From Patescibacteria group bacterium (lineage in GTDB: Bacteria > Patescibacteriota > Minisyncoccia > Phycocordibacterales > CSBR16-119), in NCBI GenBank assembly GCA_030917865.1, contig JAUPTX010000004.1, positions 1-57,130 on the forward strand: DNA of 57,130 nt, written 5' to 3'. Under the pieces are notes generated by a model, which worked only from the letters and a program-made list of their open reading frames with translations, searched no databases and had not been told where the DNA came from. Below are positions 1 through 57,130 of this stretch, in pieces. Both the position numbers and the translations under genes were made by a program. Position 1 is the first letter of the stretch. Each line of letters begins with the position of its first letter.

Positions 1-327
1 ACCTTATCACTATTTTCAATCCTATATTGTTTTTACACCGAAAAGGATTTTGTCGTTTCTGTCGGATTGTTCGCCGCCCTCATCTACATCTCTTCACTTT
101 TTAAGTCTTTGTTTGGGAGGGCAAAGATTTCGGCGGATGAAGTTCGTGTCACCGAGGTTCTCTATAGGTTTACACCAAGATACCCAGACGAATCGAATTT
201 TTCCAGGGTTCAGTGCTGGCACATGTCGATGGACATGTTGGCTTTCGCCGGACTTTGGGTCACTGTGTTCTTTGAGTCTTGGGTGTTGCCGTGGATTGTT
301 GAGATGATCCATGCCACATACAGTTAA
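1..327 (+). CDS. C-terminal part of a membrane protein (5' end outside window)
   Basis: The reading frame is open from the first base of the window to a TAA at 325-327, so the start lies upstream. About 108 residues are visible. Two hydrophobic stretches can be seen: one around residues 18-32 and one near residues 77-96, the latter rich in Trp and Phe, separated by a polar segment with several Arg and Asp. The gene is followed within 6 bases by a strong GC-rich hairpin. Base composition is richer in GC than the neighbouring crt operon, like the other orphan single-gene units in this window. I do not recognise the family; it is not an obvious lycopene cyclase despite its position next to crtI. 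Confidence 0.55.
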   Translation, partial: TLSLFSILYCFYTEKDFVVSVGLFAALIYISSLFKSLFGRAKISADEVRVTEVLYRFTPRYPDESNFSRVQCWHMSMDMLAFAGLWVTVFFESWVLPWIVEMIHATYS

Positions 328-332
328 GCCAA

Positions 333-371
333 CATCCCCGCGCACGAAGTGCGCGGGGATGCTTTGTTTTA
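333..371 (+). terminator. Intrinsic terminator of the partial membrane gene
   Basis: A perfect 13-bp stem (333-345 with 349-361) with loop GAA is followed by CTTTGTTTTA on the plus strand. It lies between convergent genes and its tail overlaps the crtI stop codon, so it may also stop the opposite transcript, although the minus-side T-tract is poor. Confidence 0.8.
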
Positions 372-1883
372 TAGCTCCTTCAAAGGATTTGGATGTTTTA
401 TCCCTTCTATTCTCTTATACGCGAGTTCAGAAGATATTAGACATATTGGCATACCGATTCCTGGGTTTGTCCCAGCTCCAACATAGAAAAGATTTTTAAT
501 ATGCTTACTTTTGTTATTTGGTCGTAAAATAGTTTGCTTTAAAGTATGAGCAAGCCCTAAAGCTGTGCCACCAAAGGCGTTGTAATCTGCCTTGAATTCT
601 TCGTGAGTATACATAGATTCGTATTCAATAATCTCTTCAAGGTCGGCAATATCTAAATCTTTTTTCATCATCGCGATAACTTTGTCGCGATATTCTTTTT
701 TCTGTACGTCGGTAAAAGATAGGTGTGACGCGACAGGTACGAGTACAAACAAAGTTTCTTTTCCGGCCGGCGCCACAGATGGGTCACTTTTAGATGGACA
801 AGAAACATAGTAAGAAGGATCGTCAGGGAATTTTGGATTATCGAAAACTTCTTTGAAATTTTTCTTCCAGTCTTGTGAAAATCGTAAGTTGTGGTGAGTG
901 AGAGAGTCAACTTTGCGAGATAGTCCCAAGAAAAGTATAAACGCAGAAGGTCCCATCACTGCTTTGTTCCAATATTTTTCATTATAAGTTCTTTGACTAT
1001 CATCTTTGATTAGGTTCATTTCTGTGAAATTCATATCGGCGTTAGACACTACGAAATCAGCGTAGATAAATTCGTCACTTTCTGTTCTTACTCCTTTTGC
1101 GATACCTTTTTCGCTCAAGATTTCTTTAATAGGCGAAGATGTGTGAATATGCACATCGTATTTTTTAGCGATGTTTTCTAAAGCCTCTATTACTTTATAA
1201 ATTCCGCCGTCTGGGTAGTAAACTCCCATATCAAAATCGATGAAATTCATCATGTTGTAGAGAGCCGGAGTTTTGTCTGGTGCAGATCCTAAGAAAACCA
1301 AAGTATATTCTAAAATCTTTTTTAGTCTGTCATCAGAAAACCATTTATTTAAATAGCTTTCCATTGTTTGAAATGGATTCATTCGAAGGCCTTCTTTTAA
1401 GAAATCTTTTTGCAAGAAATCAAAAATAGAGTTGTAGTTTCTGTACATGAATTTTTCTTTTGCGAGTTCGTATTGCTCGCCAGAGATTTTTAGATATTTT
1501 TTGATTTTTTCTCCTGAACCAGGCTCTAACTTTTCAAAAGTTTCTAAGTCTTTTGAAAGATCTGAGTACATATCTAGTACAGGATACTTTTCATCGCCAG
1601 GAAAGAAAACCCTATAAGAAGGCGAGAGTTTAGTAAGCTTTAAATACTCATTCACGTCTTCGCCTAAAAGTTTGAAAAAGTTTTCAAACACATCTGGCAT
1701 AAGATACCAAGACGGTCCCATATCGAAAACGAAACCGTCTTTTTCAAAGACACTCGCTCTTCCGCCAACTTTTGCGTTTTTTTCATAAAGGCTCACTTTG
1801 TAGCCCTTTTTGCCAAGAAGACACGCAAGACCGAGTCCGCCGATACCTCCACCGATTATCACTACATGTTTTTTCGATACCAT
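369..1883 (-). CDS. crtI: Phytoene desaturase-type FAD oxidoreductase
   Basis: CrtI-family enzymes bind FAD and introduce double bonds into phytoene (or a shorter C30 analogue), giving coloured carotenoids at the membrane. The 504-residue protein has the N-terminal dinucleotide-binding motif VVIIGGGIGG (residues 7-16), the following GGRA and DMGPSWY segments typical of carotenoid desaturases, and the C-terminal signature YVGAGTNPGIGMP (467-479). Length matches the family. It is the last gene of a minus-strand cluster trxB-idsA-crtB-crtI and overlaps the end of crtB by 22 bases, so translation is probably coupled. The number of desaturation steps and the C30 versus C40 substrate cannot be told from the sequence. 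No cyclase or ketolase is visible nearby. Confidence 0.93.
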   Translation of the reverse strand: MVSKKHVVIIGGGIGGLGLACLLGKKGYKVSLYEKNAKVGGRASVFEKDGFVFDMGPSWYLMPDVFENFFKLLGEDVNEYLKLTKLSPSYRVFFPGDEKYPVLDMYSDLSKDLETFEKLEPGSGEKIKKYLKISGEQYELAKEKFMYRNYNSIFDFLQKDFLKEGLRMNPFQTMESYLNKWFSDDRLKKILEYTLVFLGSAPDKTPALYNMMNFIDFDMGVYYPDGGIYKVIEALENIAKKYDVHIHTSSPIKEILSEKGIAKGVRTESDEFIYADFVVSNADMNFTEMNLIKDDSQRTYNEKYWNKAVMGPSAFILFLGLSRKVDSLTHHNLRFSQDWKKNFKEVFDNPKFPDDPSYYVSCPSKSDPSVAPAGKETLFVLVPVASHLSFTDVQKKEYRDKVIAMMKKDLDIADLEEIIEYESMYTHEEFKADYNAFGGTALGLAHTLKQTILRPNNKSKHIKNLFYVGAGTNPGIGMPICLISSELAYKRIEGIKHPNPLKEL

Positions 1884-2704
1884 AGATATGTTTTAAAAGT
1901 TATAATAATTTTTTGGAAAATATTTGTTTTCGCTCTTTTTCGGAAGACATCGTAGTCTTGTTTTTCTATTTCGTCTAATATCGCTTCATAAAGATTAGAA
2001 GAAAGTAGTATAGGAAACTTTGCTTTTGGGTGAATGAATTTTATACCGTCTCTTGATTTGTTAAATAAAATTCTGGCTTGGTCTATTTTAAATTTTACAA
2101 AAGGTCGGCACATTCTTTGGTTTTTGACATCTTCTAAATCTAGTTCGTATTTTTTTAGTTCATCTTCTGGAATATATATACGACCTCTTTTTTGATGGTC
2201 GTCTTTTGTGTCACGTAAGAAATTAGTGAGTTGCATCGCTTCACCTAGAGCTTTTGCATAAGGTTTGGCTTCTTCTGTTAGGCTTCCTGTGATTTGAAGC
2301 ATAATAAGTCCGATAACAGTTGCCGAGCCGTACATGTAATCTTCTAGTTCTTTCATATTTTTATATGACTTCTTTTCTAAATCCATTTGCATGGATTTGA
2401 TAAAGCTTTCGGTAAATTCTTTTTTAATTTTCCATTTTTTAGCGACTTTTATAAAAGCTCGCATTTCAGGCCTTGCCACACTTTCACCTTTTTCTGCTTT
2501 TCTCCAGTCCGCTATCCAGCTTTCAAAATCTTCTTTGGCTTTTATTTTATTTTCCGTCTCGTCGACTATATCGTCGAGTTTTCGAACCCAGGCATAAAAA
2601 GCATAAGTTGCGAGTCTTATTCTTTTAGGAAAAAATCTTGTTGCGAAGTAGTAGGCTTTTCCGTGCTTTTTTTGTACTTTTTTACAATACTGCCAGTCGT
2701 TCAT
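1862..2704 (-). CDS. crtB: Phytoene/squalene synthase family (phytoene synthase)
   Basis: Condenses two prenyl diphosphates head to head (GGPP to phytoene in classical CrtB). Both Asp-rich motifs of the trans-isoprenyl synthase head-to-head family are present: DDIVDE at residues 44-49 and RDTKDD at 164-169, followed by RGRIYIPEDEL, a strong CrtB-type signature. I place the start at ATG 2704, giving 280 residues and one base after the idsA stop. An in-frame TTG at 2734 would extend it but overlaps idsA. Downstream it overlaps crtI. The direct substrate is presumably made by the preceding prenyl transferase gene. A C30 diapophytoene synthase is an alternative. Confidence 0.92.
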   Translation of the reverse strand: MNDWQYCKKVQKKHGKAYYFATRFFPKRIRLATYAFYAWVRKLDDIVDETENKIKAKEDFESWIADWRKAEKGESVARPEMRAFIKVAKKWKIKKEFTESFIKSMQMDLEKKSYKNMKELEDYMYGSATVIGLIMLQITGSLTEEAKPYAKALGEAMQLTNFLRDTKDDHQKRGRIYIPEDELKKYELDLEDVKNQRMCRPFVKFKIDQARILFNKSRDGIKFIHPKAKFPILLSSNLYEAILDEIEKQDYDVFRKRAKTNIFQKIIITFKTYLWYRKNM

Positions 2705-2705
2705 T

Positions 2706-3674
2706 TTATTTATCTCTTTTTGATATTTTTTCAAGAAGAGCTAGCCAGCTTTCTTTTTGATCTACGCCTTCTATTAATTTCTCTGTCTTTTTTATCAAAG
2801 TGTTCTTCTCTTCTTCAATTTTTTTCAGTGTTCCTGATTTATCGATGAGTTCTTTTATTTTTTGTTTTTCTTCTTTGTTTAGTTTTTTACCAAAAACTTT
2901 TTTAAAGAATTTGTCATTTTTTAGATTAAGAGAAATTAATGTGGCTTGCTTTGATTCTATGTCTTGGAAAGTTTTTTTGTTTAGTTTTTTCTCGTCTCCG
3001 AAAATATCTAGTAGGTCGTCGTCGATTTGGAAAATTATCCCTAGGTTTTCACCGATTTGGCTGTATTTTTTATCAAGATTTTTACCAGCCAAAACAAGAC
3101 CTATTTCTATTGGTCTTCGGAAAGTATATCTGGCTGTCTTTAAGATATTTTTCTCCATTAATTCTTTTTGAGAAAAATCTTTTTGATGGGGAAGAGTGGC
3201 GTCTATTGCTTGGCCAACAATAACTTCTTCGATTAGCGTTTGGAATAATCTAATAGATTCTTTGTTTGTGTTTTCGTCTATAAAGCATTCATATGCCCAG
3301 TTGAAAACCATATCTCCTGCGAGCATTGCGTAGCTTTTAGACAGGTCTCCGTTTTTATGCAAAGTGTTTATCGTCTTCACGCCATGTCTTACAGAAGATC
3401 CATCCATTATGTCGTCATGAATTAATGCAAAAAGATGCAAAAGCTCAACACCAACCATTTGGTTTATTATTTCTTGATTTAGTTTTGAGTTGCCGTATGC
3501 GAGGTTGATAATATACGGACGTATTCTTTTGCCGTTTTCTGAAAGTTTGCTTATGTGACTGATCACCTTGTTAAATTCTTCGCTCTTGCTAACTTTCGCA
3601 GCTCTTTTGATTAAAGAATTTATTTTTTTGTTAAATATCGGTTCAAATTTTTCTCTAAACTCGGTCGGTGTCAT
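2706..3674 (-). CDS. idsA: Polyprenyl diphosphate synthase (likely GGPP synthase)
   Basis: Head-to-tail trans-prenyltransferase that extends DMAPP/FPP with IPP. The first aspartate-rich motif DDIMD is at residues 87-91, preceded by LLHLFALIH, and the second, DDDLLD, at 218-223. The conserved GKRIRP segment lies at 48-53. The length of 322 residues is normal. It lies 3 bases after the trxB stop and one base before crtB, so it is very probably the supplier of C20 diphosphate for carotenoid synthesis, but the same enzyme class also makes undecaprenyl or quinone side chains. Chain length cannot be assigned safely from the residues before the first motif. Confidence 0.9.
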   Translation of the reverse strand: MTPTEFREKFEPIFNKKINSLIKRAAKVSKSEEFNKVISHISKLSENGKRIRPYIINLAYGNSKLNQEIINQMVGVELLHLFALIHDDIMDGSSVRHGVKTINTLHKNGDLSKSYAMLAGDMVFNWAYECFIDENTNKESIRLFQTLIEEVIVGQAIDATLPHQKDFSQKELMEKNILKTARYTFRRPIEIGLVLAGKNLDKKYSQIGENLGIIFQIDDDLLDIFGDEKKLNKKTFQDIESKQATLISLNLKNDKFFKKVFGKKLNKEEKQKIKELIDKSGTLKKIEEEKNTLIKKTEKLIEGVDQKESWLALLEKISKRDK

Positions 3675-3677
3675 AAA

Positions 3678-4601
3678 CTATTTTGTGTGTAAAAACATAT
3701 AAATATCTTCGATTGCTGTGACGGCGTCTCCTGCAGCGATGTTGTTTTGATGATAGAGAATATTTGTACAATCTCCAGCCGCCCAGATGCCTGGAACTTC
3801 AGACGATTTTCTCCATGGGTCAATTTTCACTCTCTTGTAGTCGTCCAAGGTCACAACGCCTTCCAGGAAAGAAGTGTTTGGTATTTGTCCAATTTCCACG
3901 AAAATACCTTTCGCGTCGAGAGTTTTTTCTTCGCCATCTACTTTAAATTTAATCCCTGAGACAAATTTATCTCCTAAAATCTCTGTGACTTCGGCATTCA
4001 AAATCCCTGTCATTTTTGGATGACTTAAAACTTTGTCTACTGTTATTTTATCTGCCTTAAATTCAGCGCCTCTGTGAATAAGTGTGACGCTTTTTGTATA
4101 AGCTAAAAGTTGCGCTGCTGTTTCAAAGCCGGCGTTTCCTCCACCCAAAACCACAACATCTAGTCCAGAGAACATCGGACCGTCACAAGTTGCGCAATAA
4201 GTAAGACCTTTGTGTTCGAGCTGATTTGCGCCCACCACTGTGTCTGGTAGTTTTCTTCGAGAGCTTCCAGACGCGACCAAAATAGTCTTTGTATCAAAAT
4301 TTTCTCCTTTGTTCGTAGAAACAGAAAATCCACCGTCTGTTTTTGCAACTTTTTCTACTAGAGAGCCTTCTTTTATTGTTAGAAATTCGCCTTCGTAGTA
4401 TTTTACATGGTCTTTGAAACTTTTTGCTAGATCTGCGCCAGAAATTTCTGGAGTTCCGATCCAGTTAAAGATTTTTTCAGAAACTACTGATTGTCCGCCA
4501 AATTCTCCTGCGATAAGTAAAGTTTTAAGTTGTTTTCTTGCTGCGTAGACTGCGCCAGAAGCTGCTGCCGGGCCTCCACCGATTATTATCAAATCAAACA
4601 T
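3678..4601 (-). CDS. trxB: Thioredoxin reductase
   Basis: NADPH- and FAD-dependent reductase of thioredoxin. It shows the N-terminal FAD motif IIIGGGPAAASGAVYAAR, the redox pair CATC in the segment YCATCDGPMFSG, the NADPH motif VVVLGGGNAGFETA and the C-terminal FAD segment GIWAAGDCTN. At 307 residues it is a standard low-molecular-weight TrxB. It is the first gene of the minus-strand run leading into idsA, crtB and crtI with 3-base spacing. No thioredoxin gene is in the window. Its transcript begins with a leader of about 45 bases that contains a 7-bp hairpin. Confidence 0.95.
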   Translation of the reverse strand: MFDLIIIGGGPAAASGAVYAARKQLKTLLIAGEFGGQSVVSEKIFNWIGTPEISGADLAKSFKDHVKYYEGEFLTIKEGSLVEKVAKTDGGFSVSTNKGENFDTKTILVASGSSRRKLPDTVVGANQLEHKGLTYCATCDGPMFSGLDVVVLGGGNAGFETAAQLLAYTKSVTLIHRGAEFKADKITVDKVLSHPKMTGILNAEVTEILGDKFVSGIKFKVDGEEKTLDAKGIFVEIGQIPNTSFLEGVVTLDDYKRVKIDPWRKSSEVPGIWAAGDCTNILYHQNNIAAGDAVTAIEDIYMFLHTK

Positions 4602-4610
4602 ATTTTTATA

Positions 4611-4660
4611 GCCAAAATCTTTTTTGGCGGATTTTAAAAATTTATAACCCTTGTATTATA
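4611..4660 (-). promoter_or_regulatory. trxB promoter (extended -10) and leader hairpin
   Basis: On the minus strand TGC-TATAAT (the -10 hexamer covers 4660-4655) should start transcription near 4648. The leader then contains a perfect 7-bp stem GCCAAAA/TTTTGGC (4622-4628 with 4611-4617) with a 4-base loop, ending 9 bases before the ATG. The hairpin sits where a ribosome would bind and could modulate expression of the whole trxB-crt operon; that role is inference. Confidence 0.5.
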
Positions 4661-4701
4661 GCATAAATTATACAAAGCTCAGCGCTTAAATAATTAAACA
4701 G

Positions 4702-4723
4702 AAAACCGCCATGAGGCGGTTTT
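4702..4723 (-). terminator. ftsZ terminator
   Basis: Stem AAAACCGCC/GGCGGTTTT with loop ATGA lies just downstream of the ftsZ stop on the minus strand. The minus-strand tail continues CTGTTTAATTATTT, adequate for Rho-independent termination. Confidence 0.75.
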
Positions 4724-4739
4724 CTTTTCTATAAACTAT

Positions 4740-5975
4740 CTATTTCTTTCTTCGTAGAAATGCTGGAACAGCGCTCCAGTCGTCTTTGTCATCGTCATCT
4801 TCATCTTCGTCTTCATAATCAAACGCGTCTCCGTCGATTATTTCTATTGTTTCTTTTTCGTTTTTTGGCATTAGGTCGTCCATGTCGACTTCTTCTATTA
4901 CTTTCTTTGGTTTGCCGACAACTTCTTCTTTTGGTGTAGATATATTTTCTCTAGCTTCACTTAGTTGTTTTTGGATAGACATTTCTGTTTGAGCTTGGAA
5001 TATAGATTTCTTTGGTGCTCCTGTAGGGAAACCTGTCGCGATAACTGTAATCTTTATTTCTCCTTTCTTTAGAGATTCGTCTCGTGTTGTACCGAAAATC
5101 ACTCGTGCATCTTTGTCGATAGACTCTGTGATTATCTTTGCGGCGATGTTTGCCTCTTGGATACCAAGATCATCTCCACCAGATATAGAGAACAAAACTC
5201 CTCTTGCGCCGTTGATAGAGATTTCCAAAAGAGGTGAATTAATAGCCTTAAGAGCAGCTTCTTCTGCGCGGTTGTCTCCTGCAGCTTTCCCGATACCCAT
5301 AAGAGCAGAACCCGCGTCAGACATTATGGCTTTGATGTCGGCGAAGTCTACGTTGATGATACCAGGAGTTGTGATTAGGTCTGAGATACCTTCTACAGCT
5401 TCTTTTAAGATGTTGTCACACATTGCGAAAGCGTCTTTGAAAGTAGTTTCTTTTTCGGCGATGGCAAGAAGTCTGTCGTTTGGGATAACAACAATGGCAT
5501 CGACTTCTTTTTCAAGCTCTTTGATACCTTGTTCTGCGAGTCGTAGTCTGTGTTGACCTTCGAATGCAAAAGGTTTTGTAACAACGGCAACTGTTAAGAT
5601 GCCTTGTTCTTTGGCGGCTCTGGCTACTATCGGCGCAGCACCTGTTCCCGTTCCTCCACCCATACCAGATGTGATGAAAACCATATCTGCACCTTTTAGA
5701 ACGTCTTGAACTTCTGACTTTGTTTCTTCGGCAGCTTTCTTACCAACTTCTGGATTCATACCTGCACCAAGACCTTTTGTTAGATTTTTTCCAAGATGGA
5801 TTTTTTTATCTGCAAGAGATTTATGAAGATCTTGCGTGTCTGTATTCATCGCGATGAAATCAACACCGTTTACTCTCGATGCAACCATGTGATTAACTGC
5901 GTTTCCTCCTGAACCGCCAACACCAACAACCTTTATTCGTGCAAACGTTTCTATATCTGGGTTTATTTTTGCCAT
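4740..5975 (-). CDS. ftsZ: Cell division GTPase FtsZ
   Basis: Tubulin-like GTPase that forms the division ring. The N-terminal glycine motif [13 protein letters not shown], the tubulin signature [10 protein letters not shown] and the T7 synergy loop [11 protein letters not shown] are all present. The 411-residue protein has an acidic disordered linker rich in Asp and Glu and ends in [12 protein letters not shown], which matches the conserved C-terminal peptide that binds FtsA. The ftsA gene lies just upstream on the same strand, separated by about 170 bases with its own hairpin and promoter, so the two are probably not strictly co-transcribed. TGG-TATTAT (6016-6011) is a candidate -10 giving a leader of about 28 bases. 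Confidence 0.97.
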
Positions 5976-6046
5976 ATGCCAAATTCTTTTCTAGTAATAA
6001 TGTGAACTCTATAATACCAGAAAAGGGAATTAAGGGAAAAGGGTTG

Positions 6047-6056
6047 ACAGTACTGT
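6047..6056. promoter_or_regulatory. Palindrome ACAGTACTGT in ftsA-ftsZ intergenic region
   Basis: A perfect 10-bp palindrome lies about 70 bases upstream of the ftsZ start and next to a plus-strand TGT-TATAGT (-10-like). It could be an operator or chance; no second copy was noticed in the window. Confidence 0.25.
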
Positions 6057-6080
6057 TATAGTATGACTTTTTGGAATAGT

Positions 6081-6113
6081 TAAACAGCGCGGGCCGAAGG
6101 CCCGCGCTGTTTA
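6081..6113 (-). terminator. GC-rich 15-bp hairpin between ftsA and ftsZ
   Basis: A perfect 15-bp stem (6081-6095 with 6099-6113), loop of 3, sits 34 bases after the ftsA stop. Neither flank has a strong T-tract (minus side continues ACTATTCCAAAAAG), so termination may be partial or the hairpin may act in mRNA processing or stability. Confidence 0.55.
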
Positions 6114-6146
6114 AATAAAAACTATAAACTAATATTTACAAACCAT

Positions 6147-7310
6147 CTACGGCATTAATTGCTTTCCGATGTTTTTAAACAAATCGCCAATAGATTTTAT
6201 TATTTTTGTGAATGGATTTGAATAGTCGTTACCACCTTGTACGTATTTGCCAGACATGCAAAGTCCATACACTACATACCAAGCCGGATCTTTTAATACT
6301 CCTGAACCGATCGCCCCCGCCATTGTTATCGGTAGGTTTAAAATATTTCTTGAAATTCTTTCTGTCATTTCGTTGTTTGTTGCGCCGCCGATTATTATCG
6401 CGCCACCAGCCAATCTGCCATCTTTTTTAAGTCTCTTTAAGAATTCTTGGATTAGTTCAAATATTTCTGTAACTCTTGCTTCGATAATATCTTCTATATC
6501 TCTTTGACTAAAGTCTCCAGTTATTTCTCCTTTTTTGATTTTTTCTGCATCACTAAGATTTATTTTAAGACCTAGTGCTAAATCTTTTGTTATGTCCATC
6601 CCACCAATCGGCAAAACTTTCACTGCGATAATATCTCCGTCTTCAAAAACAGCTAAAGATGTGGTTTCCGCTCCAATATCAACCAAAATACATCCTGCCA
6701 TTTTTTGTTGGTTGCTTACCACAGCAACAGAAGACGCAAGTGGTGCTGCGATTACATCTACAACATCTATCCCAGCATTTGTGACAGAATCAACCAAAGC
6801 TTCTAAGTGTTGGTTAACACAAGTTATAAATAGTGTGAAAACTTCTAGCTTCACTCCACGTAGGCCTTCTGGTTTGCCGTATAAATCTTTGCCGTCTAAT
6901 TTATAAAAATAGGGAATAGACTCGATAACATGTTTATTCAAAAGCTTTAGACTTTGTTCGCTTTCTTTTATTGCGTTTTGTACGTCGAGTGCCGTGACTT
7001 CGTTGTCGGCTCTGGATATTATCGAAGTTCCCCGAGACTGTCTTGATTCGAGACTTATACCGCCAATAGCCAGCGTTGCTTGTCTTATTTTAATACCAGA
7101 TCTGTGTTCAGCTTCTCTGACTGCTTTCATTATTGCTCTGGCAACTTCTTCTTTGTCGTTTATGTAGCCGTTTTTGATTCCTTTTGCTTCTGCCTTTCCA
7201 GTACCAATAATCCTAGAGCTTTTTTTGTCTCTTTCTTTTACGTGTTCAGCAACCATCACTTTGATAAGATGGCTACCAACGTCTATTCCAACTGTTATGC
7301 TTTTTGACAT
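6147..7310 (-). CDS. ftsA: Cell division actin-like ATPase FtsA
   Basis: Membrane tether for FtsZ. The N-terminus ITVGIDVGSHLIKVMVAEH is the phosphate-1 motif of FtsA. The SHS2/1C domain follows, then the phosphate-2 segment ILVDIGAETTSLAVF, and the adenosine motif GAIIIGGATNNEM near residue 315. The 387-residue length is slightly short of many FtsA proteins, with the C-terminal end (KSIGDLFKNIGKQLMP) still amphipathic, consistent with membrane attachment. It lies 24 bases downstream of ybeY on the same strand. A second FtsA/PilM-like protein is encoded at 22756-23910, so this copy, next to ftsZ, is the better FtsA candidate. Confidence 0.93.
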   Translation of the reverse strand: MSKSITVGIDVGSHLIKVMVAEHVKERDKKSSRIIGTGKAEAKGIKNGYINDKEEVARAIMKAVREAEHRSGIKIRQATLAIGGISLESRQSRGTSIISRADNEVTALDVQNAIKESEQSLKLLNKHVIESIPYFYKLDGKDLYGKPEGLRGVKLEVFTLFITCVNQHLEALVDSVTNAGIDVVDVIAAPLASSVAVVSNQQKMAGCILVDIGAETTSLAVFEDGDIIAVKVLPIGGMDITKDLALGLKINLSDAEKIKKGEITGDFSQRDIEDIIEARVTEIFELIQEFLKRLKKDGRLAGGAIIIGGATNNEMTERISRNILNLPITMAGAIGSGVLKDPAWYVVYGLCMSGKYVQGGNDYSNPFTKIIKSIGDLFKNIGKQLMP

Positions 7311-7334
7311 GTGGATTTTATAAAAATAAAAGAT

Positions 7335-7730
7335 CTAAAGATTGAACATCTTTACAAACTTTTTTTCCATAGATTCCATTTTACTACCATGTGTCATTCC
7401 CTTCAAATGCAAAATTCCGTGGATAACTAAAAACCCTAAATAATTGATATATTTTTTATCAAAATTTTTAGCCTCTATTCGGATGGTCTCCAGGTTAAGA
7501 ATTATCTCTCCAGAGTTTTTGGTAATAGGGAAGCTCAAGATATTTTTATGATCTTTGTTCTTTTTAAATCTCAAACTAAGGTCTTCTATTGTTTTTTTAT
7601 TTACGAAAGTAATACTGAGCTCGTAGTCTTTGCCGATTATTTCTTCTTTTATACGAACAAAAGGCAAGCTTGGAAGCTTGCCTTTTGTCATTCTTTTAAT
7701 TTCTAGATTGTCTTTCTCAAAAATCTGCAT
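7335..7730 (-). CDS. ybeY: Endoribonuclease YbeY (16S rRNA maturation)
   Basis: YbeY is a zinc-dependent RNase needed for 16S rRNA 3'-end maturation. The family signature HGxLHLxGxxH is visible near the C-terminus as HGILHLKGMTHGSKMESME, with three His that would bind zinc (the usual YDH is MTH here). At 131 residues it is compact. It sits between rpsU (6 bases upstream) and ftsA (24 bases downstream), so it is probably co-transcribed with a ribosomal protein gene. Confidence 0.88.
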   Translation of the reverse strand: MQIFEKDNLEIKRMTKGKLPSLPFVRIKEEIIGKDYELSITFVNKKTIEDLSLRFKKNKDHKNILSFPITKNSGEIILNLETIRIEAKNFDKKYINYLGFLVIHGILHLKGMTHGSKMESMEKKFVKMFNL

Positions 7731-7736
7731 TATTGA

Positions 7737-7964
7737 TTATTTGATTTTTCCAAGTTTTTGTAGTTTTTCTCTTTCTGTTTGCTTTTCAATTCTTTTCAAA
7801 GCATTTTTCTTTAAAACGAATTTTGAAAGTTTTCTTTCAGCGTATCTTAGAGATCTAACCTTTTTTACTAAACCTGAATCTTTAACCTTACGAGAAAAAC
7901 GTCGCATTAAGTTTGCGCTGTTTTCTCCTTGTTTTTTTGTTACTTCTATTAAAGCTTTTGCCAT
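7737..7964 (-). CDS. rpsU: 30S ribosomal protein bS21
   Basis: A 75-residue, highly basic protein beginning MAKALIEVTKKQGENSANLM and containing the bS21-like segment RRFSRKVKDSGLV followed by a long charged helix (RSLRYAERKLSKF). bS21 sits on the 30S platform near the anti-Shine-Dalgarno region and influences initiation. I chose ATG 7964 rather than the upstream in-frame ATG because only this start matches family N-termini. It leads the rpsU-ybeY-ftsA run. Confidence 0.85.
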   Translation of the reverse strand: MAKALIEVTKKQGENSANLMRRFSRKVKDSGLVKKVRSLRYAERKLSKFVLKKNALKRIEKQTEREKLQKLGKIK

Positions 7965-8013
7965 ATGTGGGCATAGATTAACATAGTATTTTATAGAATG
8001 CAAGAGTTTTTCT

Positions 8014-8053
8014 GGGTAAAAAAGAAGCCCCCGCCTGTCTTTGGCGGGGGCTT
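8014..8053 (-). terminator. Terminator of the 8060-8419 gene
   Basis: Perfect 11-bp stem AAGCCCCCGCC/GGCGGGGGCTT (8025-8035 with 8043-8053), followed on the minus strand by CTTTTTTACC. Confidence 0.85.
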
Positions 8054-8059
8054 GCGTAA

Positions 8060-8419
8060 CTAAGTCATGACAACGCCTCTAGATATTAGTTGGTCCTTTA
8101 GCTTTCCTTCTGGGAGCGGAACCCATTGTGGATTGGTATGTCTATTTATTAAGATTTCCAATTCCTTGGTTTTCCGGTTTTGCCTCAGGAAGCTACTATT
8201 AAGTCTGCCAAATATGATTCCTGGGTTTTTTCTTAGCTTGCCATCATTATTTTTTAGATAGTCTGGGGTTAGGTTGTAATAGTCATAGTCATCGTCGGAA
8301 TGGCGTTTAGTTGTTTTTTCTTTTTTTATTTTAGAGTACAAGATAATTATTCTGAACAATGAAAAAATAAATAATCCAATCCAAGATATTATCATCAGGA
8401 TGTTTACGTGTTTTTCCAT
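8060..8419 (-). CDS. Small membrane protein, unknown function
   Basis: A 119-residue protein with one N-terminal transmembrane segment (about residues 7-28) followed by a charged, Asp/Tyr-rich cytoplasmic-looking tail. No known motif recognised. The unit is monocistronic. A TATAAT on the minus strand (8443-8438) gives a leader of roughly 12 bases rich in A and C (ACCAAAAAGCACTGACC before ATG), and a strong GC-rich terminator follows, which is the layout shared by the orphan genes of this window. Confidence 0.6.
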   Translation of the reverse strand: MEKHVNILMIISWIGLFIFSLFRIIILYSKIKKEKTTKRHSDDDYDYYNLTPDYLKNNDGKLRKNPGIIFGRLNSSFLRQNRKTKELEILINRHTNPQWVPLPEGKLKDQLISRGVVMT

Positions 8420-8468
8420 GGTCAGTGCTTTTTGGTTATTATATACAAAATTTAAGATTAGGGAATAT

Positions 8469-10370
8469 TTACAAAACCTGTTCCGGGTTTACTTGTATGT
8501 TCCAGTAAGCAGGTAGTATCTTTAGTTTTTCTAAAAGCTTTTTGTCTAATTTGTTAATTTTTGTAAAATCCCAATCTTTTTTGTCTAATTTTAAAAGCAT
8601 TGTTATTTTTGAATAGTTATTTCCAATCCTTGCTTCGTTTATTGTTGGAGAATATTCTTCGTAGGTTTTAGATAAATATTCTACAACTTCTTTTCTTTCT
8701 TTTTCGCTAGATTCATAAGAGACTTTTATAAGCGTGAAAAAGGGTGGATATTTAAATTTCTCTCTATTTTCTATTTCGTCTTTATAAAAACCAATCAAAT
8801 TTCTATTTCTTATATCTTCTAAGATTTTTTCTTCTGCGTATCTGGTTTGAACTACGATACTTTCTTTTGTTATCGAATTCAAAAGAACTAAAAGATTAAC
8901 TATCTTTTCGTATACATTAAAAGTCGGTATGTTGAACAAGCTGTCAAAAGATGTGATGCATATGTTGTCTATGTTTTCGTTTAAAAATGGAAGTACTGCT
9001 TCTGTGCAAACCAGTATCGCAGATTTTTCTTTTTCGAATTTATCTACTTCTTCTTTTAATTTTTTAACTGATTTGAAATTTGTTTTATCTATCAGATAAA
9101 TTTTTTCTTTTTTGAAATATTTGGTTATTTCTTCATAAACTTTTTCTGTGCCCACGCCAAGTGGTGCCAGATCCCAGCCTCCGCAGTTTTTACATTTTAT
9201 ATTTGCTTCTATTTTTTTATTTGTTTTAGAAGTTTTAAAATATCTTTTTCCTGTGTTTTTATCTTCAAAAAGTATTAGAGGTTCTCCGTCTTCTGTTAAA
9301 CTCGTGCCGCAGTCCCTGCAAATTGTGTTTGTTGCATAACCTTTGCGCAGAGTAAAAAGCATTATTTTTTCTTGGTTTTCAAGAGATTTTTTAATTTTTG
9401 ATAAAACTTTTTTTGAAACAACAGAAAAGTTTTTATCTTTCTCTTCTCTCATGTCGACTATTGTTTCTGGTTTTTTCTCTGGAAGTCGCCAGTTTAGAGG
9501 TTGTAATTCTCCAACTTCTAAATTTTTCACTCTCCAAAGAGTTTCGACTCTTAAAATACTATCAGCCAGGATAAGTCGCGAATTTGTCTTTTTAGCCAAA
9601 TTTTCTATCAAAATCCGAGAATCTATCTGAGGTTTTCCTATAGTTTTGTATCCGTTTGATTTTTCGCCTTCTATTACATAAGTTTTAAAACTTTCATTTG
9701 CTAGATACAGGAAAGATGGAGTTGTAAAAACAACAACAGGGTGAGCAGAGTCAGTGACTTTATTGTGACTTTTTATGAAAGTTTTTTTAGCTAGATCTGT
9801 CTTTAGAAAAACAGAATAGTCTTCTATTCCTTTTTTAAGATTTTCATAAAAGAAAAAAGCTTCTTCTTTTGTGCTAAAGAAAAAAACAACAGATTCTTTT
9901 TTAGCAAAAGATTCTCTGATAAAAGTTTTGTAGATAACAATTCGATCTTCTATTGGTGCTTGGAAAGCTAATTTTTCATTTTGGACACTTGTTTCATTTT
10001 TTTTAGATTTCTGATTTTTTAGATTAAGTTCTCCGAAATTTTCAAAGAAAATATTTGGCAGGATATTGTTTAAAATTTGCCCAGAACTACAAACAAAATA
10101 GTCACTAGTTTCTTTGATTGTTTCTAAAAAATCTTGACTAAAAGACGCGTTGCCGATAATGCTTTTGATTTTTTTGAAATTAAAATCAGCTTTTTTAATA
10201 TCTATTTTTTTGTTTGATGCGTCTTCTTCGTCTATCACCAAAGCTTTTACTTCTTTGTTTCTCACTGTAACAGTCACAATATCGCCAATTTTAACGTCTT
10301 TAGCTGAAAAATACGTCAAAGATTCTTTGTTTAGGGTTTTGATAAAAGGTGTGACGGTCACTATTTTCAT
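8469..10370 (-). CDS. priA: PriA-like primosomal protein with degenerate helicase motifs
   Basis: Overall order matches PriA (replication restart helicase): an N-terminal DNA-binding-like domain with VKIGDIVTVTVRNKEV, a central helicase region, a zinc-binding insert and a C-terminal domain with FKYPPFFTLIKV. The family's Walker A (TGSGKT) is not found: the aligned region reads APIEDRIVIYKTFIRES. The DEEH box is replaced by VIEGEKSNGYKT. Only four insert cysteines are seen (CRDC and CKNC) instead of eight. At 633 residues it is shorter than typical PriA. It is therefore probably unable to hydrolyse ATP and may act as a structural loader. It is divergent from the M23 peptidase gene with a leaderless-type promoter 6 bases upstream. 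Confidence 0.8.
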   Translation of the reverse strand: MKIVTVTPFIKTLNKESLTYFSAKDVKIGDIVTVTVRNKEVKALVIDEEDASNKKIDIKKADFNFKKIKSIIGNASFSQDFLETIKETSDYFVCSSGQILNNILPNIFFENFGELNLKNQKSKKNETSVQNEKLAFQAPIEDRIVIYKTFIRESFAKKESVVFFFSTKEEAFFFYENLKKGIEDYSVFLKTDLAKKTFIKSHNKVTDSAHPVVVFTTPSFLYLANESFKTYVIEGEKSNGYKTIGKPQIDSRILIENLAKKTNSRLILADSILRVETLWRVKNLEVGELQPLNWRLPEKKPETIVDMREEKDKNFSVVSKKVLSKIKKSLENQEKIMLFTLRKGYATNTICRDCGTSLTEDGEPLILFEDKNTGKRYFKTSKTNKKIEANIKCKNCGGWDLAPLGVGTEKVYEEITKYFKKEKIYLIDKTNFKSVKKLKEEVDKFEKEKSAILVCTEAVLPFLNENIDNICITSFDSLFNIPTFNVYEKIVNLLVLLNSITKESIVVQTRYAEEKILEDIRNRNLIGFYKDEIENREKFKYPPFFTLIKVSYESSEKERKEVVEYLSKTYEEYSPTINEARIGNNYSKITMLLKLDKKDWDFTKINKLDKKLLEKLKILPAYWNIQVNPEQVL

Positions 10371-10376
10371 GATTTA

Positions 10377-10427
10377 AATATAACATTTTGTACGTGTTTT
10401 AAGATATATTGACACTTGTGGTAAAAT
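10377..10427. promoter_or_regulatory. Divergent leaderless promoters priA / M23 peptidase
   Basis: On the minus strand TGT-TATATT (hexamer 10382-10377) ends 6 bases before the priA ATG. On the plus strand TGG-TAAAAT (hexamer 10422-10427) ends 6 bases before the ATG at 10434. Both transcripts should start at or within a base or two of the start codon. Confidence 0.65.
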
Positions 10428-10433
10428 TCTTAA

Positions 10434-11165
10434 ATGAAGTTTTTACCGACAGTTTTAGATAAAACAATCAAAAGACCAGGGAACGATTCTGGAAAAGATC
10501 AGCACTTAGTTCCTGATCCTGAATATTCTGAATTCTGGGAAGCTTTTTATAAATCTCTTCGAAGTAAATTTAATTTTTCTGCGCCGGTTTTAGGTTTTGA
10601 AGAAAAAATCAACCCATACTTTGGATATTTTGGATACAGATTTCATCCTCACAAAAAAGAGCCAAAATATTTTCATTTGGGTGTAGACATAACAGACAAA
10701 TCAAAAACACCCATTTATCCTATTTTAGACGGAGTTTTGGAATATTCTGGTTTTGGAATTGTGAACGGAAATTATGTTTTCTTGTCCCACGACGAGGTAA
10801 AAACAGAAGATGGGCTAAAGCTTTACAGTTTGTATATGCACTTAAAAAGTCCGAGCGTTAAATTTTCTTCTTATGAAAAAATGTTAAGACAGATAAGTTT
10901 TAACCATTATCCGCAGATTAAAATTTCTAAAAATCAGACAATTGGTCTAATGGGTAGTACTGGTAATTCTGAGGGTGTACACGTGCATTTGCATTTACAG
11001 CTCGAATTGCGTGATGAAAAGGGAAATATTGTTGTGATAGATCCTTGTGAAGTTTTCGGCGTGTCGTCTTTTGCGAATCTGTCAGCAAGTATTTTAACAG
11101 AAGAAGATTTTGAAAAATTTAAAGAAGAAAACAAAGAAGGCCTTAAAAAATTTAAGATTGATTAG
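10434..11165 (+). CDS. M23 family (LytM-like) metallopeptidase
   Basis: M23 enzymes cut peptidoglycan cross-bridges with a zinc bound by His/Asp. The protein contains FHLGVDI (first His and Asp ligands, near residue 80), the YMHLKS segment and HVHLHLQ, which provides the HxH ligand pair, so the active site appears complete. Length 243 residues. There is no N-terminal signal peptide or transmembrane segment, which is unusual for a cell-wall enzyme and suggests a non-classical export route or a cytoplasmic substrate. The gene is the only one of its unit, starts leaderless and is stopped by a bidirectional terminator shared with the convergent gene 11192-11536. Confidence 0.85.
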   Translation: MKFLPTVLDKTIKRPGNDSGKDQHLVPDPEYSEFWEAFYKSLRSKFNFSAPVLGFEEKINPYFGYFGYRFHPHKKEPKYFHLGVDITDKSKTPIYPILDGVLEYSGFGIVNGNYVFLSHDEVKTEDGLKLYSLYMHLKSPSVKFSSYEKMLRQISFNHYPQIKISKNQTIGLMGSTGNSEGVHVHLHLQLELRDEKGNIVVIDPCEVFGVSSFANLSASILTEEDFEKFKEENKEGLKKFKID

Positions 11166-11181
11166 AAGTATTTAAAAAAAT

Positions 11182-11217
11182 AAAAGAACCCTCACTCTTT
11201 TGAGTGCGGGTTCTTTT
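11182..11217. terminator. Bidirectional terminator
   Basis: Stem AAAAGAACCC/GGGTTCTTTT, a T-C mismatch, then CACTC/GAGTG with loop TTTT. A-rich and T-rich flanks on both sides serve the convergent genes. The 3' end of the minus-strand gene lies inside the hairpin. Confidence 0.85.
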
Positions 11218-11536
11218 CGATGCAGACGGCTATCTTCTGGCTGTGTTGGTAACGCTTGACCTCGGTTGTTTGACCCAAGATCACAAAGACTTTAAAGTTT
11301 CTATTGAAGTGGTAGAGCTCTCTCTTCACCATCTCAATGGAAATTTGCTCGTCTCTTTTCGGTGTTTCCACTGGTGGCCACAGAAGCTTGTTACCATAAT
11401 CAAATTCAAATTCAAAAAGTACTATGTATTCTTTTGTGGGTTTTGAAACCACTTCATATTTCTGAGATGTTCCACTTTTTACATCTCCGATAAATGCTGC
11501 GTCTGAAAGAGCTTTGTTCGGTATGATCTTTTTCAT
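11192..11536 (-). CDS. Hypothetical protein of unknown function
   Basis: A 114-residue protein beginning MKKIIPNKALSDAAF. It is probably soluble, without transmembrane segments or recognised motifs; it contains a beta-rich middle (EYIVLFEFEFDYGNKL) and a charged end. An in-frame ATG 42 bases upstream exists, but candidate -10 boxes (TATTTT/TATAAA) lie between the two, and the A/C-rich stretch ACAAAAACATAACCCAG directly precedes the chosen ATG, as in other orphan units here. It is transcribed away from mreB. No function can be assigned. Confidence 0.5.
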   Translation of the reverse strand: MKKIIPNKALSDAAFIGDVKSGTSQKYEVVSKPTKEYIVLFEFEFDYGNKLLWPPVETPKRDEQISIEMVKRELYHFNRNFKVFVILGQTTEVKRYQHSQKIAVCIEKNPHSKE

Positions 11537-11598
11537 CTGGGTTATGTTTTTGTTTATAAAATACCATAAAAACATCATTTTTCCTAGTTGTTTACATG

Positions 11599-11607
11599 TG
11601 CTATAAT
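11599..11607 (+). promoter_or_regulatory. Extended -10 promoter of mreB
   Basis: TGC-TATAAT with the hexamer ending 10 bases before the mreB ATG at 11618 predicts a leader of about 4 bases. No convincing -35 box. Confidence 0.65.
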
Positions 11608-11617
11608 CCCCTTACTT

Positions 11618-12631
11618 ATGGGATTTTTTAATAAAAAGCTTGGTATTGATCTTGGGACCGCTAACACTTTGGTGTTTTTACCTGGAAAGGGAATTGTTCT
11701 AAACGAGCCAGCGGTGGTTGCTGTTTCTGAGCAAGACAACAAGATTTTAGCTATTGGTATTGAAGCAAAGCAGATGATTGGTCGTACTCCCGACAATATC
11801 ATCGCGTATCGTCCGATGAAAGACGGTGTGATTGCAGACTATCGTGTCACAGAGGCGATGCTACGGTATTTTATGAACAAGGCTTTGGGTGGATTTAGTT
11901 TGATAAAGCCAGAAGTGATGATTTCTGTTCCTGCTGGTGTGACTTCTACAGAACGTAGAGCGGTAGTAGAGGCTGCAATAAAAGCTGGGGCAAAAAATGC
12001 ATATGTTGTGAAAGAGCCTATCTTGGCTGCTATTGGTGCTGGTATCCCTATTCATGAATCAAAAGGTCATATGGTTGTTGATATTGGTGGCGGTACTACA
12101 GACGTGGCGGTGATTTCTCTTGGGGGTATAGTGGCTGCGAACTCTGTTAAATGCGCTGGAAATAAAATAGATCATGCTATAGCTGACTATATTAAAAAGA
12201 CTTTTAACTTGGCTATTGGTGACAGAACAGCAGAACAGGTAAAAATTAAAATCGGCTCTGCTATTCCTATGGAAGAACCTTTGGTTGCGACCATAAAAGG
12301 TCGAGACTTTGTTCAAGGTCTTCCTCGGACTGCTCGAATCACTACAAACGAGGTCGCTCAAGCTATTGATAAAGAATTAAAGTTGATCATAAAAGCCATA
12401 AAAGACGTATTGCAAGAAACTCCACCAGAGCTCGCTTCTGATATAATAGATCAAGGGATAATCATGACAGGTGGTTCCTCTATGCTTAGAAATTTACCAG
12501 AGCTTGTTTACAGAAGAACAGGAGTTAAGGCTCGTTTGGCAGAAGATCCGCTTTTTTGTGTTGTGAAGGGTACGGGTATCGCATTAAATCACCTAGAGAC
12601 ATACAAACGTTCGATTATCTCAAAACGTTAA
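11618..12631 (+). CDS. mreB: Rod-shape determining protein MreB
   Basis: Bacterial actin that directs lateral wall synthesis. The protein starts MGFFNKKLGIDLGTANTLVF (phosphate-1), has the phosphate-2 motif MVVDIGGGTTDVAVISLGGIV and the adenosine motif GIIMTGGSSMLRNLPELV near residue 290. Length of 337 residues fits the family. The start at 11618 is preferred over an upstream in-frame start because the -10 box lies between them. The holB-like gene follows after one base and frr a little further on. MreC/MreD and RodA are not in the window. Confidence 0.96.
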   Translation: MGFFNKKLGIDLGTANTLVFLPGKGIVLNEPAVVAVSEQDNKILAIGIEAKQMIGRTPDNIIAYRPMKDGVIADYRVTEAMLRYFMNKALGGFSLIKPEVMISVPAGVTSTERRAVVEAAIKAGAKNAYVVKEPILAAIGAGIPIHESKGHMVVDIGGGTTDVAVISLGGIVAANSVKCAGNKIDHAIADYIKKTFNLAIGDRTAEQVKIKIGSAIPMEEPLVATIKGRDFVQGLPRTARITTNEVAQAIDKELKLIIKAIKDVLQETPPELASDIIDQGIIMTGGSSMLRNLPELVYRRTGVKARLAEDPLFCVVKGTGIALNHLETYKRSIISKR

Positions 12632-12632
12632 A

Positions 12633-13304
12633 ATGAAAATAAATTTAAATAAAGAAAATCTACACCATGCGTATCTTTTACGTGGTGGAGAAAATACTAT
12701 ACCTTCTTTGTATGATTTTTTTGAAAGTATGGATTTTAAAGTTGTTCAAAATCCAGACCTTTTAGTTAAAAACACAGAAACTTTTTCAATAGACGACGCC
12801 AGAGCGGTAAAAGATTTTCAGCTACAAAAGTCTTCATTAGGTGGCAAGAAATTTATAATTATCGTCACAAAATATTTTTCTCATCCTGCTCAACATGCGA
12901 TGTTAAAAGTTTTAGAAGAACCAGCGAGTGACGTTCATTTTTTTATTGTCACAAATGAAACTTCTGTTCTTTTACCTACACTTAAATCAAGACTTATAAC
13001 CATCGATTCAGAAGAAGGAGAAGACGAGACTGTTTTGAAGGATGTTAAAGCTTTTATAAAAGGTGAAAAGGAAGAAAGATTAAAAGTCGTCGCAGCTATT
13101 GTGAAAAGATTTGAAAAGGAAGAAACGAGTATTCCTTTAAAGTCTTATGCTTCTTCTTTTTTGAATTTATTAGAAAAAGAAGTCGCGACTCACGAAGATA
13201 AATCTAGTTTTGATATTTTGTTTTTGTATAAAGTTAAAGACTATATTCACGATCAGGGCTCTTCGGTGAAAAATCTTTTAGAAACGTTGGCGCTGACTTT
13301 TTAA
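12633..13304 (+). CDS. DNA polymerase III delta'-like subunit (HolB-like)
   Basis: Clamp-loader-type AAA+ fold protein of 223 residues. Recognisable segments are HAYLLRGG at the N-terminus, SLGGKKFIIIVTKYFSHPAQHAMLKVLEEP, the classic delta'/gamma stretch with the invariant LKxLEEP, and VLLPTLKSRLITI, the sensor-1/SRC-like part (SRL here rather than SRC). The P-loop is degenerate (GGENTIPS instead of GxxGxGKT), as expected for the non-hydrolysing delta' subunit, and the C-terminal collar domain is short. It is directly downstream of mreB by one base. Confidence 0.82.
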   Translation: MKINLNKENLHHAYLLRGGENTIPSLYDFFESMDFKVVQNPDLLVKNTETFSIDDARAVKDFQLQKSSLGGKKFIIIVTKYFSHPAQHAMLKVLEEPASDVHFFIVTNETSVLLPTLKSRLITIDSEEGEDETVLKDVKAFIKGEKEERLKVVAAIVKRFEKEETSIPLKSYASSFLNLLEKEVATHEDKSSFDILFLYKVKDYIHDQGSSVKNLLETLALTF

Positions 13305-13312
13305 TAAAAATT

Positions 13313-13321
13313 TGTTAATAT
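13313..13321 (+). promoter_or_regulatory. Leaderless-type promoter of frr
   Basis: TGT-TAATAT ends 6 bases before the frr ATG at 13328. Confidence 0.5.
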
Positions 13322-13327
13322 ATTTCC

Positions 13328-13882
13328 ATGACATACAATTTCAATTCTTTCAAAGAAGATTTACAAAAAGTCACAGAGTGGCTTAAAAAAGAGTACAACG
13401 CGCTACATACAGGCCAGGCGAGTCCTTCTGTTTTAGACGGTATTTTTGTTAACTCATATGGCACAAAACAGCCTGTTAAAAACGTGGCATCTATTTCCTT
13501 AGAAGATCCTCGAACCCTGCGAGTCGTTCCTTGGGACAAAAGCCAACTAAAAGAAATAGAAAACGGAATTTTGCTTGCAGATATTGGTCTTTCTGTTGCG
13601 ACAGACGATGCGGGACTGCGTGTTATTTTTCCTCAACTTACAGGAGAAACAAGAGAAAAATTGGTTAAAGTTCTAAAAGCGAAACTAGAGGACGCTCGTG
13701 TTTCTGTTAGAAAAGAAAGAGAAGCGATAATGAAAGATATTGAATCTAAAAAAGATGGAAGTGGATTTTCAGAAGATGATATTAAATTCGCTAAAGCCGA
13801 AGCTCAAAAGTTTGTCGACGAAACAAATAAATCTCTAGAACAAATCTTTTCTGATAAAGAAGCGATAGTTTTAGGTAAATAA
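13328..13882 (+). CDS. frr: Ribosome recycling factor
   Basis: Splits post-termination ribosomes with EF-G. The 184-residue protein has the RRF-specific segments YNALHTGQASPSVLDGI, SYGTKQPVKNVASI, PQLTGETREKLVKVLK and VRKEREAIMKDIES, in the normal order of the three-helix/beta domains. Its stop codon overlaps the rseP start (TAATG at 13880-13884), indicating translational coupling. Confidence 0.96.
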   Translation: MTYNFNSFKEDLQKVTEWLKKEYNALHTGQASPSVLDGIFVNSYGTKQPVKNVASISLEDPRTLRVVPWDKSQLKEIENGILLADIGLSVATDDAGLRVIFPQLTGETREKLVKVLKAKLEDARVSVRKEREAIMKDIESKKDGSGFSEDDIKFAKAEAQKFVDETNKSLEQIFSDKEAIVLGK

Positions 13883-14976
13883 TGTCTATTTTAATTTTTA
13901 TATTAATATTGGCTGTTTTAATCGTTGTTCACGAGTACGGTCATTTTATTTTTGCGAAAAAATGGGGTGTTAGGGTAGACGAGTTTGGGCTTGGTTATCC
14001 TCCACGCGCGAAAACCCTTTTTAAAAGAAAGGGAACAATCTTCACTTTAAACTGGATACCTTTTGGTGGATTTGTGAAAATATTTGGTGAAAGCGCCACA
14101 GAAAAACCTCTAACAGAAGAAGAAAAAAAAGTTTCTTTGGTTGGTAAATCAAAGTTCGCACAGGGGACTATAATGTTCGCTGGCCCTTTGTTTAACTTTA
14201 TTTTTGCTTGGATGATTATTTTAGCAACTATACTTATAGGTTTACCATCTGCTGCCACAGAAGATAATAGAGAATTTATAAGAGATGTTAAAACTGTTAT
14301 TGTAGATGTTTTGCCAAATTCTCCGGCAGAAATAGCTGGTGTTGAAGTTGGGGATCAAGTCAGAGGGATTTCTTTTAATGAAAATACTTTTTTGCCGGTT
14401 CAAGATATAAATATTGCTGAAGAACTTAAAAAATCTGATACTGAAGTTGTATTGTTAGAAATAACAAAAAATAAAGAAACTTCTATCAAAGAAATTAATT
14501 TAGCAGACTTCACTGTTGATGGAGAAAAAAAGATAGGAATTGGTTTCCAAGAAGTTGGTATTTATGAGCCGCCTTTTTTCAGAGGTTTTGTCGAAAGTTT
14601 CCATGTAACTGGAAAAATGATTAAAGATATTGCTTTTGGGCTGATAAATCTTATTGCTGATGCGGTCAAAGGTCGGGCAGACGTATCTAGTCTTACTGGT
14701 CCTGTGGGAATAGTTTCTTTAGTTGGTGATGCAAGTAGTCTTGGTTTTGTTTATTTACTTACTTTTATTGCTCTAATTTCAATAAATCTTGGAGTTATAA
14801 ATCTCATACCTTTTCCAGCTTTGGACGGTGGAAGAATACTATTTTTGTTTGTAGAAGCTATTATTCGAAGACCTATAAATACAAAAGTTGCTAATGGTCT
14901 AAATTCTATAGGTTTTATACTTCTGATAACTTTGATGCTTTTTATAACTTTTAGGGACGTAATACGCCTATTTTAA
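13882..14976 (+). CDS. rseP: Site-2 intramembrane metalloprotease (RseP family)
   Basis: Membrane-embedded zinc protease that cleaves transmembrane segments, for example anti-sigma factors. The active site HEYGH is at residues 17-21 within the first membrane helix. A PDZ domain lies in the middle (IVDVLPNSPAEIAGVEVGDQV), and the third ligand motif INLIPFPALDGGRILF is near residue 312. At 364 residues it has one PDZ domain rather than the two of E. coli RseP. It overlaps frr by one base. Its substrate is unknown. Confidence 0.93.
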   Translation: MSILIFILILAVLIVVHEYGHFIFAKKWGVRVDEFGLGYPPRAKTLFKRKGTIFTLNWIPFGGFVKIFGESATEKPLTEEEKKVSLVGKSKFAQGTIMFAGPLFNFIFAWMIILATILIGLPSAATEDNREFIRDVKTVIVDVLPNSPAEIAGVEVGDQVRGISFNENTFLPVQDINIAEELKKSDTEVVLLEITKNKETSIKEINLADFTVDGEKKIGIGFQEVGIYEPPFFRGFVESFHVTGKMIKDIAFGLINLIADAVKGRADVSSLTGPVGIVSLVGDASSLGFVYLLTFIALISINLGVINLIPFPALDGGRILFLFVEAIIRRPINTKVANGLNSIGFILLITLMLFITFRDVIRLF

Positions 14977-14991
14977 GACCCTTTGTAAAAT

Positions 14992-15020
14992 TTGACATTG
15001 TTTTATAATAATGATAGAAT
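14992..15020 (+). promoter_or_regulatory. Sigma70 promoter of the HARE-HTH gene
   Basis: TTGACA, 17-base spacer ending in TGA, then TAGAAT. Predicted start near 15028, leader about 24 bases. Confidence 0.75.
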
Positions 15021-15051
15021 GATTTCACTTTATAGTTAAAGTTAATTAGTT

Positions 15052-16083
15052 ATGGCAATTATTTCATTCAGACCAAAGCATGTAAGCAAGAAGCTTCTGT
15101 CTGTCCTAAAAGACCGTTCGCTCGATATTATCGCGAACAGATATGGTCTTTCAGAGGATTCGACAAGAAAAACTCTTGAAGCTATAGGTCAAAAATATGG
15201 CATTACACGAGAACGTGTAAGACAAATAGAAAATGCTGCATTGGCAGCTATTAGAAAATCAGATGTGATGAAAGAACACGAAGGTGTCTTTAAGGAGCTC
15301 GAAGATCTAATGAAATCTTTAGGTGTTGTTGTTCACGAAGATGAACTTTTATCGCATATTTCTGATGATCCATCAATCCAAAATCACATAAATTTCTATT
15401 TGGTTTTAGGTGAAGCATTTAATCAACACAAAGAAGACGAAAACTTTAAAACAAGATGGGCGCTAAGAAACGAACTTGTAAACAAAGTTGAAGAAGCTCT
15501 TAAAAATCTTTACAAAACTCTAGACACAGATGAACTTGTACAAGAATCTGAAATGATAAATCGTTTCTTGCAAGAAATAAAAGATATTTCTGACGAACAC
15601 AGAGATGAAGAGCTTTTAAGAAGATGGTTAAAACTTTCAAAGAAAGTTGCTAAAAATCCTCTTAATGAATGGGGAAGAGCTGAATCTAAAAATGTTAAAA
15701 CAAGAGGTGTTAAAGATTATACTTTCTTAGTTTTAAGAAAGCATGGAGAACCAATGCACTTTAAAGAAGTTGCTGAAGCCATAACTAAAACTTTCGGCAA
15801 AAAAACTCTAGCCGCTACAACTCACAACGAGCTTATCAAAGATCCAAGATTCGTTTTGGTTGGAAGAGGAAAATACGCTCTACGAGAATGGGGATATAAG
15901 CCAGGAATCGTAAGAGATGTTATCAAAGAAATTCTTCTTGCAAATGGCCCAATGACAAAAGACGAAGTTGTTGACGCTGTTCTAAAAGAAAGATTTTTAA
16001 AGAGAAATACTATTTTGGTAAATCTTCAAAACTCAAAATATTTCAAAAAATTAGCTGATGGAAAATACACAGTAGCTAAATAA
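15052..16083 (+). CDS. Sigma-region-4-like HTH plus HARE-HTH protein
   Basis: A 343-residue probable transcription factor. Residues about 24-60 (IIANRYGLSEDSTRKTLEAI, then GITRERVRQIENAALAAIRK) match the sigma70 region 4 helix-turn-helix that binds -35 elements. After a helical middle, residues about 225-290 (YTFLVLRKHGEPMHFKEVAEAI) resemble the HARE-HTH domain of the RNA polymerase delta subunit. The last 55 residues look like a second winged-helix. This architecture is common in CPR genomes. It stands alone with its own consensus promoter and terminator, suggesting steady expression. Whether it acts as a sigma or as a delta-like polymerase subunit is open. Confidence 0.82.
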   Translation: MAIISFRPKHVSKKLLSVLKDRSLDIIANRYGLSEDSTRKTLEAIGQKYGITRERVRQIENAALAAIRKSDVMKEHEGVFKELEDLMKSLGVVVHEDELLSHISDDPSIQNHINFYLVLGEAFNQHKEDENFKTRWALRNELVNKVEEALKNLYKTLDTDELVQESEMINRFLQEIKDISDEHRDEELLRRWLKLSKKVAKNPLNEWGRAESKNVKTRGVKDYTFLVLRKHGEPMHFKEVAEAITKTFGKKTLAATTHNELIKDPRFVLVGRGKYALREWGYKPGIVRDVIKEILLANGPMTKDEVVDAVLKERFLKRNTILVNLQNSKYFKKLADGKYTVAK

Positions 16084-16084
16084 C

Positions 16085-16115
16085 AAAATTCCCACCCTAA
16101 GGTGGGATTTTTGTT
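16085..16115 (+). terminator. Terminator of the HARE-HTH gene
   Basis: Stem TCCCACC/GGTGGGA with loop CTAA and T-rich tail. The -10 box of the next gene starts 2 bases later. Confidence 0.8.
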
Positions 16116-16116
16116 G

Positions 16117-16122
16117 TATAAT
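16117..16122 (+). promoter_or_regulatory. -10 box placing a leaderless GTG start
   Basis: TATAAT ends 6 bases before GTG 16129, which decides the start codon of the following gene. Confidence 0.55.
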
Positions 16123-16128
16123 GGTTTT

Positions 16129-16602
16129 GTGAAGAAAACTTTAATCACAATAGAATTATTCCTGACTCTTTTGGTTGTACTTTTGTTTGGTTTTTTGCTT
16201 TTTATTTTTACAAATAAAAAAATAGACAATAATGCCGTTTCTATTAGTCCAGTTGATACAAGCGAGCTTTATTGTGGTATTGCTGTGACGACACCAAATA
16301 TTGAAGATTCTGTGGTTTTACCCATCAGAGTTAGTGGCTATATAAACGGTTGTGGTTGGGAGCCTTATTTAAACTATGTTGCTACGCTAAAAATATTTGA
16401 TGAAGAAAATAAAATGGTTGGTCGTCCGATTATTATTCAGAAAAAGCCTGTTAGTTCTTCGCCTGTGTCGTATCAGTTTGATTTTGAAATAAAGACATTG
16501 CCTGTCTCAAATGAAAAAGTTTATCTAAAGTTTTATAATTTTAGTGTTTTTGAAAAGGAATACACTCTGCCTGTAAATTTATCCTCAGGGGTTGGCGAGT
16601 AA
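16129..16602 (+). CDS. Membrane-anchored exported protein, unknown
   Basis: A 157-residue protein starting VKKTLITIELFLTLLVVLL: one N-terminal transmembrane anchor (about residues 4-24), then a roughly 130-residue beta-rich extracytoplasmic domain with two Cys that could form a disulfide. I chose GTG 16129 because TATAAT lies 6 bases upstream; an ATG at 16102 would lie inside the preceding terminator. The domain looks immunoglobulin-like but I cannot name the family. Confidence 0.6.
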   Translation: MKKTLITIELFLTLLVVLLFGFLLFIFTNKKIDNNAVSISPVDTSELYCGIAVTTPNIEDSVVLPIRVSGYINGCGWEPYLNYVATLKIFDEENKMVGRPIIIQKKPVSSSPVSYQFDFEIKTLPVSNEKVYLKFYNFSVFEKEYTLPVNLSSGVGE

Positions 16603-16632
16603 AACCAAAAATAATTTAGTATTATATATAAT

Positions 16633-17862
16633 ATGGATTTAGAACCATTTCTAGTTGTATTTAAAAAAGTTCCAGAAATTTTAGCCAAAACCGCAAAGTT
16701 TTGGATACCAATTTCTTTACTGTATCTTGGCTGGAAACTTTGGGTTTCTTATGTAAGAGAGCAATGGCTTTCTTCTGTTAAATGGGTATTGCTAGAGATT
16801 CGAGTACCTAAAGAAGTTTTTAAATCTCCAGCTGCGATGGAGCTCGCACTTTCAAATGCATTATCTCAAGGTGGAGGTGTTGGAAACAATTATCAAATGT
16901 ATTGGCAAGGTAGAGTCATCAACTGGTTTTCTTTGGAGATTGTTTCTTTAGGTGGTGAAATACACTTTCTAATCAGAACTCCAGCAGGATTTCGTAGAAT
17001 AATAGAAACACAAATTTATGCTCAGTATCCACAAGCTGAGATTTTCGAAGTTTCTGACTACGTAGAAGAAGCCATAAAAGATATGCACAAAAGAGAATGG
17101 TCTTTGTGGGGCACAGAATTTAAATTAACAAAAGAAGATCCATATCCTATAAAAACTTATGTTGACTACGGTCTCGATAAATCTGTCGGATCTACAGAAG
17201 AGAATCAAAAAATAGACCCTATAACTCCGATGATAGAGTGGATGGGCGCCATTGGCCCAAACGAACAAGTTTGGTTTCAGATTGTAGTTCGTGTTTCAAA
17301 GTGGACATACAGAAAGCCTGGACTTATGGGTGGGTATACTGACTACCAGCAAAAGACAAAAGATATTCTAAAAGAATTGAAAGAAAAATTTGAGCCAACA
17401 GGAGACGATCAGTTTAAACGCTTGGCAATGACAGAAGAAGACAAGATGGCTATTTCTGCAATAAACAGAACTTTAAACAAACAAGGTTTTGATTGCGGTA
17501 TAAGAGCAATATACCTCGCACCGAAAGAAAATTTTGATGGTATGAATATTACCGGTCTTACTGGAATAATGAAGCAATACAATTCTTTTACTTTAAATGG
17601 ATTTAAGCCTGATAATACAACAGACGTTACTTATCCTTGGCAAGACCCAACTGGTGTTAAAAAAGTTCAAAAGAAAAGAGAAATGCTCGACGCTTACGCA
17701 CAAAGGTCATGGTTTTATCCACCTTATGTTAGGCCGCATTTTGTGTTAACATCTGAAGAGCTTGCGACTATATTCCACTTTCCTGGACGAGTTTCTGAGA
17801 CTCCAAGCTTGGGCAGAATAGAATCAAACAAATCTGAACCACCAACAAATCTGCCAATTTAA
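16633..17862 (+). CDS. Conserved CPR membrane-anchored protein (type IV secretion-associated style)
   Basis: A 409-residue protein with an N-terminal membrane segment (about residues 19-36, FWIPISLLYLGWKLWVSY) and a large cytoplasmic domain. The C-terminal part LTSEELATIFHFPG followed by a TPSLGRIESNKSEPPTNLPI-like tail resembles proteins that in many CPR and archaeal genomes are encoded beside VirD4/TraC-type secretion ATPases. No such ATPase is present here; mltG follows after 3 bases. The exact family name (I believe DUF8128) is from memory. The role is probably in the envelope, possibly in DNA or protein transfer. Confidence 0.6.
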   Translation: MDLEPFLVVFKKVPEILAKTAKFWIPISLLYLGWKLWVSYVREQWLSSVKWVLLEIRVPKEVFKSPAAMELALSNALSQGGGVGNNYQMYWQGRVINWFSLEIVSLGGEIHFLIRTPAGFRRIIETQIYAQYPQAEIFEVSDYVEEAIKDMHKREWSLWGTEFKLTKEDPYPIKTYVDYGLDKSVGSTEENQKIDPITPMIEWMGAIGPNEQVWFQIVVRVSKWTYRKPGLMGGYTDYQQKTKDILKELKEKFEPTGDDQFKRLAMTEEDKMAISAINRTLNKQGFDCGIRAIYLAPKENFDGMNITGLTGIMKQYNSFTLNGFKPDNTTDVTYPWQDPTGVKKVQKKREMLDAYAQRSWFYPPYVRPHFVLTSEELATIFHFPGRVSETPSLGRIESNKSEPPTNLPI

Positions 17863-17865
17863 TTT

Positions 17866-18852
17866 ATGCATATTGATTATAGAAAACCTCAAAATAAATT
17901 AGGATTAAAACAAAAGATGCTGATAGTGACAGGTCTTTTAGTTTTGATAGTATCTCTTGCTTTTGGTGTATTTTTTGCTGCGCCTGCAAACTTTCCAAAG
18001 GGTGAAATTATAGAAATAGAAAAAGGAAAAAGTTTAGTAGAAGTCTCTGAATTTTTAAAAGAGAAAGGTGTTATTAAATTCCCGAGAGCGCTCGATGCTT
18101 TTGTAATTATCTTTGGTGGCGATAAAAGCGTTGTTGCCGGTGACTATTCTTTTGAAAGACCAATAACTGTTTTTGAGGTTGCTCATAGAATTATAAACGG
18201 AATACACGGAATAGATACTGTTAGAATAAAAATACCTGAAGGTGCTACTCGTGAAGAAATTGCTGATATTTATGAAGAAGAGCTTTTAAATTTTGATAAA
18301 GACGAATTTTTAAGAGTCACAAAAGATTTAGAAGGTTATCTTTTTCCAGACACTTATATATTTTTTGAAACAGTTAGAACTGGCGATGTGATAGAAAAGA
18401 TGCTTTCAACTTTTGATGAAAAAGTTGCACCTTTAATGTCAGATATTGAAAAGTCAGGAAAGACTCTTGAAGATATTGTGACAATGGCGTCTATTATTCA
18501 AAAAGAAGCTTATAATATTTATCTTGAGCAACAAACGATTTCAGGAATTCTTTGGAAGAGAATTGATAAAAAAATGAGACTTCAGGTGGATGCAACTTTA
18601 AAATATATAACAGGAAGAGGTTCAGCTAAACTTACAAGGGCAGATCTTGCGATGGAGCACGACTATAACACATATAGGATTTACGGTCTGCCTCCCGGCC
18701 CGATAGGTTCTCCTTCTTTAAAGACAATCAGAGCAGCTCTTTATCCTGTTTCATCTCCGTACTTTTATTATCTTCATGATGATTCAGGGCAAATATATTA
18801 TGCTGTTACGCACGATGATCACGTTAGAAACAAAGACAAATATTTAAGATAA
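17866..18852 (+). CDS. mltG: Endolytic transglycosylase MltG (YceG-like)
   Basis: Cuts nascent glycan strands to terminate peptidoglycan chain growth. The 328-residue protein has a short cytoplasmic N-terminus, one transmembrane segment (about residues 18-40), a LysM-like domain (KGEIIEIEKGKSLVEVSEFLKE) and the catalytic domain with LEGYLFPDTY and VTMASIIQKEA, whose Glu is the catalytic residue in E. coli MltG. The QVDATLKYI and YNTYRIYGLPPGPI motifs near the C-terminus are family hallmarks. It is 3 bases downstream of the preceding membrane-protein gene and one base before the exonuclease gene. Confidence 0.94.
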   Translation: MHIDYRKPQNKLGLKQKMLIVTGLLVLIVSLAFGVFFAAPANFPKGEIIEIEKGKSLVEVSEFLKEKGVIKFPRALDAFVIIFGGDKSVVAGDYSFERPITVFEVAHRIINGIHGIDTVRIKIPEGATREEIADIYEEELLNFDKDEFLRVTKDLEGYLFPDTYIFFETVRTGDVIEKMLSTFDEKVAPLMSDIEKSGKTLEDIVTMASIIQKEAYNIYLEQQTISGILWKRIDKKMRLQVDATLKYITGRGSAKLTRADLAMEHDYNTYRIYGLPPGPIGSPSLKTIRAALYPVSSPYFYYLHDDSGQIYYAVTHDDHVRNKDKYLR

Positions 18853-18853
18853 A

Positions 18854-19399
18854 ATGAAAAACAATAACTTAGCATTCGTAGATATAGAGACAACAGGATT
18901 TAATCCGGACAAACACGAAATTATTGAAATCGGTTTAGTTTTGGTAAAGCAAATAGGTGATGAAGGAAAAAAGTTTGAGATATTAGAAGAAGTGGAGCTT
19001 AAAATAAAACCAGAAAGAATAGAAGATGCTGATCCACAAGCTCTTAAAGTAAATGGCTATGAACCAAGTCAGTGGATTTTTGCTAATACTTTAAAAGAAG
19101 CAATGACTATTTTTGCCAAGAAAACAGAAGGTGCGATTTTCACAGCTCATAATTTAACTTTTGACTACTCTTTTATTGACCACGCTTTTAAGAAAACAGA
19201 AATTGAAAACAAAATGTTTTATCCAAAACTCGACACTATATCTGTTGCTTATGCAAAATTACACGCAAATCCTCAGATAGATAAATTTAGACTTCAAAAA
19301 CTTTGTGAATATTTTGGTATTAAAAACGAACGTGCACATACAGCTCTTGCAGATGCAAAAGCTACATTTTTGGTTTACGAAAAATTAATGAATTTGTAA
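18854..19399 (+). CDS. DEDDh 3'-5' exonuclease (DNA polymerase III epsilon-like)
   Basis: A 181-residue protein with exonuclease motif I FVDIETTGF (Asp and Glu), motif II in TAHNLTFDYSFID and motif III ERAHTALADAKAT (His and Asp), so the catalytic DEDDh set is complete. It could proofread for polymerase III or act as an RNase T-type trimming enzyme. It starts one base after mltG and is co-transcribed with it. Confidence 0.87.
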   Translation: MKNNNLAFVDIETTGFNPDKHEIIEIGLVLVKQIGDEGKKFEILEEVELKIKPERIEDADPQALKVNGYEPSQWIFANTLKEAMTIFAKKTEGAIFTAHNLTFDYSFIDHAFKKTEIENKMFYPKLDTISVAYAKLHANPQIDKFRLQKLCEYFGIKNERAHTALADAKATFLVYEKLMNL

Positions 19400-19428
19400 A
19401 TAAATCTACCTCGTGTTAGATTTCAGAC

Positions 19429-20481
19429 GTGAAAAACAATAAGACAATTTTTGTTGGTGTTTCTGGCGGAGTGGACAGCTCCGTGTCTTTGGCTATTTTA
19501 AAAGACGAAGGATATAACGTTGTTGGGTGTTTTATAAAAACCTGGCAACCAGATTTTGTCGAATGTACCTGGAAAGACGAAAGACGTGACGCTATGCGGA
19601 TATGTGCAAAGCTCGGCGTGCCATTTTTGACTATTGATGCAGAAAAAGAATACCGCGACGCCGTTGGTATGTATATGGTTAACGAATACAAGGCTGGTAG
19701 AACACCTAACCCGGATGTAATGTGCAACAAAGAAGTAAAGTTCGGTGTGTTTTTGAAAAAAGCTAAAGAATTGGGTGCAGATTTTGTAGCCACAGGGCAC
19801 TATGCGAGAACAAAAGACGGTATACTTTTAAAAGGGGTTGATGATTCAAAAGATCAAAGTTATTTCCTTTGGACTCTTACAAAAGAAGAGCTTTCTAAAA
19901 TAAAGTTCCCGGTTGGTGGTTTACAGAAAAGTGAAGTTAGAAAAATTGCTAAAAAGTATGGGCTTTTAACAGCTGAGAAAAAAGACTCGCAAGGTGTTTG
20001 TTTTTTAGGGCCGATAGATATGAAAGATTTTTTGTCTCACTATATTGAGATTAACAAGGGAGAAGTCTTGGATATTTCAGGAAAGGTGATTGGTGAACAC
20101 GACGGTGCACTTTTTTACACACTTGGTGAAAGACACGGATTTACAATAACTAGCAAGACAACAAATGATAAAAGATTCTATGTTGTTAAAAGAGACCTTG
20201 ATAAAAATACAATAACTGTTTCGGATGATTTTGATCAGTTGCTAGGTGGGAGTGATAATAAAAAAATAAAATTAAAAAACGTAAATTGGAATGTTTCAAT
20301 TTCTAAAAATAAAATTTACGAAGCTCGCACTAGATATAGGCAAAAATTAGAGACGTGTCAGATAGAAGGCGATTTTGTGTTTTTTCAAAACCCACAAAAA
20401 TTTGTTGCGCCTGGTCAGTCGTTGGTTGTTTATGATGTAGATGTTTGTGTTGGCGGGGGAATTATTGACAGTAATTTATAA
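19429..20481 (+). CDS. mnmA: tRNA-uridine 2-sulfurtransferase MnmA
   Basis: Makes 2-thiouridine at wobble position 34 of Lys, Glu and Gln tRNAs. The PP-loop GVSGGVDSSVSLAIL is at residues 10-24. The catalytic Cys are in NPDVMCNKEVKFG and DSQGVCFLGPIDMKDFL. The 350-residue length is normal. The start is GTG 19429; TTAGAT ends 7 bases upstream, so the message is probably leaderless. A plus-strand promoter for the next unit (TTGACA at 20465) is inside its last codons. Confidence 0.95.
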   Translation: MKNNKTIFVGVSGGVDSSVSLAILKDEGYNVVGCFIKTWQPDFVECTWKDERRDAMRICAKLGVPFLTIDAEKEYRDAVGMYMVNEYKAGRTPNPDVMCNKEVKFGVFLKKAKELGADFVATGHYARTKDGILLKGVDDSKDQSYFLWTLTKEELSKIKFPVGGLQKSEVRKIAKKYGLLTAEKKDSQGVCFLGPIDMKDFLSHYIEINKGEVLDISGKVIGEHDGALFYTLGERHGFTITSKTTNDKRFYVVKRDLDKNTITVSDDFDQLLGGSDNKKIKLKNVNWNVSISKNKIYEARTRYRQKLETCQIEGDFVFFQNPQKFVAPGQSLVVYDVDVCVGGGIIDSNL

Positions 20482-20492
20482 AGTGGTATAAT
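20465..20492 (+). promoter_or_regulatory. Sigma70 promoter of the 20498/20701 small-protein unit
   Basis: TTGACA, 16-base spacer ending in TGG, TATAAT. It overlaps the end of mnmA. Confidence 0.75.
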
Positions 20493-20497
20493 GGTGA

Positions 20498-20689
20498 ATG
20501 GATGCACAAACCACATCTACCAAACCCATGCCACGGAAGAAAAAGAAGGATCCGATCCTGACCCAGCCTATTAAGGCGGGTAAGAAGGCTATCAAGGTTC
20601 GCCTTGATTCCCGAACCATCATCACTGTCGCCAACGAGAAGATCCTCGAATTCTGGCGTCAGCGTTACCCGAAACTGGAGGTACTTTAA
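20498..20689 (+). CDS. Small basic protein, unknown (63 aa)
   Basis: The N-terminal third is strongly basic (PRKKKKDPIL), followed by a short beta-strand/turn and a helix ending KILEFWRQRYPKLEVL. Codons are GC-richer than in mnmA and alaS. The start may be ATG 20498, but an in-frame ATG at 20528 (MPRKKKK) after the A/C-rich CCACATCTACCAAACCC is also plausible, because transcription is predicted to begin around 20499. It is followed 11 bases later by another small basic protein with a similar C-terminal pattern. The basic tail suggests nucleic-acid binding, but that is inference. Confidence 0.55.
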   Translation: MDAQTTSTKPMPRKKKKDPILTQPIKAGKKAIKVRLDSRTIITVANEKILEFWRQRYPKLEVL

Positions 20690-20700
20690 GATCTGCTAAA

Positions 20701-20901
20701 ATGGGAAAGAAGACCGGATTAAAACCACTTGTCTCCAACATGTTGGGGTACACCCCGGAGCGTGACCATCACGTTTTACCTGAGCCTGTTGTCAAAGATG
20801 CTATTCGCATCATAGGACCTGGTATAGAGGTGATGGTCCGTAAACCCCAGAAGGTTGCGGAAATCCTGGAGAGATATCCAGGATCTCGAGTGGTGAAGTA
20901 A
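20701..20901 (+). CDS. Small basic protein, unknown (66 aa)
   Basis: Begins MGKKTGLKPLVSNMLGYTPE and ends QKVAEILERYPGSRVVK. The end resembles that of the preceding 63-residue protein (both have a helix with ILE, then RYP, then a short hydrophobic strand), so the two may be diverged duplicates. It shares a transcript with the preceding gene and is closed by a strong terminator. No function recognised. Confidence 0.55.
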   Translation: MGKKTGLKPLVSNMLGYTPERDHHVLPEPVVKDAIRIIGPGIEVMVRKPQKVAEILERYPGSRVVK

Positions 20902-20907
20902 TAACCA

Positions 20908-20960
20908 GGGGAAATACCCCGAAAGCCCGCAGGTGCAACCTGCGGGCTTTTCATTTTTCT
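20908..20960 (+). terminator. Terminator of the small-protein pair
   Basis: A small GGGG/CCCC hairpin (20908-20920) is followed by a perfect 13-bp stem (20922-20934 with 20938-20950) and the tail TCATTTTTCT. Confidence 0.85.
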
Positions 20961-20985
20961 ATCTTTAATCTATACTTTGAGCTAT

Positions 20986-22704
20986 ATGACAAGCAATCAA
21001 ATCCGTGAAAAATTTTTAAAATTCTTTGAATCAAAAGGTCACTCGGTAATACCTTCTGCTTCTTTAATACCTGAAAATGACAACTCTGTTTTGTTTACAA
21101 CTGCCGGGATGCAGCCACTGGTGCCGTATCTTTTAGGAAAAGAACATCTAAAAGGTAGAAGACTTGCGAGCTCTCAGAAATGTCTTCGAACAGGAGATAT
21201 AGACGACATTGGAGACAATAGGCATTTAACTTTTTTTGAAATGCTTGGAAACTGGTCACTCGGCGACTATTTTAAAGAAGAGTCTATTGCTTGGAGTTTT
21301 GAATTTTTAACTTCAAAAGAAAATGGTCTTAGTTTGGATAGTTCGAGACTTTATGTAACTTGTTTCGAGGGGGACGAAAGCGCTCCTCGTGACGAAGAGT
21401 CAAAAAACATCTGGATGAAAACTGGAATTCCTGAAAACAGAATTTACTTTTTGGGTAAAGAAGATAACTGGTGGGGTCCCGGAGAAAACGGACCCTGTGG
21501 ACCAGATACAGAAATTTTCTATGATGTGACGGGAAAATGCGGAGATTTGTCTCACGAAGATTTTCTGCGTGCTCAAAAAGAAGAAAAGGTAATCGAGATT
21601 TGGAACAATGTTTTCATGGAATACGAAAGTAAAGATGGAAAAGTCATCGGCAAACTCGCTCAGAAAAACGTAGATACTGGAATGGGCCTAGAAAGAATAA
21701 CAGCTGTAATAAATGGAAAAGACAATGTTTATAATACGGATTGTTTTGAGTATATTTTAAATTCTTTACCTTCTGGCGATGAAAAAAGTAGAAGAATAAT
21801 AGCAGACCATATGCGCGCCTCTTGTTTTTTGATTTCTGATGGTGTTTTGCCAGGAAATTCTGACAGGGCATATATTTTAAGAAGACTTTTAAGAGGCGCT
21901 ATTAGACATGGAAAAAAGATTGGTTTTGAAGGGGTTAGTTCTCTTGTTTTAAAAATTGCTGAAAAATATAAAGAAAGTTATTCATTAGATGTAAATTTTA
22001 TAACACCGATTGTTGAAGCAGAAGAAAATAAATTTTTGAATACTTTAGATAAAGGTCTAAAAGAATTTGAAAAAGGTGAACGAGATACGTTCCTACTCTT
22101 TACTTCATATGGTTTTCCTGTGGAAATGACAATAGAGCTTGCTCGTGAAAAAGGCGAAACTATTGATATTGATTTATTTAATCAAAAAATGAAAGAACAT
22201 CAAGACAAATCTCGCGCTGGAGGAGAGCAGAAATTCAAAGGAGGTTTGGCAGGAACAAGCGAGGCTATCGTAAAACTTCATACAGCTCACCACTTACTAC
22301 TTGCGGCTCTTCAAAAAGTTCTGGGGACTTCTGTAAAGCAACGAGGCTCAAATATTACAGAAGAACGTCTTAGAATGGATTTTTCTTTTGACAGGAAAAT
22401 GACAGATGAAGAAAAATCGGAAGTGGAAAAACTCGTAAACGAAGCTATCGAAAAAGATTATAAAGTTGTAAAAAGAGAAATGCTTAAATCTGAAGCTGAG
22501 AAAATCGGCGCAGAAATGGAATTTGGGGCAAAATACGAAGACATCGTTTCTGTTTACTTTGTAGAAAAAGGTGACGAGGTTTTCTCGAAAGAATTTTGTG
22601 GTGGTCCGCACGTAGAACACACTGGCATACTTGGCAAATTTAAAATCCAAAAAGAAGAAGCTTCTTCTGCCGGTGTTCGAAGAATAAAAGCTGTTTTGGA
22701 ATAA
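20986..22704 (+). CDS. alaS: Alanyl-tRNA synthetase, short form without C-Ala domain
   Basis: Class II synthetase charging tRNA-Ala. The N-terminal IREKFLKFFESKGHSVIPSASLIP, the motif 2 segment FFEMLGNWSLGDYF and the tRNA-binding RRLLRGAIRHG region are typical. The editing domain is present with HTAHHLL (HxxxH) and CGGPHVEHTG, and the protein ends right after the GVRRIKAVLE segment. At about 572 residues it lacks the roughly 150-300 residue C-terminal oligomerisation/C-Ala domain of most bacterial AlaS. I chose ATG 20986; TATACT ends 9 bases upstream, implying a nearly leaderless mRNA, and the upstream TTG is unlikely. Confidence 0.95.
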   Translation: MTSNQIREKFLKFFESKGHSVIPSASLIPENDNSVLFTTAGMQPLVPYLLGKEHLKGRRLASSQKCLRTGDIDDIGDNRHLTFFEMLGNWSLGDYFKEESIAWSFEFLTSKENGLSLDSSRLYVTCFEGDESAPRDEESKNIWMKTGIPENRIYFLGKEDNWWGPGENGPCGPDTEIFYDVTGKCGDLSHEDFLRAQKEEKVIEIWNNVFMEYESKDGKVIGKLAQKNVDTGMGLERITAVINGKDNVYNTDCFEYILNSLPSGDEKSRRIIADHMRASCFLISDGVLPGNSDRAYILRRLLRGAIRHGKKIGFEGVSSLVLKIAEKYKESYSLDVNFITPIVEAEENKFLNTLDKGLKEFEKGERDTFLLFTSYGFPVEMTIELAREKGETIDIDLFNQKMKEHQDKSRAGGEQKFKGGLAGTSEAIVKLHTAHHLLLAALQKVLGTSVKQRGSNITEERLRMDFSFDRKMTDEEKSEVEKLVNEAIEKDYKVVKREMLKSEAEKIGAEMEFGAKYEDIVSVYFVEKGDEVFSKEFCGGPHVEHTGILGKFKIQKEEASSAGVRRIKAVLE

Positions 22705-22720
22705 AATCCCCAAACAAAAC

Positions 22721-22749
22721 TTGTCACAACACTTCTTCTAACGCATACT
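22721..22749 (+). promoter_or_regulatory. Promoter of the FtsA/PilM-like gene
   Basis: TTGTCA, 17-base spacer, CATACT. Predicted start at 22756, exactly the second in-frame ATG. Confidence 0.6.
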
Positions 22750-22755
22750 ATGTGT

Positions 22756-23910
22756 ATGAATCTCTTTAAGACTTCTAAAAAACAAGAAGAAGTTGTTGCT
22801 TTTTTTGATATTGGATCTGGTTCGGTTGGCGGATCTATAATTTTAGCCTCTAATAAATCTGCGCCAACCGTTCTATCATCTATTAGACAAAATCTAAAAA
22901 TAAAAGAAGATCTCAAAGGGGAAACCGCTTTAAAAGAAATGCTTTCTGCCTTAAAAGAGGTTGCAAACTATATACAAAAAGATAGTAAAATGGTTCCAGA
23001 CAAGGTTTATGCAATTCTTTCTTCTCCTTGGTCTTTTGCTTCTTTGAAAAATATAAAAAGAACTAGTACTACTAACTTTAAAGTGACAGAAAAGTTTGTT
23101 AACGATTTAATTCAAGACGAAATAGAAAATAAGAAAAAAACAAACTCAGCGTTGGATGTTTTGATAGACAAAAGGCTTGTCGACATAAAAGTTAACGGCT
23201 ACGAAATAGAAAATCCTTTTGGAAAACAGGTTAGAGAATTGTCTATAAATTTATTTATTTCAATGTCTTCTACGTACATAATAAACGCGATAGAAGACAC
23301 TATCATGTCTACATATCACAAGAACATAAAGTTTACCTCGCAAATGTTTTCGGATTTTATGGTGGTTAGAGATATTTTTGATAATTTAAATGATTTTATA
23401 ATTTTAAATATAGACGAAGAATTTACAGAAGTGTCCATAATGCAAAATGATAATTTGATACACTCGTCATCCTTCCCATACGGCAAAAACACTTTAATAA
23501 GAAAAATAGCTAAAAATATTGGTAAAAATACAATAGAGGCTAAGTCGTTAATATTTGCGTATTACAACAGTCACTTAACAGACAAACAGGTAAACTCTCT
23601 TTCTTCTGCTATTAAAAGTGCAAATATGGAATGGATAAATTCTTTAAAGAGAATATTTACTGGAGTTCTGACAGACATGGTTTTGCCCGAATATATTTTT
23701 ATGGTCACAGATGACTCAAGTAAAGAGTGGTTTGCAAATCTTACAAGTATGGGAAATTTTTCTGAATTCACAACCACAAAAAATGATTTTAATGTTATAA
23801 TCGGAGACAGTAAGATTTTAAAAGATTTCTGTAGTTTCGCCTTAAATGTTTTGCCGGACGATAACTTAACAATGCAAGCAATTTTTATTAACAAGATTAA
23901 CTTTTTATAA
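22756..23910 (+). CDS. FtsA/PilM-like actin-fold protein
   Basis: About 384 residues with an actin-type phosphate-1 segment VVAFFDIGSGSVGGSIIL at residues 13-30 and a later segment FIILNIDEEFTEVSIM in the position of phosphate-2. A central SHS2-like region is likely. Motifs are weaker than in the FtsA at 6147-7310, so this is a paralogue, resembling PilM of type IV pilus systems or a CPR-specific family. I chose ATG 22756 because the promoter predicts transcription beginning there. The next gene, 2 bases away, encodes a single-pass membrane protein that is a natural partner, as PilN is for PilM. Confidence 0.72.
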   Translation: MNLFKTSKKQEEVVAFFDIGSGSVGGSIILASNKSAPTVLSSIRQNLKIKEDLKGETALKEMLSALKEVANYIQKDSKMVPDKVYAILSSPWSFASLKNIKRTSTTNFKVTEKFVNDLIQDEIENKKKTNSALDVLIDKRLVDIKVNGYEIENPFGKQVRELSINLFISMSSTYIINAIEDTIMSTYHKNIKFTSQMFSDFMVVRDIFDNLNDFIILNIDEEFTEVSIMQNDNLIHSSSFPYGKNTLIRKIAKNIGKNTIEAKSLIFAYYNSHLTDKQVNSLSSAIKSANMEWINSLKRIFTGVLTDMVLPEYIFMVTDDSSKEWFANLTSMGNFSEFTTTKNDFNVIIGDSKILKDFCSFALNVLPDDNLTMQAIFINKINFL

Positions 23911-23912
23911 AT

Positions 23913-25211
23913 ATGCATAGAAATTCTATACATGATATCAAGCCCTCATCTAAACTAAGAAGAAGTAAGGGATATGAGACTCGAAGACTTGAGCAAGAAG
24001 ACGAAGAGATAAATGTTCGTGTTAGAGGTAGAGAGGTTTATGAAGATATGTATGACGACAATCAGTCACGTGGTGGACGTGGTATTTGGTATATAGCTAT
24101 TTTTTGTTTGATTTCTCTTGGATTTGCATTGTCGTTTTTGTTCTCTGAGGCTACAGTGACCATAACCCCAAGAGTTGGTAATCTAAACGTAGACGAACTT
24201 TTGACTGCAACCAAAAATCCAATGGATTCTAAATCTCTATATTTTGAATCTGTTACTCTTTCTGGCGAAGAGTCTTTGACCGTGACAAATACAGAAAAAA
24301 AATACGTTGAAAATAAGGCAACAGGAAAAGTTAAAATATTTAACAATCATAGTACATCTTCTCAAAATCTTTTAATTGATACGCGTCTTGAGGCCCCAGA
24401 CGGAAAAATATATAAAACTGTAAAGGCTGTGACTGTGCCCGGACAAAAGAATGTGAATGGCAAGTTAACTCCTGGAAGTGTTGAGGTGGATATTTACGCT
24501 GATGCTGCGGGCGAAGAATACAACAAAGAAAACGGAACTTTGAAAATTTTTGGATTTAAAAATAATCCAAAATACAACAATTTCTATGCTGAAATAGTGA
24601 CTCCTATAAAAGGTGGTTTTAAAGGAGAAACTTTTGCGTTATCTGAAGAAGAAAATATTGAGCTAAAATCTAACTTAGAAGAAAAACTAAAATCTAGCCT
24701 GTTTGAAAAGGCTAGGGCCGAGCTACCAGATGGTTTCTTGGTATACGAAGATGCAACTGTTTTAGAAATGGGTGCTCCAGAAATTACATCTGTTGACGGT
24801 GCGACAAAGCTTGTTCAAAAAGCTAGTCTATACGCTTTTATCTTCAAAGAGGAAAATCTAACCAGAAACCTAGTGAGTGATCTAGTTGGAGATTTTGATA
24901 AAAACAAAGTTTATGTAGACGGAATAGAAGATATTTCAGTATCTTTGATGTCAAAAGATGAGATAGATCCTAAGTCGGCAACTTCAATATCTTTGTCTGT
25001 AAAAGGCGAAGCCAGAGTCGTTTGGGAGATAGATGAAGATATGGTTAAAGAAAAGGTTGCTGGGATAAGAGAAAGAGATTTTCAGGTTGCTATTACTGAG
25101 TTTAGGAACATCGATTCAGCATTTATTGCAATAAAACCATTTTGGAAATTCTCAACTCCTAAAAATGTTGAGCAAATTAAAGTCGTAAATACAGAGTCTA
25201 CACAAGACTAA
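23913..25211 (+). CDS. Single-pass membrane protein, baseplate-J-like extracellular domain
   Basis: A 432-residue protein with a charged cytoplasmic tail of about 60 residues (rich in Arg, Asp and Glu), one transmembrane segment near residues 63-82 (GIWYIAIFCLISLGFALSFLF), and a long extracytoplasmic region of repeated beta modules. The stretch ATGKVKIFNNHSTSSQNLL followed by TVPGQKNVNGKLTPGSVEVDI resembles the baseplate-J-like family often annotated in Parcubacteria. It is 2 bases downstream of the actin-like gene, so the two probably form a membrane complex with the ATPase inside. The function is unknown; a surface-appendage or envelope-spanning role is inference. Confidence 0.7.
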   Translation: MHRNSIHDIKPSSKLRRSKGYETRRLEQEDEEINVRVRGREVYEDMYDDNQSRGGRGIWYIAIFCLISLGFALSFLFSEATVTITPRVGNLNVDELLTATKNPMDSKSLYFESVTLSGEESLTVTNTEKKYVENKATGKVKIFNNHSTSSQNLLIDTRLEAPDGKIYKTVKAVTVPGQKNVNGKLTPGSVEVDIYADAAGEEYNKENGTLKIFGFKNNPKYNNFYAEIVTPIKGGFKGETFALSEEENIELKSNLEEKLKSSLFEKARAELPDGFLVYEDATVLEMGAPEITSVDGATKLVQKASLYAFIFKEENLTRNLVSDLVGDFDKNKVYVDGIEDISVSLMSKDEIDPKSATSISLSVKGEARVVWEIDEDMVKEKVAGIRERDFQVAITEFRNIDSAFIAIKPFWKFSTPKNVEQIKVVNTESTQD

Positions 25212-25212
25212 T

Positions 25213-25241
25213 TTGACTTTGATTAATATTATTGTTACTAT
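25213..25241 (+). promoter_or_regulatory. infA promoter
   Basis: TTGACT, 17-base spacer ending in TGT, TACTAT, 11 bases before the infA ATG: leader of about 4 bases. Confidence 0.7.
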
Positions 25242-25252
25242 ATCTCTTATAA

Positions 25253-25468
25253 ATGAATCAAAAGCAAGAGCAAAAATCTAATGGAACAATCGTCGAGGCT
25301 CTTCCAAACGCAATGTTTCGGGTTGTGTTGGATGGAGCAGAAAGCCCTATGATAGCTTATCTGTCTGGAAAGATGAGAAAGTTTAAAATAAAGGTTTTGA
25401 TTGGTGATAAGGTTGAGGTGTTGCTTGACCCTTACGGGGGCAAAGGAAGGATCACAAGGAGAATGTAA
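25253..25468 (+). CDS. infA: Translation initiation factor IF-1
   Basis: A 71-residue OB-fold protein with [40 protein letters not shown] and the C-terminal [13 protein letters not shown]. It binds the ribosomal A site during initiation. It opens the ribosomal protein cluster, but a separate promoter and a leader hairpin separate it from rpmJ. Confidence 0.95.
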
Positions 25469-25486
25469 TATATTAACAACAAAAAC

Positions 25487-25551
25487 TTGCGTTTTTTTAG
25501 ATTATAAGGTAATATACGAAACTGTAAATTAAGGGGCAAATCCCTTAATTT
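25487..25551 (+). promoter_or_regulatory. Promoter and 5' hairpin of the rpmJ-rpsI operon
   Basis: TTGCGT, 17-base spacer, TAATAT (25510-25515) predicts transcription from about 25522. The first RNA element is then a perfect 10-bp hairpin AAATTAAGGG/CCCTTAATTT (25526-25535 with 25542-25551). It may stabilise the 5' end or serve as a ribosomal protein (for example uS4) binding site; neither is shown. Confidence 0.55.
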
Positions 25552-25580
25552 TGAGTTCTAAAAGAAATTAAAAATTTTTC

Positions 25581-25703
25581 ATGAAAATTAAAACTTCTAT
25601 CAAGAAAAAAGACCTAGCTCAAGGCGATCAAATCGTTAAGAGAAAAGGCAAATTATACAGAATTAATAAGAAAAATCCTCGTCGAAAAGCAAGACAAGGA
25701 TAA
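25581..25703 (+). CDS. rpmJ: 50S ribosomal protein bL36, zinc-free form
   Basis: A 40-residue protein MKIKTSIKKKDLAQGDQIVK... ending KKNPRRKARQG. The N-terminal basic segment, the central IVKRKGKLYRI strand and the terminal RQG match bL36. The four zinc ligands (CxxC...C...H) of the usual form are all absent, making it a C-minus bL36. It is 19 bases upstream of rpsM, the normal bacterial order infA-rpmJ-rpsM-rpsK-rpsD-rpoA-rplQ. Confidence 0.92.
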   Translation: MKIKTSIKKKDLAQGDQIVKRKGKLYRINKKNPRRKARQG

Positions 25704-25722
25704 TTTTAGTTTATATTTTATT

Positions 25723-26103
25723 ATGAGAATTTCAGGTATAACAATCCCAGAGAGAAGATTAGAGATGGCGCTTACTGTCGTTTATGGTGTTGGTCGTGCG
25801 AGAGCTAGAAAAATTTTAGATGAAGCTCGAGTTGACTACAGTAAAAATCCAAAAGATTTAACTACAGATGAAGAAAACCTAATCAGAAAGATAATAGAAG
25901 ATAACTATACGATAGAAGGTAACTTGAAAAGAACAGTTTCTGCGAACATCAAAAGACTAAAAGATATCGGATCATACAGAGGATCAAGACACTCAAGAGG
26001 TCTTCCCGTAAGAGCTCAGAGAACAAAGACGAATTCTCGAACAGTTAGAGGAAACGTTAGAAAGACCATGGGATCAGGTAGAGTGATAGCATCTAAGACA
26101 TAA
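25723..26103 (+). CDS. rpsM: 30S ribosomal protein uS13
   Basis: 126 residues with the uS13 segments IPERRLEMALTVVYGVGRARARKIL, the GSYRGSRHSRGLPVRAQRTKTNSRT signature and a basic C-terminal tail. It sits in the small-subunit head contacting tRNA and the large subunit. The next gene starts 4 bases after its stop. Confidence 0.97.
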   Translation: MRISGITIPERRLEMALTVVYGVGRARARKILDEARVDYSKNPKDLTTDEENLIRKIIEDNYTIEGNLKRTVSANIKRLKDIGSYRGSRHSRGLPVRAQRTKTNSRTVRGNVRKTMGSGRVIASKT

Positions 26104-26107
26104 TAAT

Positions 26108-26542
26108 ATGGGAAAGAAAAGAATCGTAAAAACTAAAACAGGAGGCGTAAATAAAGAGCTAAAAAATAGAGCTCTTGCAAAATCATCAAAGAGAAAACTT
26201 GCTGATGGTATTTTGTTTGTCGAAGCTACTTTCAATAACACAAAAGTTTCTTTTTCTGATAAAAAAGGAAATGTTATTTTCTGGTCTTCTTCTGGATCAC
26301 TAGGATTTAAAGGTGCTAAAAAGGGTACACCTTTTGCTGCTGCAAAAGTAGGTGACCTAATCGGCGAAAAAGCAGAAGCTATCGGAGTAAAAGAAGCTGA
26401 GGCTGTTGTGAGCGGTGTTGGTACAGGTAGAGAATCTGCCATCCGAGCTTTCATGGCAAGAGGAATAGAGATAACAGCTATTAAGGACACTACACCAGTT
26501 CCTTTTAATGGACCAAAACCTAAGAAACCAAGAAGAGTATAG
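26108..26542 (+). CDS. rpsK: 30S ribosomal protein uS11
   Basis: 144 residues with GILFVEATFNNTKVSFSDKKGNVI, SSGSLGFKGAKKGTPFAA, GVGTGRESAIRAF and the C-terminal TPVPFNGPKPKKPRRV, all hallmarks of uS11. It forms part of the platform near the 3' end of 16S rRNA. Ribosomal gene order is conserved. Confidence 0.97.
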   Translation: MGKKRIVKTKTGGVNKELKNRALAKSSKRKLADGILFVEATFNNTKVSFSDKKGNVIFWSSSGSLGFKGAKKGTPFAAAKVGDLIGEKAEAIGVKEAEAVVSGVGTGRESAIRAFMARGIEITAIKDTTPVPFNGPKPKKPRRV

Positions 26543-26565
26543 TATTAAAATATTAAAGAAGAATT

Positions 26566-27174
26566 ATGATAATAGGACCAAAATATAAAATTTGCAGAAG
26601 ACTAGGAAGCGGAGTGTTTGATCAATGCCAAACACAGAAATTTATGGCTTCTGAAGGCAAAAAATCTCCGAAAGCTAGCAAGGGGCCAAGAAAACAGCTT
26701 TCTGAGTACGGAATGCAGTTAAACGAAAAACAAAAAATTCGTTTCTCTTATGGTATTTCTGAAAAGCAACTATCTAACTACGTAGAAACAGCCACAACTA
26801 CAAAAGGTGCTATTGCATCTGAAAAACTATACGAACTACTTGAAACAAGACTTGATAATGTTATCTACAGATCAGGACTTGCTGTAACAAGAAGACTTGC
26901 AAGACAAATGGCTTCTCACGGACACTTTTTGGTTAATGGTGTAAAAACAAACGTTCCTTCTTACCACCTTTCTATTGGAGACAAGATTTCTGTAAAAGAA
27001 GGAAGTAAATCTTCTGTTCTATTCCAAAATACAGACAAGAAACTAGAGAAATTCAACGTGCCAGCTTGGCTTTCATTAAATGCAGACAAGCTTGAAGTTG
27101 AAGTTCGCGGTGTTCCTAAAAAAGACGACGCATTCCTAGATTTCAACACAGTTCTAGAGTTCTACAGCCGTTAA
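26566..27174 (+). CDS. rpsD: 30S ribosomal protein uS4
   Basis: 202 residues with GPKYKICRRLGSGVF at the N-terminus and an S4 RNA-binding domain from about residue 98 (RLDNVIYRSGLAVTRRLARQMASHGHFLVNG). It nucleates 30S assembly and in many bacteria represses this operon by binding the leader mRNA. Confidence 0.97.
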   Translation: MIIGPKYKICRRLGSGVFDQCQTQKFMASEGKKSPKASKGPRKQLSEYGMQLNEKQKIRFSYGISEKQLSNYVETATTTKGAIASEKLYELLETRLDNVIYRSGLAVTRRLARQMASHGHFLVNGVKTNVPSYHLSIGDKISVKEGSKSSVLFQNTDKKLEKFNVPAWLSLNADKLEVEVRGVPKKDDAFLDFNTVLEFYSR

Positions 27175-27212
27175 TTAAATTTTGTTAGCTTATTATTAAT
27201 AATTAAGTATTT

Positions 27213-28193
27213 ATGATTGATACAAAAATCATCCTACCGTCAAAGCCTCGACTTGTTAAAGAAGAGGGAAACAAAGGGGTATATGAGATTGATAATCTAT
27301 ATCCTGGTTATGGACATACACTAGGTAATTCACTTAGAAGAATTATCCTTTCCTCACTTCCTGGTGCATCTATAACTTCTATTAAAATCTCTGGAGCAGA
27401 TCATGAATTTGCTGTACTTGATGGTGTTAAGGAAGATGTTATCAATATAATTCTTAACCTTAAAAAAGTAAGATTTAGACTTTTAACAGACGAAGTTCAA
27501 ACTTTGACTCTTAAGGTTAAAGGGCCAAAAGAAGTTTACGCTTCTGATATTAAATCAGCTGGTCAAGTAGAAGTTCTAACAGGAGATCAATATATCTGTG
27601 AAGTTACAGGAAAGATTGATTTCGAAATTGAAATGAATATTCAAAAAGGTCTTGGATACGTTTCAAAAGAAGAACTTCAAAAAGAAAAGATGGATATTGG
27701 TCACATCGCTTTAGACGCAATCTTCACACCAATCAGAAGAGTTGCATACGATGTAGAAAATATGCGAGTTGGTGATTCTACAAACTACAACAGACTAATC
27801 ATGTCTATTGAGACAGACGGAACATATTCACCAAGAGAAGCAATCGAAAAAGCTATAGAAATAATGATCGTTCAACTTCAAGCAATACATGATTTCAAAG
27901 GTCTTGATGAAAAACCAGAAGAAATCATCGAGGCTGTAGAAAAAGAAGTTAACGAAGTAAGAGAAGCTTCAAAAGACGGTAGTGATGACGAGAAAGAAAT
28001 AATGAAAACTCGAATCGAAGACCTAAATCTTTCAACAAGAACATTAAATTCACTTATAAACGGCAAAATCAGAACAGTCGGCGGTATCGCTCGAAAAACA
28101 GAATCTGATCTTCTAGAGCTAGAAGGTATGGGAGAAAAAGGAATCCAAGAAATTAAGAGGGCCTTGAGTAATTTTGGAATTCTGCTAAAGTAG
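27213..28193 (+). CDS. rpoA: RNA polymerase alpha subunit
   Basis: 326 residues. The N-terminal dimerisation domain has YPGYGHTLGNSLRRIILSSLPG; domain 2 shows VRFRLLTDEVQTL; the C-terminal domain begins around residue 268 (IEDLNLSTRTLNSLINGKIRTVGGI) with the helix-hairpin-helix ELEGMGEKGIQEIKRAL, so upstream-element and regulator contacts should be possible. It is expressed from the ribosomal operon. Confidence 0.97.
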   Translation: MIDTKIILPSKPRLVKEEGNKGVYEIDNLYPGYGHTLGNSLRRIILSSLPGASITSIKISGADHEFAVLDGVKEDVINIILNLKKVRFRLLTDEVQTLTLKVKGPKEVYASDIKSAGQVEVLTGDQYICEVTGKIDFEIEMNIQKGLGYVSKEELQKEKMDIGHIALDAIFTPIRRVAYDVENMRVGDSTNYNRLIMSIETDGTYSPREAIEKAIEIMIVQLQAIHDFKGLDEKPEEIIEAVEKEVNEVREASKDGSDDEKEIMKTRIEDLNLSTRTLNSLINGKIRTVGGIARKTESDLLELEGMGEKGIQEIKRALSNFGILLK

Positions 28194-28217
28194 TGTAGTA
28201 ATTTTATTTAAAACAAC

Positions 28218-28574
28218 ATGAGACATCATAATCACAACAGAAAATTCGGTAGAAAAAAGAAAGTGCGAAGCGCTCTTCTTAAGTCTTTGGTATTGTCTTT
28301 GATTGTATACGGAAGAATCCGAACAACAGAAGCAAAAGCTAAAGAAATAAGACCAATAGTAGAAAAGATGGTAACTAGAGCCTTGTCTGCCGACGTAAAC
28401 GCAAAGAGGGTTATAATGTCTCGACTTATGAACAGAGCACCTGAAACTAAGAAGCTGATCGAAGAGATTGCTCCAAAGTTTAAGGGTGTGGCTGGTGGAT
28501 ACACAAGAATCCTAAAGCTTCCTAACAGAAAATCAGATGGTGCTAAAATGGCATTGATTGAATTTGTAAAATAA
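28218..28574 (+). CDS. rplQ: 50S ribosomal protein bL17
   Basis: 118 residues starting MRHHNHNRKFGRKKKVRSALLKSLVLSLI with RIRTTEAKAKEIRPIVEKMVT, the bL17 signature, and the C-terminal GGYTRILKLPNRKSDGAKMALIEFV. It is 24 bases after rpoA, as in the standard alpha operon. Confidence 0.96.
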   Translation: MRHHNHNRKFGRKKKVRSALLKSLVLSLIVYGRIRTTEAKAKEIRPIVEKMVTRALSADVNAKRVIMSRLMNRAPETKKLIEEIAPKFKGVAGGYTRILKLPNRKSDGAKMALIEFVK

Positions 28575-28592
28575 GTATACTAATAAAACTTT

Positions 28593-28937
28593 ATGGAATA
28601 TAAAATTGACGCACAAAATAAGAAAATCGGAAGACTGGCAAGTGAAATTGCTATGATTCTTATGGGTAAAAACACTCCAGATTTCGAAAAGCATAAAATC
28701 GCAGGAAATACTGTAGAAGTGTTTAATGCGTCAAAAATGTCTATCGACGTTAAAAAACTAAGAGAAAAAGAATACGAAACATATTCAGGATATCCAGGAG
28801 GTCTTAAATTCACTTCTCTAGAAAAAATGCTAGAAAAGAAAGGATACGGAGAAGTTATCAGAAACGCAGTTCACGGAATGCTTCCAGCAAACAAACTAAG
28901 AGATCGATTAATGAAGAACCTAATTATTAAAGACTAA
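28593..28937 (+). CDS. rplM: 50S ribosomal protein uL13
   Basis: 114 residues with KKIGRLASEIAMILMGKN near the start, YETYSGYPGGLKF and VHGMLPANKLRDRLMKNL, typical of uL13. It is shorter than the usual 140 residues because the N-terminal extension is reduced. A TATACT 11 bases upstream may give an extra internal promoter. Confidence 0.93.
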   Translation: MEYKIDAQNKKIGRLASEIAMILMGKNTPDFEKHKIAGNTVEVFNASKMSIDVKKLREKEYETYSGYPGGLKFTSLEKMLEKKGYGEVIRNAVHGMLPANKLRDRLMKNLIIKD

Positions 28938-28942
28938 AAATC

Positions 28943-29356
28943 ATGACAACAGCTAAAACAAAAGATAAATACTTTGAGGCAGTAGGCAGACGCAAGACTT
29001 CAACAGCGCGTGTGCGTATTACCCCTTCAGCAAAAACTTCTTTTGTAATCAACGACAAGTCTATAAACGAATACTTTACAGTTGATTCTCTAAGAAAAGT
29101 TGTTTCTGATCCTTTTGATAAACAAGAAACTCCTAAAAATTTCTCTGTTTCTATCAAAGTTTCTGGTGGTGGTATCAACGGTCAAGCAGATGCTATAAGA
29201 CACGGTATCACAAGAGCATTGGTTAAATTCGATGAATCTCTACGAAGTCCAATGAAGAAACTTGGTTTCCTAAAAAGAGATCCAAGATCAAAAGAAAGAA
29301 GAAAGGCCGGTCTTGCTCAAGCTGCGAGAAAGCGAAAACAATGGTCAAAACGATAA
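28943..29356 (+). CDS. rpsI: 30S ribosomal protein uS9
   Basis: 137 residues with FEAVGRRKTSTARVRITPS, VKVSGGGINGQADAIRHGITRAL-type segment, and the C-terminal KRDPRSKERRKAGLAQAARKRKQWSKR tail whose last Lys-Arg reaches the P-site tRNA. It is the last gene of the cluster and is followed by a clear terminator. Confidence 0.97.
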   Translation: MTTAKTKDKYFEAVGRRKTSTARVRITPSAKTSFVINDKSINEYFTVDSLRKVVSDPFDKQETPKNFSVSIKVSGGGINGQADAIRHGITRALVKFDESLRSPMKKLGFLKRDPRSKERRKAGLAQAARKRKQWSKR

Positions 29357-29368
29357 AAAACTATTTTT

Positions 29369-29394
29369 CAAAAAACCTCGAAAGAGGTTTTTTG
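29369..29394 (+). terminator. Terminator of the ribosomal operon
   Basis: Perfect 11-bp stem CAAAAAACCTC/GAGGTTTTTTG with GAAA tetraloop (29369-29394). Confidence 0.9.
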
Positions 29395-29398
29395 ATTT

Positions 29399-29446
29399 CC
29401 CCTCATCTATGAGGAGGGGTGCCCGCAGGGCGGGGTGGTGTTGTAT
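29399..29446. repeat. GC-rich REP-like double hairpin
   Basis: Two adjacent hairpins, CCTCAT/ATGAGG and GCCC-GCA-GGGC, sit in a G-rich segment (GAGGGGTGCCC...GGGCGGGGTGG). The composition contrasts sharply with the AT-rich surroundings and recalls REP-like intergenic elements that I believe recur in CPR genomes. Only one copy was noticed in this window. Confidence 0.4.
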
Positions 29447-29461
29447 AAAAAATTATTATTT

Positions 29462-29488
29462 CCTACTTTTTCATTACCAAAAAGTAGG
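29462..29488. repeat. Perfect 10-bp inverted repeat
   Basis: CCTACTTTTT and AAAAAGTAGG flank CATTACC. It directly precedes the long palindrome at 29499-29656 and may belong to the same element. Confidence 0.6.
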
Positions 29489-29498
29489 CAAAAGGCTA

Positions 29499-29656
29499 GA
29501 CCCACACTTCACACCTAAAAACAATAGATTTTAAGCCAAGAAAATGATGAACTCGCTTAAAAAGAAGTGATTTGGCACTTCTTTTTAGGCTTCAAACAGC
29601 ATCAGTTTCTAAGGCAAAATACTATTGTTTTCTTAACGGTGTTCTAGTGTAGGGTC
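29499..29656. repeat. 158-bp imperfect palindrome
   Basis: The left arm starts GACCC (29499) and the right arm ends GGGTC (29656). The central 12-bp perfect stem is 29558-29569 with 29576-29587 (loop ATTTGG). Other matching blocks are AACAATAG with CTATTGTT, ACACC with GGTGT, and AAGCC with GGCTT. No ORF of note lies within. It could be a miniature mobile element, a long-hairpin RNA or a replication-linked structure. It fills most of the 413-base gap between rpsI and the next gene, and there is no direct evidence of target-site duplication. Confidence 0.6.
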
Positions 29657-29678
29657 GGAAGTGGTTACTTTACGATTC

Positions 29679-29706
29679 TTGACAAAGTGTGTGTATGTGA
29701 TATAAT
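29679..29706 (+). promoter_or_regulatory. Consensus sigma70 promoter
   Basis: TTGACA, 16-base spacer ending TGA, TATAAT: near-perfect consensus for the zinc-ribbon gene at 29769. Confidence 0.85.
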
Positions 29707-29731
29707 GTGCTAGAATATTGAACCCAAACTA

Positions 29732-29753
29732 GTCTGGTTTTAGAAAACCAGAC
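29732..29753 (+). promoter_or_regulatory. 5'-UTR hairpin upstream of 29769
   Basis: Perfect inverted repeat GTCTGGTTTT/AAAACCAGAC with only two bases between, inside the leader of about 55 bases and ending 15 bases before the ATG. Confidence 0.6.
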
Positions 29754-29768
29754 GCAATACAACAGAAC

Positions 29769-30095
29769 ATGAAAGCGGAACTTTTGTTCGTATGTAAGGA
29801 CGCGGCTGGTGGATGTGGGCACGTTGGCCCACGTACAAGTTGGATATCTGTGGGAGACACCCTTGAAATGTGTCCTGTGTGTCTCCAAGACCACGCCTTT
29901 GCTGTGGACTTGGAGAACGTACATCGCCTCAAAGAGTGGGGAATGGACCCTGAACCTGTCCGAGAGCTGTTGAAGATCGAAGAGGCCAAGGAGATCGATG
30001 AAACCCATGACGCGATTGATCGTCAGCGTCAAGCAAACGGACACAAAAGTGGTTACAGAAGTATTCAAGGAGGTGGCTATGACTACGAATTCTAG
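29769..30095 (+). CDS. Small putative zinc-ribbon protein, unknown
   Basis: A 108-residue protein with four metal-ligand-like Cys in the N-terminal third: one in FVCKDAAGGCGHVG (two Cys, with a nearby His) and a CPVC pair at EMCPVCLQ. The rest is a charged helix and a Gly/Tyr-rich tail. Codon choice is GC-richer than in the neighbours. It is a single-gene unit with a consensus promoter, a structured leader and a strong terminator. An RNA- or protein-binding ribbon is plausible; no family recognised. Confidence 0.6.
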   Translation: MKAELLFVCKDAAGGCGHVGPRTSWISVGDTLEMCPVCLQDHAFAVDLENVHRLKEWGMDPEPVRELLKIEEAKEIDETHDAIDRQRQANGHKSGYRSIQGGGYDYEF

Positions 30096-30114
30096 CTCCT
30101 CGACCCAATTGTAC

Positions 30115-30154
30115 GAACGACGCCGACCCCAAGGGGTCGGCGTTCTTGTTTTTC
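30115..30154 (+). terminator. Terminator of 29769 gene
   Basis: Stem CGCCGACCCC/GGGGTCGGCG (10 bp, loop AA), extended by GAA/TTC, then TTGTTTTTC. The -10 of the next gene follows directly. Confidence 0.88.
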
Positions 30155-30155
30155 A

Positions 30156-30164
30156 TGGTAAAAT
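30156..30164 (+). promoter_or_regulatory. Leaderless-type promoter of the Pif1-like gene
   Basis: TGG-TAAAAT ends 9 bases before the ATG at 30174. Confidence 0.5.
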
Positions 30165-30173
30165 ATTTTCTAT

Positions 30174-31847
30174 ATGACTCAATCAGACGCTTTAAAAATT
30201 CTCAAAACTGGAGCGAATGTTTTTCTCACTGGTGCGCCTGGTGCCGGTAAAACCTATGTATTAAATCAATACATCGAATACCTAAAAGAACACGATATAA
30301 ACCCAGCTGTCACCGCTTCGACTGGTGTTGCAGCTACGCATATCGGCGGCGTGACGATACACTCTTGGTCTGGTGTTGGCGTGAAGCAAAACCTCACAGA
30401 CTGGGATGTAGACGCTATAGAGAGTAAAAAATATCTTTGGAGTAGATATGAAAAAACAAAAGTTTTGATAATAGATGAGATATCCATGCTCTCTGCCGAT
30501 ATCTTGAATTCAGTTAACAAAGTTTGCAAAGCCTTTAAAAGAAACGAACTTCCTTTTGGTGGCATGCAGGTTGTTTTGGTTGGCGATTTTTTTCAGTTGC
30601 CGCCGATAGGGGAAAAGGGTCAAGAAGTGAAATTTGCTTTTGAATCGCCGGCTTGGAAAGAATTAAATCCACTCGTTCTGTATTTAACAGAACAACACCG
30701 TCAAGAAGACGACGCTCTTTTGGGTATTTTGGACAGGATCAGAAGGGGCGATGTAGAAGAAGAATTCGAAGAACTTCGAGACAGGCTAGAAGCAGAATTT
30801 GAAGATTTGGTGAGTCACACCAAACTTTACACTCACAATGCAGATGTAGATACGATAAACACTTCGCACTTAGAAAAACTAAAAGGCGACGAATATTATT
30901 TCGAAATGAATTCAAAAGGCAAGGGTAACCACGTGGAGCGCCTGAAAGAAAGTTGCCTTTCTCCAGAAAATCTTTGTCTTAAAAAGGGCGCAGTTGTGAT
31001 GTGTACGAAAAACAATTTCGAAGCAGGGTATGTTAACGGAACTTTGGGTGAAGTCACAGATTTCGACAAAGATACTGGTCACCCGATAATAATCACAAAC
31101 CACGGAAAAGAAATTATTATCGAACCAACTTCTTGGAATATAGAAGACGGTGACAAGATAATCGCCTCTATTTCCCAGATTCCTTTGCGACTCGCTTGGG
31201 CTATCACAGTACATAAAAGCCAAGGCATGTCGCTCGACGCTGCTGAGATAGATCTGGGTAAGGCTTTTGAATACGGTCAAGGGTATGTGGCTCTTTCTCG
31301 TGTGCGAACGCTAGAGGGGTTAAAACTGCTTGGCTTTAACGCACAAGCGCTGATGGTGCATCCGAAGATTTTAGAGATTGATAAAAAATTTCGTGGAAAG
31401 TCAGAACAGATTTTAGAATATTTACAGAAAAAAGAAGACGCTGATTTGCAAAAGTCGGCAGAAAATTTCATAACAAAATGTGGCGGATCGATAGAGAAAA
31501 TAGATGTACAAGCTAAACAAAAAGAACTTGATAAAACGAGCACGTTTGAGAAAACTCGTTTGCTTTTAGTGGATAAAAAATCAATCGATGAAATAGCTAT
31601 TGAAAGAGGTCTGACTAAAGAAACCGTGCTTTCGCATATTGAAAAGCTTTTAATGGAAAACAAGATTTCAAAAGAAGATCTGAGTCATATAAAACCAAAA
31701 GGGAAAAAGTTTAAAGACACGCTCGCGACTTTCCAAAAAATGTATGACAAAACCGGCGAACTAAATCTTTCTCCAGTGAAAAGCAAACTCGGCGCCGATA
31801 CTTCGTATTTTGATATACAGCTCGCAAGGGTGTTTTTGGAGAGGTGA
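30174..31847 (+). CDS. Pif1/RecD-like superfamily 1 helicase with C-terminal HTH domain
   Basis: Walker A GAPGAGKT is at residues 20-27, followed by the Ia-type TASTGVAATHIGGVTIHSWSG, Walker B VLIIDEISML near residue 95, motif III VLVGDFFQLPP and the C-terminal motifs AWAITVHKSQGMSLDAAEIDLG and GYVALSRVRTLEGL. These are typical of Pif1-family 5'-3' helicases. About 100 residues at the end (TRLLLVDKKSIDEIAIERGLTKETVLSHI) look like the HTH_40/RQC-type domain found on RecQ and CPR Pif1 proteins. Length 557. It likely resolves G-quadruplexes or R-loops, or works in repair; it is monocistronic. Confidence 0.9.
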   Translation: MTQSDALKILKTGANVFLTGAPGAGKTYVLNQYIEYLKEHDINPAVTASTGVAATHIGGVTIHSWSGVGVKQNLTDWDVDAIESKKYLWSRYEKTKVLIIDEISMLSADILNSVNKVCKAFKRNELPFGGMQVVLVGDFFQLPPIGEKGQEVKFAFESPAWKELNPLVLYLTEQHRQEDDALLGILDRIRRGDVEEEFEELRDRLEAEFEDLVSHTKLYTHNADVDTINTSHLEKLKGDEYYFEMNSKGKGNHVERLKESCLSPENLCLKKGAVVMCTKNNFEAGYVNGTLGEVTDFDKDTGHPIIITNHGKEIIIEPTSWNIEDGDKIIASISQIPLRLAWAITVHKSQGMSLDAAEIDLGKAFEYGQGYVALSRVRTLEGLKLLGFNAQALMVHPKILEIDKKFRGKSEQILEYLQKKEDADLQKSAENFITKCGGSIEKIDVQAKQKELDKTSTFEKTRLLLVDKKSIDEIAIERGLTKETVLSHIEKLLMENKISKEDLSHIKPKGKKFKDTLATFQKMYDKTGELNLSPVKSKLGADTSYFDIQLARVFLER

Positions 31848-31876
31848 TTGACAAAACCTATATAATATGATATATT
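31848..31876 (+). promoter_or_regulatory. Consensus sigma70 promoter
   Basis: TTGACA, 17-base spacer ending TGA, TATATT. The sequence TATATTACAGAC around the start point is identical at 50260-50271, in front of another orphan gene. Confidence 0.85.
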
Positions 31877-31902
31877 ACAGACCAGGAAACCAAGTACAAA
31901 CC

Positions 31903-31918
31903 GCCGACGAAAGTTGGC
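31903..31918 (+). promoter_or_regulatory. 5'-UTR hairpin with GAAA tetraloop
   Basis: GCCGAC-GAAA-GTTGGC forms a 6-bp stem (one G-T pair) closed by a GNRA loop in the leader of the 31933 gene. Confidence 0.55.
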
Positions 31919-31932
31919 TTAAAACAAGAATA

Positions 31933-32475
31933 ATGGCAACCACTACCACACCAAAAGAGTTGAATCTCGTGGAGAGGTTCATGCAGAATAACCAATTCTG
32001 CAGCGAATCGTACCGGTTCGAAACATTCCTGACCGAGGTACTCATGGCTCAGTTCGACGAATTCGAAAAACTGGAGCGCGAGAAACTTCATAATAGGGAG
32101 ATACCGAAGATCATGCGTGAGATCAAAGGCGACATCGCCAAGGCAAAGATCGAACGTCGGCGTAAGATCACTAAGGAATTCAGCAGTCTTCATATCGCCT
32201 TCCACATCGAAGGTAATCCTGAGAAGTGGCCGATAGCTATATCAAAGGAAACCTTCCCGAGCATGTTCAAGACGCACTACCGTCCCGATCTCACTCACTA
32301 TTTTGACCGTCACGACTGGTTGAAAAATGTTGAAGCTTGGAGGCGAGTCGGTATCTGGCGACAGGTTATTGGAAGGCTCTTGAAGAAAAAGGGTCTCAAG
32401 CTGACTCTGGAGCGAGACTTCACCGGATCAGGTTGGGGAGGGGGTGGAACCTGTGTCTTGGTTATCAGTTGGTGA
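31933..32475 (+). CDS. Hypothetical protein, GC-rich orphan (180 aa)
   Basis: Starts MATTTTPKELNLVERFM. I chose ATG 31933 because the promoter predicts transcription from about 31883, which excludes the earlier in-frame ATG at 31867 that overlaps the -10 region. The N-terminal half is helical and strongly charged (QFDEFEKLEREKLHNREI), the second half contains several Trp, and the end is Gly-rich (FTGSGWGGGGTCVLVISW). No transmembrane segment, no recognised motif. Composition is near 48% GC by eye, well above the neighbours. Confidence 0.55.
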   Translation: MATTTTPKELNLVERFMQNNQFCSESYRFETFLTEVLMAQFDEFEKLEREKLHNREIPKIMREIKGDIAKAKIERRRKITKEFSSLHIAFHIEGNPEKWPIAISKETFPSMFKTHYRPDLTHYFDRHDWLKNVEAWRRVGIWRQVIGRLLKKKGLKLTLERDFTGSGWGGGGTCVLVISW

Positions 32476-32493
32476 AGGAGTAACTATAAAGCA

Positions 32494-32528
32494 AAGAGCG
32501 CCCCGTAAGGCGCTCTTCTTCTTTTTTA
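32494..32528. terminator. Terminator between convergent genes
   Basis: Stem AAGAGCGCC/GGCGCTCTT, loop of 6, tail CTTCTTTTTT on the plus strand. Confidence 0.85.
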
Positions 32529-33050
32529 CCCCTTAAAAATTTCTAGCAATTTCTCTTCAGAAATTGGGTCGATATATTGCGTGACGAGGATTATCAGTTC
32601 GTCGCCTAGACCCATATCTTTTTTAATATTCATAAACAGGTGCTCGAGCGGGTACGGTGAAAACCAAACAGAATTTTTCAAACATACAAAACCTGCTTTT
32701 TTCAAAATATATCGCAGAGAGTTTCTTTCACTTTTTCTGTCTTCTGGGATGTCTAAAATAACGATCCGCCAAAAGCCGTCCCAGTTTGTTGAAACCAGGC
32801 TAGTCGGGGAAGAGAGTTTGATATTGCGAAGCTTGTTTCGGCCTTCGGGCGTGATCTTGTAAAAAGAAGACCTTTCTGTATCTATTTCCTCCACCAAACC
32901 ACCCTCTGTGAGCCCTTTAAGCGTCCTGGAAACGGCGTATTTGCTGGTTTCGGCACTTTCCACGCCCTCAAACAAAACTTCTTTATTAGAAGCCTTTTTG
33001 CCGTTTAAAAACTCGAGTATTTTTTCTTGGATTTTGTTTACTTTTGCCAT
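32526..33050 (-). CDS. PaaX-like / Cas2-fold transcriptional regulator
   Basis: 174 residues. The N-terminal half is a winged helix (KIQEKILEFLNGKKASNKEVLF, with AVSRTLKGLTEGGLVEEID as recognition part). The C-terminal half GFWRIVILDIPEDRKSERN followed by KAGFVCLKNSVWFSPYP matches the ferredoxin-like PaaX C-terminal/Cas2-like domain found fused to HTH in CPR. I chose ATG 33050: TTGTAA-17-TAAAAT ends 7 bases upstream. No CRISPR array or other cas gene is present, so this is a regulator or toxin-like nuclease, not adaptation machinery. It is divergent from grpE, with a near-palindrome between the promoters. Confidence 0.78.
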   Translation of the reverse strand: MAKVNKIQEKILEFLNGKKASNKEVLFEGVESAETSKYAVSRTLKGLTEGGLVEEIDTERSSFYKITPEGRNKLRNIKLSSPTSLVSTNWDGFWRIVILDIPEDRKSERNSLRYILKKAGFVCLKNSVWFSPYPLEHLFMNIKKDMGLGDELIILVTQYIDPISEEKLLEIFKG

Positions 33051-33057
33051 TGACAAT

Positions 33058-33086
33058 ATTTTAACAGGCAATATAATATTTTACAA
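33058..33086 (-). promoter_or_regulatory. Promoter of the PaaX-like gene
   Basis: On the minus strand TTGTAA (33086-33081), 17-base spacer ending TGT, TAAAAT (33063-33058), 7 bases before the ATG. Confidence 0.75.
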
Positions 33087-33089
33087 GTA

Positions 33090-33105
33090 TTTTGCGAGCG
33101 TAAAA
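33090..33105. promoter_or_regulatory. Candidate operator between divergent promoters
   Basis: TTTTGCGAGCGTAAAA is a near-palindrome (one mismatch per arm) lying just upstream of both -35 boxes. It is well placed for autoregulation by the PaaX-like protein and control of grpE-dnaK. Confidence 0.35.
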
Positions 33106-33108
33106 AAC

Positions 33109-33137
33109 TTGTCAAAATAATTTCAAAAATATATAAT
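33109..33137 (+). promoter_or_regulatory. grpE operon promoter
   Basis: TTGTCA, 17-base spacer, TATAAT. The predicted start near 33144 leaves a leader of about 112 bases. No CIRCE (HrcA) repeat is visible. Confidence 0.75.
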
Positions 33138-33143
33138 TAAGGT

Positions 33144-33255
33144 TGTTAAAAAAGAGAACTTGCCAAGTTAAAGATTTCTGTGAAAACGGGCAAGAAATAT
33201 TTAATTAAAAGCTTAATCAAGGTACTCAAACTAATAATTTGGTATCTCTAATAGG
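33144..33255 (+). promoter_or_regulatory. Long structured grpE leader
   Basis: Competing pairings are possible: CTTGCC (33159-33164) with GGCAAG (33189-33194), and AAAGATTTCT with AGAAATATTT. AGG touches the ATG. This could be an RNA thermometer, but no known class is recognised. Confidence 0.3.
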
Positions 33256-33834
33256 ATGATAAAAAGCGACAACAACGAAGAAGATGTAATTTTAGATCCA
33301 AGCGAAGATGCTGATTCTGATGTGGAATTCGAAGAATTCGGAGCGACTGAAAAAGATAAAATAAAAAAACTAAAAGAAGAACTAAAAGAGGTAAAGAAAA
33401 AAGCAGCAGACAATATGGATGGATGGCAAAGAGCGCTAGCTGACTATGCGAATTTGAAAAAAGATTCTGCCGACCAAGTGAAAGAACTCAAAGGTTATGT
33501 TCTCGAAGGTTTCATCGAAGAACTTCTGCCGGTCTTAGACTCGTTTGATATGGCGATGAAGAATAAAGAGACTTGGGAATCTGTAAACGAAAACTGGCGA
33601 AAAGGAATCGAGTATATTTATATCCAGCTGACAGGTGTTTTGTCTAACAACGGTATATCAGCTCTCGGTGAAGTTGGAGAAAATTTTAATCCAGATACGC
33701 ACGTGGCGATGGAGGAAATAGAAACAGATGACGCTGAAAAAGAAGGAAAAATTTCTGAAGTGATCCAAAAAGGATATAAAGGCAAGAGTGTGATACGACC
33801 AGCGAAGGTGAAGATTTATAAGTTTAGTAAATAG
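33256..33834 (+). CDS. grpE: Nucleotide exchange factor GrpE
   Basis: 192 residues: an acidic N-terminus, a long coiled coil (KIKKLKEELKEVKKKAADNMDGWQ, with ALADYANLKKDSADQVKEL) and the beta-wing with GVLSNNGISALGEVGENFNPDTHVAM and VIQKGYKGKSVIRPAKVKI. It releases ADP from DnaK. It opens the five-gene run; the next gene starts 3 bases after its stop. Confidence 0.95.
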   Translation: MIKSDNNEEDVILDPSEDADSDVEFEEFGATEKDKIKKLKEELKEVKKKAADNMDGWQRALADYANLKKDSADQVKELKGYVLEGFIEELLPVLDSFDMAMKNKETWESVNENWRKGIEYIYIQLTGVLSNNGISALGEVGENFNPDTHVAMEEIETDDAEKEGKISEVIQKGYKGKSVIRPAKVKIYKFSK

Positions 33835-33837
33835 GTT

Positions 33838-34440
33838 ATGGAAGAAATTATTTCTATGCCGCCAGATCAATATAATCAGTTTCTTGTTCAGTATATTGAT
33901 ATTCTCGAAAAGACCAATCAGCAAATGACTTTATTCCAGAACCCTTATATGTTTATTGTTGCAGCTCTAACACTTCTTGTTACATTTATAGCTATCGGTG
34001 CAACTGTTATCTTGTGGAGACAAAGCAGGGAGTATAAAAAAACTTTAAAGTTATCAATTGAAAGTTATGAAAAATCTTTAAATGAAAAAGTAAAAATAGT
34101 TGAAGATGAAACTAAAAAAATGGTTGATAAAATAATTGTTTTAGAAAAGAAAAAAATGAGCGCCGCAACCAAAGAAGGTAAGGTTAGGATTGAAGAGAAG
34201 GTAAAGGAGTTAGAGGCATATAAAGATTTAATTGTCTCTAAAAATGTGTTATCTACAATTAGTATTTTAGATAAACCAAAATCATTGAAAGATTATTATG
34301 AGTTAAGTTCTGTCCCTTTAGAAATTCATAAATCCAATAGTATTTTTGCAAAGTGCGACAGTTGCGGTAAATCAAAAATGGTAGAAATTAAACTATCTGG
34401 AAATTATTGTGAAGAATGTGATGATAAATTATCAATTTAA
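33838..34440 (+). CDS. Membrane protein with coiled coil and C-terminal zinc ribbon, unknown
   Basis: 200 residues inserted between grpE and dnaK. A short N-terminal region is followed by one transmembrane segment (about residues 38-60), a charged coiled coil (about 63-140) and a C-terminal ribbon with CDSC (Cys173, Cys176) and CEEC (Cys191, Cys194). Spacing is 3 bases after grpE and 12 before dnaK, so it is co-transcribed with the chaperones. It is more AT-rich than grpE and dnaK, suggesting later insertion. It could tether the DnaK system to the membrane; that is inference. Family not recognised. Confidence 0.65.
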   Translation: MEEIISMPPDQYNQFLVQYIDILEKTNQQMTLFQNPYMFIVAALTLLVTFIAIGATVILWRQSREYKKTLKLSIESYEKSLNEKVKIVEDETKKMVDKIIVLEKKKMSAATKEGKVRIEEKVKELEAYKDLIVSKNVLSTISILDKPKSLKDYYELSSVPLEIHKSNSIFAKCDSCGKSKMVEIKLSGNYCEECDDKLSI

Positions 34441-34452
34441 TCTAAAAAATAT

Positions 34453-36357
34453 ATGAGTAAAATAATTGGAATCGATTTAGGAACAACAAACTCGGCTGTG
34501 GCTATCATCGAAGGTGGTCAGCCAAAGATTATTGAAAACGCAGAAGGTATGCGAACAACTCCTTCTATTGTTGCTCTGGCGAAAAACGGAGACACGATGG
34601 TGGGTGTGACAGCAAAGCGTCAGTCAATCACAAATCCAAAAAACACAATTTATCAAATCAAAAGATTTATTGGTCACAACTTTGACGAAGCAGAAGTTCA
34701 GAAAGATGTGAAAGCTATTCCTTTCGAAACTCGAAAATCAGCGAACGGCGGTATCGAAGTAAGGTTTGGTGAAGAATGGAAAAGACCAGAAGAAATCTCT
34801 GCGATGATTTTGCAAAAGATAAAAGCAGACGTAGAAGCACGAATCGGTGCGAAGGTGACAGAAGCTGTTATCACCGTTCCGGCTTATTTCAACGACGCTC
34901 AAAGACAAGCGACAAAAGACGCAGGTAAAATCGCAGGTCTTGAAGTAAAAAGAATCATAAACGAGCCAACAGCAGCAGCTCTGGCTTACGGATTCAACAA
35001 AAAGAAAGACGAGAAAATCGCAGTCTTTGACTTTGGAGGTGGAACATTTGACGTTTCTATCTTGGAAGTTTCTGAAGACACGATAGAAGTGAAGTCAACA
35101 GACGGAGATGCACACTTGGGAGGAAAAGACGTTGATCAAAAAATAATGGATTGGCTCGCAGAAGGTTTCCAAAAAGAAAATGGAATAGATTTGCGAAAAG
35201 ATGCATTAGCGAAGCAAAGACTAGACGACGCAGCAGAAAAAGCAAAGATAGAACTTTCAACTGCAGTTCAAACAGAAATAAATATTCCTTTCGTCACTTC
35301 TGGCGAAGCAGGGCCACTGCACCTTGTGCGAACTATGAAAAGAGCGGAGCTCGAAGAGATCACTAGAGAATTCATCGACCGTGCGATAGAGATCACAAAG
35401 CGCGCAGTAGAAGCTTCACCTTTTAGTGTGAGTGAAATAAATGAAGTTATCTTGGTTGGAGGTCAAACAAGAATGCCTGCGATACAAGAAGCTGTAGAAA
35501 AATTCTTCGGTAAAAAAGCAAACCTTTCTGTAAACCCAGACGAAGTTGTGGCGCTCGGTGCTGCTATTCAAGGTGGGGTTTTGCAAGGAGATGTGAAAGA
35601 CGTTCTACTTCTAGATGTGATCCCGCTATCTTTAGGTATCGAGACTCTAGGAGGTGTGGCGACACATTTAATAAAGAAAAATACAACTATCCCAGCTTCG
35701 CAGTCTCAAGTTTTCTCGACAGCTGCAGATAACCAAACTTCAACAGAGATTCACATAGTTCAAGGTGAGAGACCAATGGCTGCTGACAACAAATCTTTGG
35801 GACGATTTGTGTTGGAAGGAATCCCACCAGCACCACGAGGTGTGCCACAAATAGAAGTGACTTTCGACATCGACGCGAACGGAATCTTGAGCGTAAAAGC
35901 AAAAGACAAAACTTCAGGAAAAGAACAATCTATCAGAATCGAAGCGTCTTCAGGACTTACAGAAGCTGAAATTGAAAAAATGAAAAAAGACGCAGAGGTG
36001 AACGCCGAAGCAGATAAGCAAAAGAAAGATTTGGCTGATATTAAAAACACAGCAGAGATGACTCTTTTCACTGCAGAAAAAGCGATAAAAGATTCTGAAG
36101 GAAAGGTTCCAGAAGATGTTAAAAAATCTGTTGAAGAAAAAGTTGCGAAGCTTAAATCTGTGAAAGAGCTTCCAGAACATGCAGATGGCGGAGTTGCTAT
36201 AAAATCTGCAACAGAAGAACTTGCTACAGAAATGCAAAAGATTCATGAAGCGATGGCGAAGGCTGGACAAAGTGCTGAAAGCGGTGCGCAAGGTGGAGAA
36301 AATAATCCATCTGGTGACGCAGAAGGTCCGATTGATGCGGAGGTGAGTGATAGATAA
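34453..36357 (+). CDS. dnaK: Chaperone DnaK (Hsp70)
   Basis: 634 residues with [19 protein letters not shown], the ATPase segments [20 protein letters not shown] and [33 protein letters not shown], and the substrate-binding domain [18 protein letters not shown]. The helical lid is present; the C-terminal tail is acidic and Gly-rich but lacks the typical EEVKD ending. Full length for the family. It is third in the grpE operon, followed after 3 bases by the cyclodipeptide synthase gene rather than directly by dnaJ. Confidence 0.98.
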
Positions 36358-36360
36358 TTT

Positions 36361-37005
36361 ATGGATAAAGATAAACTGCTTATCACTGGAATGAGTCCAG
36401 GCAATGGATACTTTAAACAAGAAGTTATAGACAAACTTCTTGTTTATTGTTCCGAAAAATATTCTAAAGTAGAAATTTGTATTCCTGATATTCCTGCAAT
36501 TTATACTTATCTTGCGCTTGGATATTCTGAAAATAAGGCTAGAGAAAAAGCCATACGTTTACAGGGAAATAATTATCGCAATAGAATAAATAATGTATTT
36601 ACTACTAGAAACTTAAATCCTGATAATATTAAAATTTGGAATTGGGCTAAAGATGGTGTTGAGGAAAATCCCATTTATAGGGAATGCTTTGATGCTATAA
36701 AAAATCTTTACGATAATAATATTGATTTCAAAAAAGATATAAATATGGCAACTGAAGAAGTCTTGGTTAATAATCAGTTTAAAAAGAAGGAATTATCTAA
36801 AGATGATATTGTTATGGGTGCACACTATATTATCTCTGAGTTTGCCTTTATTCTTTATATTTCAAAAACTATAAAAGATTACAATCATTTTATTTTCGGA
36901 TATCATAGGCCTTGGCCCGTTTGGGAAAAGTTTATTGCTGGGGGATATGATGGCGAGAAAAAAGATAATCTAAGTTTTTTATTGTTACCAAATTTTTCAA
37001 ATTAA
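36361..37005 (+). CDS. Probable tRNA-dependent cyclodipeptide synthase
   Basis: CDPSs use two aminoacyl-tRNAs to make a cyclic dipeptide (diketopiperazine). This 214-residue protein has [13 protein letters not shown], where Ser12 and Asn15 align with catalytic Ser37 and Asn40 of AlbC; the [24 protein letters not shown] block typical of the family; HYIISE with Tyr156 and Glu160 in the positions of AlbC Tyr178 and Glu182; and FGYHRP with Tyr181 near the expected Tyr202. Length matches the family (about 220-250). It is embedded in the heat-shock operon, 3 bases after dnaK and 7 before dnaJ, and is far more AT-rich than both. No tailoring oxidase or P450 is adjacent. Product unknown. Confidence 0.82.
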
Positions 37006-37012
37006 AATTCCA

Positions 37013-37924
37013 ATGAGTAAAGACTATTACAAAACATTAAACGTAGAGAAAAACGCGTCGAAGGACGATATTAAAAAGGCGTTTCGAAAACTCGCTCACG
37101 AATATCATCCAGACAAAAAAACTGGTAACGAAGCTAAGTTCAAAGAAGTGAACGAAGCGTATCAGGTTCTTTCTGACGACACAAAACGCGCTCAGTATGA
37201 CCGTTTCGGAAGTGCTGGGCCGAATTTTGGCGGACAGGGAGGTCAGGACTTTGGTGGTTTTGACTTCTCTGGATTTTCTGGTTTCGGTGGACAGGGTCAG
37301 GACTTTGAATTTGATCTAAACGATATCTTCTCGGCTTTTACCGGTGGAGGTGGAGGTTTTAATCCTTTTGGACAAAGAGTCAGGAAGGGAAGAAATATTA
37401 CTATCACCACAAACGTGACTTTCAAAGAATCTGTTTTAGGATTCACTCATAAATTCAAGCTGCCTTCTGAGAGCGTGATGTATAAGCAAAAGAAAGAAAT
37501 TGAAATTAATTTCCCGCCAGGAATTGAAAACGGACAGACTCTCAAAGTAGAAGGTTACGGAGAAGCTCCAGATGTGCCGTCTGGCAGTGCTGGTAGACCA
37601 GGAGACCTTTTGATAAAAGTTCATGTAGAAAAACACAAAACACTTCGAAAAGATGGATATAACCTGGTGACAGATTTGGATGTGAAGATAACAGACGCGA
37701 TACTCGGCGCGGAATACGAAGTCGATACAGTAGACGGAAAAGTCACTGTAAAAATCCCAAAGGGGATAAAGCACGGGCAAATTTTACGAGTGCGAGGCAA
37801 AGGTGTCCCAGTCGGAACATTTCAAAAAGGAGATTTGCTGATAGTTATAAATGTTAAAACTCCAGAAAAGCTAACAAAAGAGCAAAAGAAGTTGATTGAG
37901 GAACTGCAAAAGAGTGGGTTATAA
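37013..37924 (+). CDS. dnaJ: DnaJ-type co-chaperone without zinc finger
   Basis: 303 residues. The J-domain ([21 protein letters not shown]) has the HPD motif in EYHPDKK, followed by a Gly/Phe-rich linker and the two beta-barrel client-binding domains ([42 protein letters not shown]). The four CxxCxGxG zinc motifs of type I DnaJ are absent, so it is a type II (CbpA/DnaJB-like) protein. It is the last gene of the chaperone operon. Confidence 0.93.
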
Positions 37925-37940
37925 AATATTTAAAAGTAAA

Positions 37941-37970
37941 AGAGCGTCGGGGTCTTAACCCCGACGCTCT
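37941..37970. terminator. Terminator between dnaJ and the minus-strand membrane gene
   Basis: Perfect 13-bp stem (37941-37953 with 37958-37970), loop CTTA. The minus-strand tail TTTTACTTTTAAATATTTT makes it a strong terminator of the 37986-38762 gene. Confidence 0.88.
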
Positions 37971-37985
37971 TGCGCTGATGTGTTC

Positions 37986-38762
37986 TCACACGAACTCTAT
38001 GTCGCCACCTTTTTCGGGATCTGTCTTCCGCCATATATACAGCCCGCTTACCACAAAAGTGATGGTTATGATGCTGGCGATTGTGACCATGAAGAGCTTC
38101 TTACTCTCTTGGTCTGACCACTCAAACCCGAAGGGAAAAGACAGTAGGCCAAAAAAAATGGCCAGCACTACAATTTGTCCCCAATCATCGTGCGGGTAGT
38201 TGCTCTTGATTTTTGCCACAATGGTGGCAATGAGCCCAGCGCCGTATCCCCACCAGCCTAAATAGTTGGCGGCGATGATAGTTAGAATCATCGCTATTCC
38301 AACTAGAGAAAAAGTGGTTGGTGAATCATGCGGAACTATGGTTGCACAGAAAAGGCTTATGACTAGGCCAATAATAATCAGCCAAAATCTCAAGGGGTGA
38401 CCATAGCTGCTCTCTTGGAGGTGTTCTTTTGCGGTAACTATTTCCTTTCCGGTCATTTCAAATTCGTGGCTCGTTATTCTAGCATCGTTTATTAGAAATG
38501 GGAATTTCCCTAAATTAAATCTTGTCACATTTTCAGTGACCTTCTCTCTCTTCACAGATCCGCCATTCCTCATGATACGTATTTCTTCCCAAGTGAAGAT
38601 CCTTCCTTCGGGTTGTGTGATGGGCATAAGAGTGCTGTTTTCAAACCAGCTATATGTTCCGTCTTGGTTTTGCACTATCACCGACTCAGAGCCGATGAAA
38701 AAAGGTTGCGCAAGTGCCATTTGTGCGATTGCGATCAGGGCGAAGGCTATCAAGGTTCTCAT
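37986..38762 (-). CDS. Exported polytopic membrane protein, unknown
   Basis: About 258 residues. The start MRTLIAFALIAIAQMALAQ looks like a cleavable signal peptide (ALA^Q). An extracytoplasmic domain of about 95 residues follows, then five or six transmembrane helices from about residue 125 on, and a short charged C-terminus (KTDPEKGGDIEFV). ATG 38762 is preferred because the A/C-rich ACAAAAAACAAACGAAC precedes it. Monocistronic and GC-richer than its neighbours. Family not recognised. Confidence 0.6.
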   Translation of the reverse strand: MRTLIAFALIAIAQMALAQPFFIGSESVIVQNQDGTYSWFENSTLMPITQPEGRIFTWEEIRIMRNGGSVKREKVTENVTRFNLGKFPFLINDARITSHEFEMTGKEIVTAKEHLQESSYGHPLRFWLIIIGLVISLFCATIVPHDSPTTFSLVGIAMILTIIAANYLGWWGYGAGLIATIVAKIKSNYPHDDWGQIVVLAIFFGLLSFPFGFEWSDQESKKLFMVTIASIITITFVVSGLYIWRKTDPEKGGDIEFV

Positions 38763-38812
38763 GTTCGTTTGTTTTTTGTTCAAAGAAAATTTAGCATAAA
38801 TGGTGGATATTT

Positions 38813-38845
38813 AAAAGGTCGGCACGCTCCGCGTGCCGACCTTTT
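38813..38845 (-). terminator. Hairpin after the ion channel gene
   Basis: Perfect 15-bp stem AAAAGGTCGGCACGC with its complement, loop TCC. It lies just after the channel gene stop on the minus strand (minus tail TTAAATATCC). Confidence 0.75.
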
Positions 38846-38848
38846 ATT

Positions 38849-39520
38849 TTAAAAATCTTTATAAAAAGTTTTCATTATGAATTCTCGAAGTAAGAATATT
38901 AAGAGAGCGAGAAGTATAAATCCAGAGAATTTTGCCATTATTTCTATAACTTCTCCTGCGACCGTGTATGGTTCAACCAAAGGCGTTATACCTAAAAGAA
39001 TTTGAAACGCCCAGTTTAGGCTCTTCGGTAAATCTGCAAGTGGTAAATTATGAAATTCAAAAATATAAATTAAACCACCAAACAGTACAGTAAAAGTAAA
39101 CAGAGCTTTAAAGTAGAAAAAGAAATCTATTTCTTGTTCTTTTTTTAATCTAGTTTCAATATCATTTGCAACTTGTGAAAATTTGAAAACTCGTAGCATT
39201 CTGAAAAGTCTCGATATTCTTATAACTCTCAAAGATTTTAAGAAAACAAAATTTCCAAAACCTAAAAGTGTCGGGAGTATCGAAAGCAAATCCGCGATAC
39301 CATAAAAGCTAAAAATATATTTTAGTTTGTTTTTTGTTGTGAAAATTCTGACCAAGTATTCTATAACGAATATAACAACAACAGCTATTTCTATTTTGTA
39401 GAAAATATTTGCATATTCTCGGAGGTCAGGAACAGTTTCTGCGGCGATAGTAGTCAAAGAAAAAACAGTCACAAGTGCTAGTAAATCTTCAGCTATCAAT
39501 ATGAGTTTGTTTTTGTTCAT
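38849..39520 (-). CDS. Voltage-sensor-type ion channel protein
   Basis: About 223 residues from ATG 39520 (the upstream start is TTG). Four helices form a voltage-sensor-like domain. The fourth, LKSLRVIRISRLFRMLRVFKF, carries Arg/Lys every third residue, a true S4 pattern. Two more helices and a re-entrant segment WAFQILLGITPLVEPYTV follow, where potassium channels have TVGYG; that filter is missing. It belongs to the ion-transport superfamily. It could be a cation channel of other selectivity, a proton channel or a non-conducting sensor. Downstream of cysS in the same direction with a short gap. Confidence 0.75.
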   Translation of the reverse strand: MNKNKLILIAEDLLALVTVFSLTTIAAETVPDLREYANIFYKIEIAVVVIFVIEYLVRIFTTKNKLKYIFSFYGIADLLSILPTLLGFGNFVFLKSLRVIRISRLFRMLRVFKFSQVANDIETRLKKEQEIDFFFYFKALFTFTVLFGGLIYIFEFHNLPLADLPKSLNWAFQILLGITPLVEPYTVAGEVIEIMAKFSGFILLALLIFLLREFIMKTFYKDF

Positions 39521-39542
39521 AGGCAAAGTAGTTAATTAATAA

Positions 39543-40892
39543 TTAAAGTTTAAAAACCTCTGTTCCAGATTCTGTATCTTTTATTTTGTAACCAAGATTT
39601 TTTATTTCTTCTCTTATTCTATCAGATTCTTGCCAGTTTTTTTCTTTTCTTGCTAGATTTCTCGCTTCTATTAGCTTCAAAATATTTTCTGGTGCTTGTT
39701 CTTTTTTCCAGTCTTTAATCCCGAGACCTAAAACTGTATCAAATTTTAAAATAGTTGCTTTCTTTTCTTCATCTTTTACTTTTTCATCTTTTATAATTTT
39801 CCAGAGAGTTGCAAGAGCTTCGCCAGTGTTTAGGTTGTCGTTCATCGCTTCATCAAAAAGATTTTTATACTGTTCGTTTATTTTTCCACCTTCTGGTAGA
39901 TTCAGGTAATAACTCTTTAGTTTTTTAAGAGCGTTCGAAGACGCAGAAAGACCTTCCCATGTGAAGTTAACTATCGTTTTGTAGTTCGCTTGAAGTAGCC
40001 AATAGCGATAATCGATAGGTGAAAAGCCCTTTTCTTGTAAATCTTTTAATCGATAATCGTTCTTTAAGGATTTAGACATTTTCTTACCGTCTATCAAAAG
40101 GTGTTCGTTGTGAAGCCAATAGTTAACAAATTTGTGCCCCGATGCGCATTCTGATTGAGCTATTTCGTTTTCGTGGTGAGGAAATGTTAAATCAACTCCA
40201 CCAGTGTGAATATCAAAATGATCTCCTAAATATTTTGTAGACATTGCTGAACATTCTATATGCCAACCAGGACGTCCGCGACCAATAGGTGTGTCCCAAT
40301 AAACGTCACCGTCGTTTTGATCCCAAGCTTTCCACAAAGCGAAATCCTCAGCATTTTCTTTGTCGTATTCGTCTTTTTTAATTCTGCTTTTTGTATTGTT
40401 TTCTATTTTTTCTAAATCAAGACCAGAAAGTTTGCCGTAACTTTTGAATTTTTTGATATCAAAATAAACAGAACCATCATCGCCTTTATATGCGAAACCT
40501 TTTTCTAAAAGCTCCTCTGTCATTTGCACCATTTCTTTTATGTGATCTGTTGCTTTTGGTTGTTTTGTTGCCGGCTCGATATTCAGATCTTTCAACTCTC
40601 GGTTAAATTCTTTTGTGTAAAATTCTGTAAAATCAAGCAGGCTTTCTCCACGAGCGATAGAGTCGCGGATTGTTTTGTCGTCTATGTCGGTGATGTTCAT
40701 CACGTGCATCACATCGTAGCCAATGTATTTCAAATATCTTTTTAAAATATCTGCGAAAATAAATGCGCGGTAGTTGCCAATGTGCGGATAGTTGTAAACC
40801 GTCGGACCGCAAGAATAAAGGCCAACATGACCTTCTTTAATAGGTTTAAATACTTCCTCTTTTTTTGTCAGAGTGTTTAAAAGTTTGAGCAT
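39543..40892 (-). CDS. cysS: Cysteinyl-tRNA synthetase
   Basis: 449 residues, class I synthetase. It has the HIGH-type motif YPHIGNYRAFIFADIL, the zinc-site region CSAMSTKYLGDHFDIHTGG with HHENEIAQSE, and KMSKSLKN. TAAAAT ends 6 bases before the ATG on the minus strand, so the mRNA is probably leaderless. The start is at the family position (MLKLLNTLTKKEEVF). Confidence 0.97.
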   Translation of the reverse strand: MLKLLNTLTKKEEVFKPIKEGHVGLYSCGPTVYNYPHIGNYRAFIFADILKRYLKYIGYDVMHVMNITDIDDKTIRDSIARGESLLDFTEFYTKEFNRELKDLNIEPATKQPKATDHIKEMVQMTEELLEKGFAYKGDDGSVYFDIKKFKSYGKLSGLDLEKIENNTKSRIKKDEYDKENAEDFALWKAWDQNDGDVYWDTPIGRGRPGWHIECSAMSTKYLGDHFDIHTGGVDLTFPHHENEIAQSECASGHKFVNYWLHNEHLLIDGKKMSKSLKNDYRLKDLQEKGFSPIDYRYWLLQANYKTIVNFTWEGLSASSNALKKLKSYYLNLPEGGKINEQYKNLFDEAMNDNLNTGEALATLWKIIKDEKVKDEEKKATILKFDTVLGLGIKDWKKEQAPENILKLIEARNLARKEKNWQESDRIREEIKNLGYKIKDTESGTEVFKL

Positions 40893-40934
40893 CTTTGTAT
40901 TTTAATATTTTTTCGGTTTAAATAAAAGACTTGA

Positions 40935-41858
40935 TTAAAGCCATTTCTTGTTTTTAAAATACACGAACATCACAAGTCCTGTTAGAACCATCGCTCCTAT
41001 AACCACGAAAAAGTCTGAGATTGTCTGGATCAAGATTATTTCATCGCTAACATTCATACCGAATACCTGAGTTATCAAGGTGATAGGTAGCATCATAAAA
41101 GTTATGATCGTTAGAGTTTTTATTGTTTCGTTTGTTTTGGTTGTCAGGAGAGTGTCGTTCGTGTCGCGCATGTCGTTTAGAAGTTCTTTGTACCAGTTTA
41201 TGTTGCTGTTTATCTTGTTGTATTCACTGAAAATCATACTCATACTAAAAGAAAATCCACTGCCAAACATATCTACGCCTGCAGACTCTACGGATTTTAT
41301 AACATCTCCGTGAAAGCTGATCGCTTTTTTAATTTTAATTATTTTTCTGTTTGTATAAGAAATACTGTTCACCGCATCTCTTTCTTTGCCGTTGTAAATA
41401 TCGTTTTCTATTTTTTCCAGATTTACAGCGACACCGTCGAGCTGATTGTCTAAATATTTATACAAATGTTTAAGAATATAAAAGAAAAGATAGCCAGGAT
41501 TTTGGTTTACGTTGTTTCTTTCTAAAATAGACTCATTTTGGAAAATTTTAGAGAAGTCGAAAAAAGGATCTATCGTTTGATAGTGTGTTGTTATTAAAAA
41601 GTCTTTGCTGATGATAAAGTCTATTTCTTTTTCTATTACAACTCTTTCTTTTGGGTCGATAAAAGGGAAGTGCATTACCAGATAGATAAAACCCTCTTTT
41701 TCATAGTAATCAACTTTTGATTTTAATGTCTCAGTCAGGAGTTCTTCGCCTATTAGTTTAGGAATTTTGTATTCATCTACTATTTCTATAATCTCGTTCC
41801 TGTTTGGCTTTTCTATATCTATCCAGGTGAGATTCTTTTGTTTGAATTTAGTGATCAT
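40935..41858 (-). CDS. corA: CorA-family divalent cation transporter
   Basis: 307 residues: a soluble N-terminal domain, a long helical stalk and two C-terminal transmembrane helices, with the family signature GMN in QVFGMNVSDE between them. The C-terminus is basic (YFKNKKWL) as in CorA. It imports magnesium or related ions. TATAAT ends 10 bases before the ATG. cysS is downstream in the same direction. Confidence 0.93.
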   Translation of the reverse strand: MITKFKQKNLTWIDIEKPNRNEIIEIVDEYKIPKLIGEELLTETLKSKVDYYEKEGFIYLVMHFPFIDPKERVVIEKEIDFIISKDFLITTHYQTIDPFFDFSKIFQNESILERNNVNQNPGYLFFYILKHLYKYLDNQLDGVAVNLEKIENDIYNGKERDAVNSISYTNRKIIKIKKAISFHGDVIKSVESAGVDMFGSGFSFSMSMIFSEYNKINSNINWYKELLNDMRDTNDTLLTTKTNETIKTLTIITFMMLPITLITQVFGMNVSDEIILIQTISDFFVVIGAMVLTGLVMFVYFKNKKWL

Positions 41859-41924
41859 AACTAGTCAGATTATAACTTAGATTTGGCTAAAAAAGTCTAT
41901 TAAATTGGGGATATTGGGAAATAC

Positions 41925-41952
41925 TTGCATTTTTTTATAAATAGGTTAAAAT
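41925..41952 (+). promoter_or_regulatory. rplU promoter
   Basis: TTGCAT, 16-base spacer, TAAAAT, ending 10 bases before the ATG. Confidence 0.6.
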
Positions 41953-41962
41953 ACTCCCTGTT

Positions 41963-42277
41963 ATGAAATTCGCAGTAATTAGAACAGGCGGAAAGCAATA
42001 TAAGGTGTCTGAAGGTGAAATCGTGAAAATCGAGAAGCTTTTGGGCGACCACAAAGAAGGCGATAAAGTTGTCTTCGAAGACGTTCTTTTGGTTGACGAC
42101 GGAAAGTCAACAGAAATCGGAACTCCTAAGCTTTCAAACAAAGTAGAAGCTACAATCGAAAAGATTGATAGAGAAGATACAGTTACAGTTATCAAATACA
42201 AGGCTAAAAGTAACTACTTCAAAAAAAGAGGTCACAGACAACCATTCTTTAAAGTAAAAATAGCAAAAATCTCTTAA
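41963..42277 (+). CDS. rplU: 50S ribosomal protein bL21
   Basis: 104 residues with FAVIRTGGKQYKVSEGEIVKIEKL at the start, VVFEDVLLVDDG and the C-terminal KRGHRQPFFKVKIAKI, all family signatures. It binds 23S rRNA. Single-gene unit here: rpmA, often next to rplU, is not downstream. Confidence 0.96.
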   Translation: MKFAVIRTGGKQYKVSEGEIVKIEKLLGDHKEGDKVVFEDVLLVDDGKSTEIGTPKLSNKVEATIEKIDREDTVTVIKYKAKSNYFKKRGHRQPFFKVKIAKIS

Positions 42278-42306
42278 TCAAAAATCCCCCCAAAGGGGAT
42301 TTTTGA
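42278..42306 (+). terminator. rplU terminator
   Basis: 12-bp stem TCAAAAATCCCC/GGGGATTTTTGA with loop CCAAA. Confidence 0.88.
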
Positions 42307-42354
42307 TTGACCAATTTATGTTTTTTATGTATTGTTATACAAAATCGAACCTGC

Positions 42355-42780
42355 ATGAGAAAGCTCTTTTCCTTAATTTTGGTCGTTATATCAACGACCG
42401 CAAGTCTCTTCGCGCAGATGCTGCCTACTGCCGACGGTGGTGGGTATTATCTGCCGCCCGAAAATCAGGTAGAGCGACCAATCGCACCTCCTGTTGGAGT
42501 GGGTTACCTGAAGATCTCTGTTATCGATGGTGGACATATTCGGTCCATCTTTATACCGTTGGATGCTGTGGATGCTGATCATTTCGTTCTACGTCCACGT
42601 ATTGTTGGCGAATCGAGTCCTCGGCCAATGGTGGTAGAGGTGCACAGGAGGGAAGATGGATACGTTATCGATCCGCAGTATTTGCCACTGTTTCGTTACC
42701 AAGGAGGAGTCCTCCTGTTCGGTGGTAAGTTCGTGGAAGCATTCGATGTCTATCCATCACACAAGGTGTATGGTCCATAG
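42355..42780 (+). CDS. Secreted protein, unknown (orphan)
   Basis: 141 residues. The start MRKLFSLILVVISTTASLFAQ is a classic Sec signal peptide ending in AQ. The mature part is Pro- and Gly-rich at first (PTADGGGYYLPPENQVERPI), then beta-rich, with no Cys and no known motif. ATG 42355 is preferred over an upstream ATG (42307) that lies before the -10 box TGT-TATACA (hexamer 42336-42341). GC-rich codons; strong terminator. Signal peptides ending AQ are common in Bacteroidota, which hints at transfer, but this is weak evidence. Confidence 0.58.
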   Translation: MRKLFSLILVVISTTASLFAQMLPTADGGGYYLPPENQVERPIAPPVGVGYLKISVIDGGHIRSIFIPLDAVDADHFVLRPRIVGESSPRPMVVEVHRREDGYVIDPQYLPLFRYQGGVLLFGGKFVEAFDVYPSHKVYGP

Positions 42781-42797
42781 AAAGGACTCAGCACAAT

Positions 42798-42828
42798 AAA
42801 GCCCCGGGTCAAGCCCGGGGTTTTGCTT
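42798..42828 (+). terminator. Terminator of the 42355 gene
   Basis: CCCCGGG/CCCGGGG stem extended by AAAG/TTTT. The -35 box of the next promoter begins at 42827, directly at its tail. Confidence 0.85.
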
Positions 42829-42854
42829 GACAAAATATATAATTTGTGTATAAT
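42827..42854 (+). promoter_or_regulatory. Consensus sigma70 promoter
   Basis: TTGACA, 16-base spacer, TATAAT. The leader carries a GCCCT/AGGGC hairpin (42866-42870 with 42877-42881). Confidence 0.8.
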
Positions 42855-42901
42855 ATAATAGAACCGCCCTCTTACCAGGGCATAAAAACGAAAATACCGT
42901 C

Positions 42902-43288
42902 ATGAAGAAGTTCCTTTCAATTTTCACCATCACCTTCGGGTTGGTGGCAGGTGTGAACGCGCAGTCGGAAACCCGGCCCCCTGATGGGTTTGGTCTTCCG
43001 GTGCCTGGATCCTCCGCAGAAGTATCTGCATGGGAGGAGGCGTGCAAGTTCAACACGGATGGTGAGACCTGCACGGTCACCATCCGTTACACCTCGGATA
43101 CTTATCCCTTGGAGTTTATCCAGGGTGACAAAGTGCTCGATGTTGTCTACGACAAGGACGCCGAAATCGGCTTCCAGGTCGTGGAAGGTGTGGTGTATGA
43201 GAAACTGCCTGGTGGCGGCTACTCGTACGTTCTGGAGATCAAGAATCCCCGGGGGCGCACCTATATCATGAAGAGGGTGGGCGCGTAG
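42902..43288 (+). CDS. Secreted protein, unknown (orphan)
   Basis: 128 residues beginning MKKFLSIFTITFGLVAGVNAQ, a Sec signal peptide with probable cleavage after NAQ. The mature domain is about 107 residues with two Cys (CKFNTDGETC) that could form a disulfide, and a beta-rich remainder. The composition is clearly GC-rich (well above 50% by eye), the most extreme in the window. Same style of signal peptide and unit as the gene before it, but no clear sequence similarity. Confidence 0.6.
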   Translation: MKKFLSIFTITFGLVAGVNAQSETRPPDGFGLPVPGSSAEVSAWEEACKFNTDGETCTVTIRYTSDTYPLEFIQGDKVLDVVYDKDAEIGFQVVEGVVYEKLPGGGYSYVLEIKNPRGRTYIMKRVGA

Positions 43289-43304
43289 CCTACACTCTCG
43301 GAAC

Positions 43305-43342
43305 AAAAAAGCCTCGGCATATCGCCGGGGCTTTTTCCTTTT
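43305..43342. terminator. Bidirectional terminator 42902 gene / recR
   Basis: Stem AAAAAGCCTCGGC with GCCGGGGCTTTTT (one G-T pair), loop ATATC, T-rich on the plus side and A-rich on the other. Confidence 0.85.
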
Positions 43343-43942
43343 TTATCTTCTATTCTCAAAAGCTGACATAAAAGTATCTTTGTCTGAATATTCAAGCTCT
43401 GTTCCTGTTGAAAGACCTCGTCCCAAAATTGATATTTTTATATTAAAATTTTCTAAAATCTTTCGTAAATATTCTAATGTGTTTTCTCCTTGAGGGTTTA
43501 CGCTCATCGCCAGAACTATCTCTTTTATTTTATCTTTTTTCTTTTCAATAAGTCTCAAAAGTTCTGTTTCTCGTATAAATTCATTTGGTGTTTTTGAAAG
43601 GACCGGTATTGATCCGCCGAGTACAAAATATTTTCCGTCATAAACACCCATTTTTTCTATGTTCTCTAAATCAGAATCTTTTTCAACTATCATAAGTTTT
43701 GAATCGTCTCTGTTTGGGTTGCTGGCGATAGGGGATAAGTTGCCACCTCTTTCAGTATAAAAAAATTGAAAACTTTCTTCACAAAGTCTTATATTTTTCT
43801 TTATATTTAAAATTGCATCCGATAAATCTTTCGTATATCCAGAATTTTTGCGTAACAAAAAATAAACAAATCTTTTTGCTTGTCTTTTTCCTACGCCAGG
43901 GAATTTCTCAAATAGTTCTGATAATTTATCAATGCTGTTCAT
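43343..43942 (-). CDS. recR: Recombination mediator RecR, zinc-finger cysteines lost
   Basis: 199 residues: helix-hairpin-helix FEKFPGVGKRQAKRFVYFLL, degenerate finger region, Toprim domain (KLMIVEKDSDLENIEKMG; IVLAMSVNPQGENTLEYL) and C-terminal Walker-like ISILGRGLSTGTELEYSD. The canonical C4 finger is reduced: RLCEESFQFFYTERGGNLSP keeps one Cys and the other three are gone. RecR loads RecA with RecO/RecF. The gene lies 3 bases after dnaB on the same strand. Confidence 0.9.
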   Translation of the reverse strand: MNSIDKLSELFEKFPGVGKRQAKRFVYFLLRKNSGYTKDLSDAILNIKKNIRLCEESFQFFYTERGGNLSPIASNPNRDDSKLMIVEKDSDLENIEKMGVYDGKYFVLGGSIPVLSKTPNEFIRETELLRLIEKKKDKIKEIVLAMSVNPQGENTLEYLRKILENFNIKISILGRGLSTGTELEYSDKDTFMSAFENRR

Positions 43943-43945
43943 GTT

Positions 43946-45343
43946 TTAAAAATCGTTAAAAGCCTCGTTTGCTCCAGTTTGTGTTGCTGCCACATATCCT
44001 TCCATGTGTTTTTCTATTGGTAGGAAAGTCGAGTTTTTCTCATCGAAATAAAGATCTGCTTTTCCGAGCGGACCGTTTCTGTGCTTTTCAACCAAAACCT
44101 CTGTCATACCAGTACTTTCGTTGTCTGATCTTGTTCCAACTTTGTCTTCTCGGTGGATAAACATAACAACGTCGGCGTCTTGTTCGATAGAACCAGAGTC
44201 TCGAAGGTCAGAAAGTCTGGGTTTCCCTCCACGTGATTCCACTGCTCGGGATAGCTGTGAAAGCGCTAGAACAGGAACATCGAGCTCTCTTGCCAGACCT
44301 TTTAACGATCTAGAGATTTCAGTCACTTGGTTAACCATAGAATCGTGGTTTTTACTTGTCATCATTAGTTGTAGGTAGTCAACCACGATTAAATCAAGGC
44401 CATGTTCGCTTTTCATTCTTCTGGCAACAGATTTCATTTTCATTATAGAGTTTCCAGCTTGATCGTCTATAAATATTTTTGATTTAGACAAAACATTTAA
44501 GGCTTCTTGTAGGGCGGTGAAGTCTTCTTCTGCAGAAAGTTTACCTGTTCTTAGCTTCCAAGCGTTTACTTTTGATTGTGCGGCAAGCATTCTTTGGGTT
44601 AGCTGATTAGCGCTCATTTCCAAAGAGAATATAGCAACAGATGCATTGAATTTTGTCGCAGCGTTTCTTGCTATATCTAGAGCAAGAGTTGTTTTACCGA
44701 TAGATGGACGAGCCGCGAGGATTATGAGGTCTGATCTTTGAAGTCCGGCTAAAATATTATCAAGAGAAGGGTATCCAGTTGGAACACCACGCATGCCTTC
44801 TTTGTTTTCTTGCAGTTTTTCAATTTCTTCCCATGTTTCGTGAAGAGACTGTTTTATGCTTACGAATTTTTGATTTCCAGAAGTGTTTGTCACCGCAAAA
44901 ACTTTCTTTTCTACAGAGTCTAGGATGTCTTCAACCTCTTCGCTTGTTTCAGCAAAAGCGGTTTCCGCCATATATTCACCGGCCTCAATTAATTTTCTTA
45001 GAACGTGTTTTTTGTGAACTATACCTGCGTAGTATTTTACGTTTGTAGAAGCTGGAACCGATCCAGTCAGTTCTGCGATATAGTTTCTTCCTCCGACGGC
45101 CTCAAGTTGATTCTTTTCTTTTAGGAGTGTTGTTACAGATAAAATGTCGATTGGTTCATTTTTGCTAAACAAATCGATCATTGTTTTAAATATTATTCTG
45201 TGTTTTTCTGCATAAAAAGATTCCGCAAAAACAACATCTATTATTTCATTTAATGCTTCAGGGCGAAGCATTATAGAACCAAGAACAGCTTTTTCTGATT
45301 CAATACTATTTGGAGGTATTCTCATGTTTTTAGTCTTTTCCAT
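43946..45343 (-). CDS. dnaB: Replicative DNA helicase DnaB
   Basis: 465 residues: N-terminal helical domain (IPPNSIESEKAVLGSIML), linker and RecA-like domain with Walker A AARPSIGKTTLA, SLEMSANQLTQRM, Walker B LDLIVVDYLQLM, and EISRSLKGLARELDVPVLALSQLSR. The C-terminal DADVVMFIHRE and EVLVEKHRNGPLG confirm it. No intein. TGT-TAAAAT ends 10 bases before the ATG. recR follows and is probably co-transcribed. Confidence 0.97.
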   Translation of the reverse strand: MEKTKNMRIPPNSIESEKAVLGSIMLRPEALNEIIDVVFAESFYAEKHRIIFKTMIDLFSKNEPIDILSVTTLLKEKNQLEAVGGRNYIAELTGSVPASTNVKYYAGIVHKKHVLRKLIEAGEYMAETAFAETSEEVEDILDSVEKKVFAVTNTSGNQKFVSIKQSLHETWEEIEKLQENKEGMRGVPTGYPSLDNILAGLQRSDLIILAARPSIGKTTLALDIARNAATKFNASVAIFSLEMSANQLTQRMLAAQSKVNAWKLRTGKLSAEEDFTALQEALNVLSKSKIFIDDQAGNSIMKMKSVARRMKSEHGLDLIVVDYLQLMMTSKNHDSMVNQVTEISRSLKGLARELDVPVLALSQLSRAVESRGGKPRLSDLRDSGSIEQDADVVMFIHREDKVGTRSDNESTGMTEVLVEKHRNGPLGKADLYFDEKNSTFLPIEKHMEGYVAATQTGANEAFNDF

Positions 45344-45416
45344 AGGTATGATGATTTTAACATATTTGTTTAAAATGGGGCGTTCGTGTGGAAAGAGTGG
45401 AAAAGGCTAAATAGTT

Positions 45417-45444
45417 TTGACAAATTTAAATTTCGTTATATAGT
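45417..45444 (+). promoter_or_regulatory. Sigma70 promoter of the 45489 gene
   Basis: TTGACA, 16-base spacer, TATAGT. The leader of about 37 bases is A/C-rich (AAACCACCAAAACCAAG). Confidence 0.75.
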
Positions 45445-45488
45445 TTAAGTTGGATTAGAACAAATTAAACCACCAAAACCAAGAAATC

Positions 45489-45878
45489 ATGAGTAAAAAG
45501 ACAACCTTTCGCTCAATGGTCGCTAATGTGACACTCTCTCAATCTATGCATGGAGAAGAGGACGTCAAGTTTCCTGCGGACACTGATTCGGAAGACTCCC
45601 AAGAAGTTGAAGGGGGTGATGACGAAGGTGAAGACCTTGACCCTGTGTCAAAAGAGGTCGGACAGATCTTTGATGAGTGTGGGTTAAAAGCCTTACACTC
45701 AATTGTCTCGCGCTCTGAAATGGAAATGGCTGAACGCAGACCGCTATCTGGAGCTTACGATGATGAGTCTCCTTCTCCCAAGCCCGTAAAAAAGCATGTG
45801 CGCAATGTTCTCGGTGTGAAAGGCAAGAATGCCGGGATATCACTGCTTCCATTTCCACACAGGCCGCACGGTAAATAA
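45489..45878 (+). CDS. Acidic hypothetical protein (orphan)
   Basis: 129 residues. Residues about 23-52 are very acidic (EDVKFPADTDSEDSQEVEGG, then a run of Asp/Glu/Gly), followed by a short helical segment (VGQIFDECGLKALHSIVS) and a basic, Pro-rich end (PSPKPVKKHVRN). Mostly disordered by eye. No signal peptide or membrane segment. GC-richer codons than dnaB and trpS. Function unknown. Confidence 0.55.
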   Translation: MSKKTTFRSMVANVTLSQSMHGEEDVKFPADTDSEDSQEVEGGDDEGEDLDPVSKEVGQIFDECGLKALHSIVSRSEMEMAERRPLSGAYDDESPSPKPVKKHVRNVLGVKGKNAGISLLPFPHRPHGK

Positions 45879-45891
45879 GTCCGAATAGGGC

Positions 45892-45936
45892 AAAAGGGGT
45901 CGAGCATGACAATGGCTCGACCCCTTTTAATTTTTA
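45892..45936 (+). terminator. Terminator of the 45489 gene
   Basis: Perfect 14-bp stem AAAAGGGGTCGAGC/GCTCGACCCCTTTT followed by AATTTTT. Confidence 0.88.
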
Positions 45937-45962
45937 GGTAAAGTTTGATAAAATGTTTTTAT

Positions 45963-46940
45963 ATGTCAAAACAAATTTTAGTCTCTGGGATTAAGCCAAC
46001 AGGAGATTTACATCTAGGTAATTATTTTGGTGCAATAAAACAGTTTGTTGAAATGCAAAAAAACAAAGGTTTTGATTCTTTTGTTTTTTTAGCTGATTAT
46101 CATGCTCTTAATTCGGTTCAGAATAGGGAAGAGATGAAAAAACTTTCTTTTGATTTAATTTGTGCTTATATTGCCTGTGGACTTGATCCTAAAAAAATAG
46201 TTTTATACAGACAATCTCAAATACCAGAGCACGCGGAGTTAACTTGGATTTTTAATACTTTGGTTACAATGCCTTGGCTTATGCGTGCTCATGCATTTAA
46301 AGATGCCGAAGCAAAAGATAAAGATATAAATATTGGAACTTTTGATTATCCAGTCTTAATGGCGGCAGATATTTTGATGTACAACGCAGACGTTGTCCCG
46401 GTTGGGAAAGACCAAATTCAGCACATAGAAATGGCGCGTGAAATTGCTAGAAAATTCAATCAAACTTTCGGCGAGGTATTTAAAGAACCAAAAGAAATAG
46501 TTAAAGAAGAAGTCGCGACAGTTCTAGGAATCGACGGACAAAAGATGAGTAAAAGTTATAAAAATGTTATTCCTCTTTTTGGATCTGAAGAAGATGTTAA
46601 AAAAGCTGTGATGGGAATAGTGACAGACTCAAAAGGTAAAGATGACGCGAAAAATCCAGAAGAAGTTGTAGTATATCAAATCTATAAACTTTTAGCTGAT
46701 GAGGCAGAAAGAAAGGTAATGGAAGAAGGTTTGAGAAATGGTGGACTTGGTTATGGTGAAGCTAAACAAATTTTGTTAAATAAAGTCCTTGCATATTTTG
46801 GAGCGATGAAAAAGAAATATGATGAGCTGCAGAAAAAGCCGAAAAAAATTTATGCGATTTTAGAAAAAGGCGAAAAGAAGGCACGAAAAATCGCTCAAAA
46901 GAAAATGCTCGAAGTTAAAAAATTAGTAGGTTTGATTTAG
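45963..46940 (+). CDS. trpS: Tryptophanyl-tRNA synthetase
   Basis: 325 residues, class I. SGIKPTGDLHLGNYFGAIKQ (the HIGH-type motif) is at the N-terminus and GIDGQKMSKSYKNVIPLF is the KMSKS loop. AEHAELTWIFN-type and PVGKDQIQHIEMAREIA segments are also typical. ATG 45963 is used: TGA-TAAAAT lies 8 bases upstream, so an earlier in-frame TTG is unlikely. DUF305 gene follows after 10 bases. Confidence 0.96.
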   Translation: MSKQILVSGIKPTGDLHLGNYFGAIKQFVEMQKNKGFDSFVFLADYHALNSVQNREEMKKLSFDLICAYIACGLDPKKIVLYRQSQIPEHAELTWIFNTLVTMPWLMRAHAFKDAEAKDKDINIGTFDYPVLMAADILMYNADVVPVGKDQIQHIEMAREIARKFNQTFGEVFKEPKEIVKEEVATVLGIDGQKMSKSYKNVIPLFGSEEDVKKAVMGIVTDSKGKDDAKNPEEVVVYQIYKLLADEAERKVMEEGLRNGGLGYGEAKQILLNKVLAYFGAMKKKYDELQKKPKKIYAILEKGEKKARKIAQKKMLEVKKLVGLI

Positions 46941-46950
46941 TTAAAAAATA

Positions 46951-47550
46951 ATGGATATAAAATATATAAGATTTATAGTTTTTGTTTTGGTGATTGTTGC
47001 TCTAGTTTTTGTCTTAAACAAAAAAACGGTCTCAAATGAAAAAGTTGGACACCATGTTATGAGTGATGGAACCGTTATGAAAAATGGTGATACTCATATG
47101 CATGGCTCTATGATGGTTTCAAATGATCAAGAGTTTTTGGCAGGGATGATACCGCACCACGAAGAAGCAGTGTTGACAGCAAAGATCGTTTTGGAGAAGG
47201 GTGGAACTTTTCCAGAAATCAAAACTCTAGCTGAAAATATAATAGTTGCCCAAGAAAAAGAAATAGAAGATATGAAATCTTGGTATAAAGAAATAACAGG
47301 AGATGAATATAAAGATTCTGGAAACTACGATCCAATGATGAGAGATTTATCAAATCTTTCTAAAGAAGAATTAGACAAAACTTTTTTGGAAGATATGGTT
47401 GTTCACCATATGGGAGCTATCATGATGGCAGAGCAAGCTCTTGATTTTAGTGAAAATGAAAATATAAAAAATTTAAGCAGGGAAATAGTGAAATCTCAAT
47501 CAGAAGAAATAAAAGAAATGAGAAATTATTTAATAAGTAAATTTAAATAA
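46951..47550 (+). CDS. DUF305 family protein, His/Met-rich, membrane-anchored
   Basis: 199 residues. One N-terminal transmembrane anchor (about 6-22), a Met/His-rich linker (VGHHVMSDGTVMKNGDTHMHG) and a ferritin-like four-helix DUF305 domain with the two hallmark pairs MIPHHEEAV and MVVHHMGAIMMAEQA. DUF305 proteins are often found with copper or silver resistance genes, so periplasmic metal binding is likely. Co-transcribed with trpS by spacing. Confidence 0.85.
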   Translation: MDIKYIRFIVFVLVIVALVFVLNKKTVSNEKVGHHVMSDGTVMKNGDTHMHGSMMVSNDQEFLAGMIPHHEEAVLTAKIVLEKGGTFPEIKTLAENIIVAQEKEIEDMKSWYKEITGDEYKDSGNYDPMMRDLSNLSKEELDKTFLEDMVVHHMGAIMMAEQALDFSENENIKNLSREIVKSQSEEIKEMRNYLISKFK

Positions 47551-47551
47551 A

Positions 47552-47580
47552 CAAAAACCGCCCTGATAGGCGGTTTTTTG
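47552..47580. terminator. Bidirectional terminator DUF305 / YceI
   Basis: Stem CAAAAACCGCC/GGCGGTTTTTTG, loop CTGATA, between convergent genes. Confidence 0.88.
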
Positions 47581-47584
47581 TTTA

Positions 47585-48250
47585 TTATGGTCTTGCAACC
47601 AGTGTGAATTCTAGAGTGAAAATATCTTTTATAACATTGTCACCCAAGTTGTCAAAAAAGCTTTCTGATCCAAATCTTACGTTCCATTTTGATCGGTCAA
47701 CTTCTGCAACTCCTGCCAAAATTACATTTCCACTATCTGTTTTAACATCTGCATTAACTGAAAGTTCGTTTGTCTGACCTTTTAGAGTTAATTCTCCATT
47801 TAGTATATATTTATCTCCAGATTTTTCTACAGATTTTACAATGTATTTTGCTTCAGGGTATGTTTCCGTTTCAAAAAAATCTGCTGATTTTAAGTGTCTT
47901 GTTAAACCGTCTTGTCCGTCACCTTTTCCTGTTGTAATCGCCGCTAGAGAGTTCATATCGAAAACGATTTCTCCTCCTGACACTTTTCCAGATTCCATAT
48001 TTATAAATCCAGATTTAATATCTATCTTACCAGTGTCAAAATAATCAACTATGATTTTTTTGCCTCCGATCCATTTTATGTTGGCATCTTCTTTATTGAA
48101 AACAAATGTTCCTGATAAGTCTTTTGAAGGCTCTTCTCCTTTTATTTCTGGCGTTGATATGGTTATATCTCCAGACTGTTTGTTTTTACTAAAGTAAAAA
48201 ACTCCTAAAACTATAATTCCTAAAATTAAAATCGGTAATAATGCTTTCAT
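47585..48250 (-). CDS. YceI-like lipocalin-fold protein, membrane-anchored
   Basis: About 221 residues from ATG 48250 (MKALLPILILGIIVLGVFYF). One N-terminal transmembrane helix, then a YceI domain: ANIKWIGGKKIIVDYFDTGKID, EIVFDMNSLAAI, LTRHLKSADFFETETYPEAKYIVKSV, GELTLKGQTNELSVNADV and VDRSKWNVRFGSESFF. YceI proteins bind polyisoprenoids in a hydrophobic pocket, a possible link to the prenyl chemistry at the start of the window. A TGT-TAAAAT -10 lies about 40 bases upstream on the minus strand. Confidence 0.9.
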   Translation of the reverse strand: MKALLPILILGIIVLGVFYFSKNKQSGDITISTPEIKGEEPSKDLSGTFVFNKEDANIKWIGGKKIIVDYFDTGKIDIKSGFINMESGKVSGGEIVFDMNSLAAITTGKGDGQDGLTRHLKSADFFETETYPEAKYIVKSVEKSGDKYILNGELTLKGQTNELSVNADVKTDSGNVILAGVAEVDRSKWNVRFGSESFFDNLGDNVIKDIFTLEFTLVARP

Positions 48251-48325
48251 TGTTTTTAAATTATTAATAATTAATCCCATATCTGGAATTTTAACACATA
48301 TTTTTTGGTGCTATAATATATCTGT

Positions 48326-48538
48326 ATGAAAAAAATAAATTTAGGTTATTTTGTTAGAAATCTGTCAATAGTTGTTGGACTCGTTTTAATCTGGCGAGGT
48401 GTTTGGTATATACTCGACTACATCGACGTGGCGTTTTTAGGTGGAAGTCATACATTTTCTGCTTTAGGTGGGATAATTTTAGGACTTATAATACTTTACG
48501 CACCAGACGGAGATTTGAAAGAGATCAGTAAATTATAG
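48326..48538 (+). CDS. Small two-helix membrane protein, unknown
   Basis: 70 residues with transmembrane segments at about 13-32 and 43-60. TGC-TATAAT ends 8 bases before the ATG. It is 3 bases upstream of a DUF1905-like gene and probably co-transcribed. No family recognised. Confidence 0.65.
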   Translation: MKKINLGYFVRNLSIVVGLVLIWRGVWYILDYIDVAFLGGSHTFSALGGIILGLIILYAPDGDLKEISKL

Positions 48539-48541
48539 AAA

Positions 48542-48829
48542 ATGAAAAAATTTAGTTTTTCCGGAAAAGTCTTTGTTTGGCCAGGAGGTTTAGGCTGGTA
48601 TTTTGTTTACTTGCCGAAAGATTTAGTGGAAAAAATAAAAAAAAATTCTAGTGTTCACGGCGCCGGCTTTGTTAAAATTAAAGCAACTGTTGGCAAAACA
48701 GATTGGCAGACGTCACTTTTTCCTTTCAAGAGAGAAAATACCTTTCTTATTTGTATTAAAAAGTCAGTTCGAGAGAAAGAAGATGTTTTTCCTGGAGAAG
48801 AAATAAAAGTGTCTTTTTCTTTGATTTAA
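48542..48829 (+). CDS. DUF1905-like protein
   Basis: 95 residues with FSGKVFVWPGGLGWYFVYLPK, KIKATVGKTDWQTSLFPFK, CIKKSVREKEDVFPGEEIKVSF. This order (a beta-barrel with a GWYFVxLP motif and a late KxxVRxxxxxxxGD/E motif) matches DUF1905. Function of the family is unknown. Confidence 0.75.
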   Translation: MKKFSFSGKVFVWPGGLGWYFVYLPKDLVEKIKKNSSVHGAGFVKIKATVGKTDWQTSLFPFKRENTFLICIKKSVREKEDVFPGEEIKVSFSLI

Positions 48830-48838
48830 TTTTATCTA

Positions 48839-48867
48839 TTGCAATTTATAACATTCTGTGTTATTAT
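48839..48867 (+). promoter_or_regulatory. Promoter of the DEAD-box helicase gene
   Basis: TTGCAA, 17-base spacer ending TGT, TATTAT. Predicted start near 48875, giving a leader of about 106 bases. Confidence 0.6.
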
Positions 48868-48905
48868 ACTAAAACAATCAAATATTGTTCTGTAGATTTC
48901 CGAAA

Positions 48906-48970
48906 GTTATAAAATTTCGATGTTCTATGTGCAATCGAGATTTTATAATTTAAAGCCAGATTTACTGGCT
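48906..48970 (+). promoter_or_regulatory. Structured 5' UTR of the DEAD-box helicase
   Basis: Hairpin 1 is a 16-bp stem (48906-48921 with 48934-48949; 14 Watson-Crick and 2 G-T pairs, loop of 12). Hairpin 2 is AGCCAG/CTGGCT (48954-48959 with 48965-48970, loop ATTTA), ending 10 bases before the ATG. Long structured leaders are known for cold-shock DEAD-box helicases; the same control here is inference. Confidence 0.6.
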
Positions 48971-48980
48971 AGTTAACAAT

Positions 48981-50222
48981 ATGGACAATAAAAAATCTAA
49001 TAATAGATCTTTTAGTAAATCAAAAAGATTTTCAAAAGATAAACCAAAGGGAGGATTTAAAAAATTTGGAGGAGGTGGAAGAAGAGGGGCTTCTTCTAAC
49101 AAAAGACGAGGACCAAGAAAAAGTACAGCAGATGTGTCGAGATTCGTTAAGAAAGCGACACCTTCTGTAGAAGAAAAGGCCTTACCCATAAAGCATCTTT
49201 TTTCTGATTTTAATTTTTCAGAAGATTTACAAAAAAACTTAGAAAGTAAAAAATTCGTAACACCAACTCATATTCAAGACGAGTCCATTCCTTTCATTAT
49301 CGACGGAAGAGATATCGTGGGTCTTGCAAATACTGGTACTGGAAAAACTGGTGCATTTCTTTTACCTTTAATAGATAAAGTTTTCAAAGACAAAAAACAA
49401 AAAGTTTTAATTCTTGCACCTACAAGAGAACTTGCTATGCAAATAGACAAAGAATTTAGAGCTTTTTCTTATGGGATGAGAATATATTCTGCTATGTGTG
49501 TTGGAGGTATGCCAATCTGGAAACAAATAAATGACCTTGCTAGAAATCCTAATTTCATAATCGGAACTCCAGGAAGAATTAAAGATTTAAGCGAAAGAGG
49601 AAAAATAAATTATGGAGCAATAAACAATATTGTTCTAGATGAAGTGGATCACATGTTAGATATGGGCTTCGTTGAGCCAATAACAGAGATTTTAAATAAT
49701 CTTAAAAAAGAGAGACAGTCTTTGTTTTTCTCCGCAACAATGCCAGAAAATATTAAAAAACTAATAAGTAAATTCACAGAAAATCCTGTTATTGTAGAAG
49801 TTGCTTCAAAAAACAATATAAACAATATTGATCAAGATATTATCAAGGTTACAGAAAGTGAAAACAAATTCCCAAGACTAGTTGAGCTTTTAAAAGAGCC
49901 GGGTTTCGATAAAGTTATAATTTTCATTGAAACAAAAAGAGGTGCCGACAAACTTTCTAGCGATTTGTTTAAAGAAGGATTTTTGGTTGACTCTATTCAC
50001 GGAGACAAAAGACAAGGTCAAAGAAAAAGAGCAATCGATTCTTTTGATAGAAATAAAATAAAAGTTCTTGTTGCTACAGATGTGGCTGCTAGAGGTCTTG
50101 ATATTGATGGTATTACTCACGTTATAAACTACACAGTGCCTGGAACAAACGAAGACTATACTCACAGAATAGGAAGAACAGGACGAGGTGGTAAAAAGGG
50201 GGTTGCTCTGACATTCGTTTAA
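48981..50222 (+). CDS. DEAD-box RNA helicase with basic RG/K-rich N-terminus
   Basis: 413 residues. About 70 N-terminal residues are basic and Gly/Arg/Ser-rich (KKFGGGGRRGASSNKRRG), then the helicase core: Q motif FVTPTHIQDESIPFIIDGRDIVGLANTGTGKTG (motif I), APTRELAMQ, GTPGR, motif II as VLDEVDHML (DEVD rather than DEAD), FFSATMP, VIIFIETKRGADKL, ATDVAARGLDIDGI and HRIGRTGRGG. It likely unwinds structured mRNA or assists ribosome assembly. No C-terminal extension: the basic region is at the front instead. Confidence 0.94.
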   Translation: MDNKKSNNRSFSKSKRFSKDKPKGGFKKFGGGGRRGASSNKRRGPRKSTADVSRFVKKATPSVEEKALPIKHLFSDFNFSEDLQKNLESKKFVTPTHIQDESIPFIIDGRDIVGLANTGTGKTGAFLLPLIDKVFKDKKQKVLILAPTRELAMQIDKEFRAFSYGMRIYSAMCVGGMPIWKQINDLARNPNFIIGTPGRIKDLSERGKINYGAINNIVLDEVDHMLDMGFVEPITEILNNLKKERQSLFFSATMPENIKKLISKFTENPVIVEVASKNNINNIDQDIIKVTESENKFPRLVELLKEPGFDKVIIFIETKRGADKLSSDLFKEGFLVDSIHGDKRQGQRKRAIDSFDRNKIKVLVATDVAARGLDIDGITHVINYTVPGTNEDYTHRIGRTGRGGKKGVALTFV

Positions 50223-50236
50223 TACTTTTTAGATGT

Positions 50237-50265
50237 TTGACATATAAATATAATCGTGTTATATT
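50237..50265 (+). promoter_or_regulatory. Consensus sigma70 promoter
   Basis: TTGACA, 17-base spacer ending TGT, TATATT. Shares TATATTACAGAC with the promoter at 31848-31876. Confidence 0.85.
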
Positions 50266-50294
50266 ACAGACAAACCAAACCGACCTTTAGAGAG

Positions 50295-50600
50295 ATGAAC
50301 TACAGCAACACCGCACACACTGGCTCTGAAAATCCGAAGAGTCTCGATCAGTTCGCCCTTTCTCCTGAATCCGGCGTAATGCCGATCCTTTCTGGGTCGA
50401 CGGCACTTGAAAAATTCAAGGCCTTACCCGAAACGGAAAGGTTCGGACGAATGTTTCAGGGAGCATTCTCTGGACCGGATGAGAAAGTTGAGCATTGGCT
50501 CAATACAACTCACGCGCAATGGCGCGTCACGCCCCGGGCGATGATACTGTGTGGTCGTATGAATGAGGTCTTGGACTTCATCCGAAGCGCCATCAAGTAG
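50295..50600 (+). CDS. Hypothetical protein (orphan, 101 aa)
   Basis: Starts MNYSNTAHTGSENPKSLDQF. Probably soluble; a C-terminal helical part (EHWLNTTHAQWRVTPRAMIL) is the only structured-looking stretch. ATG 50295 is chosen because the promoter starts transcription at about 50272, excluding the earlier in-frame start; the leader reads ACAAACCAAACCGACC. GC-richer than neighbours. No family recognised. Confidence 0.55.
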   Translation: MNYSNTAHTGSENPKSLDQFALSPESGVMPILSGSTALEKFKALPETERFGRMFQGAFSGPDEKVEHWLNTTHAQWRVTPRAMILCGRMNEVLDFIRSAIK

Positions 50601-50618
50601 CACGCCGACACGAATTGG

Positions 50619-50653
50619 AAAGCCTACCCGTACGGGGTGGGCTTTTCTTTTTT
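50619..50653 (+). terminator. Terminator of the 50295 gene
   Basis: AAAGCCTACCC pairs with GGGGTGGGCTTT (one bulge), followed by TCTTTTTT. Confidence 0.85.
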
Positions 50654-50695
50654 ATTTGCTAAAATATAGATATTAGTAAATTAATTTATCTCAAA

Positions 50696-51097
50696 ATGAA
50701 AAAAGGATACAAAGACAATATTGAAAAACTTACAATACAAAATCAAAGCTTTAGAAAAGTTTTATACACTGCAAAAAATATACAACTTGTTCTGATGTCT
50801 CTTCTTCCTGGTGAAGATATCGGGCTTGAGGTTCATCATGAAAACGATCAGTTTTTTAGATTTGAAGCAGGAGAGGGAAGGGTGTTTATTGATGGAACAT
50901 CTTACGATGTGGCAGACGGCGATGTGGTGATAGTTCCAGCGGGCTCTGAACATAATGTTATAAATATGAGTGACAGCGAAAGACTTAGTTTCTATACAAT
51001 TTATTCACCATCTCATCATAAAGACGGAATCGAAAGAATAACCAAAGAAGATGCAATGAGAAATGAAGAAGATTTTGATGGTGTTACAACAGAATAA
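50696..51097 (+). CDS. Cupin-domain protein
   Basis: 133 residues with the two cupin motifs: LEVHHENDQFFRFEAGEGRV (His, His, Glu ligands) and DVVIVPAGSEHNVIN (His ligand). A small single-domain cupin that binds a metal; the substrate is unknown. The DUF2892 gene follows after 25 bases. Confidence 0.85.
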   Translation: MKKGYKDNIEKLTIQNQSFRKVLYTAKNIQLVLMSLLPGEDIGLEVHHENDQFFRFEAGEGRVFIDGTSYDVADGDVVIVPAGSEHNVINMSDSERLSFYTIYSPSHHKDGIERITKEDAMRNEEDFDGVTTE

Positions 51098-51122
51098 TAA
51101 TTAAAAAATTATTTTTATAAAT

Positions 51123-51338
51123 ATGAAAAATAAAAACATTGGCAAAACAGATAGAGTAATAAGAGCTTTACTTTCTTTTGTTTTAATTTGGCAGGGAATA
51201 GAAACTTCAAATATTGTAATTTTAATCATTGCCGGAATACTTCTTTTTACAGCTGTGTTTAGCTGGTGCGGTTTATATACTCTTTTGGGTATAAATACTT
51301 GTAAAGCATGTAAGGTCGAAGATAAGAAGGTTGATTAG
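51123..51338 (+). CDS. DUF2892 (YgaP-like) membrane protein
   Basis: 71 residues with two transmembrane helices (about 14-30 and 32-52) and the family features NIGKTDRVIRALLSF and TAVFSWCGLYTLLGINTCK. Two or three Cys at the C-terminus (CGLYTLLGINTCKAC). Often fused to or next to rhodanese domains; none is here. Confidence 0.85.
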   Translation: MKNKNIGKTDRVIRALLSFVLIWQGIETSNIVILIIAGILLFTAVFSWCGLYTLLGINTCKACKVEDKKVD

Positions 51339-51350
51339 TATAGAAACAGA

Positions 51351-51386
51351 AAAAGGGGGCGCCGTGGGCGCCCCCTTTTCTTTTTA
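51351..51386. terminator. Bidirectional terminator DUF2892 / nhaD
   Basis: AAAAGGGGGCGCC/GGCGCCCCCTTTT stem with short loop, T-tract CTTTTT on the plus side, convergent genes. Confidence 0.88.
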
Positions 51387-52667
51387 ATGGTTCATCAGCC
51401 AAAAAGTGCCGATGGCTGCAACATAGCCAAGTGTTGCAGGTAATGACATTTTCCTGATATACCAACCGAAGTTAATTTTCAGGATACCCATTACTGCGAC
51501 ACCTGCTGCTGAGCCGATGATCAGAATGCTTCCGCCCGTACCAGCACAGAGAGCCAACAGTTGCCAGAATGTATGGTCTTGTTGGTATACTTCCACGCCA
51601 TACATTACCATGGCTGCCGCTACGAGTGGCACGTTGTCAACTATTGCTGACAGAACACCGATTGCTGTTGTGATGCCGTAAATGTTACCAATTTGGGCAT
51701 CAAGCATTTTACCGGTCAGTGCTAGCACTCCAGATGTTCCGAGTCCTCCTACTGCGAGTAGGATACCTAAGAAGAAAAGAATGCTGGTGTGATCGATTCT
51801 TCCAAGAACAGAAGATATCGTCATGTGTTGACGAGCCTTCCATTTTGGATGTCTGTTGTGTATGAACTCAGTGAAGGACACCAAGACACCAAGCCCCCCC
51901 ATTATCCCGAGGAAGGGTGGAAGGTGTGTGTAGTTCTTAAAGACTGGCACTGATATCAGAGATACAATGCCAAGCCAGAACACAGTGTTCTTTTCCCATC
52001 TTTCCAGATGCGAGGTACCACCTTCGGGACCTTCTTTGTGAGTCACCTGTTCGATTGGGCCACTCGTGGTAAAGCTGAGTGTTAGGATTGCCACAACAAG
52101 GCAAACAATGCTTGGCAACAGGAGAGACTTGATTACCCCCATTGCTGTGACTTGTCCACCCACCCAGAGCATGATTGTTGTTACGTCACCAATTGGAGAC
52201 CATGCACCGCCAGCATTTGCTGCGATGATTACAAGTCCCGCCAGCGTCCACTTGTCCTCTTGTTTGGCTACGAACTTGTTAAGTAGTGCCACCATAACGA
52301 TTGATGTCGTTAGGTTGTCTAGAACGGCAGACAGACAGAAGGATATACCTCCTATCAACCAGTATAGCTTTATTCTACTGGTTGCTTTGATTCTGTCCGT
52401 GATAATTCGGAAGCCTTCGTGTATGTCTATGACTTCCACGATGGCCATTGCTCCGATAAGAAAGAACAAGATGTTGCCAACGTCTACCATGTGATGAGAG
52501 AACGAGTGCGCCATCTCATCTCCATAAACAAGAGCGAGTATGGTCCAGATGAGAAATGAAATAAAGACAGCCGGGGCCGCCTTATTAAGTCTCAGTGGGT
52601 GTTCCAGCGCTATGGCTGCATAGCCAAGCACGAAGATGACAGAGAGTGTTATTTGTAGAGTATCCAT
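51384..52667 (-). CDS. nhaD: NhaD-type Na+/H+ antiporter
   Basis: 427 residues, about 11-12 transmembrane helices, ion-transporter superfamily. Family segments: NKAAPAVFISFLIW, LFFLIGAMAIVEVIDIHEGF, LSAVLDNLTTSIVMVALL and ANAGGAWSPIGDVTTIMLW, the last two holding the conserved polar residues of the transport site; a second-half repeat contains LSAIVDNVPLVAAAMVMYG. It exports sodium in exchange for protons. Codon use is GC-richer than the crt or dnaB genes, like the orphan genes, which suggests horizontal acquisition. The leader is A/C-rich with a small ACCC/GGGT hairpin. Confidence 0.92.
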   Translation of the reverse strand: MDTLQITLSVIFVLGYAAIALEHPLRLNKAAPAVFISFLIWTILALVYGDEMAHSFSHHMVDVGNILFFLIGAMAIVEVIDIHEGFRIITDRIKATSRIKLYWLIGGISFCLSAVLDNLTTSIVMVALLNKFVAKQEDKWTLAGLVIIAANAGGAWSPIGDVTTIMLWVGGQVTAMGVIKSLLLPSIVCLVVAILTLSFTTSGPIEQVTHKEGPEGGTSHLERWEKNTVFWLGIVSLISVPVFKNYTHLPPFLGIMGGLGVLVSFTEFIHNRHPKWKARQHMTISSVLGRIDHTSILFFLGILLAVGGLGTSGVLALTGKMLDAQIGNIYGITTAIGVLSAIVDNVPLVAAAMVMYGVEVYQQDHTFWQLLALCAGTGGSILIIGSAAGVAVMGILKINFGWYIRKMSLPATLGYVAAIGTFWLMNH

Positions 52668-52808
52668 CGGGTTCGGGTTTTCGGTTTTTTAAAAGGTTCT
52701 GTACCCGTTAGGGTTTCGGTATGGATTTTACACAATTTTTATGATTATTCAAATGAATTAATATAAAGAGGTGTTACAATGTTTATATTAAAAATCTTTT
52801 TATTTTTT

Positions 52809-53237
52809 ATGAATAAAGAAAAATTATATAAATTTTTGAGGTTGGCAATGTCTTTTATTTTTCTGTGGGCGTTTTTTGATAAAACTTTTGGCCTTGGTTT
52901 TGCCACAACGGCCGAAAAAGCTTGGATGGCTGAAGGATCACCAACATCGGGCTTTTTGTTAAACGCCACAAAAGGCCCTTTTGCGGATTTTTTTAGAAGT
53001 CTTGCTGATGTTGGTGCCATAGACTTTATATTTATGGCTGGTCTTTTAGGGATTGGACTTTCTTTGCTTTTAAATAAATATGTTAAGTGGGGATCTATAG
53101 CTGGAATTTTAATGATGCTTCTAATGTATTTGGCGTCTTTTCCACCGGAAAATAACCCAATAATAGATGACCATATAATCTATGCTTTGGTTTTTGCTAT
53201 AATAGCTTTTGAGTCAAAATTAAAATTTAAAAAATAA
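52809..53237 (+). CDS. DoxX-family small membrane protein
   Basis: About 142 residues with four hydrophobic helices; the first has the DoxX-like LRLAMSFIFLWAFFDKTFGLGF. A start at ATG 52779 is possible (AGAGGTG upstream acts like a Shine-Dalgarno), but a -10-like TGT-TACAAT overlaps that ATG, so ATG 52809 is equally likely. DoxX proteins are linked to quinone-dependent thiol or thiosulfate oxidation; in this organism the role is open. The next gene begins 6 bases after the stop. Confidence 0.75.
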   Translation: MNKEKLYKFLRLAMSFIFLWAFFDKTFGLGFATTAEKAWMAEGSPTSGFLLNATKGPFADFFRSLADVGAIDFIFMAGLLGIGLSLLLNKYVKWGSIAGILMMLLMYLASFPPENNPIIDDHIIYALVFAIIAFESKLKFKK

Positions 53238-53243
53238 GTTATT

Positions 53244-53612
53244 ATGTTAAAGAAAATAATATTAGTTTTATTGGTTGTGGTTGCTGGTTTTTATATTTAC
53301 AATAGTGTGTCGGTAGAAGAAATGTCTTCTGTGTCTTCAAAATTAAAGGCAGATACTTTCACTGCCGTTTTGGAAGAGGTGAATACTGGATGTTTTGCAG
53401 ATGCAGAATGTTATATTGTCGCTGACGGTAAACATGTTACAGCTATTATGGGCTGGAGCACTGAAACTGTTGGAAAGGTTGAAGGTGTAGAAGGTTTTGG
53501 TGATTTAGAAAGCCATATTGGTAAAAATATTGAAGTTTATGCACAAGATTTAGGAGAAGGTAAATATACTCTATATGGCAGCGAGGGTTTTTATATAAAA
53601 CTTTTAAACTAA
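53244..53612 (+). CDS. Small exported or membrane-anchored protein, unknown
   Basis: 122 residues: an N-terminal hydrophobic segment (KKIILVLLVVVAGFYIYN), then a compact beta-rich domain with Cys in TGCFADAECYIV. It is co-transcribed with the DoxX-like gene. An OB-like fold is possible (ADTFTAVLEEVN, NIEVYAQDLGEGKYTLYG). Family not recognised. Confidence 0.6.
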   Translation: MLKKIILVLLVVVAGFYIYNSVSVEEMSSVSSKLKADTFTAVLEEVNTGCFADAECYIVADGKHVTAIMGWSTETVGKVEGVEGFGDLESHIGKNIEVYAQDLGEGKYTLYGSEGFYIKLLN

Positions 53613-53619
53613 AAAATAT

Positions 53620-53647
53620 TTGAAATAAAAGTTACTAATGATAAAAT
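53620..53647 (+). promoter_or_regulatory. Promoter of a candidate small RNA
   Basis: TTGAAA, 16-base spacer ending TGA, TAAAAT (53642-53647), with no ORF of note before the terminator at 53730. Confidence 0.55.
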
Positions 53648-53653
53648 ATAAAT

Positions 53654-53760
53654 AATTAAGTTCGTTAATTCGTTCTACATCGTATAAATTATTGTAGGTT
53701 GGGTGGTTTTGGTGCCCCGTAGAACGATTTCCCCTGCGTATGTGGGGGATTTCGTTTTTT
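53654..53760 (+). ncRNA. Candidate structured small RNA
   Basis: About 105 bases between a promoter and an intrinsic terminator (TCCCC/GGGGA, then CGTTTTTTATT). An outer stem CGTTCTAC (53671-53678) pairs with GTAGAACG (53719-53726), extendable to 11 of 12 bases. Inside it GGGT pairs with GCCC. No coding frame of note. It is not a tRNA, SRP RNA or tmRNA that I can recognise. It may instead be the leader of 53808, but the terminator and a fresh promoter at 53762 argue for an independent RNA. Confidence 0.5.
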
Positions 53761-53761
53761 A

Positions 53762-53789
53762 TTGACTTTATTTGAATAAATCGTAATAT
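53762..53789 (+). promoter_or_regulatory. Sigma70-type promoter of the 53808 gene
   Basis: TTGACT, 16-base spacer, TAATAT; leader of about 12 bases. Confidence 0.65.
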
Positions 53790-53807
53790 GGTTAAAAATA
53801 ATGAGCC

Positions 53808-54197
53808 ATGAACATTTTAACCTTAACCCCCACGGAGGAAACTATCCTCGTAATGATTGGCGCTCTTTTTGTAGGTGTTGCGGCTATCTTGTTCGCTTAC
53901 TATGCCTCCTCTGTAAAACCCAAAAGGATTGATCTTAAGTGTAAGGGCTTTGAGAAGGAGGTTGACTCACTTTTTCGTTACATTACTAATGGTCGCCATA
54001 CTGCCGAATTAAGATCTGTGAAGAACAAAGAAGATCTGCGGTCGATAGTTGACGAACTGGTGAGTAAATTCGAAATATCGCACGAGGACGTTGGTGTTGT
54101 AAACACACTTTCGTGCTCTAGGGCTGAGATAATTTCCTGCCTTATGAAAAGGCTTAAGCGCGAAGGAGTTGTCCATATAACTCCAAGCCAGTATTGA
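53808..54197 (+). CDS. Single-pass membrane protein, unknown (orphan)
   Basis: 129 residues: one transmembrane helix (about 13-32, TILVMIGALFVGVAAILFAY region) and a charged helical cytoplasmic-looking domain ending MKRLKREGVVHITPSQY. GC-richer codons than the AT-rich neighbours. Single-gene unit with strong terminator. No family recognised. Confidence 0.58.
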   Translation: MNILTLTPTEETILVMIGALFVGVAAILFAYYASSVKPKRIDLKCKGFEKEVDSLFRYITNGRHTAELRSVKNKEDLRSIVDELVSKFEISHEDVGVVNTLSCSRAEIISCLMKRLKREGVVHITPSQY

Positions 54198-54202
54198 GTG
54201 TT

Positions 54203-54240
54203 AAAGGGTCGCCTGCGCAGCAGGCGACCCTTCCTATTTT
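54203..54240 (+). terminator. Terminator of the 53808 gene
   Basis: 13-bp stem AAGGGTCGCCTGC/GCAGGCGACCCTT with 3-base loop, then CCTATTTT. Confidence 0.88.
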
Positions 54241-54244
54241 AATA

Positions 54245-54272
54245 TTGACAAAATAATAATAAATGATATTCT
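54245..54272 (+). promoter_or_regulatory. Sigma70 promoter of the 54309 gene
   Basis: TTGACA, 16-base spacer ending TGA, TATTCT. The leader contains an ACTGT/ACAGT hairpin (54281-54285 with 54294-54298) with an A/C-only loop. Confidence 0.75.
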
Positions 54273-54308
54273 GCAAAAAGACTGTACAAACCAACAGTTA
54301 AGAAGAAA

Positions 54309-54731
54309 ATGAAGGAAGTAAAAACGTACCTGGTCCGCTCTAACCAGCGGGAAGCTCTAAATGAGCTTATTTTCGGTCAGCATGGAATTTTCAAGCTGGC
54401 TGTGGATCTGAATGGTTCCACGAAGGAATATGAGTTCCGTCGCTGGAAGATGCCGATCAACCCATCTCAGCTGGACAAAAGCACTTTGACCATGTTGGTG
54501 TCACAGCTCGACATCGACCTGTTGCCCAAGTTCAACGTCTTTGAGTGGAACATCACTCTTGGTTGTGTTAATGGTAAGAATAGTGGTGATTGCTTTTCCT
54601 GCGCTCTTCTTACTTCAGGCGATAAACAGGCGTTCGTCTTGAGCTTGCCTGAAGGTGGAAGGTTCTATGAAGACGTCGTCCGACCTCTTCGAGCCATGAG
54701 CCCGAGTGCTTCAATGGTGGGGCAATCATGA
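54309..54731 (+). CDS. Hypothetical soluble protein (orphan, 140 aa)
   Basis: Starts MKEVKTYLVRSNQREALNEL. Mixed alpha/beta look with CVNGKNSGDCFSC holding three Cys in 12 residues, possibly a metal site. No signal peptide or membrane helix. GC-rich codons, own promoter, hairpin leader and terminator. Family not recognised. Confidence 0.55.
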   Translation: MKEVKTYLVRSNQREALNELIFGQHGIFKLAVDLNGSTKEYEFRRWKMPINPSQLDKSTLTMLVSQLDIDLLPKFNVFEWNITLGCVNGKNSGDCFSCALLTSGDKQAFVLSLPEGGRFYEDVVRPLRAMSPSASMVGQS

Positions 54732-54748
54732 TCTGAGGTTCCGTCTTT

Positions 54749-54784
54749 TAGGGTCGGTGCATAGTGCACCGGCCCTTTTTTGTT
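54749..54784 (+). terminator. Terminator of the 54309 gene
   Basis: 11-bp stem GGGTCGGTGCA/TGCACCGGCCC (one G-T pair), loop TAG, then TTTTTTG. Confidence 0.88.
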
Positions 54785-54815
54785 TAAAAAAGAAAAAAGC
54801 CGGTCATATCCGGCT
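54781..54815 (-). terminator. Terminator of the 54804-55025 gene
   Basis: AGCCGG/CCGGCT stem (54798-54803 with 54810-54815); the minus-strand tail is TTTTTTCTTTTTT. The hairpin overlaps the last codons of the gene. Confidence 0.8.
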
Positions 54816-55025
54816 CAGTTTTTTCTTGTCGATGAGGTATTGAAGCCTCATCGCAATTGTGAACACTGCCATTCCTCCGAAGAAGAATAGTGTGGCAAGG
54901 ATGTATGACAGCAGCTGTCCAATGACATCTTCAAGATTGTTTCTGAAGATGACACCAAAGATGCCTATGTAGAAAGTCACCATTCCAAGTAATATCAGGT
55001 TTCTTTTTTCGAGTTTGGTTCTCAT
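54804..55025 (-). CDS. Small two-helix membrane protein (orphan)
   Basis: 73 residues beginning MRTKLEKRNL with two hydrophobic helices (about 11-27 and 39-60) and a basic end YLIDKKKLSRI. A minus-strand promoter TTGACT-17-TATAAA (55074-55046) gives a leader of about 13 bases including ACCTGCACAACA before the ATG. No family recognised. Confidence 0.6.
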   Translation of the reverse strand: MRTKLEKRNLILLGMVTFYIGIFGVIFRNNLEDVIGQLLSYILATLFFFGGMAVFTIAMRLQYLIDKKKLSRI

Positions 55026-55045
55026 TGTTGTGCAGGTTTAATCCT

Positions 55046-55074
55046 TTTATATTTAAAAATAAACATAAAGTCAA
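55046..55074 (-). promoter_or_regulatory. Promoter of the small membrane protein
   Basis: Minus strand: TTGACT (55074-55069), 17-base spacer, TATAAA (55051-55046). Confidence 0.65.
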
Positions 55075-55094
55075 ATTTTTGTTATAATTTATTT

Positions 55095-55829
55095 ATGCTT
55101 AAAAAGATATCTGTATTATTTGTTTTAATTGTTGGAGCTTATTTGGTTTTTAATAATTTAGAAAAAAAAGAAAAAGAAGAAGTTGTTTTTCCTGTAGTTA
55201 AAGAAGAAGAGTCCACTGCAATAGAACTTTGTTTTTATAAAGAAAATTTAGTCAAAGATGGTTTATATGACAAGGCCTTACTTAAAATGTCTTTAAATAA
55301 AGATAAGGTCTCTGGGGAATTTAGAAATTTACCCGCAGAAACAGATAGTAAGGTTGGTGAATTTTCTGGGACTGTTTCTCCTGTTATACCAGAAATGATG
55401 GCCAGAATTGCAGATGCTTGGTGGAATTCTTATGCCGAGGGAATGAATGTGACAGAAGAGCTTCGTATTATTTTTGGTGAAGGCACAGCCTCTGTTGGGT
55501 TTGGTGAGATGGTAGACAGGGGAGATGGAGTTTATGTATACAAAGACAAAGAAAATATTGGTTATTGGCAGGATCTTACGGACGTATCTTGTGACTTTTT
55601 AGACGATAAGATTTTGGTTGAGAAATTTATAAGAGAGAATATAAAAGACTTGTCTCCGGAAAAACCTGTTTTGGGTGGGTCTTGGTATTCCTATAACATA
55701 AAAGTAAATCCTCAAAATAAAAGTGGTGAGTTTACTTATGAAGATGGTCACATAATAGGTGTTGCAACATTTACATACGAAAGAGATGGAGAAAGTGTTA
55801 ATATTCAAAACATATTAAAGATTAAATAA
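55095..55829 (+). CDS. Membrane-anchored exported protein, unknown
   Basis: 244 residues: an N-terminal membrane anchor (KKISVLFVLIVGAYLVFNN), an acidic linker and an extracytoplasmic domain with IELCFYKENLV then LKMSLNKDKVSGEFRNLPAE. The same pattern (LCF...LEIKISGEKVSG) recurs in the next gene, so the two look like tandem paralogues. TGT-TATAAT ends 6 bases before the ATG, so the message is leaderless. AT-rich, native composition. Confidence 0.62.
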   Translation: MLKKISVLFVLIVGAYLVFNNLEKKEKEEVVFPVVKEEESTAIELCFYKENLVKDGLYDKALLKMSLNKDKVSGEFRNLPAETDSKVGEFSGTVSPVIPEMMARIADAWWNSYAEGMNVTEELRIIFGEGTASVGFGEMVDRGDGVYVYKDKENIGYWQDLTDVSCDFLDDKILVEKFIRENIKDLSPEKPVLGGSWYSYNIKVNPQNKSGEFTYEDGHIIGVATFTYERDGESVNIQNILKIK

Positions 55830-55830
55830 T

Positions 55831-56316
55831 ATGAAAAAATTTTCTCTTCTTATTTTAATAATTATATTTGTGGTTGCTGGTTTTTTCTTTTTGAAAAATA
55901 AAAACCAAGAAGACATTTTAATCAAAACAGACATGCCAGAGAGAAATGAAAAATTATGTTTTGTTTATCAAAAATCCGCCACACAATCTGAGCCTTATTC
56001 AGTAAAAGAAAATTTAGAAATAAAAATAAGTGGAGAAAAAGTGTCAGGAGTTAAAAACGGAACCCAATCGGGTCCAGATATGACTAATGGCTATGAAGGT
56101 TTAATATCCGGAACTATCAAGGGTGATATTTTAGATGTTGTTTTTAGTTATGAAATAGAAGGATCTAAACAAAAAGAGCAAGAAAAATATCTACTTATAA
56201 AAGACGGTATAATGAAATTAAGATATCAGCTAAGAGAAGAAGATGGAATATTGGTGCCAGACATGTCTACAAATCCAAAAGAAATTATCTACAATAAATC
56301 AATTTGTTTAGAATAA
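55831..56316 (+). CDS. Membrane-anchored exported protein, paralogue of the preceding gene
   Basis: 161 residues with an N-terminal hydrophobic anchor (FSLLILIIIFVVAGFFFL) and a beta-rich domain with KLCFVYQKSAT and LEIKISGEKVSGVKNGT, the shared pattern with the upstream protein. It starts one base after that gene's stop. Two Cys (one early, one at the C-terminal SICLE) could pair. Function unknown. Confidence 0.62.
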   Translation: MKKFSLLILIIIFVVAGFFFLKNKNQEDILIKTDMPERNEKLCFVYQKSATQSEPYSVKENLEIKISGEKVSGVKNGTQSGPDMTNGYEGLISGTIKGDILDVVFSYEIEGSKQKEQEKYLLIKDGIMKLRYQLREEDGILVPDMSTNPKEIIYNKSICLE

Positions 56317-56334
56317 TCTATAAAAACTTATAAA

Positions 56335-56363
56335 TTGACTCTTAAATAAAAAAGTGATTAGAT
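56335..56363 (+). promoter_or_regulatory. Sigma70-type promoter of the 56382 gene
   Basis: TTGACT, 17-base spacer ending TGA, TTAGAT; leader rich in A and C (AAAAACCCAACATC before ATG). Confidence 0.7.
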
Positions 56364-56381
56364 AGCTAAAAACCCAACATC

Positions 56382-56723
56382 ATGATGCTCAAGATTGCAA
56401 TCGGAGTAGTGTTTGTGTTTTTACTTCGTTCCTTGTTGACATACACCATATTCATAGACTTCGAAGAAATAGGTCTAACAAAAAGCCAGATCGCATCTCT
56501 TCGCGGTAAAAAACCTTCAGAAGTGCTACTTGTCATGCTATGTGGCTACCATCAAAGGGGTCGATCTGAGCTTCTTCGTCCAGGCTTTGACCGCGATGAC
56601 TTGTACAGTGTTGCTATTGCTCTTGAGAGGGCATACGAGCGCAAATTTGGAGAAAAGCTGGGAATTAGCTCAAATGACAGGAATGAGGTTTTGTCAGAGT
56701 TTATAAAGAAATACACGAGATAG
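56382..56723 (+). CDS. Membrane-anchored hypothetical protein (orphan)
   Basis: 113 residues. One N-terminal transmembrane segment (about 3-26) followed by a helical charged domain (IGLTKSQIASLRGKKPSEVL; LYSVAIALERAYERKFGE). GC-richer codons than its neighbours; own promoter and terminator. No family recognised. Confidence 0.57.
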   Translation: MMLKIAIGVVFVFLLRSLLTYTIFIDFEEIGLTKSQIASLRGKKPSEVLLVMLCGYHQRGRSELLRPGFDRDDLYSVAIALERAYERKFGEKLGISSNDRNEVLSEFIKKYTR

Positions 56724-56737
56724 TGTTCTTTTACACG

Positions 56738-56766
56738 GGCCCGTTAATTAGCGGGCTCTTTATTTT
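56738..56766 (+). terminator. Terminator of the 56382 gene
   Basis: GGGCCCG pairs with CGGGCTC around an 8-base loop; tail TTTATTTTG. Confidence 0.78.
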
Positions 56767-56805
56767 GTGATAATATTAATTTGTTTATAAATAATTTAAA
56801 AAAAT

Positions 56806-57130
56806 ATGAAAAACATAATTTTAGCAATACTTGGAATAGGTTTTATGGTTTTGGTTGTTATGATTTTTGGTAAAGATCAAAATCAAGAAACACAAACAGG
56901 TGGCATGACTACAAACGGCCCAGTTTTAGCTCTTTCAGAATCTGTCTGGGTTTGGGACAAGACTTTGATGAATGATGACACAACCATAATTCCTCAAAAA
57001 TCTGGAGCTTTCAGTATTTCATTTACTAAAGATGGAAATGTTTCTGGTACAACTGATTGTAATGGTTTTTCTGGAACATATACATTGTCAGGAGAAGGTG
57101 TTCTAACCTTTGGACCAATAGCTTCTACAA
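56806..57130 (+). CDS. META/HslJ-domain exported protein (3' end outside window)
   Basis: Open from ATG 56806 to the window edge, 108 residues visible. An N-terminal hydrophobic segment (NIILAILGIGFMVLVVMIF) is followed by a linker and a META-type domain: ESVWVWDKT, FSISFTKDGNVSG, TDCNGFSGTYTLSGEG and LTFGPIAST, the usual order in HslJ/META proteins. TGA-TAATAT lies about 30 bases upstream. The C-terminal part is missing because of the window boundary. Confidence 0.75.
   Translation, partial: MKNIILAILGIGFMVLVVMIFGKDQNQETQTGGMTTNGPVLALSESVWVWDKTLMNDDTTIIPQKSGAFSISFTKDGNVSGTTDCNGFSGTYTLSGEGVLTFGPIAST

Follow-up and report, generated by a model that had tools for sequence, protein, structure and literature searches.

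What does a repeat unit of about 250 bp, made of three successive hairpins and located directly behind the rpsI gene of a small patescibacterial genome, represent? The locus belongs to a window of 57,130 nucleotides, i.e., the whole stretch of DNA that was analysed, which corresponds to contig C15 of a genome (G000) of 0.46 Mb that is 76% complete. A previous, sequence-only reading of the window had pointed out a GC-rich double hairpin qualified as REP-like, a perfect 10-bp inverted repeat and a 158-bp palindrome, and had suggested a miniature inverted-repeat element, a long-hairpin RNA or an integration hotspot as possible explanations. All three structures are present, together with the GACCC/GGGTC and inner arms and the perfect 12-bp centre attributed to the palindrome.

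Architecture of the Repeat Unit

The repeat unit, the parts of which are read here on the + strand, lies directly downstream of the rpsI terminator (29368-29395). The GC-rich double hairpin (29399-29440) reads CCCCTC-ATCTAT-GAGGAGGGG-TGCCCGCAGGGC-GGGGTGGTG. It is followed by an AT-rich hairpin with perfect 10-bp arms, CCTACTTTTT (29462-29471) and AAAAAGTAGG (29479-29488), and by a linker containing a CAAAA box, CAAAAGGCTA (29489-29498). The long imperfect hairpin (29499-29656), which corresponds to the 158-bp palindrome with GACCC/GGGTC at its base, constitutes the core of the element and is conserved in structure. It contains the inner arm pair AACAATAG (29520-29527) and CTATTGTT (29622-29629), the two sides of an internal-loop or "rung" motif, CTAAA on the left (29515-29519) and TTCTTAACG on the right (29630-29638), and an apex module (29550-29598). 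The apex module consists of a left flank AACTCG (29550-29555), a variable terminal stem with perfect 12-bp arms, TAAAAAGAAGTG (29558-29569) and CACTTCTTTTTA (29576-29587), and a right flank TCAAACA (29592-29598); the complementary strand reads TGTTTGA..CGAGTT. The element has no coding capacity.

The fold of the locus is far beyond chance, both as DNA on either strand (z = -9.1 for the + strand and -8.4 for the - strand, against shuffles) and as RNA on the + strand (z = -9.8), and none of 200 shuffled sequences folds as well. The terminal hairpins of the window copy (29558-29587) and of loci L002, L003, L004, L005 and L006 resemble two 11-bp arms separated by a 6-nt spacer, e.g., AAAAAGAAGTG-TCTATA-CACTTCTTTTT. 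This 11-6-11 look recalls the core sites of tyrosine recombinases and should be taken as suggestive only.

Copies and Compensatory Changes within the Genome

About ten dispersed intergenic copies of the element were detected in G000 using blastn and a covariance model. They comprise seven full copies, distributed in C15, C13, C17 (two copies), C4, C5 and C11, and truncated copies at C13:52895, at the end of C9 and in C16. The earlier reading had envisaged, as the case against its interpretation, a single-copy structure with poorly conserved arms. The opposite was found, with several copies retrieved by blastn and two-sided (compensatory) changes in 26 of the 56 pairs of the seven full copies, as compared to a mean of 11.5 in shuffles, none of which reaches 26 in 500 trials. 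Paired cells amount to 97.1% across the same copies (shuffled mean 84.4%, slid controls ~50%). Measured from the AT-rich hairpin to the closing GGTC, full copies span 175-197 bp. All seven possess the AT-rich hairpin, with three covarying pairs, and a variable central stem framed by AACTC(G/A) and T(C/T)AAACA or near variants. Two types of outer arms, GACCCACACTTCACACC/GGTGTTCTCGTGTAGGGTC and GACCTAATTAAATATTGC/GCAATATTTAAAACGGTC, are variously joined to the inner modules, and nested composites, in which one element lies within the remnants of another, occur at C4 and C17. The element is real, multicopy, structurally conserved and non-autonomous.

The GC-rich module occurs in three copies in G000, each directly 5' of a palindrome copy and in the same orientation. 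Its layout, CCCCTC..GAGGAGGGG..GGGGTGGTG, corresponds to a C-strand, a purine strand and a third strand which mirrors the purine strand, TGCCCGCAGGGC forming a mini-hairpin. Triplex-compatible triplets reach 9/9 in the modules of C15 and C4, and 5/10 in the degenerate module of C17. With the BoxC/PIT intrastrand-triplex motif defined as in PMC4666352, the module fits this motif better than it fits a REP, judging from its sequence. The published TM-ECO consensus, CCCTCNCCCN3-6GGGNGAGGGN3GGGNGAGGG (Holder et al. 2015, PMC4666352), is not matched upon inspection, the second loop comprising 12 nt and the stems being different. The REP-like character assigned to this module by the earlier reading could not be retained: the GT[AG]G tetranucleotide is absent from the 5' foot of the hairpin, a GTGG being located 3' of it on the + strand and none on the - strand, and no Y1 gene was detected in G000 (76% complete).

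In G187, an element-rich Patescibacterium, a different GC-rich hairpin, CATTCCCGC..GCGGGAATCCAG, occupies the same place before most copies. The three-part layout is recurrent, and its first, GC-rich module seems exchangeable. In G187, G262, G317, G356 and G219, which belong to one family, the CATTCCCGC..GCGGGAATC hairpin is also a very abundant repeat in its own right, besides preceding most of the element copies.

A Long-Hairpin Family across Phyla

The apex obeys the pattern AACTCG..stem..TCAAACA, and its commonest form outside G000 is a 19-mer with a minimal stem, AACTCGCTTCGCTCAAACA. In one-genome-per-species data, the exact 19-mer occurs in at least 117 contigs, as compared to an estimated chance occurrence of ~2 in 257 Gb. 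Among the matches listed, the carriers belong to the Bacteroidota, the Lachnospiraceae and other Clostridia, Variovorax and other Burkholderiales, Desulfuromonadales-type bacteria, Pasteurellaceae and Patescibacteria. The 19-mer occupies the tip of a long hairpin in 81 of 100 non-redundant sites among these matches, against 25 of 117 segments taken at random. Strand-specific enrichment (17 vs 1 and 17 vs 0) was also noted for the internal loop, which carries GCTAAA in its left arm and TTnTTnACG in its right one. The AT-rich hairpin and its CAAAA box likewise occur upstream of many copies, the linker that holds this box being of a similar kind in many copies from other phyla. Sequence conservation hardly extends beyond the 19-mer: the arms vary freely provided that pairing is kept, and hairpins sharing the apex and the internal loop are otherwise unrelated between phyla. 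The tip of the apex varies at a single position, GCTNCGC, which corresponds to GC-GNA-GC on the complementary strand. GNA mini-hairpins in DNA, such as d(GCGAAGC), are exceptionally stable.

Some variations on this scheme deserve mention. In the L376 group, L388 and L129 (Pasteurellaceae-like), the orientation of the internal-loop motifs with respect to the apex is inverted, with CTTAACG on the left arm and CCTAAA on the right arm. In Variovorax, Xenophilus and relatives (L060, L062, L070, L072, L073, L130), long ORFs are mere translations of the element; they look alike between species and might be annotated as spurious conserved proteins.

No Rfam covariance model matches the window or 20 further loci at the gathering score, and no description of the element was found in the literature, searched by sequence and by concept with a thin coverage of subscription journals. 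The long-hairpin family is apparently undescribed, and in the literature searched only the GC-rich module was found to match something already described.

The Probable Folding Strand and the Neighbouring Genes

Selection acting on an RNA of the + strand is expected to leave more G.U than A.C among the stem mismatches, and selection on the other strand is expected to leave the reverse. Isolated mismatches, flanked by two Watson-Crick pairs on each side, were counted with one locus per similarity cluster and the loop motifs left out. After de-duplication, A.C mismatches number 34 against 7 G.U, or 18 against 0 when clusters are counted, and other settings agree. Because the isolated mismatches are A.C and not G.U, it is apparently the complementary strand that folds, being under pairing selection or at least most often exposed. 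This excess is a signal of the whole family, the seven copies of G000 being by themselves indecisive as to the strand; at the family level it disfavours the long-hairpin RNA of the + strand that the earlier reading had envisaged. It could also be mutational in origin, resulting from cytosine deamination on the exposed strand, and it fits single-stranded DNA and an RNA of the complementary strand alike, which it cannot separate.

The window copy is located downstream of rpsI and in sense relative to it. Over 66 loci with close genes, located outside one genome, there is no orientation preference relative to genes, 16 being tandem-sense and 21 tandem-antisense, and convergent loci (20) outnumber divergent ones (9). 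G187 contrasts with these 66 loci by a strong bias, 20 of 24 copies pointing in the direction of both neighbours and lying on the leading strand as judged by GC skew. Copies outside the Patescibacteria show no GC-skew bias, so that a replication-strand preference, which would have hinted at insertion into the lagging strand, was rejected.

A -35 box, TTGACA, occurs exactly 22 nt past the closing GGTC in four G000 copies (window 29657-29706; L002, L005, L009), and the gene behind this promoter is each time a GC-rich orphan ORF. About 35 such orphan ORFs, with a GC content of 0.44-0.61 compared to 0.31 for the genome and many of them of ~100-200 aa, are scattered in G000; they have no homologue in G001 and often lie behind strong TTGACA promoters. 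Those of the window are located at 29769-30095, 31867-32475, 42902-43288, 45489-45878, 50295-50600 and 54309-54731. The idea of a gene cassette associating the element, a promoter and an orphan GC-rich ORF (C15, C13, C5, C9, C4) is weakened because most of the ~35 ORFs have no element and the copies of G001 and G002 are devoid of the promoter.

Distribution and Probable Mobility

The model derived from G000 matches 4 of the 148 genomes of the order. At up to one mismatch, the 19-mer occurs in 14 of 380 genomes of the phylum, where it gives 21 hits and the reversed control 5, and in 8 of 384 genomes of the class. G187 contains ~29 copies, several of them 93-98% alike amid unrelated flanks. At a NIF3-like gene locus, the unit precedes the next gene in both G187 and G356, which belongs to another genus, whereas in G328, a congener of G187, the orthologous site is empty and the NIF3-like gene and the next gene stand ~3 bp apart. 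At the site of a C17 copy, the homologous genes of G001 are separated by 1 bp. Both empty sites are clean, their neighbours showing no apparent disturbance. We read the element as a discrete unit that would be gained and lost, some copies being presumably old because one orthologous copy persists across the two genera.

Near-identical copies at scattered positions, together with the nested copies and an empty site, speak for mobility, and movement of the element is what we infer from these genome comparisons. The miniature element proposed by the earlier reading is in keeping with the ~10 dispersed copies, the nested and truncated composites, the empty site and the non-coding character. Its assignment to classical MITEs goes beyond what was found, no autonomous partner and no target-site duplication having been identified at the copies, whose exact borders are not resolvable. 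As for the integration hotspot, only two nested cases (C4, C17) speak for it.

Candidate Recombinases

Around 117 copies among the matches listed, translations of the element itself are the only protein family that recurs within 2.5 kb. No Y1 transposase (PF01797) was detected in G000 (76% complete), G001 and G002; 9 of the 16 carrier genomes have none, several being near-complete, and the 117 loci from other phyla among the matches listed are likewise devoid of it. A RAYT acting in trans was rejected, Y1 being absent from many carriers and adjacent to no copy. Neither the bridge-RNA system of IS110/IS1111 (DEDD transposase PF01548 in 0 of 12 carrier genomes) nor an integron integrase (TIGR02249 above the cut-off in 0 of 25 carrier genomes) was retained, and a blastn comparison of the window copy with phages and plasmids gave no match.

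A gene for a Xer-type tyrosine recombinase lies within ~0.5 kb of a copy in 5 of 12 genomes (G000:C13:50747-52370; G002:C37; G187:C4:163458-164684; G080:C2:90779-91780; G262:C49), in three neighbourhoods characterized by rpsO, by a 512-aa predicted membrane protein and by a tRNA-nucleotidyltransferase-like gene. From rough gene counts, such an adjacency is expected in ~0.3 genomes over all 25 examined. It is a post hoc lead only, because none of the 13 further genomes displays it, and the housekeeping Xer may be regarded as a weak candidate for the mover. Two precedents are available: CTXphi relies on the dimer-resolution system of its host to integrate its single-stranded genome (PMC3089051), and the attC sites of integrons are recombined as folded bottom strands (PMC2727003).

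Eight filamentous-phage-like contigs from IMG/VR (L387, L401, L407, L413, L415, L419, L421, L439) carry the 19-mer, which is devoid of palindromic arms in the phage copies. The 19-mer coincides exactly with the left edge of a conserved intergenic block, beyond which the genes differ between contigs; this edge might be a site of cargo exchange.

Competing Explanations

The locus is probably a copy of a ~250-bp non-autonomous DNA repeat of a mobile type, which would spread as a folded single strand and be moved in trans. It is a multicopy unit located between genes, with a compensatory structure, apex and loop motifs recurring across phyla, and presence or absence at an orthologous site. The A.C mismatches, the lack of an orientation preference over the 66 loci and the excess of convergent over divergent loci are also in favour of this reading. 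The unit would associate an optional GC-rich hairpin, possibly triplex-forming, an AT-rich hairpin with its CAAAA box and the long imperfect hairpin, the conserved apex and internal loops of which would serve as recognition features. Recombination would take place when the complementary strand becomes single-stranded and folds, exposing the TGTTTGA-stem-CGAGTT apex, by means of a recombinase that the host or a passing element would provide in trans; a housekeeping Xer-type tyrosine recombinase is a candidate only. Which enzyme acts, and whether the molecule that folds is DNA or RNA, is likewise what we infer. Against a mobile element stand the lack of a linked gene and the copy kept across two genera, and the sense/leading-strand bias of G187 would also fit a role at the RNA level.

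The copy kept across two genera and the orientation bias of G187, together with the compensatory changes and the intergenic sites beside terminators and promoters, are accommodated by a host-useful structural DNA comparable to REP/BIME, in which hairpins kept as boundary elements between transcription units would spread slowly; proposed roles include the control of supercoiling, the binding of gyrase or nucleoid proteins, and a barrier to RNA or replication. We consider it rather unlikely, in view of its scattered occurrence, limited in the order to 4 of 148 genomes, of the clean empty sites with seemingly undisturbed neighbours, and of a sequence-specific apex which, conserved across phyla, exceeds the need of a generic barrier. 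A long structured RNA element of the complementary strand, with horizontally spread genes, would also account for the compensatory changes, and an excess of A.C over G.U on the + strand equals an excess of G.U over A.C on the complementary one. Such an RNA is improbable: it has no Rfam family and no recognised promoter on that strand, the recurrent promoter of G000 faces the other way, any base is tolerated in the GC-GNA-GC apex, as befits a DNA mini-hairpin, and the 66 loci show no preference relative to their neighbours. A long-hairpin RNA or 3'-UTR element of the + strand would agree with the sense position behind rpsI and with the 20 of 24 copies of G187 in sense to both neighbours; it is very improbable, the mismatch asymmetry favouring the other strand and tandem-sense loci (16) not outnumbering the tandem-antisense ones (21).

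Least credible of all, a satellite or relic of filamentous phages would derive the chromosomal hairpins from a phage intergenic signal with the same apex. The 19-mer at the border of the intergenic block of the eight phage-like contigs and the integration of CTXphi single-stranded DNA by the host (PMC3089051) are in its favour, but the phage copies are armless, the match is confined to one 19-mer, and no phage genes occur beside the chromosomal copies. A wider proposal, which takes up the preferred reading of a folded mobile repeat, would recognize a phylum-spanning class of single-stranded DNA hairpins, folded as bottom strands, recombined by the host Xer, sharing the 19-nt apex with filamentous phages, and belonging neither to the integron cassettes nor to the REPs or IS200/605. 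Taken as a whole, it is a quite unlikely conjunction.

Small palindromic repeats are usually species-specific, whereas a 19-nt tip is kept here from Patescibacteria to Variovorax and Parabacteroides, the arms being free to change if pairing is kept, apparently on a definite strand. If the folded single-strand substrate were confirmed, a sizeable class of intergenic DNA could be explained, spurious ORFs in many genomes and assembly-breaking repeats would be accounted for, and the existence in bacteria of an unrecognised user of DNA hairpins would be suggested.

Comparison with Known Systems

The element displays the full defining features of no known family among those tested; in its mode of working it most resembles a recombination substrate made of a folded strand. 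With BoxC/PIT (TM-ECO, PMC4666352) it shares the strand layout of the GC-rich module and a multicopy, intergenic distribution, but the second loop is a mini-hairpin of 12 nt instead of 3, and the module is only the first one of a longer unit, whereas BoxC has no long palindrome. REP/BIME sequences and their RAYT (TnpA-REP, Y1; PMC2817692, PMC3733652, PMC6006769) are likewise intergenic, multicopy, hairpin-forming and non-coding, and the same works report "atypical secondary structures" flanking the Bacteroidota subclass 2.6 and long TIRs flanking TIRYT genes. The element differs from them by its 158-bp hairpin, by the missing GT[AG]G 5' foot, and by many carriers without a Y1 gene and none beside the copies.

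The general features of MITEs, which are small, non-coding, interspersed, multicopy and palindromic, are all found in the element, which resembles ERIC, NEMIS, RUP and other bacterial MITEs by its size, palindromic character, interspersion and lack of coding capacity. In contrast to MITEs, no autonomous partner or target duplication was found, the apex and internal loops are conserved instead of terminal repeats, and the distribution extends across phyla. The integron attC sites (PMC2727003) offer a resemblance in the mode of working, with variable arms bearing conserved unpaired features, a variable terminal stem and a structure that may be read on the bottom strand; unlike them, the element has no RYYYAAC or GTTRRRY boxes (none on either strand of 29462-29670), no integron integrase and no cassette array. 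In the case of the CTXphi attP and other Xer-using elements (PMC3089051), the link to Xer is here limited to the suggestive 11-6-11 look and to genomic adjacency; these elements offer an example of single-stranded DNA serving as substrate for the housekeeping Xer, and the apex 19-mer of the element does occur in filamentous-phage-like genomes.
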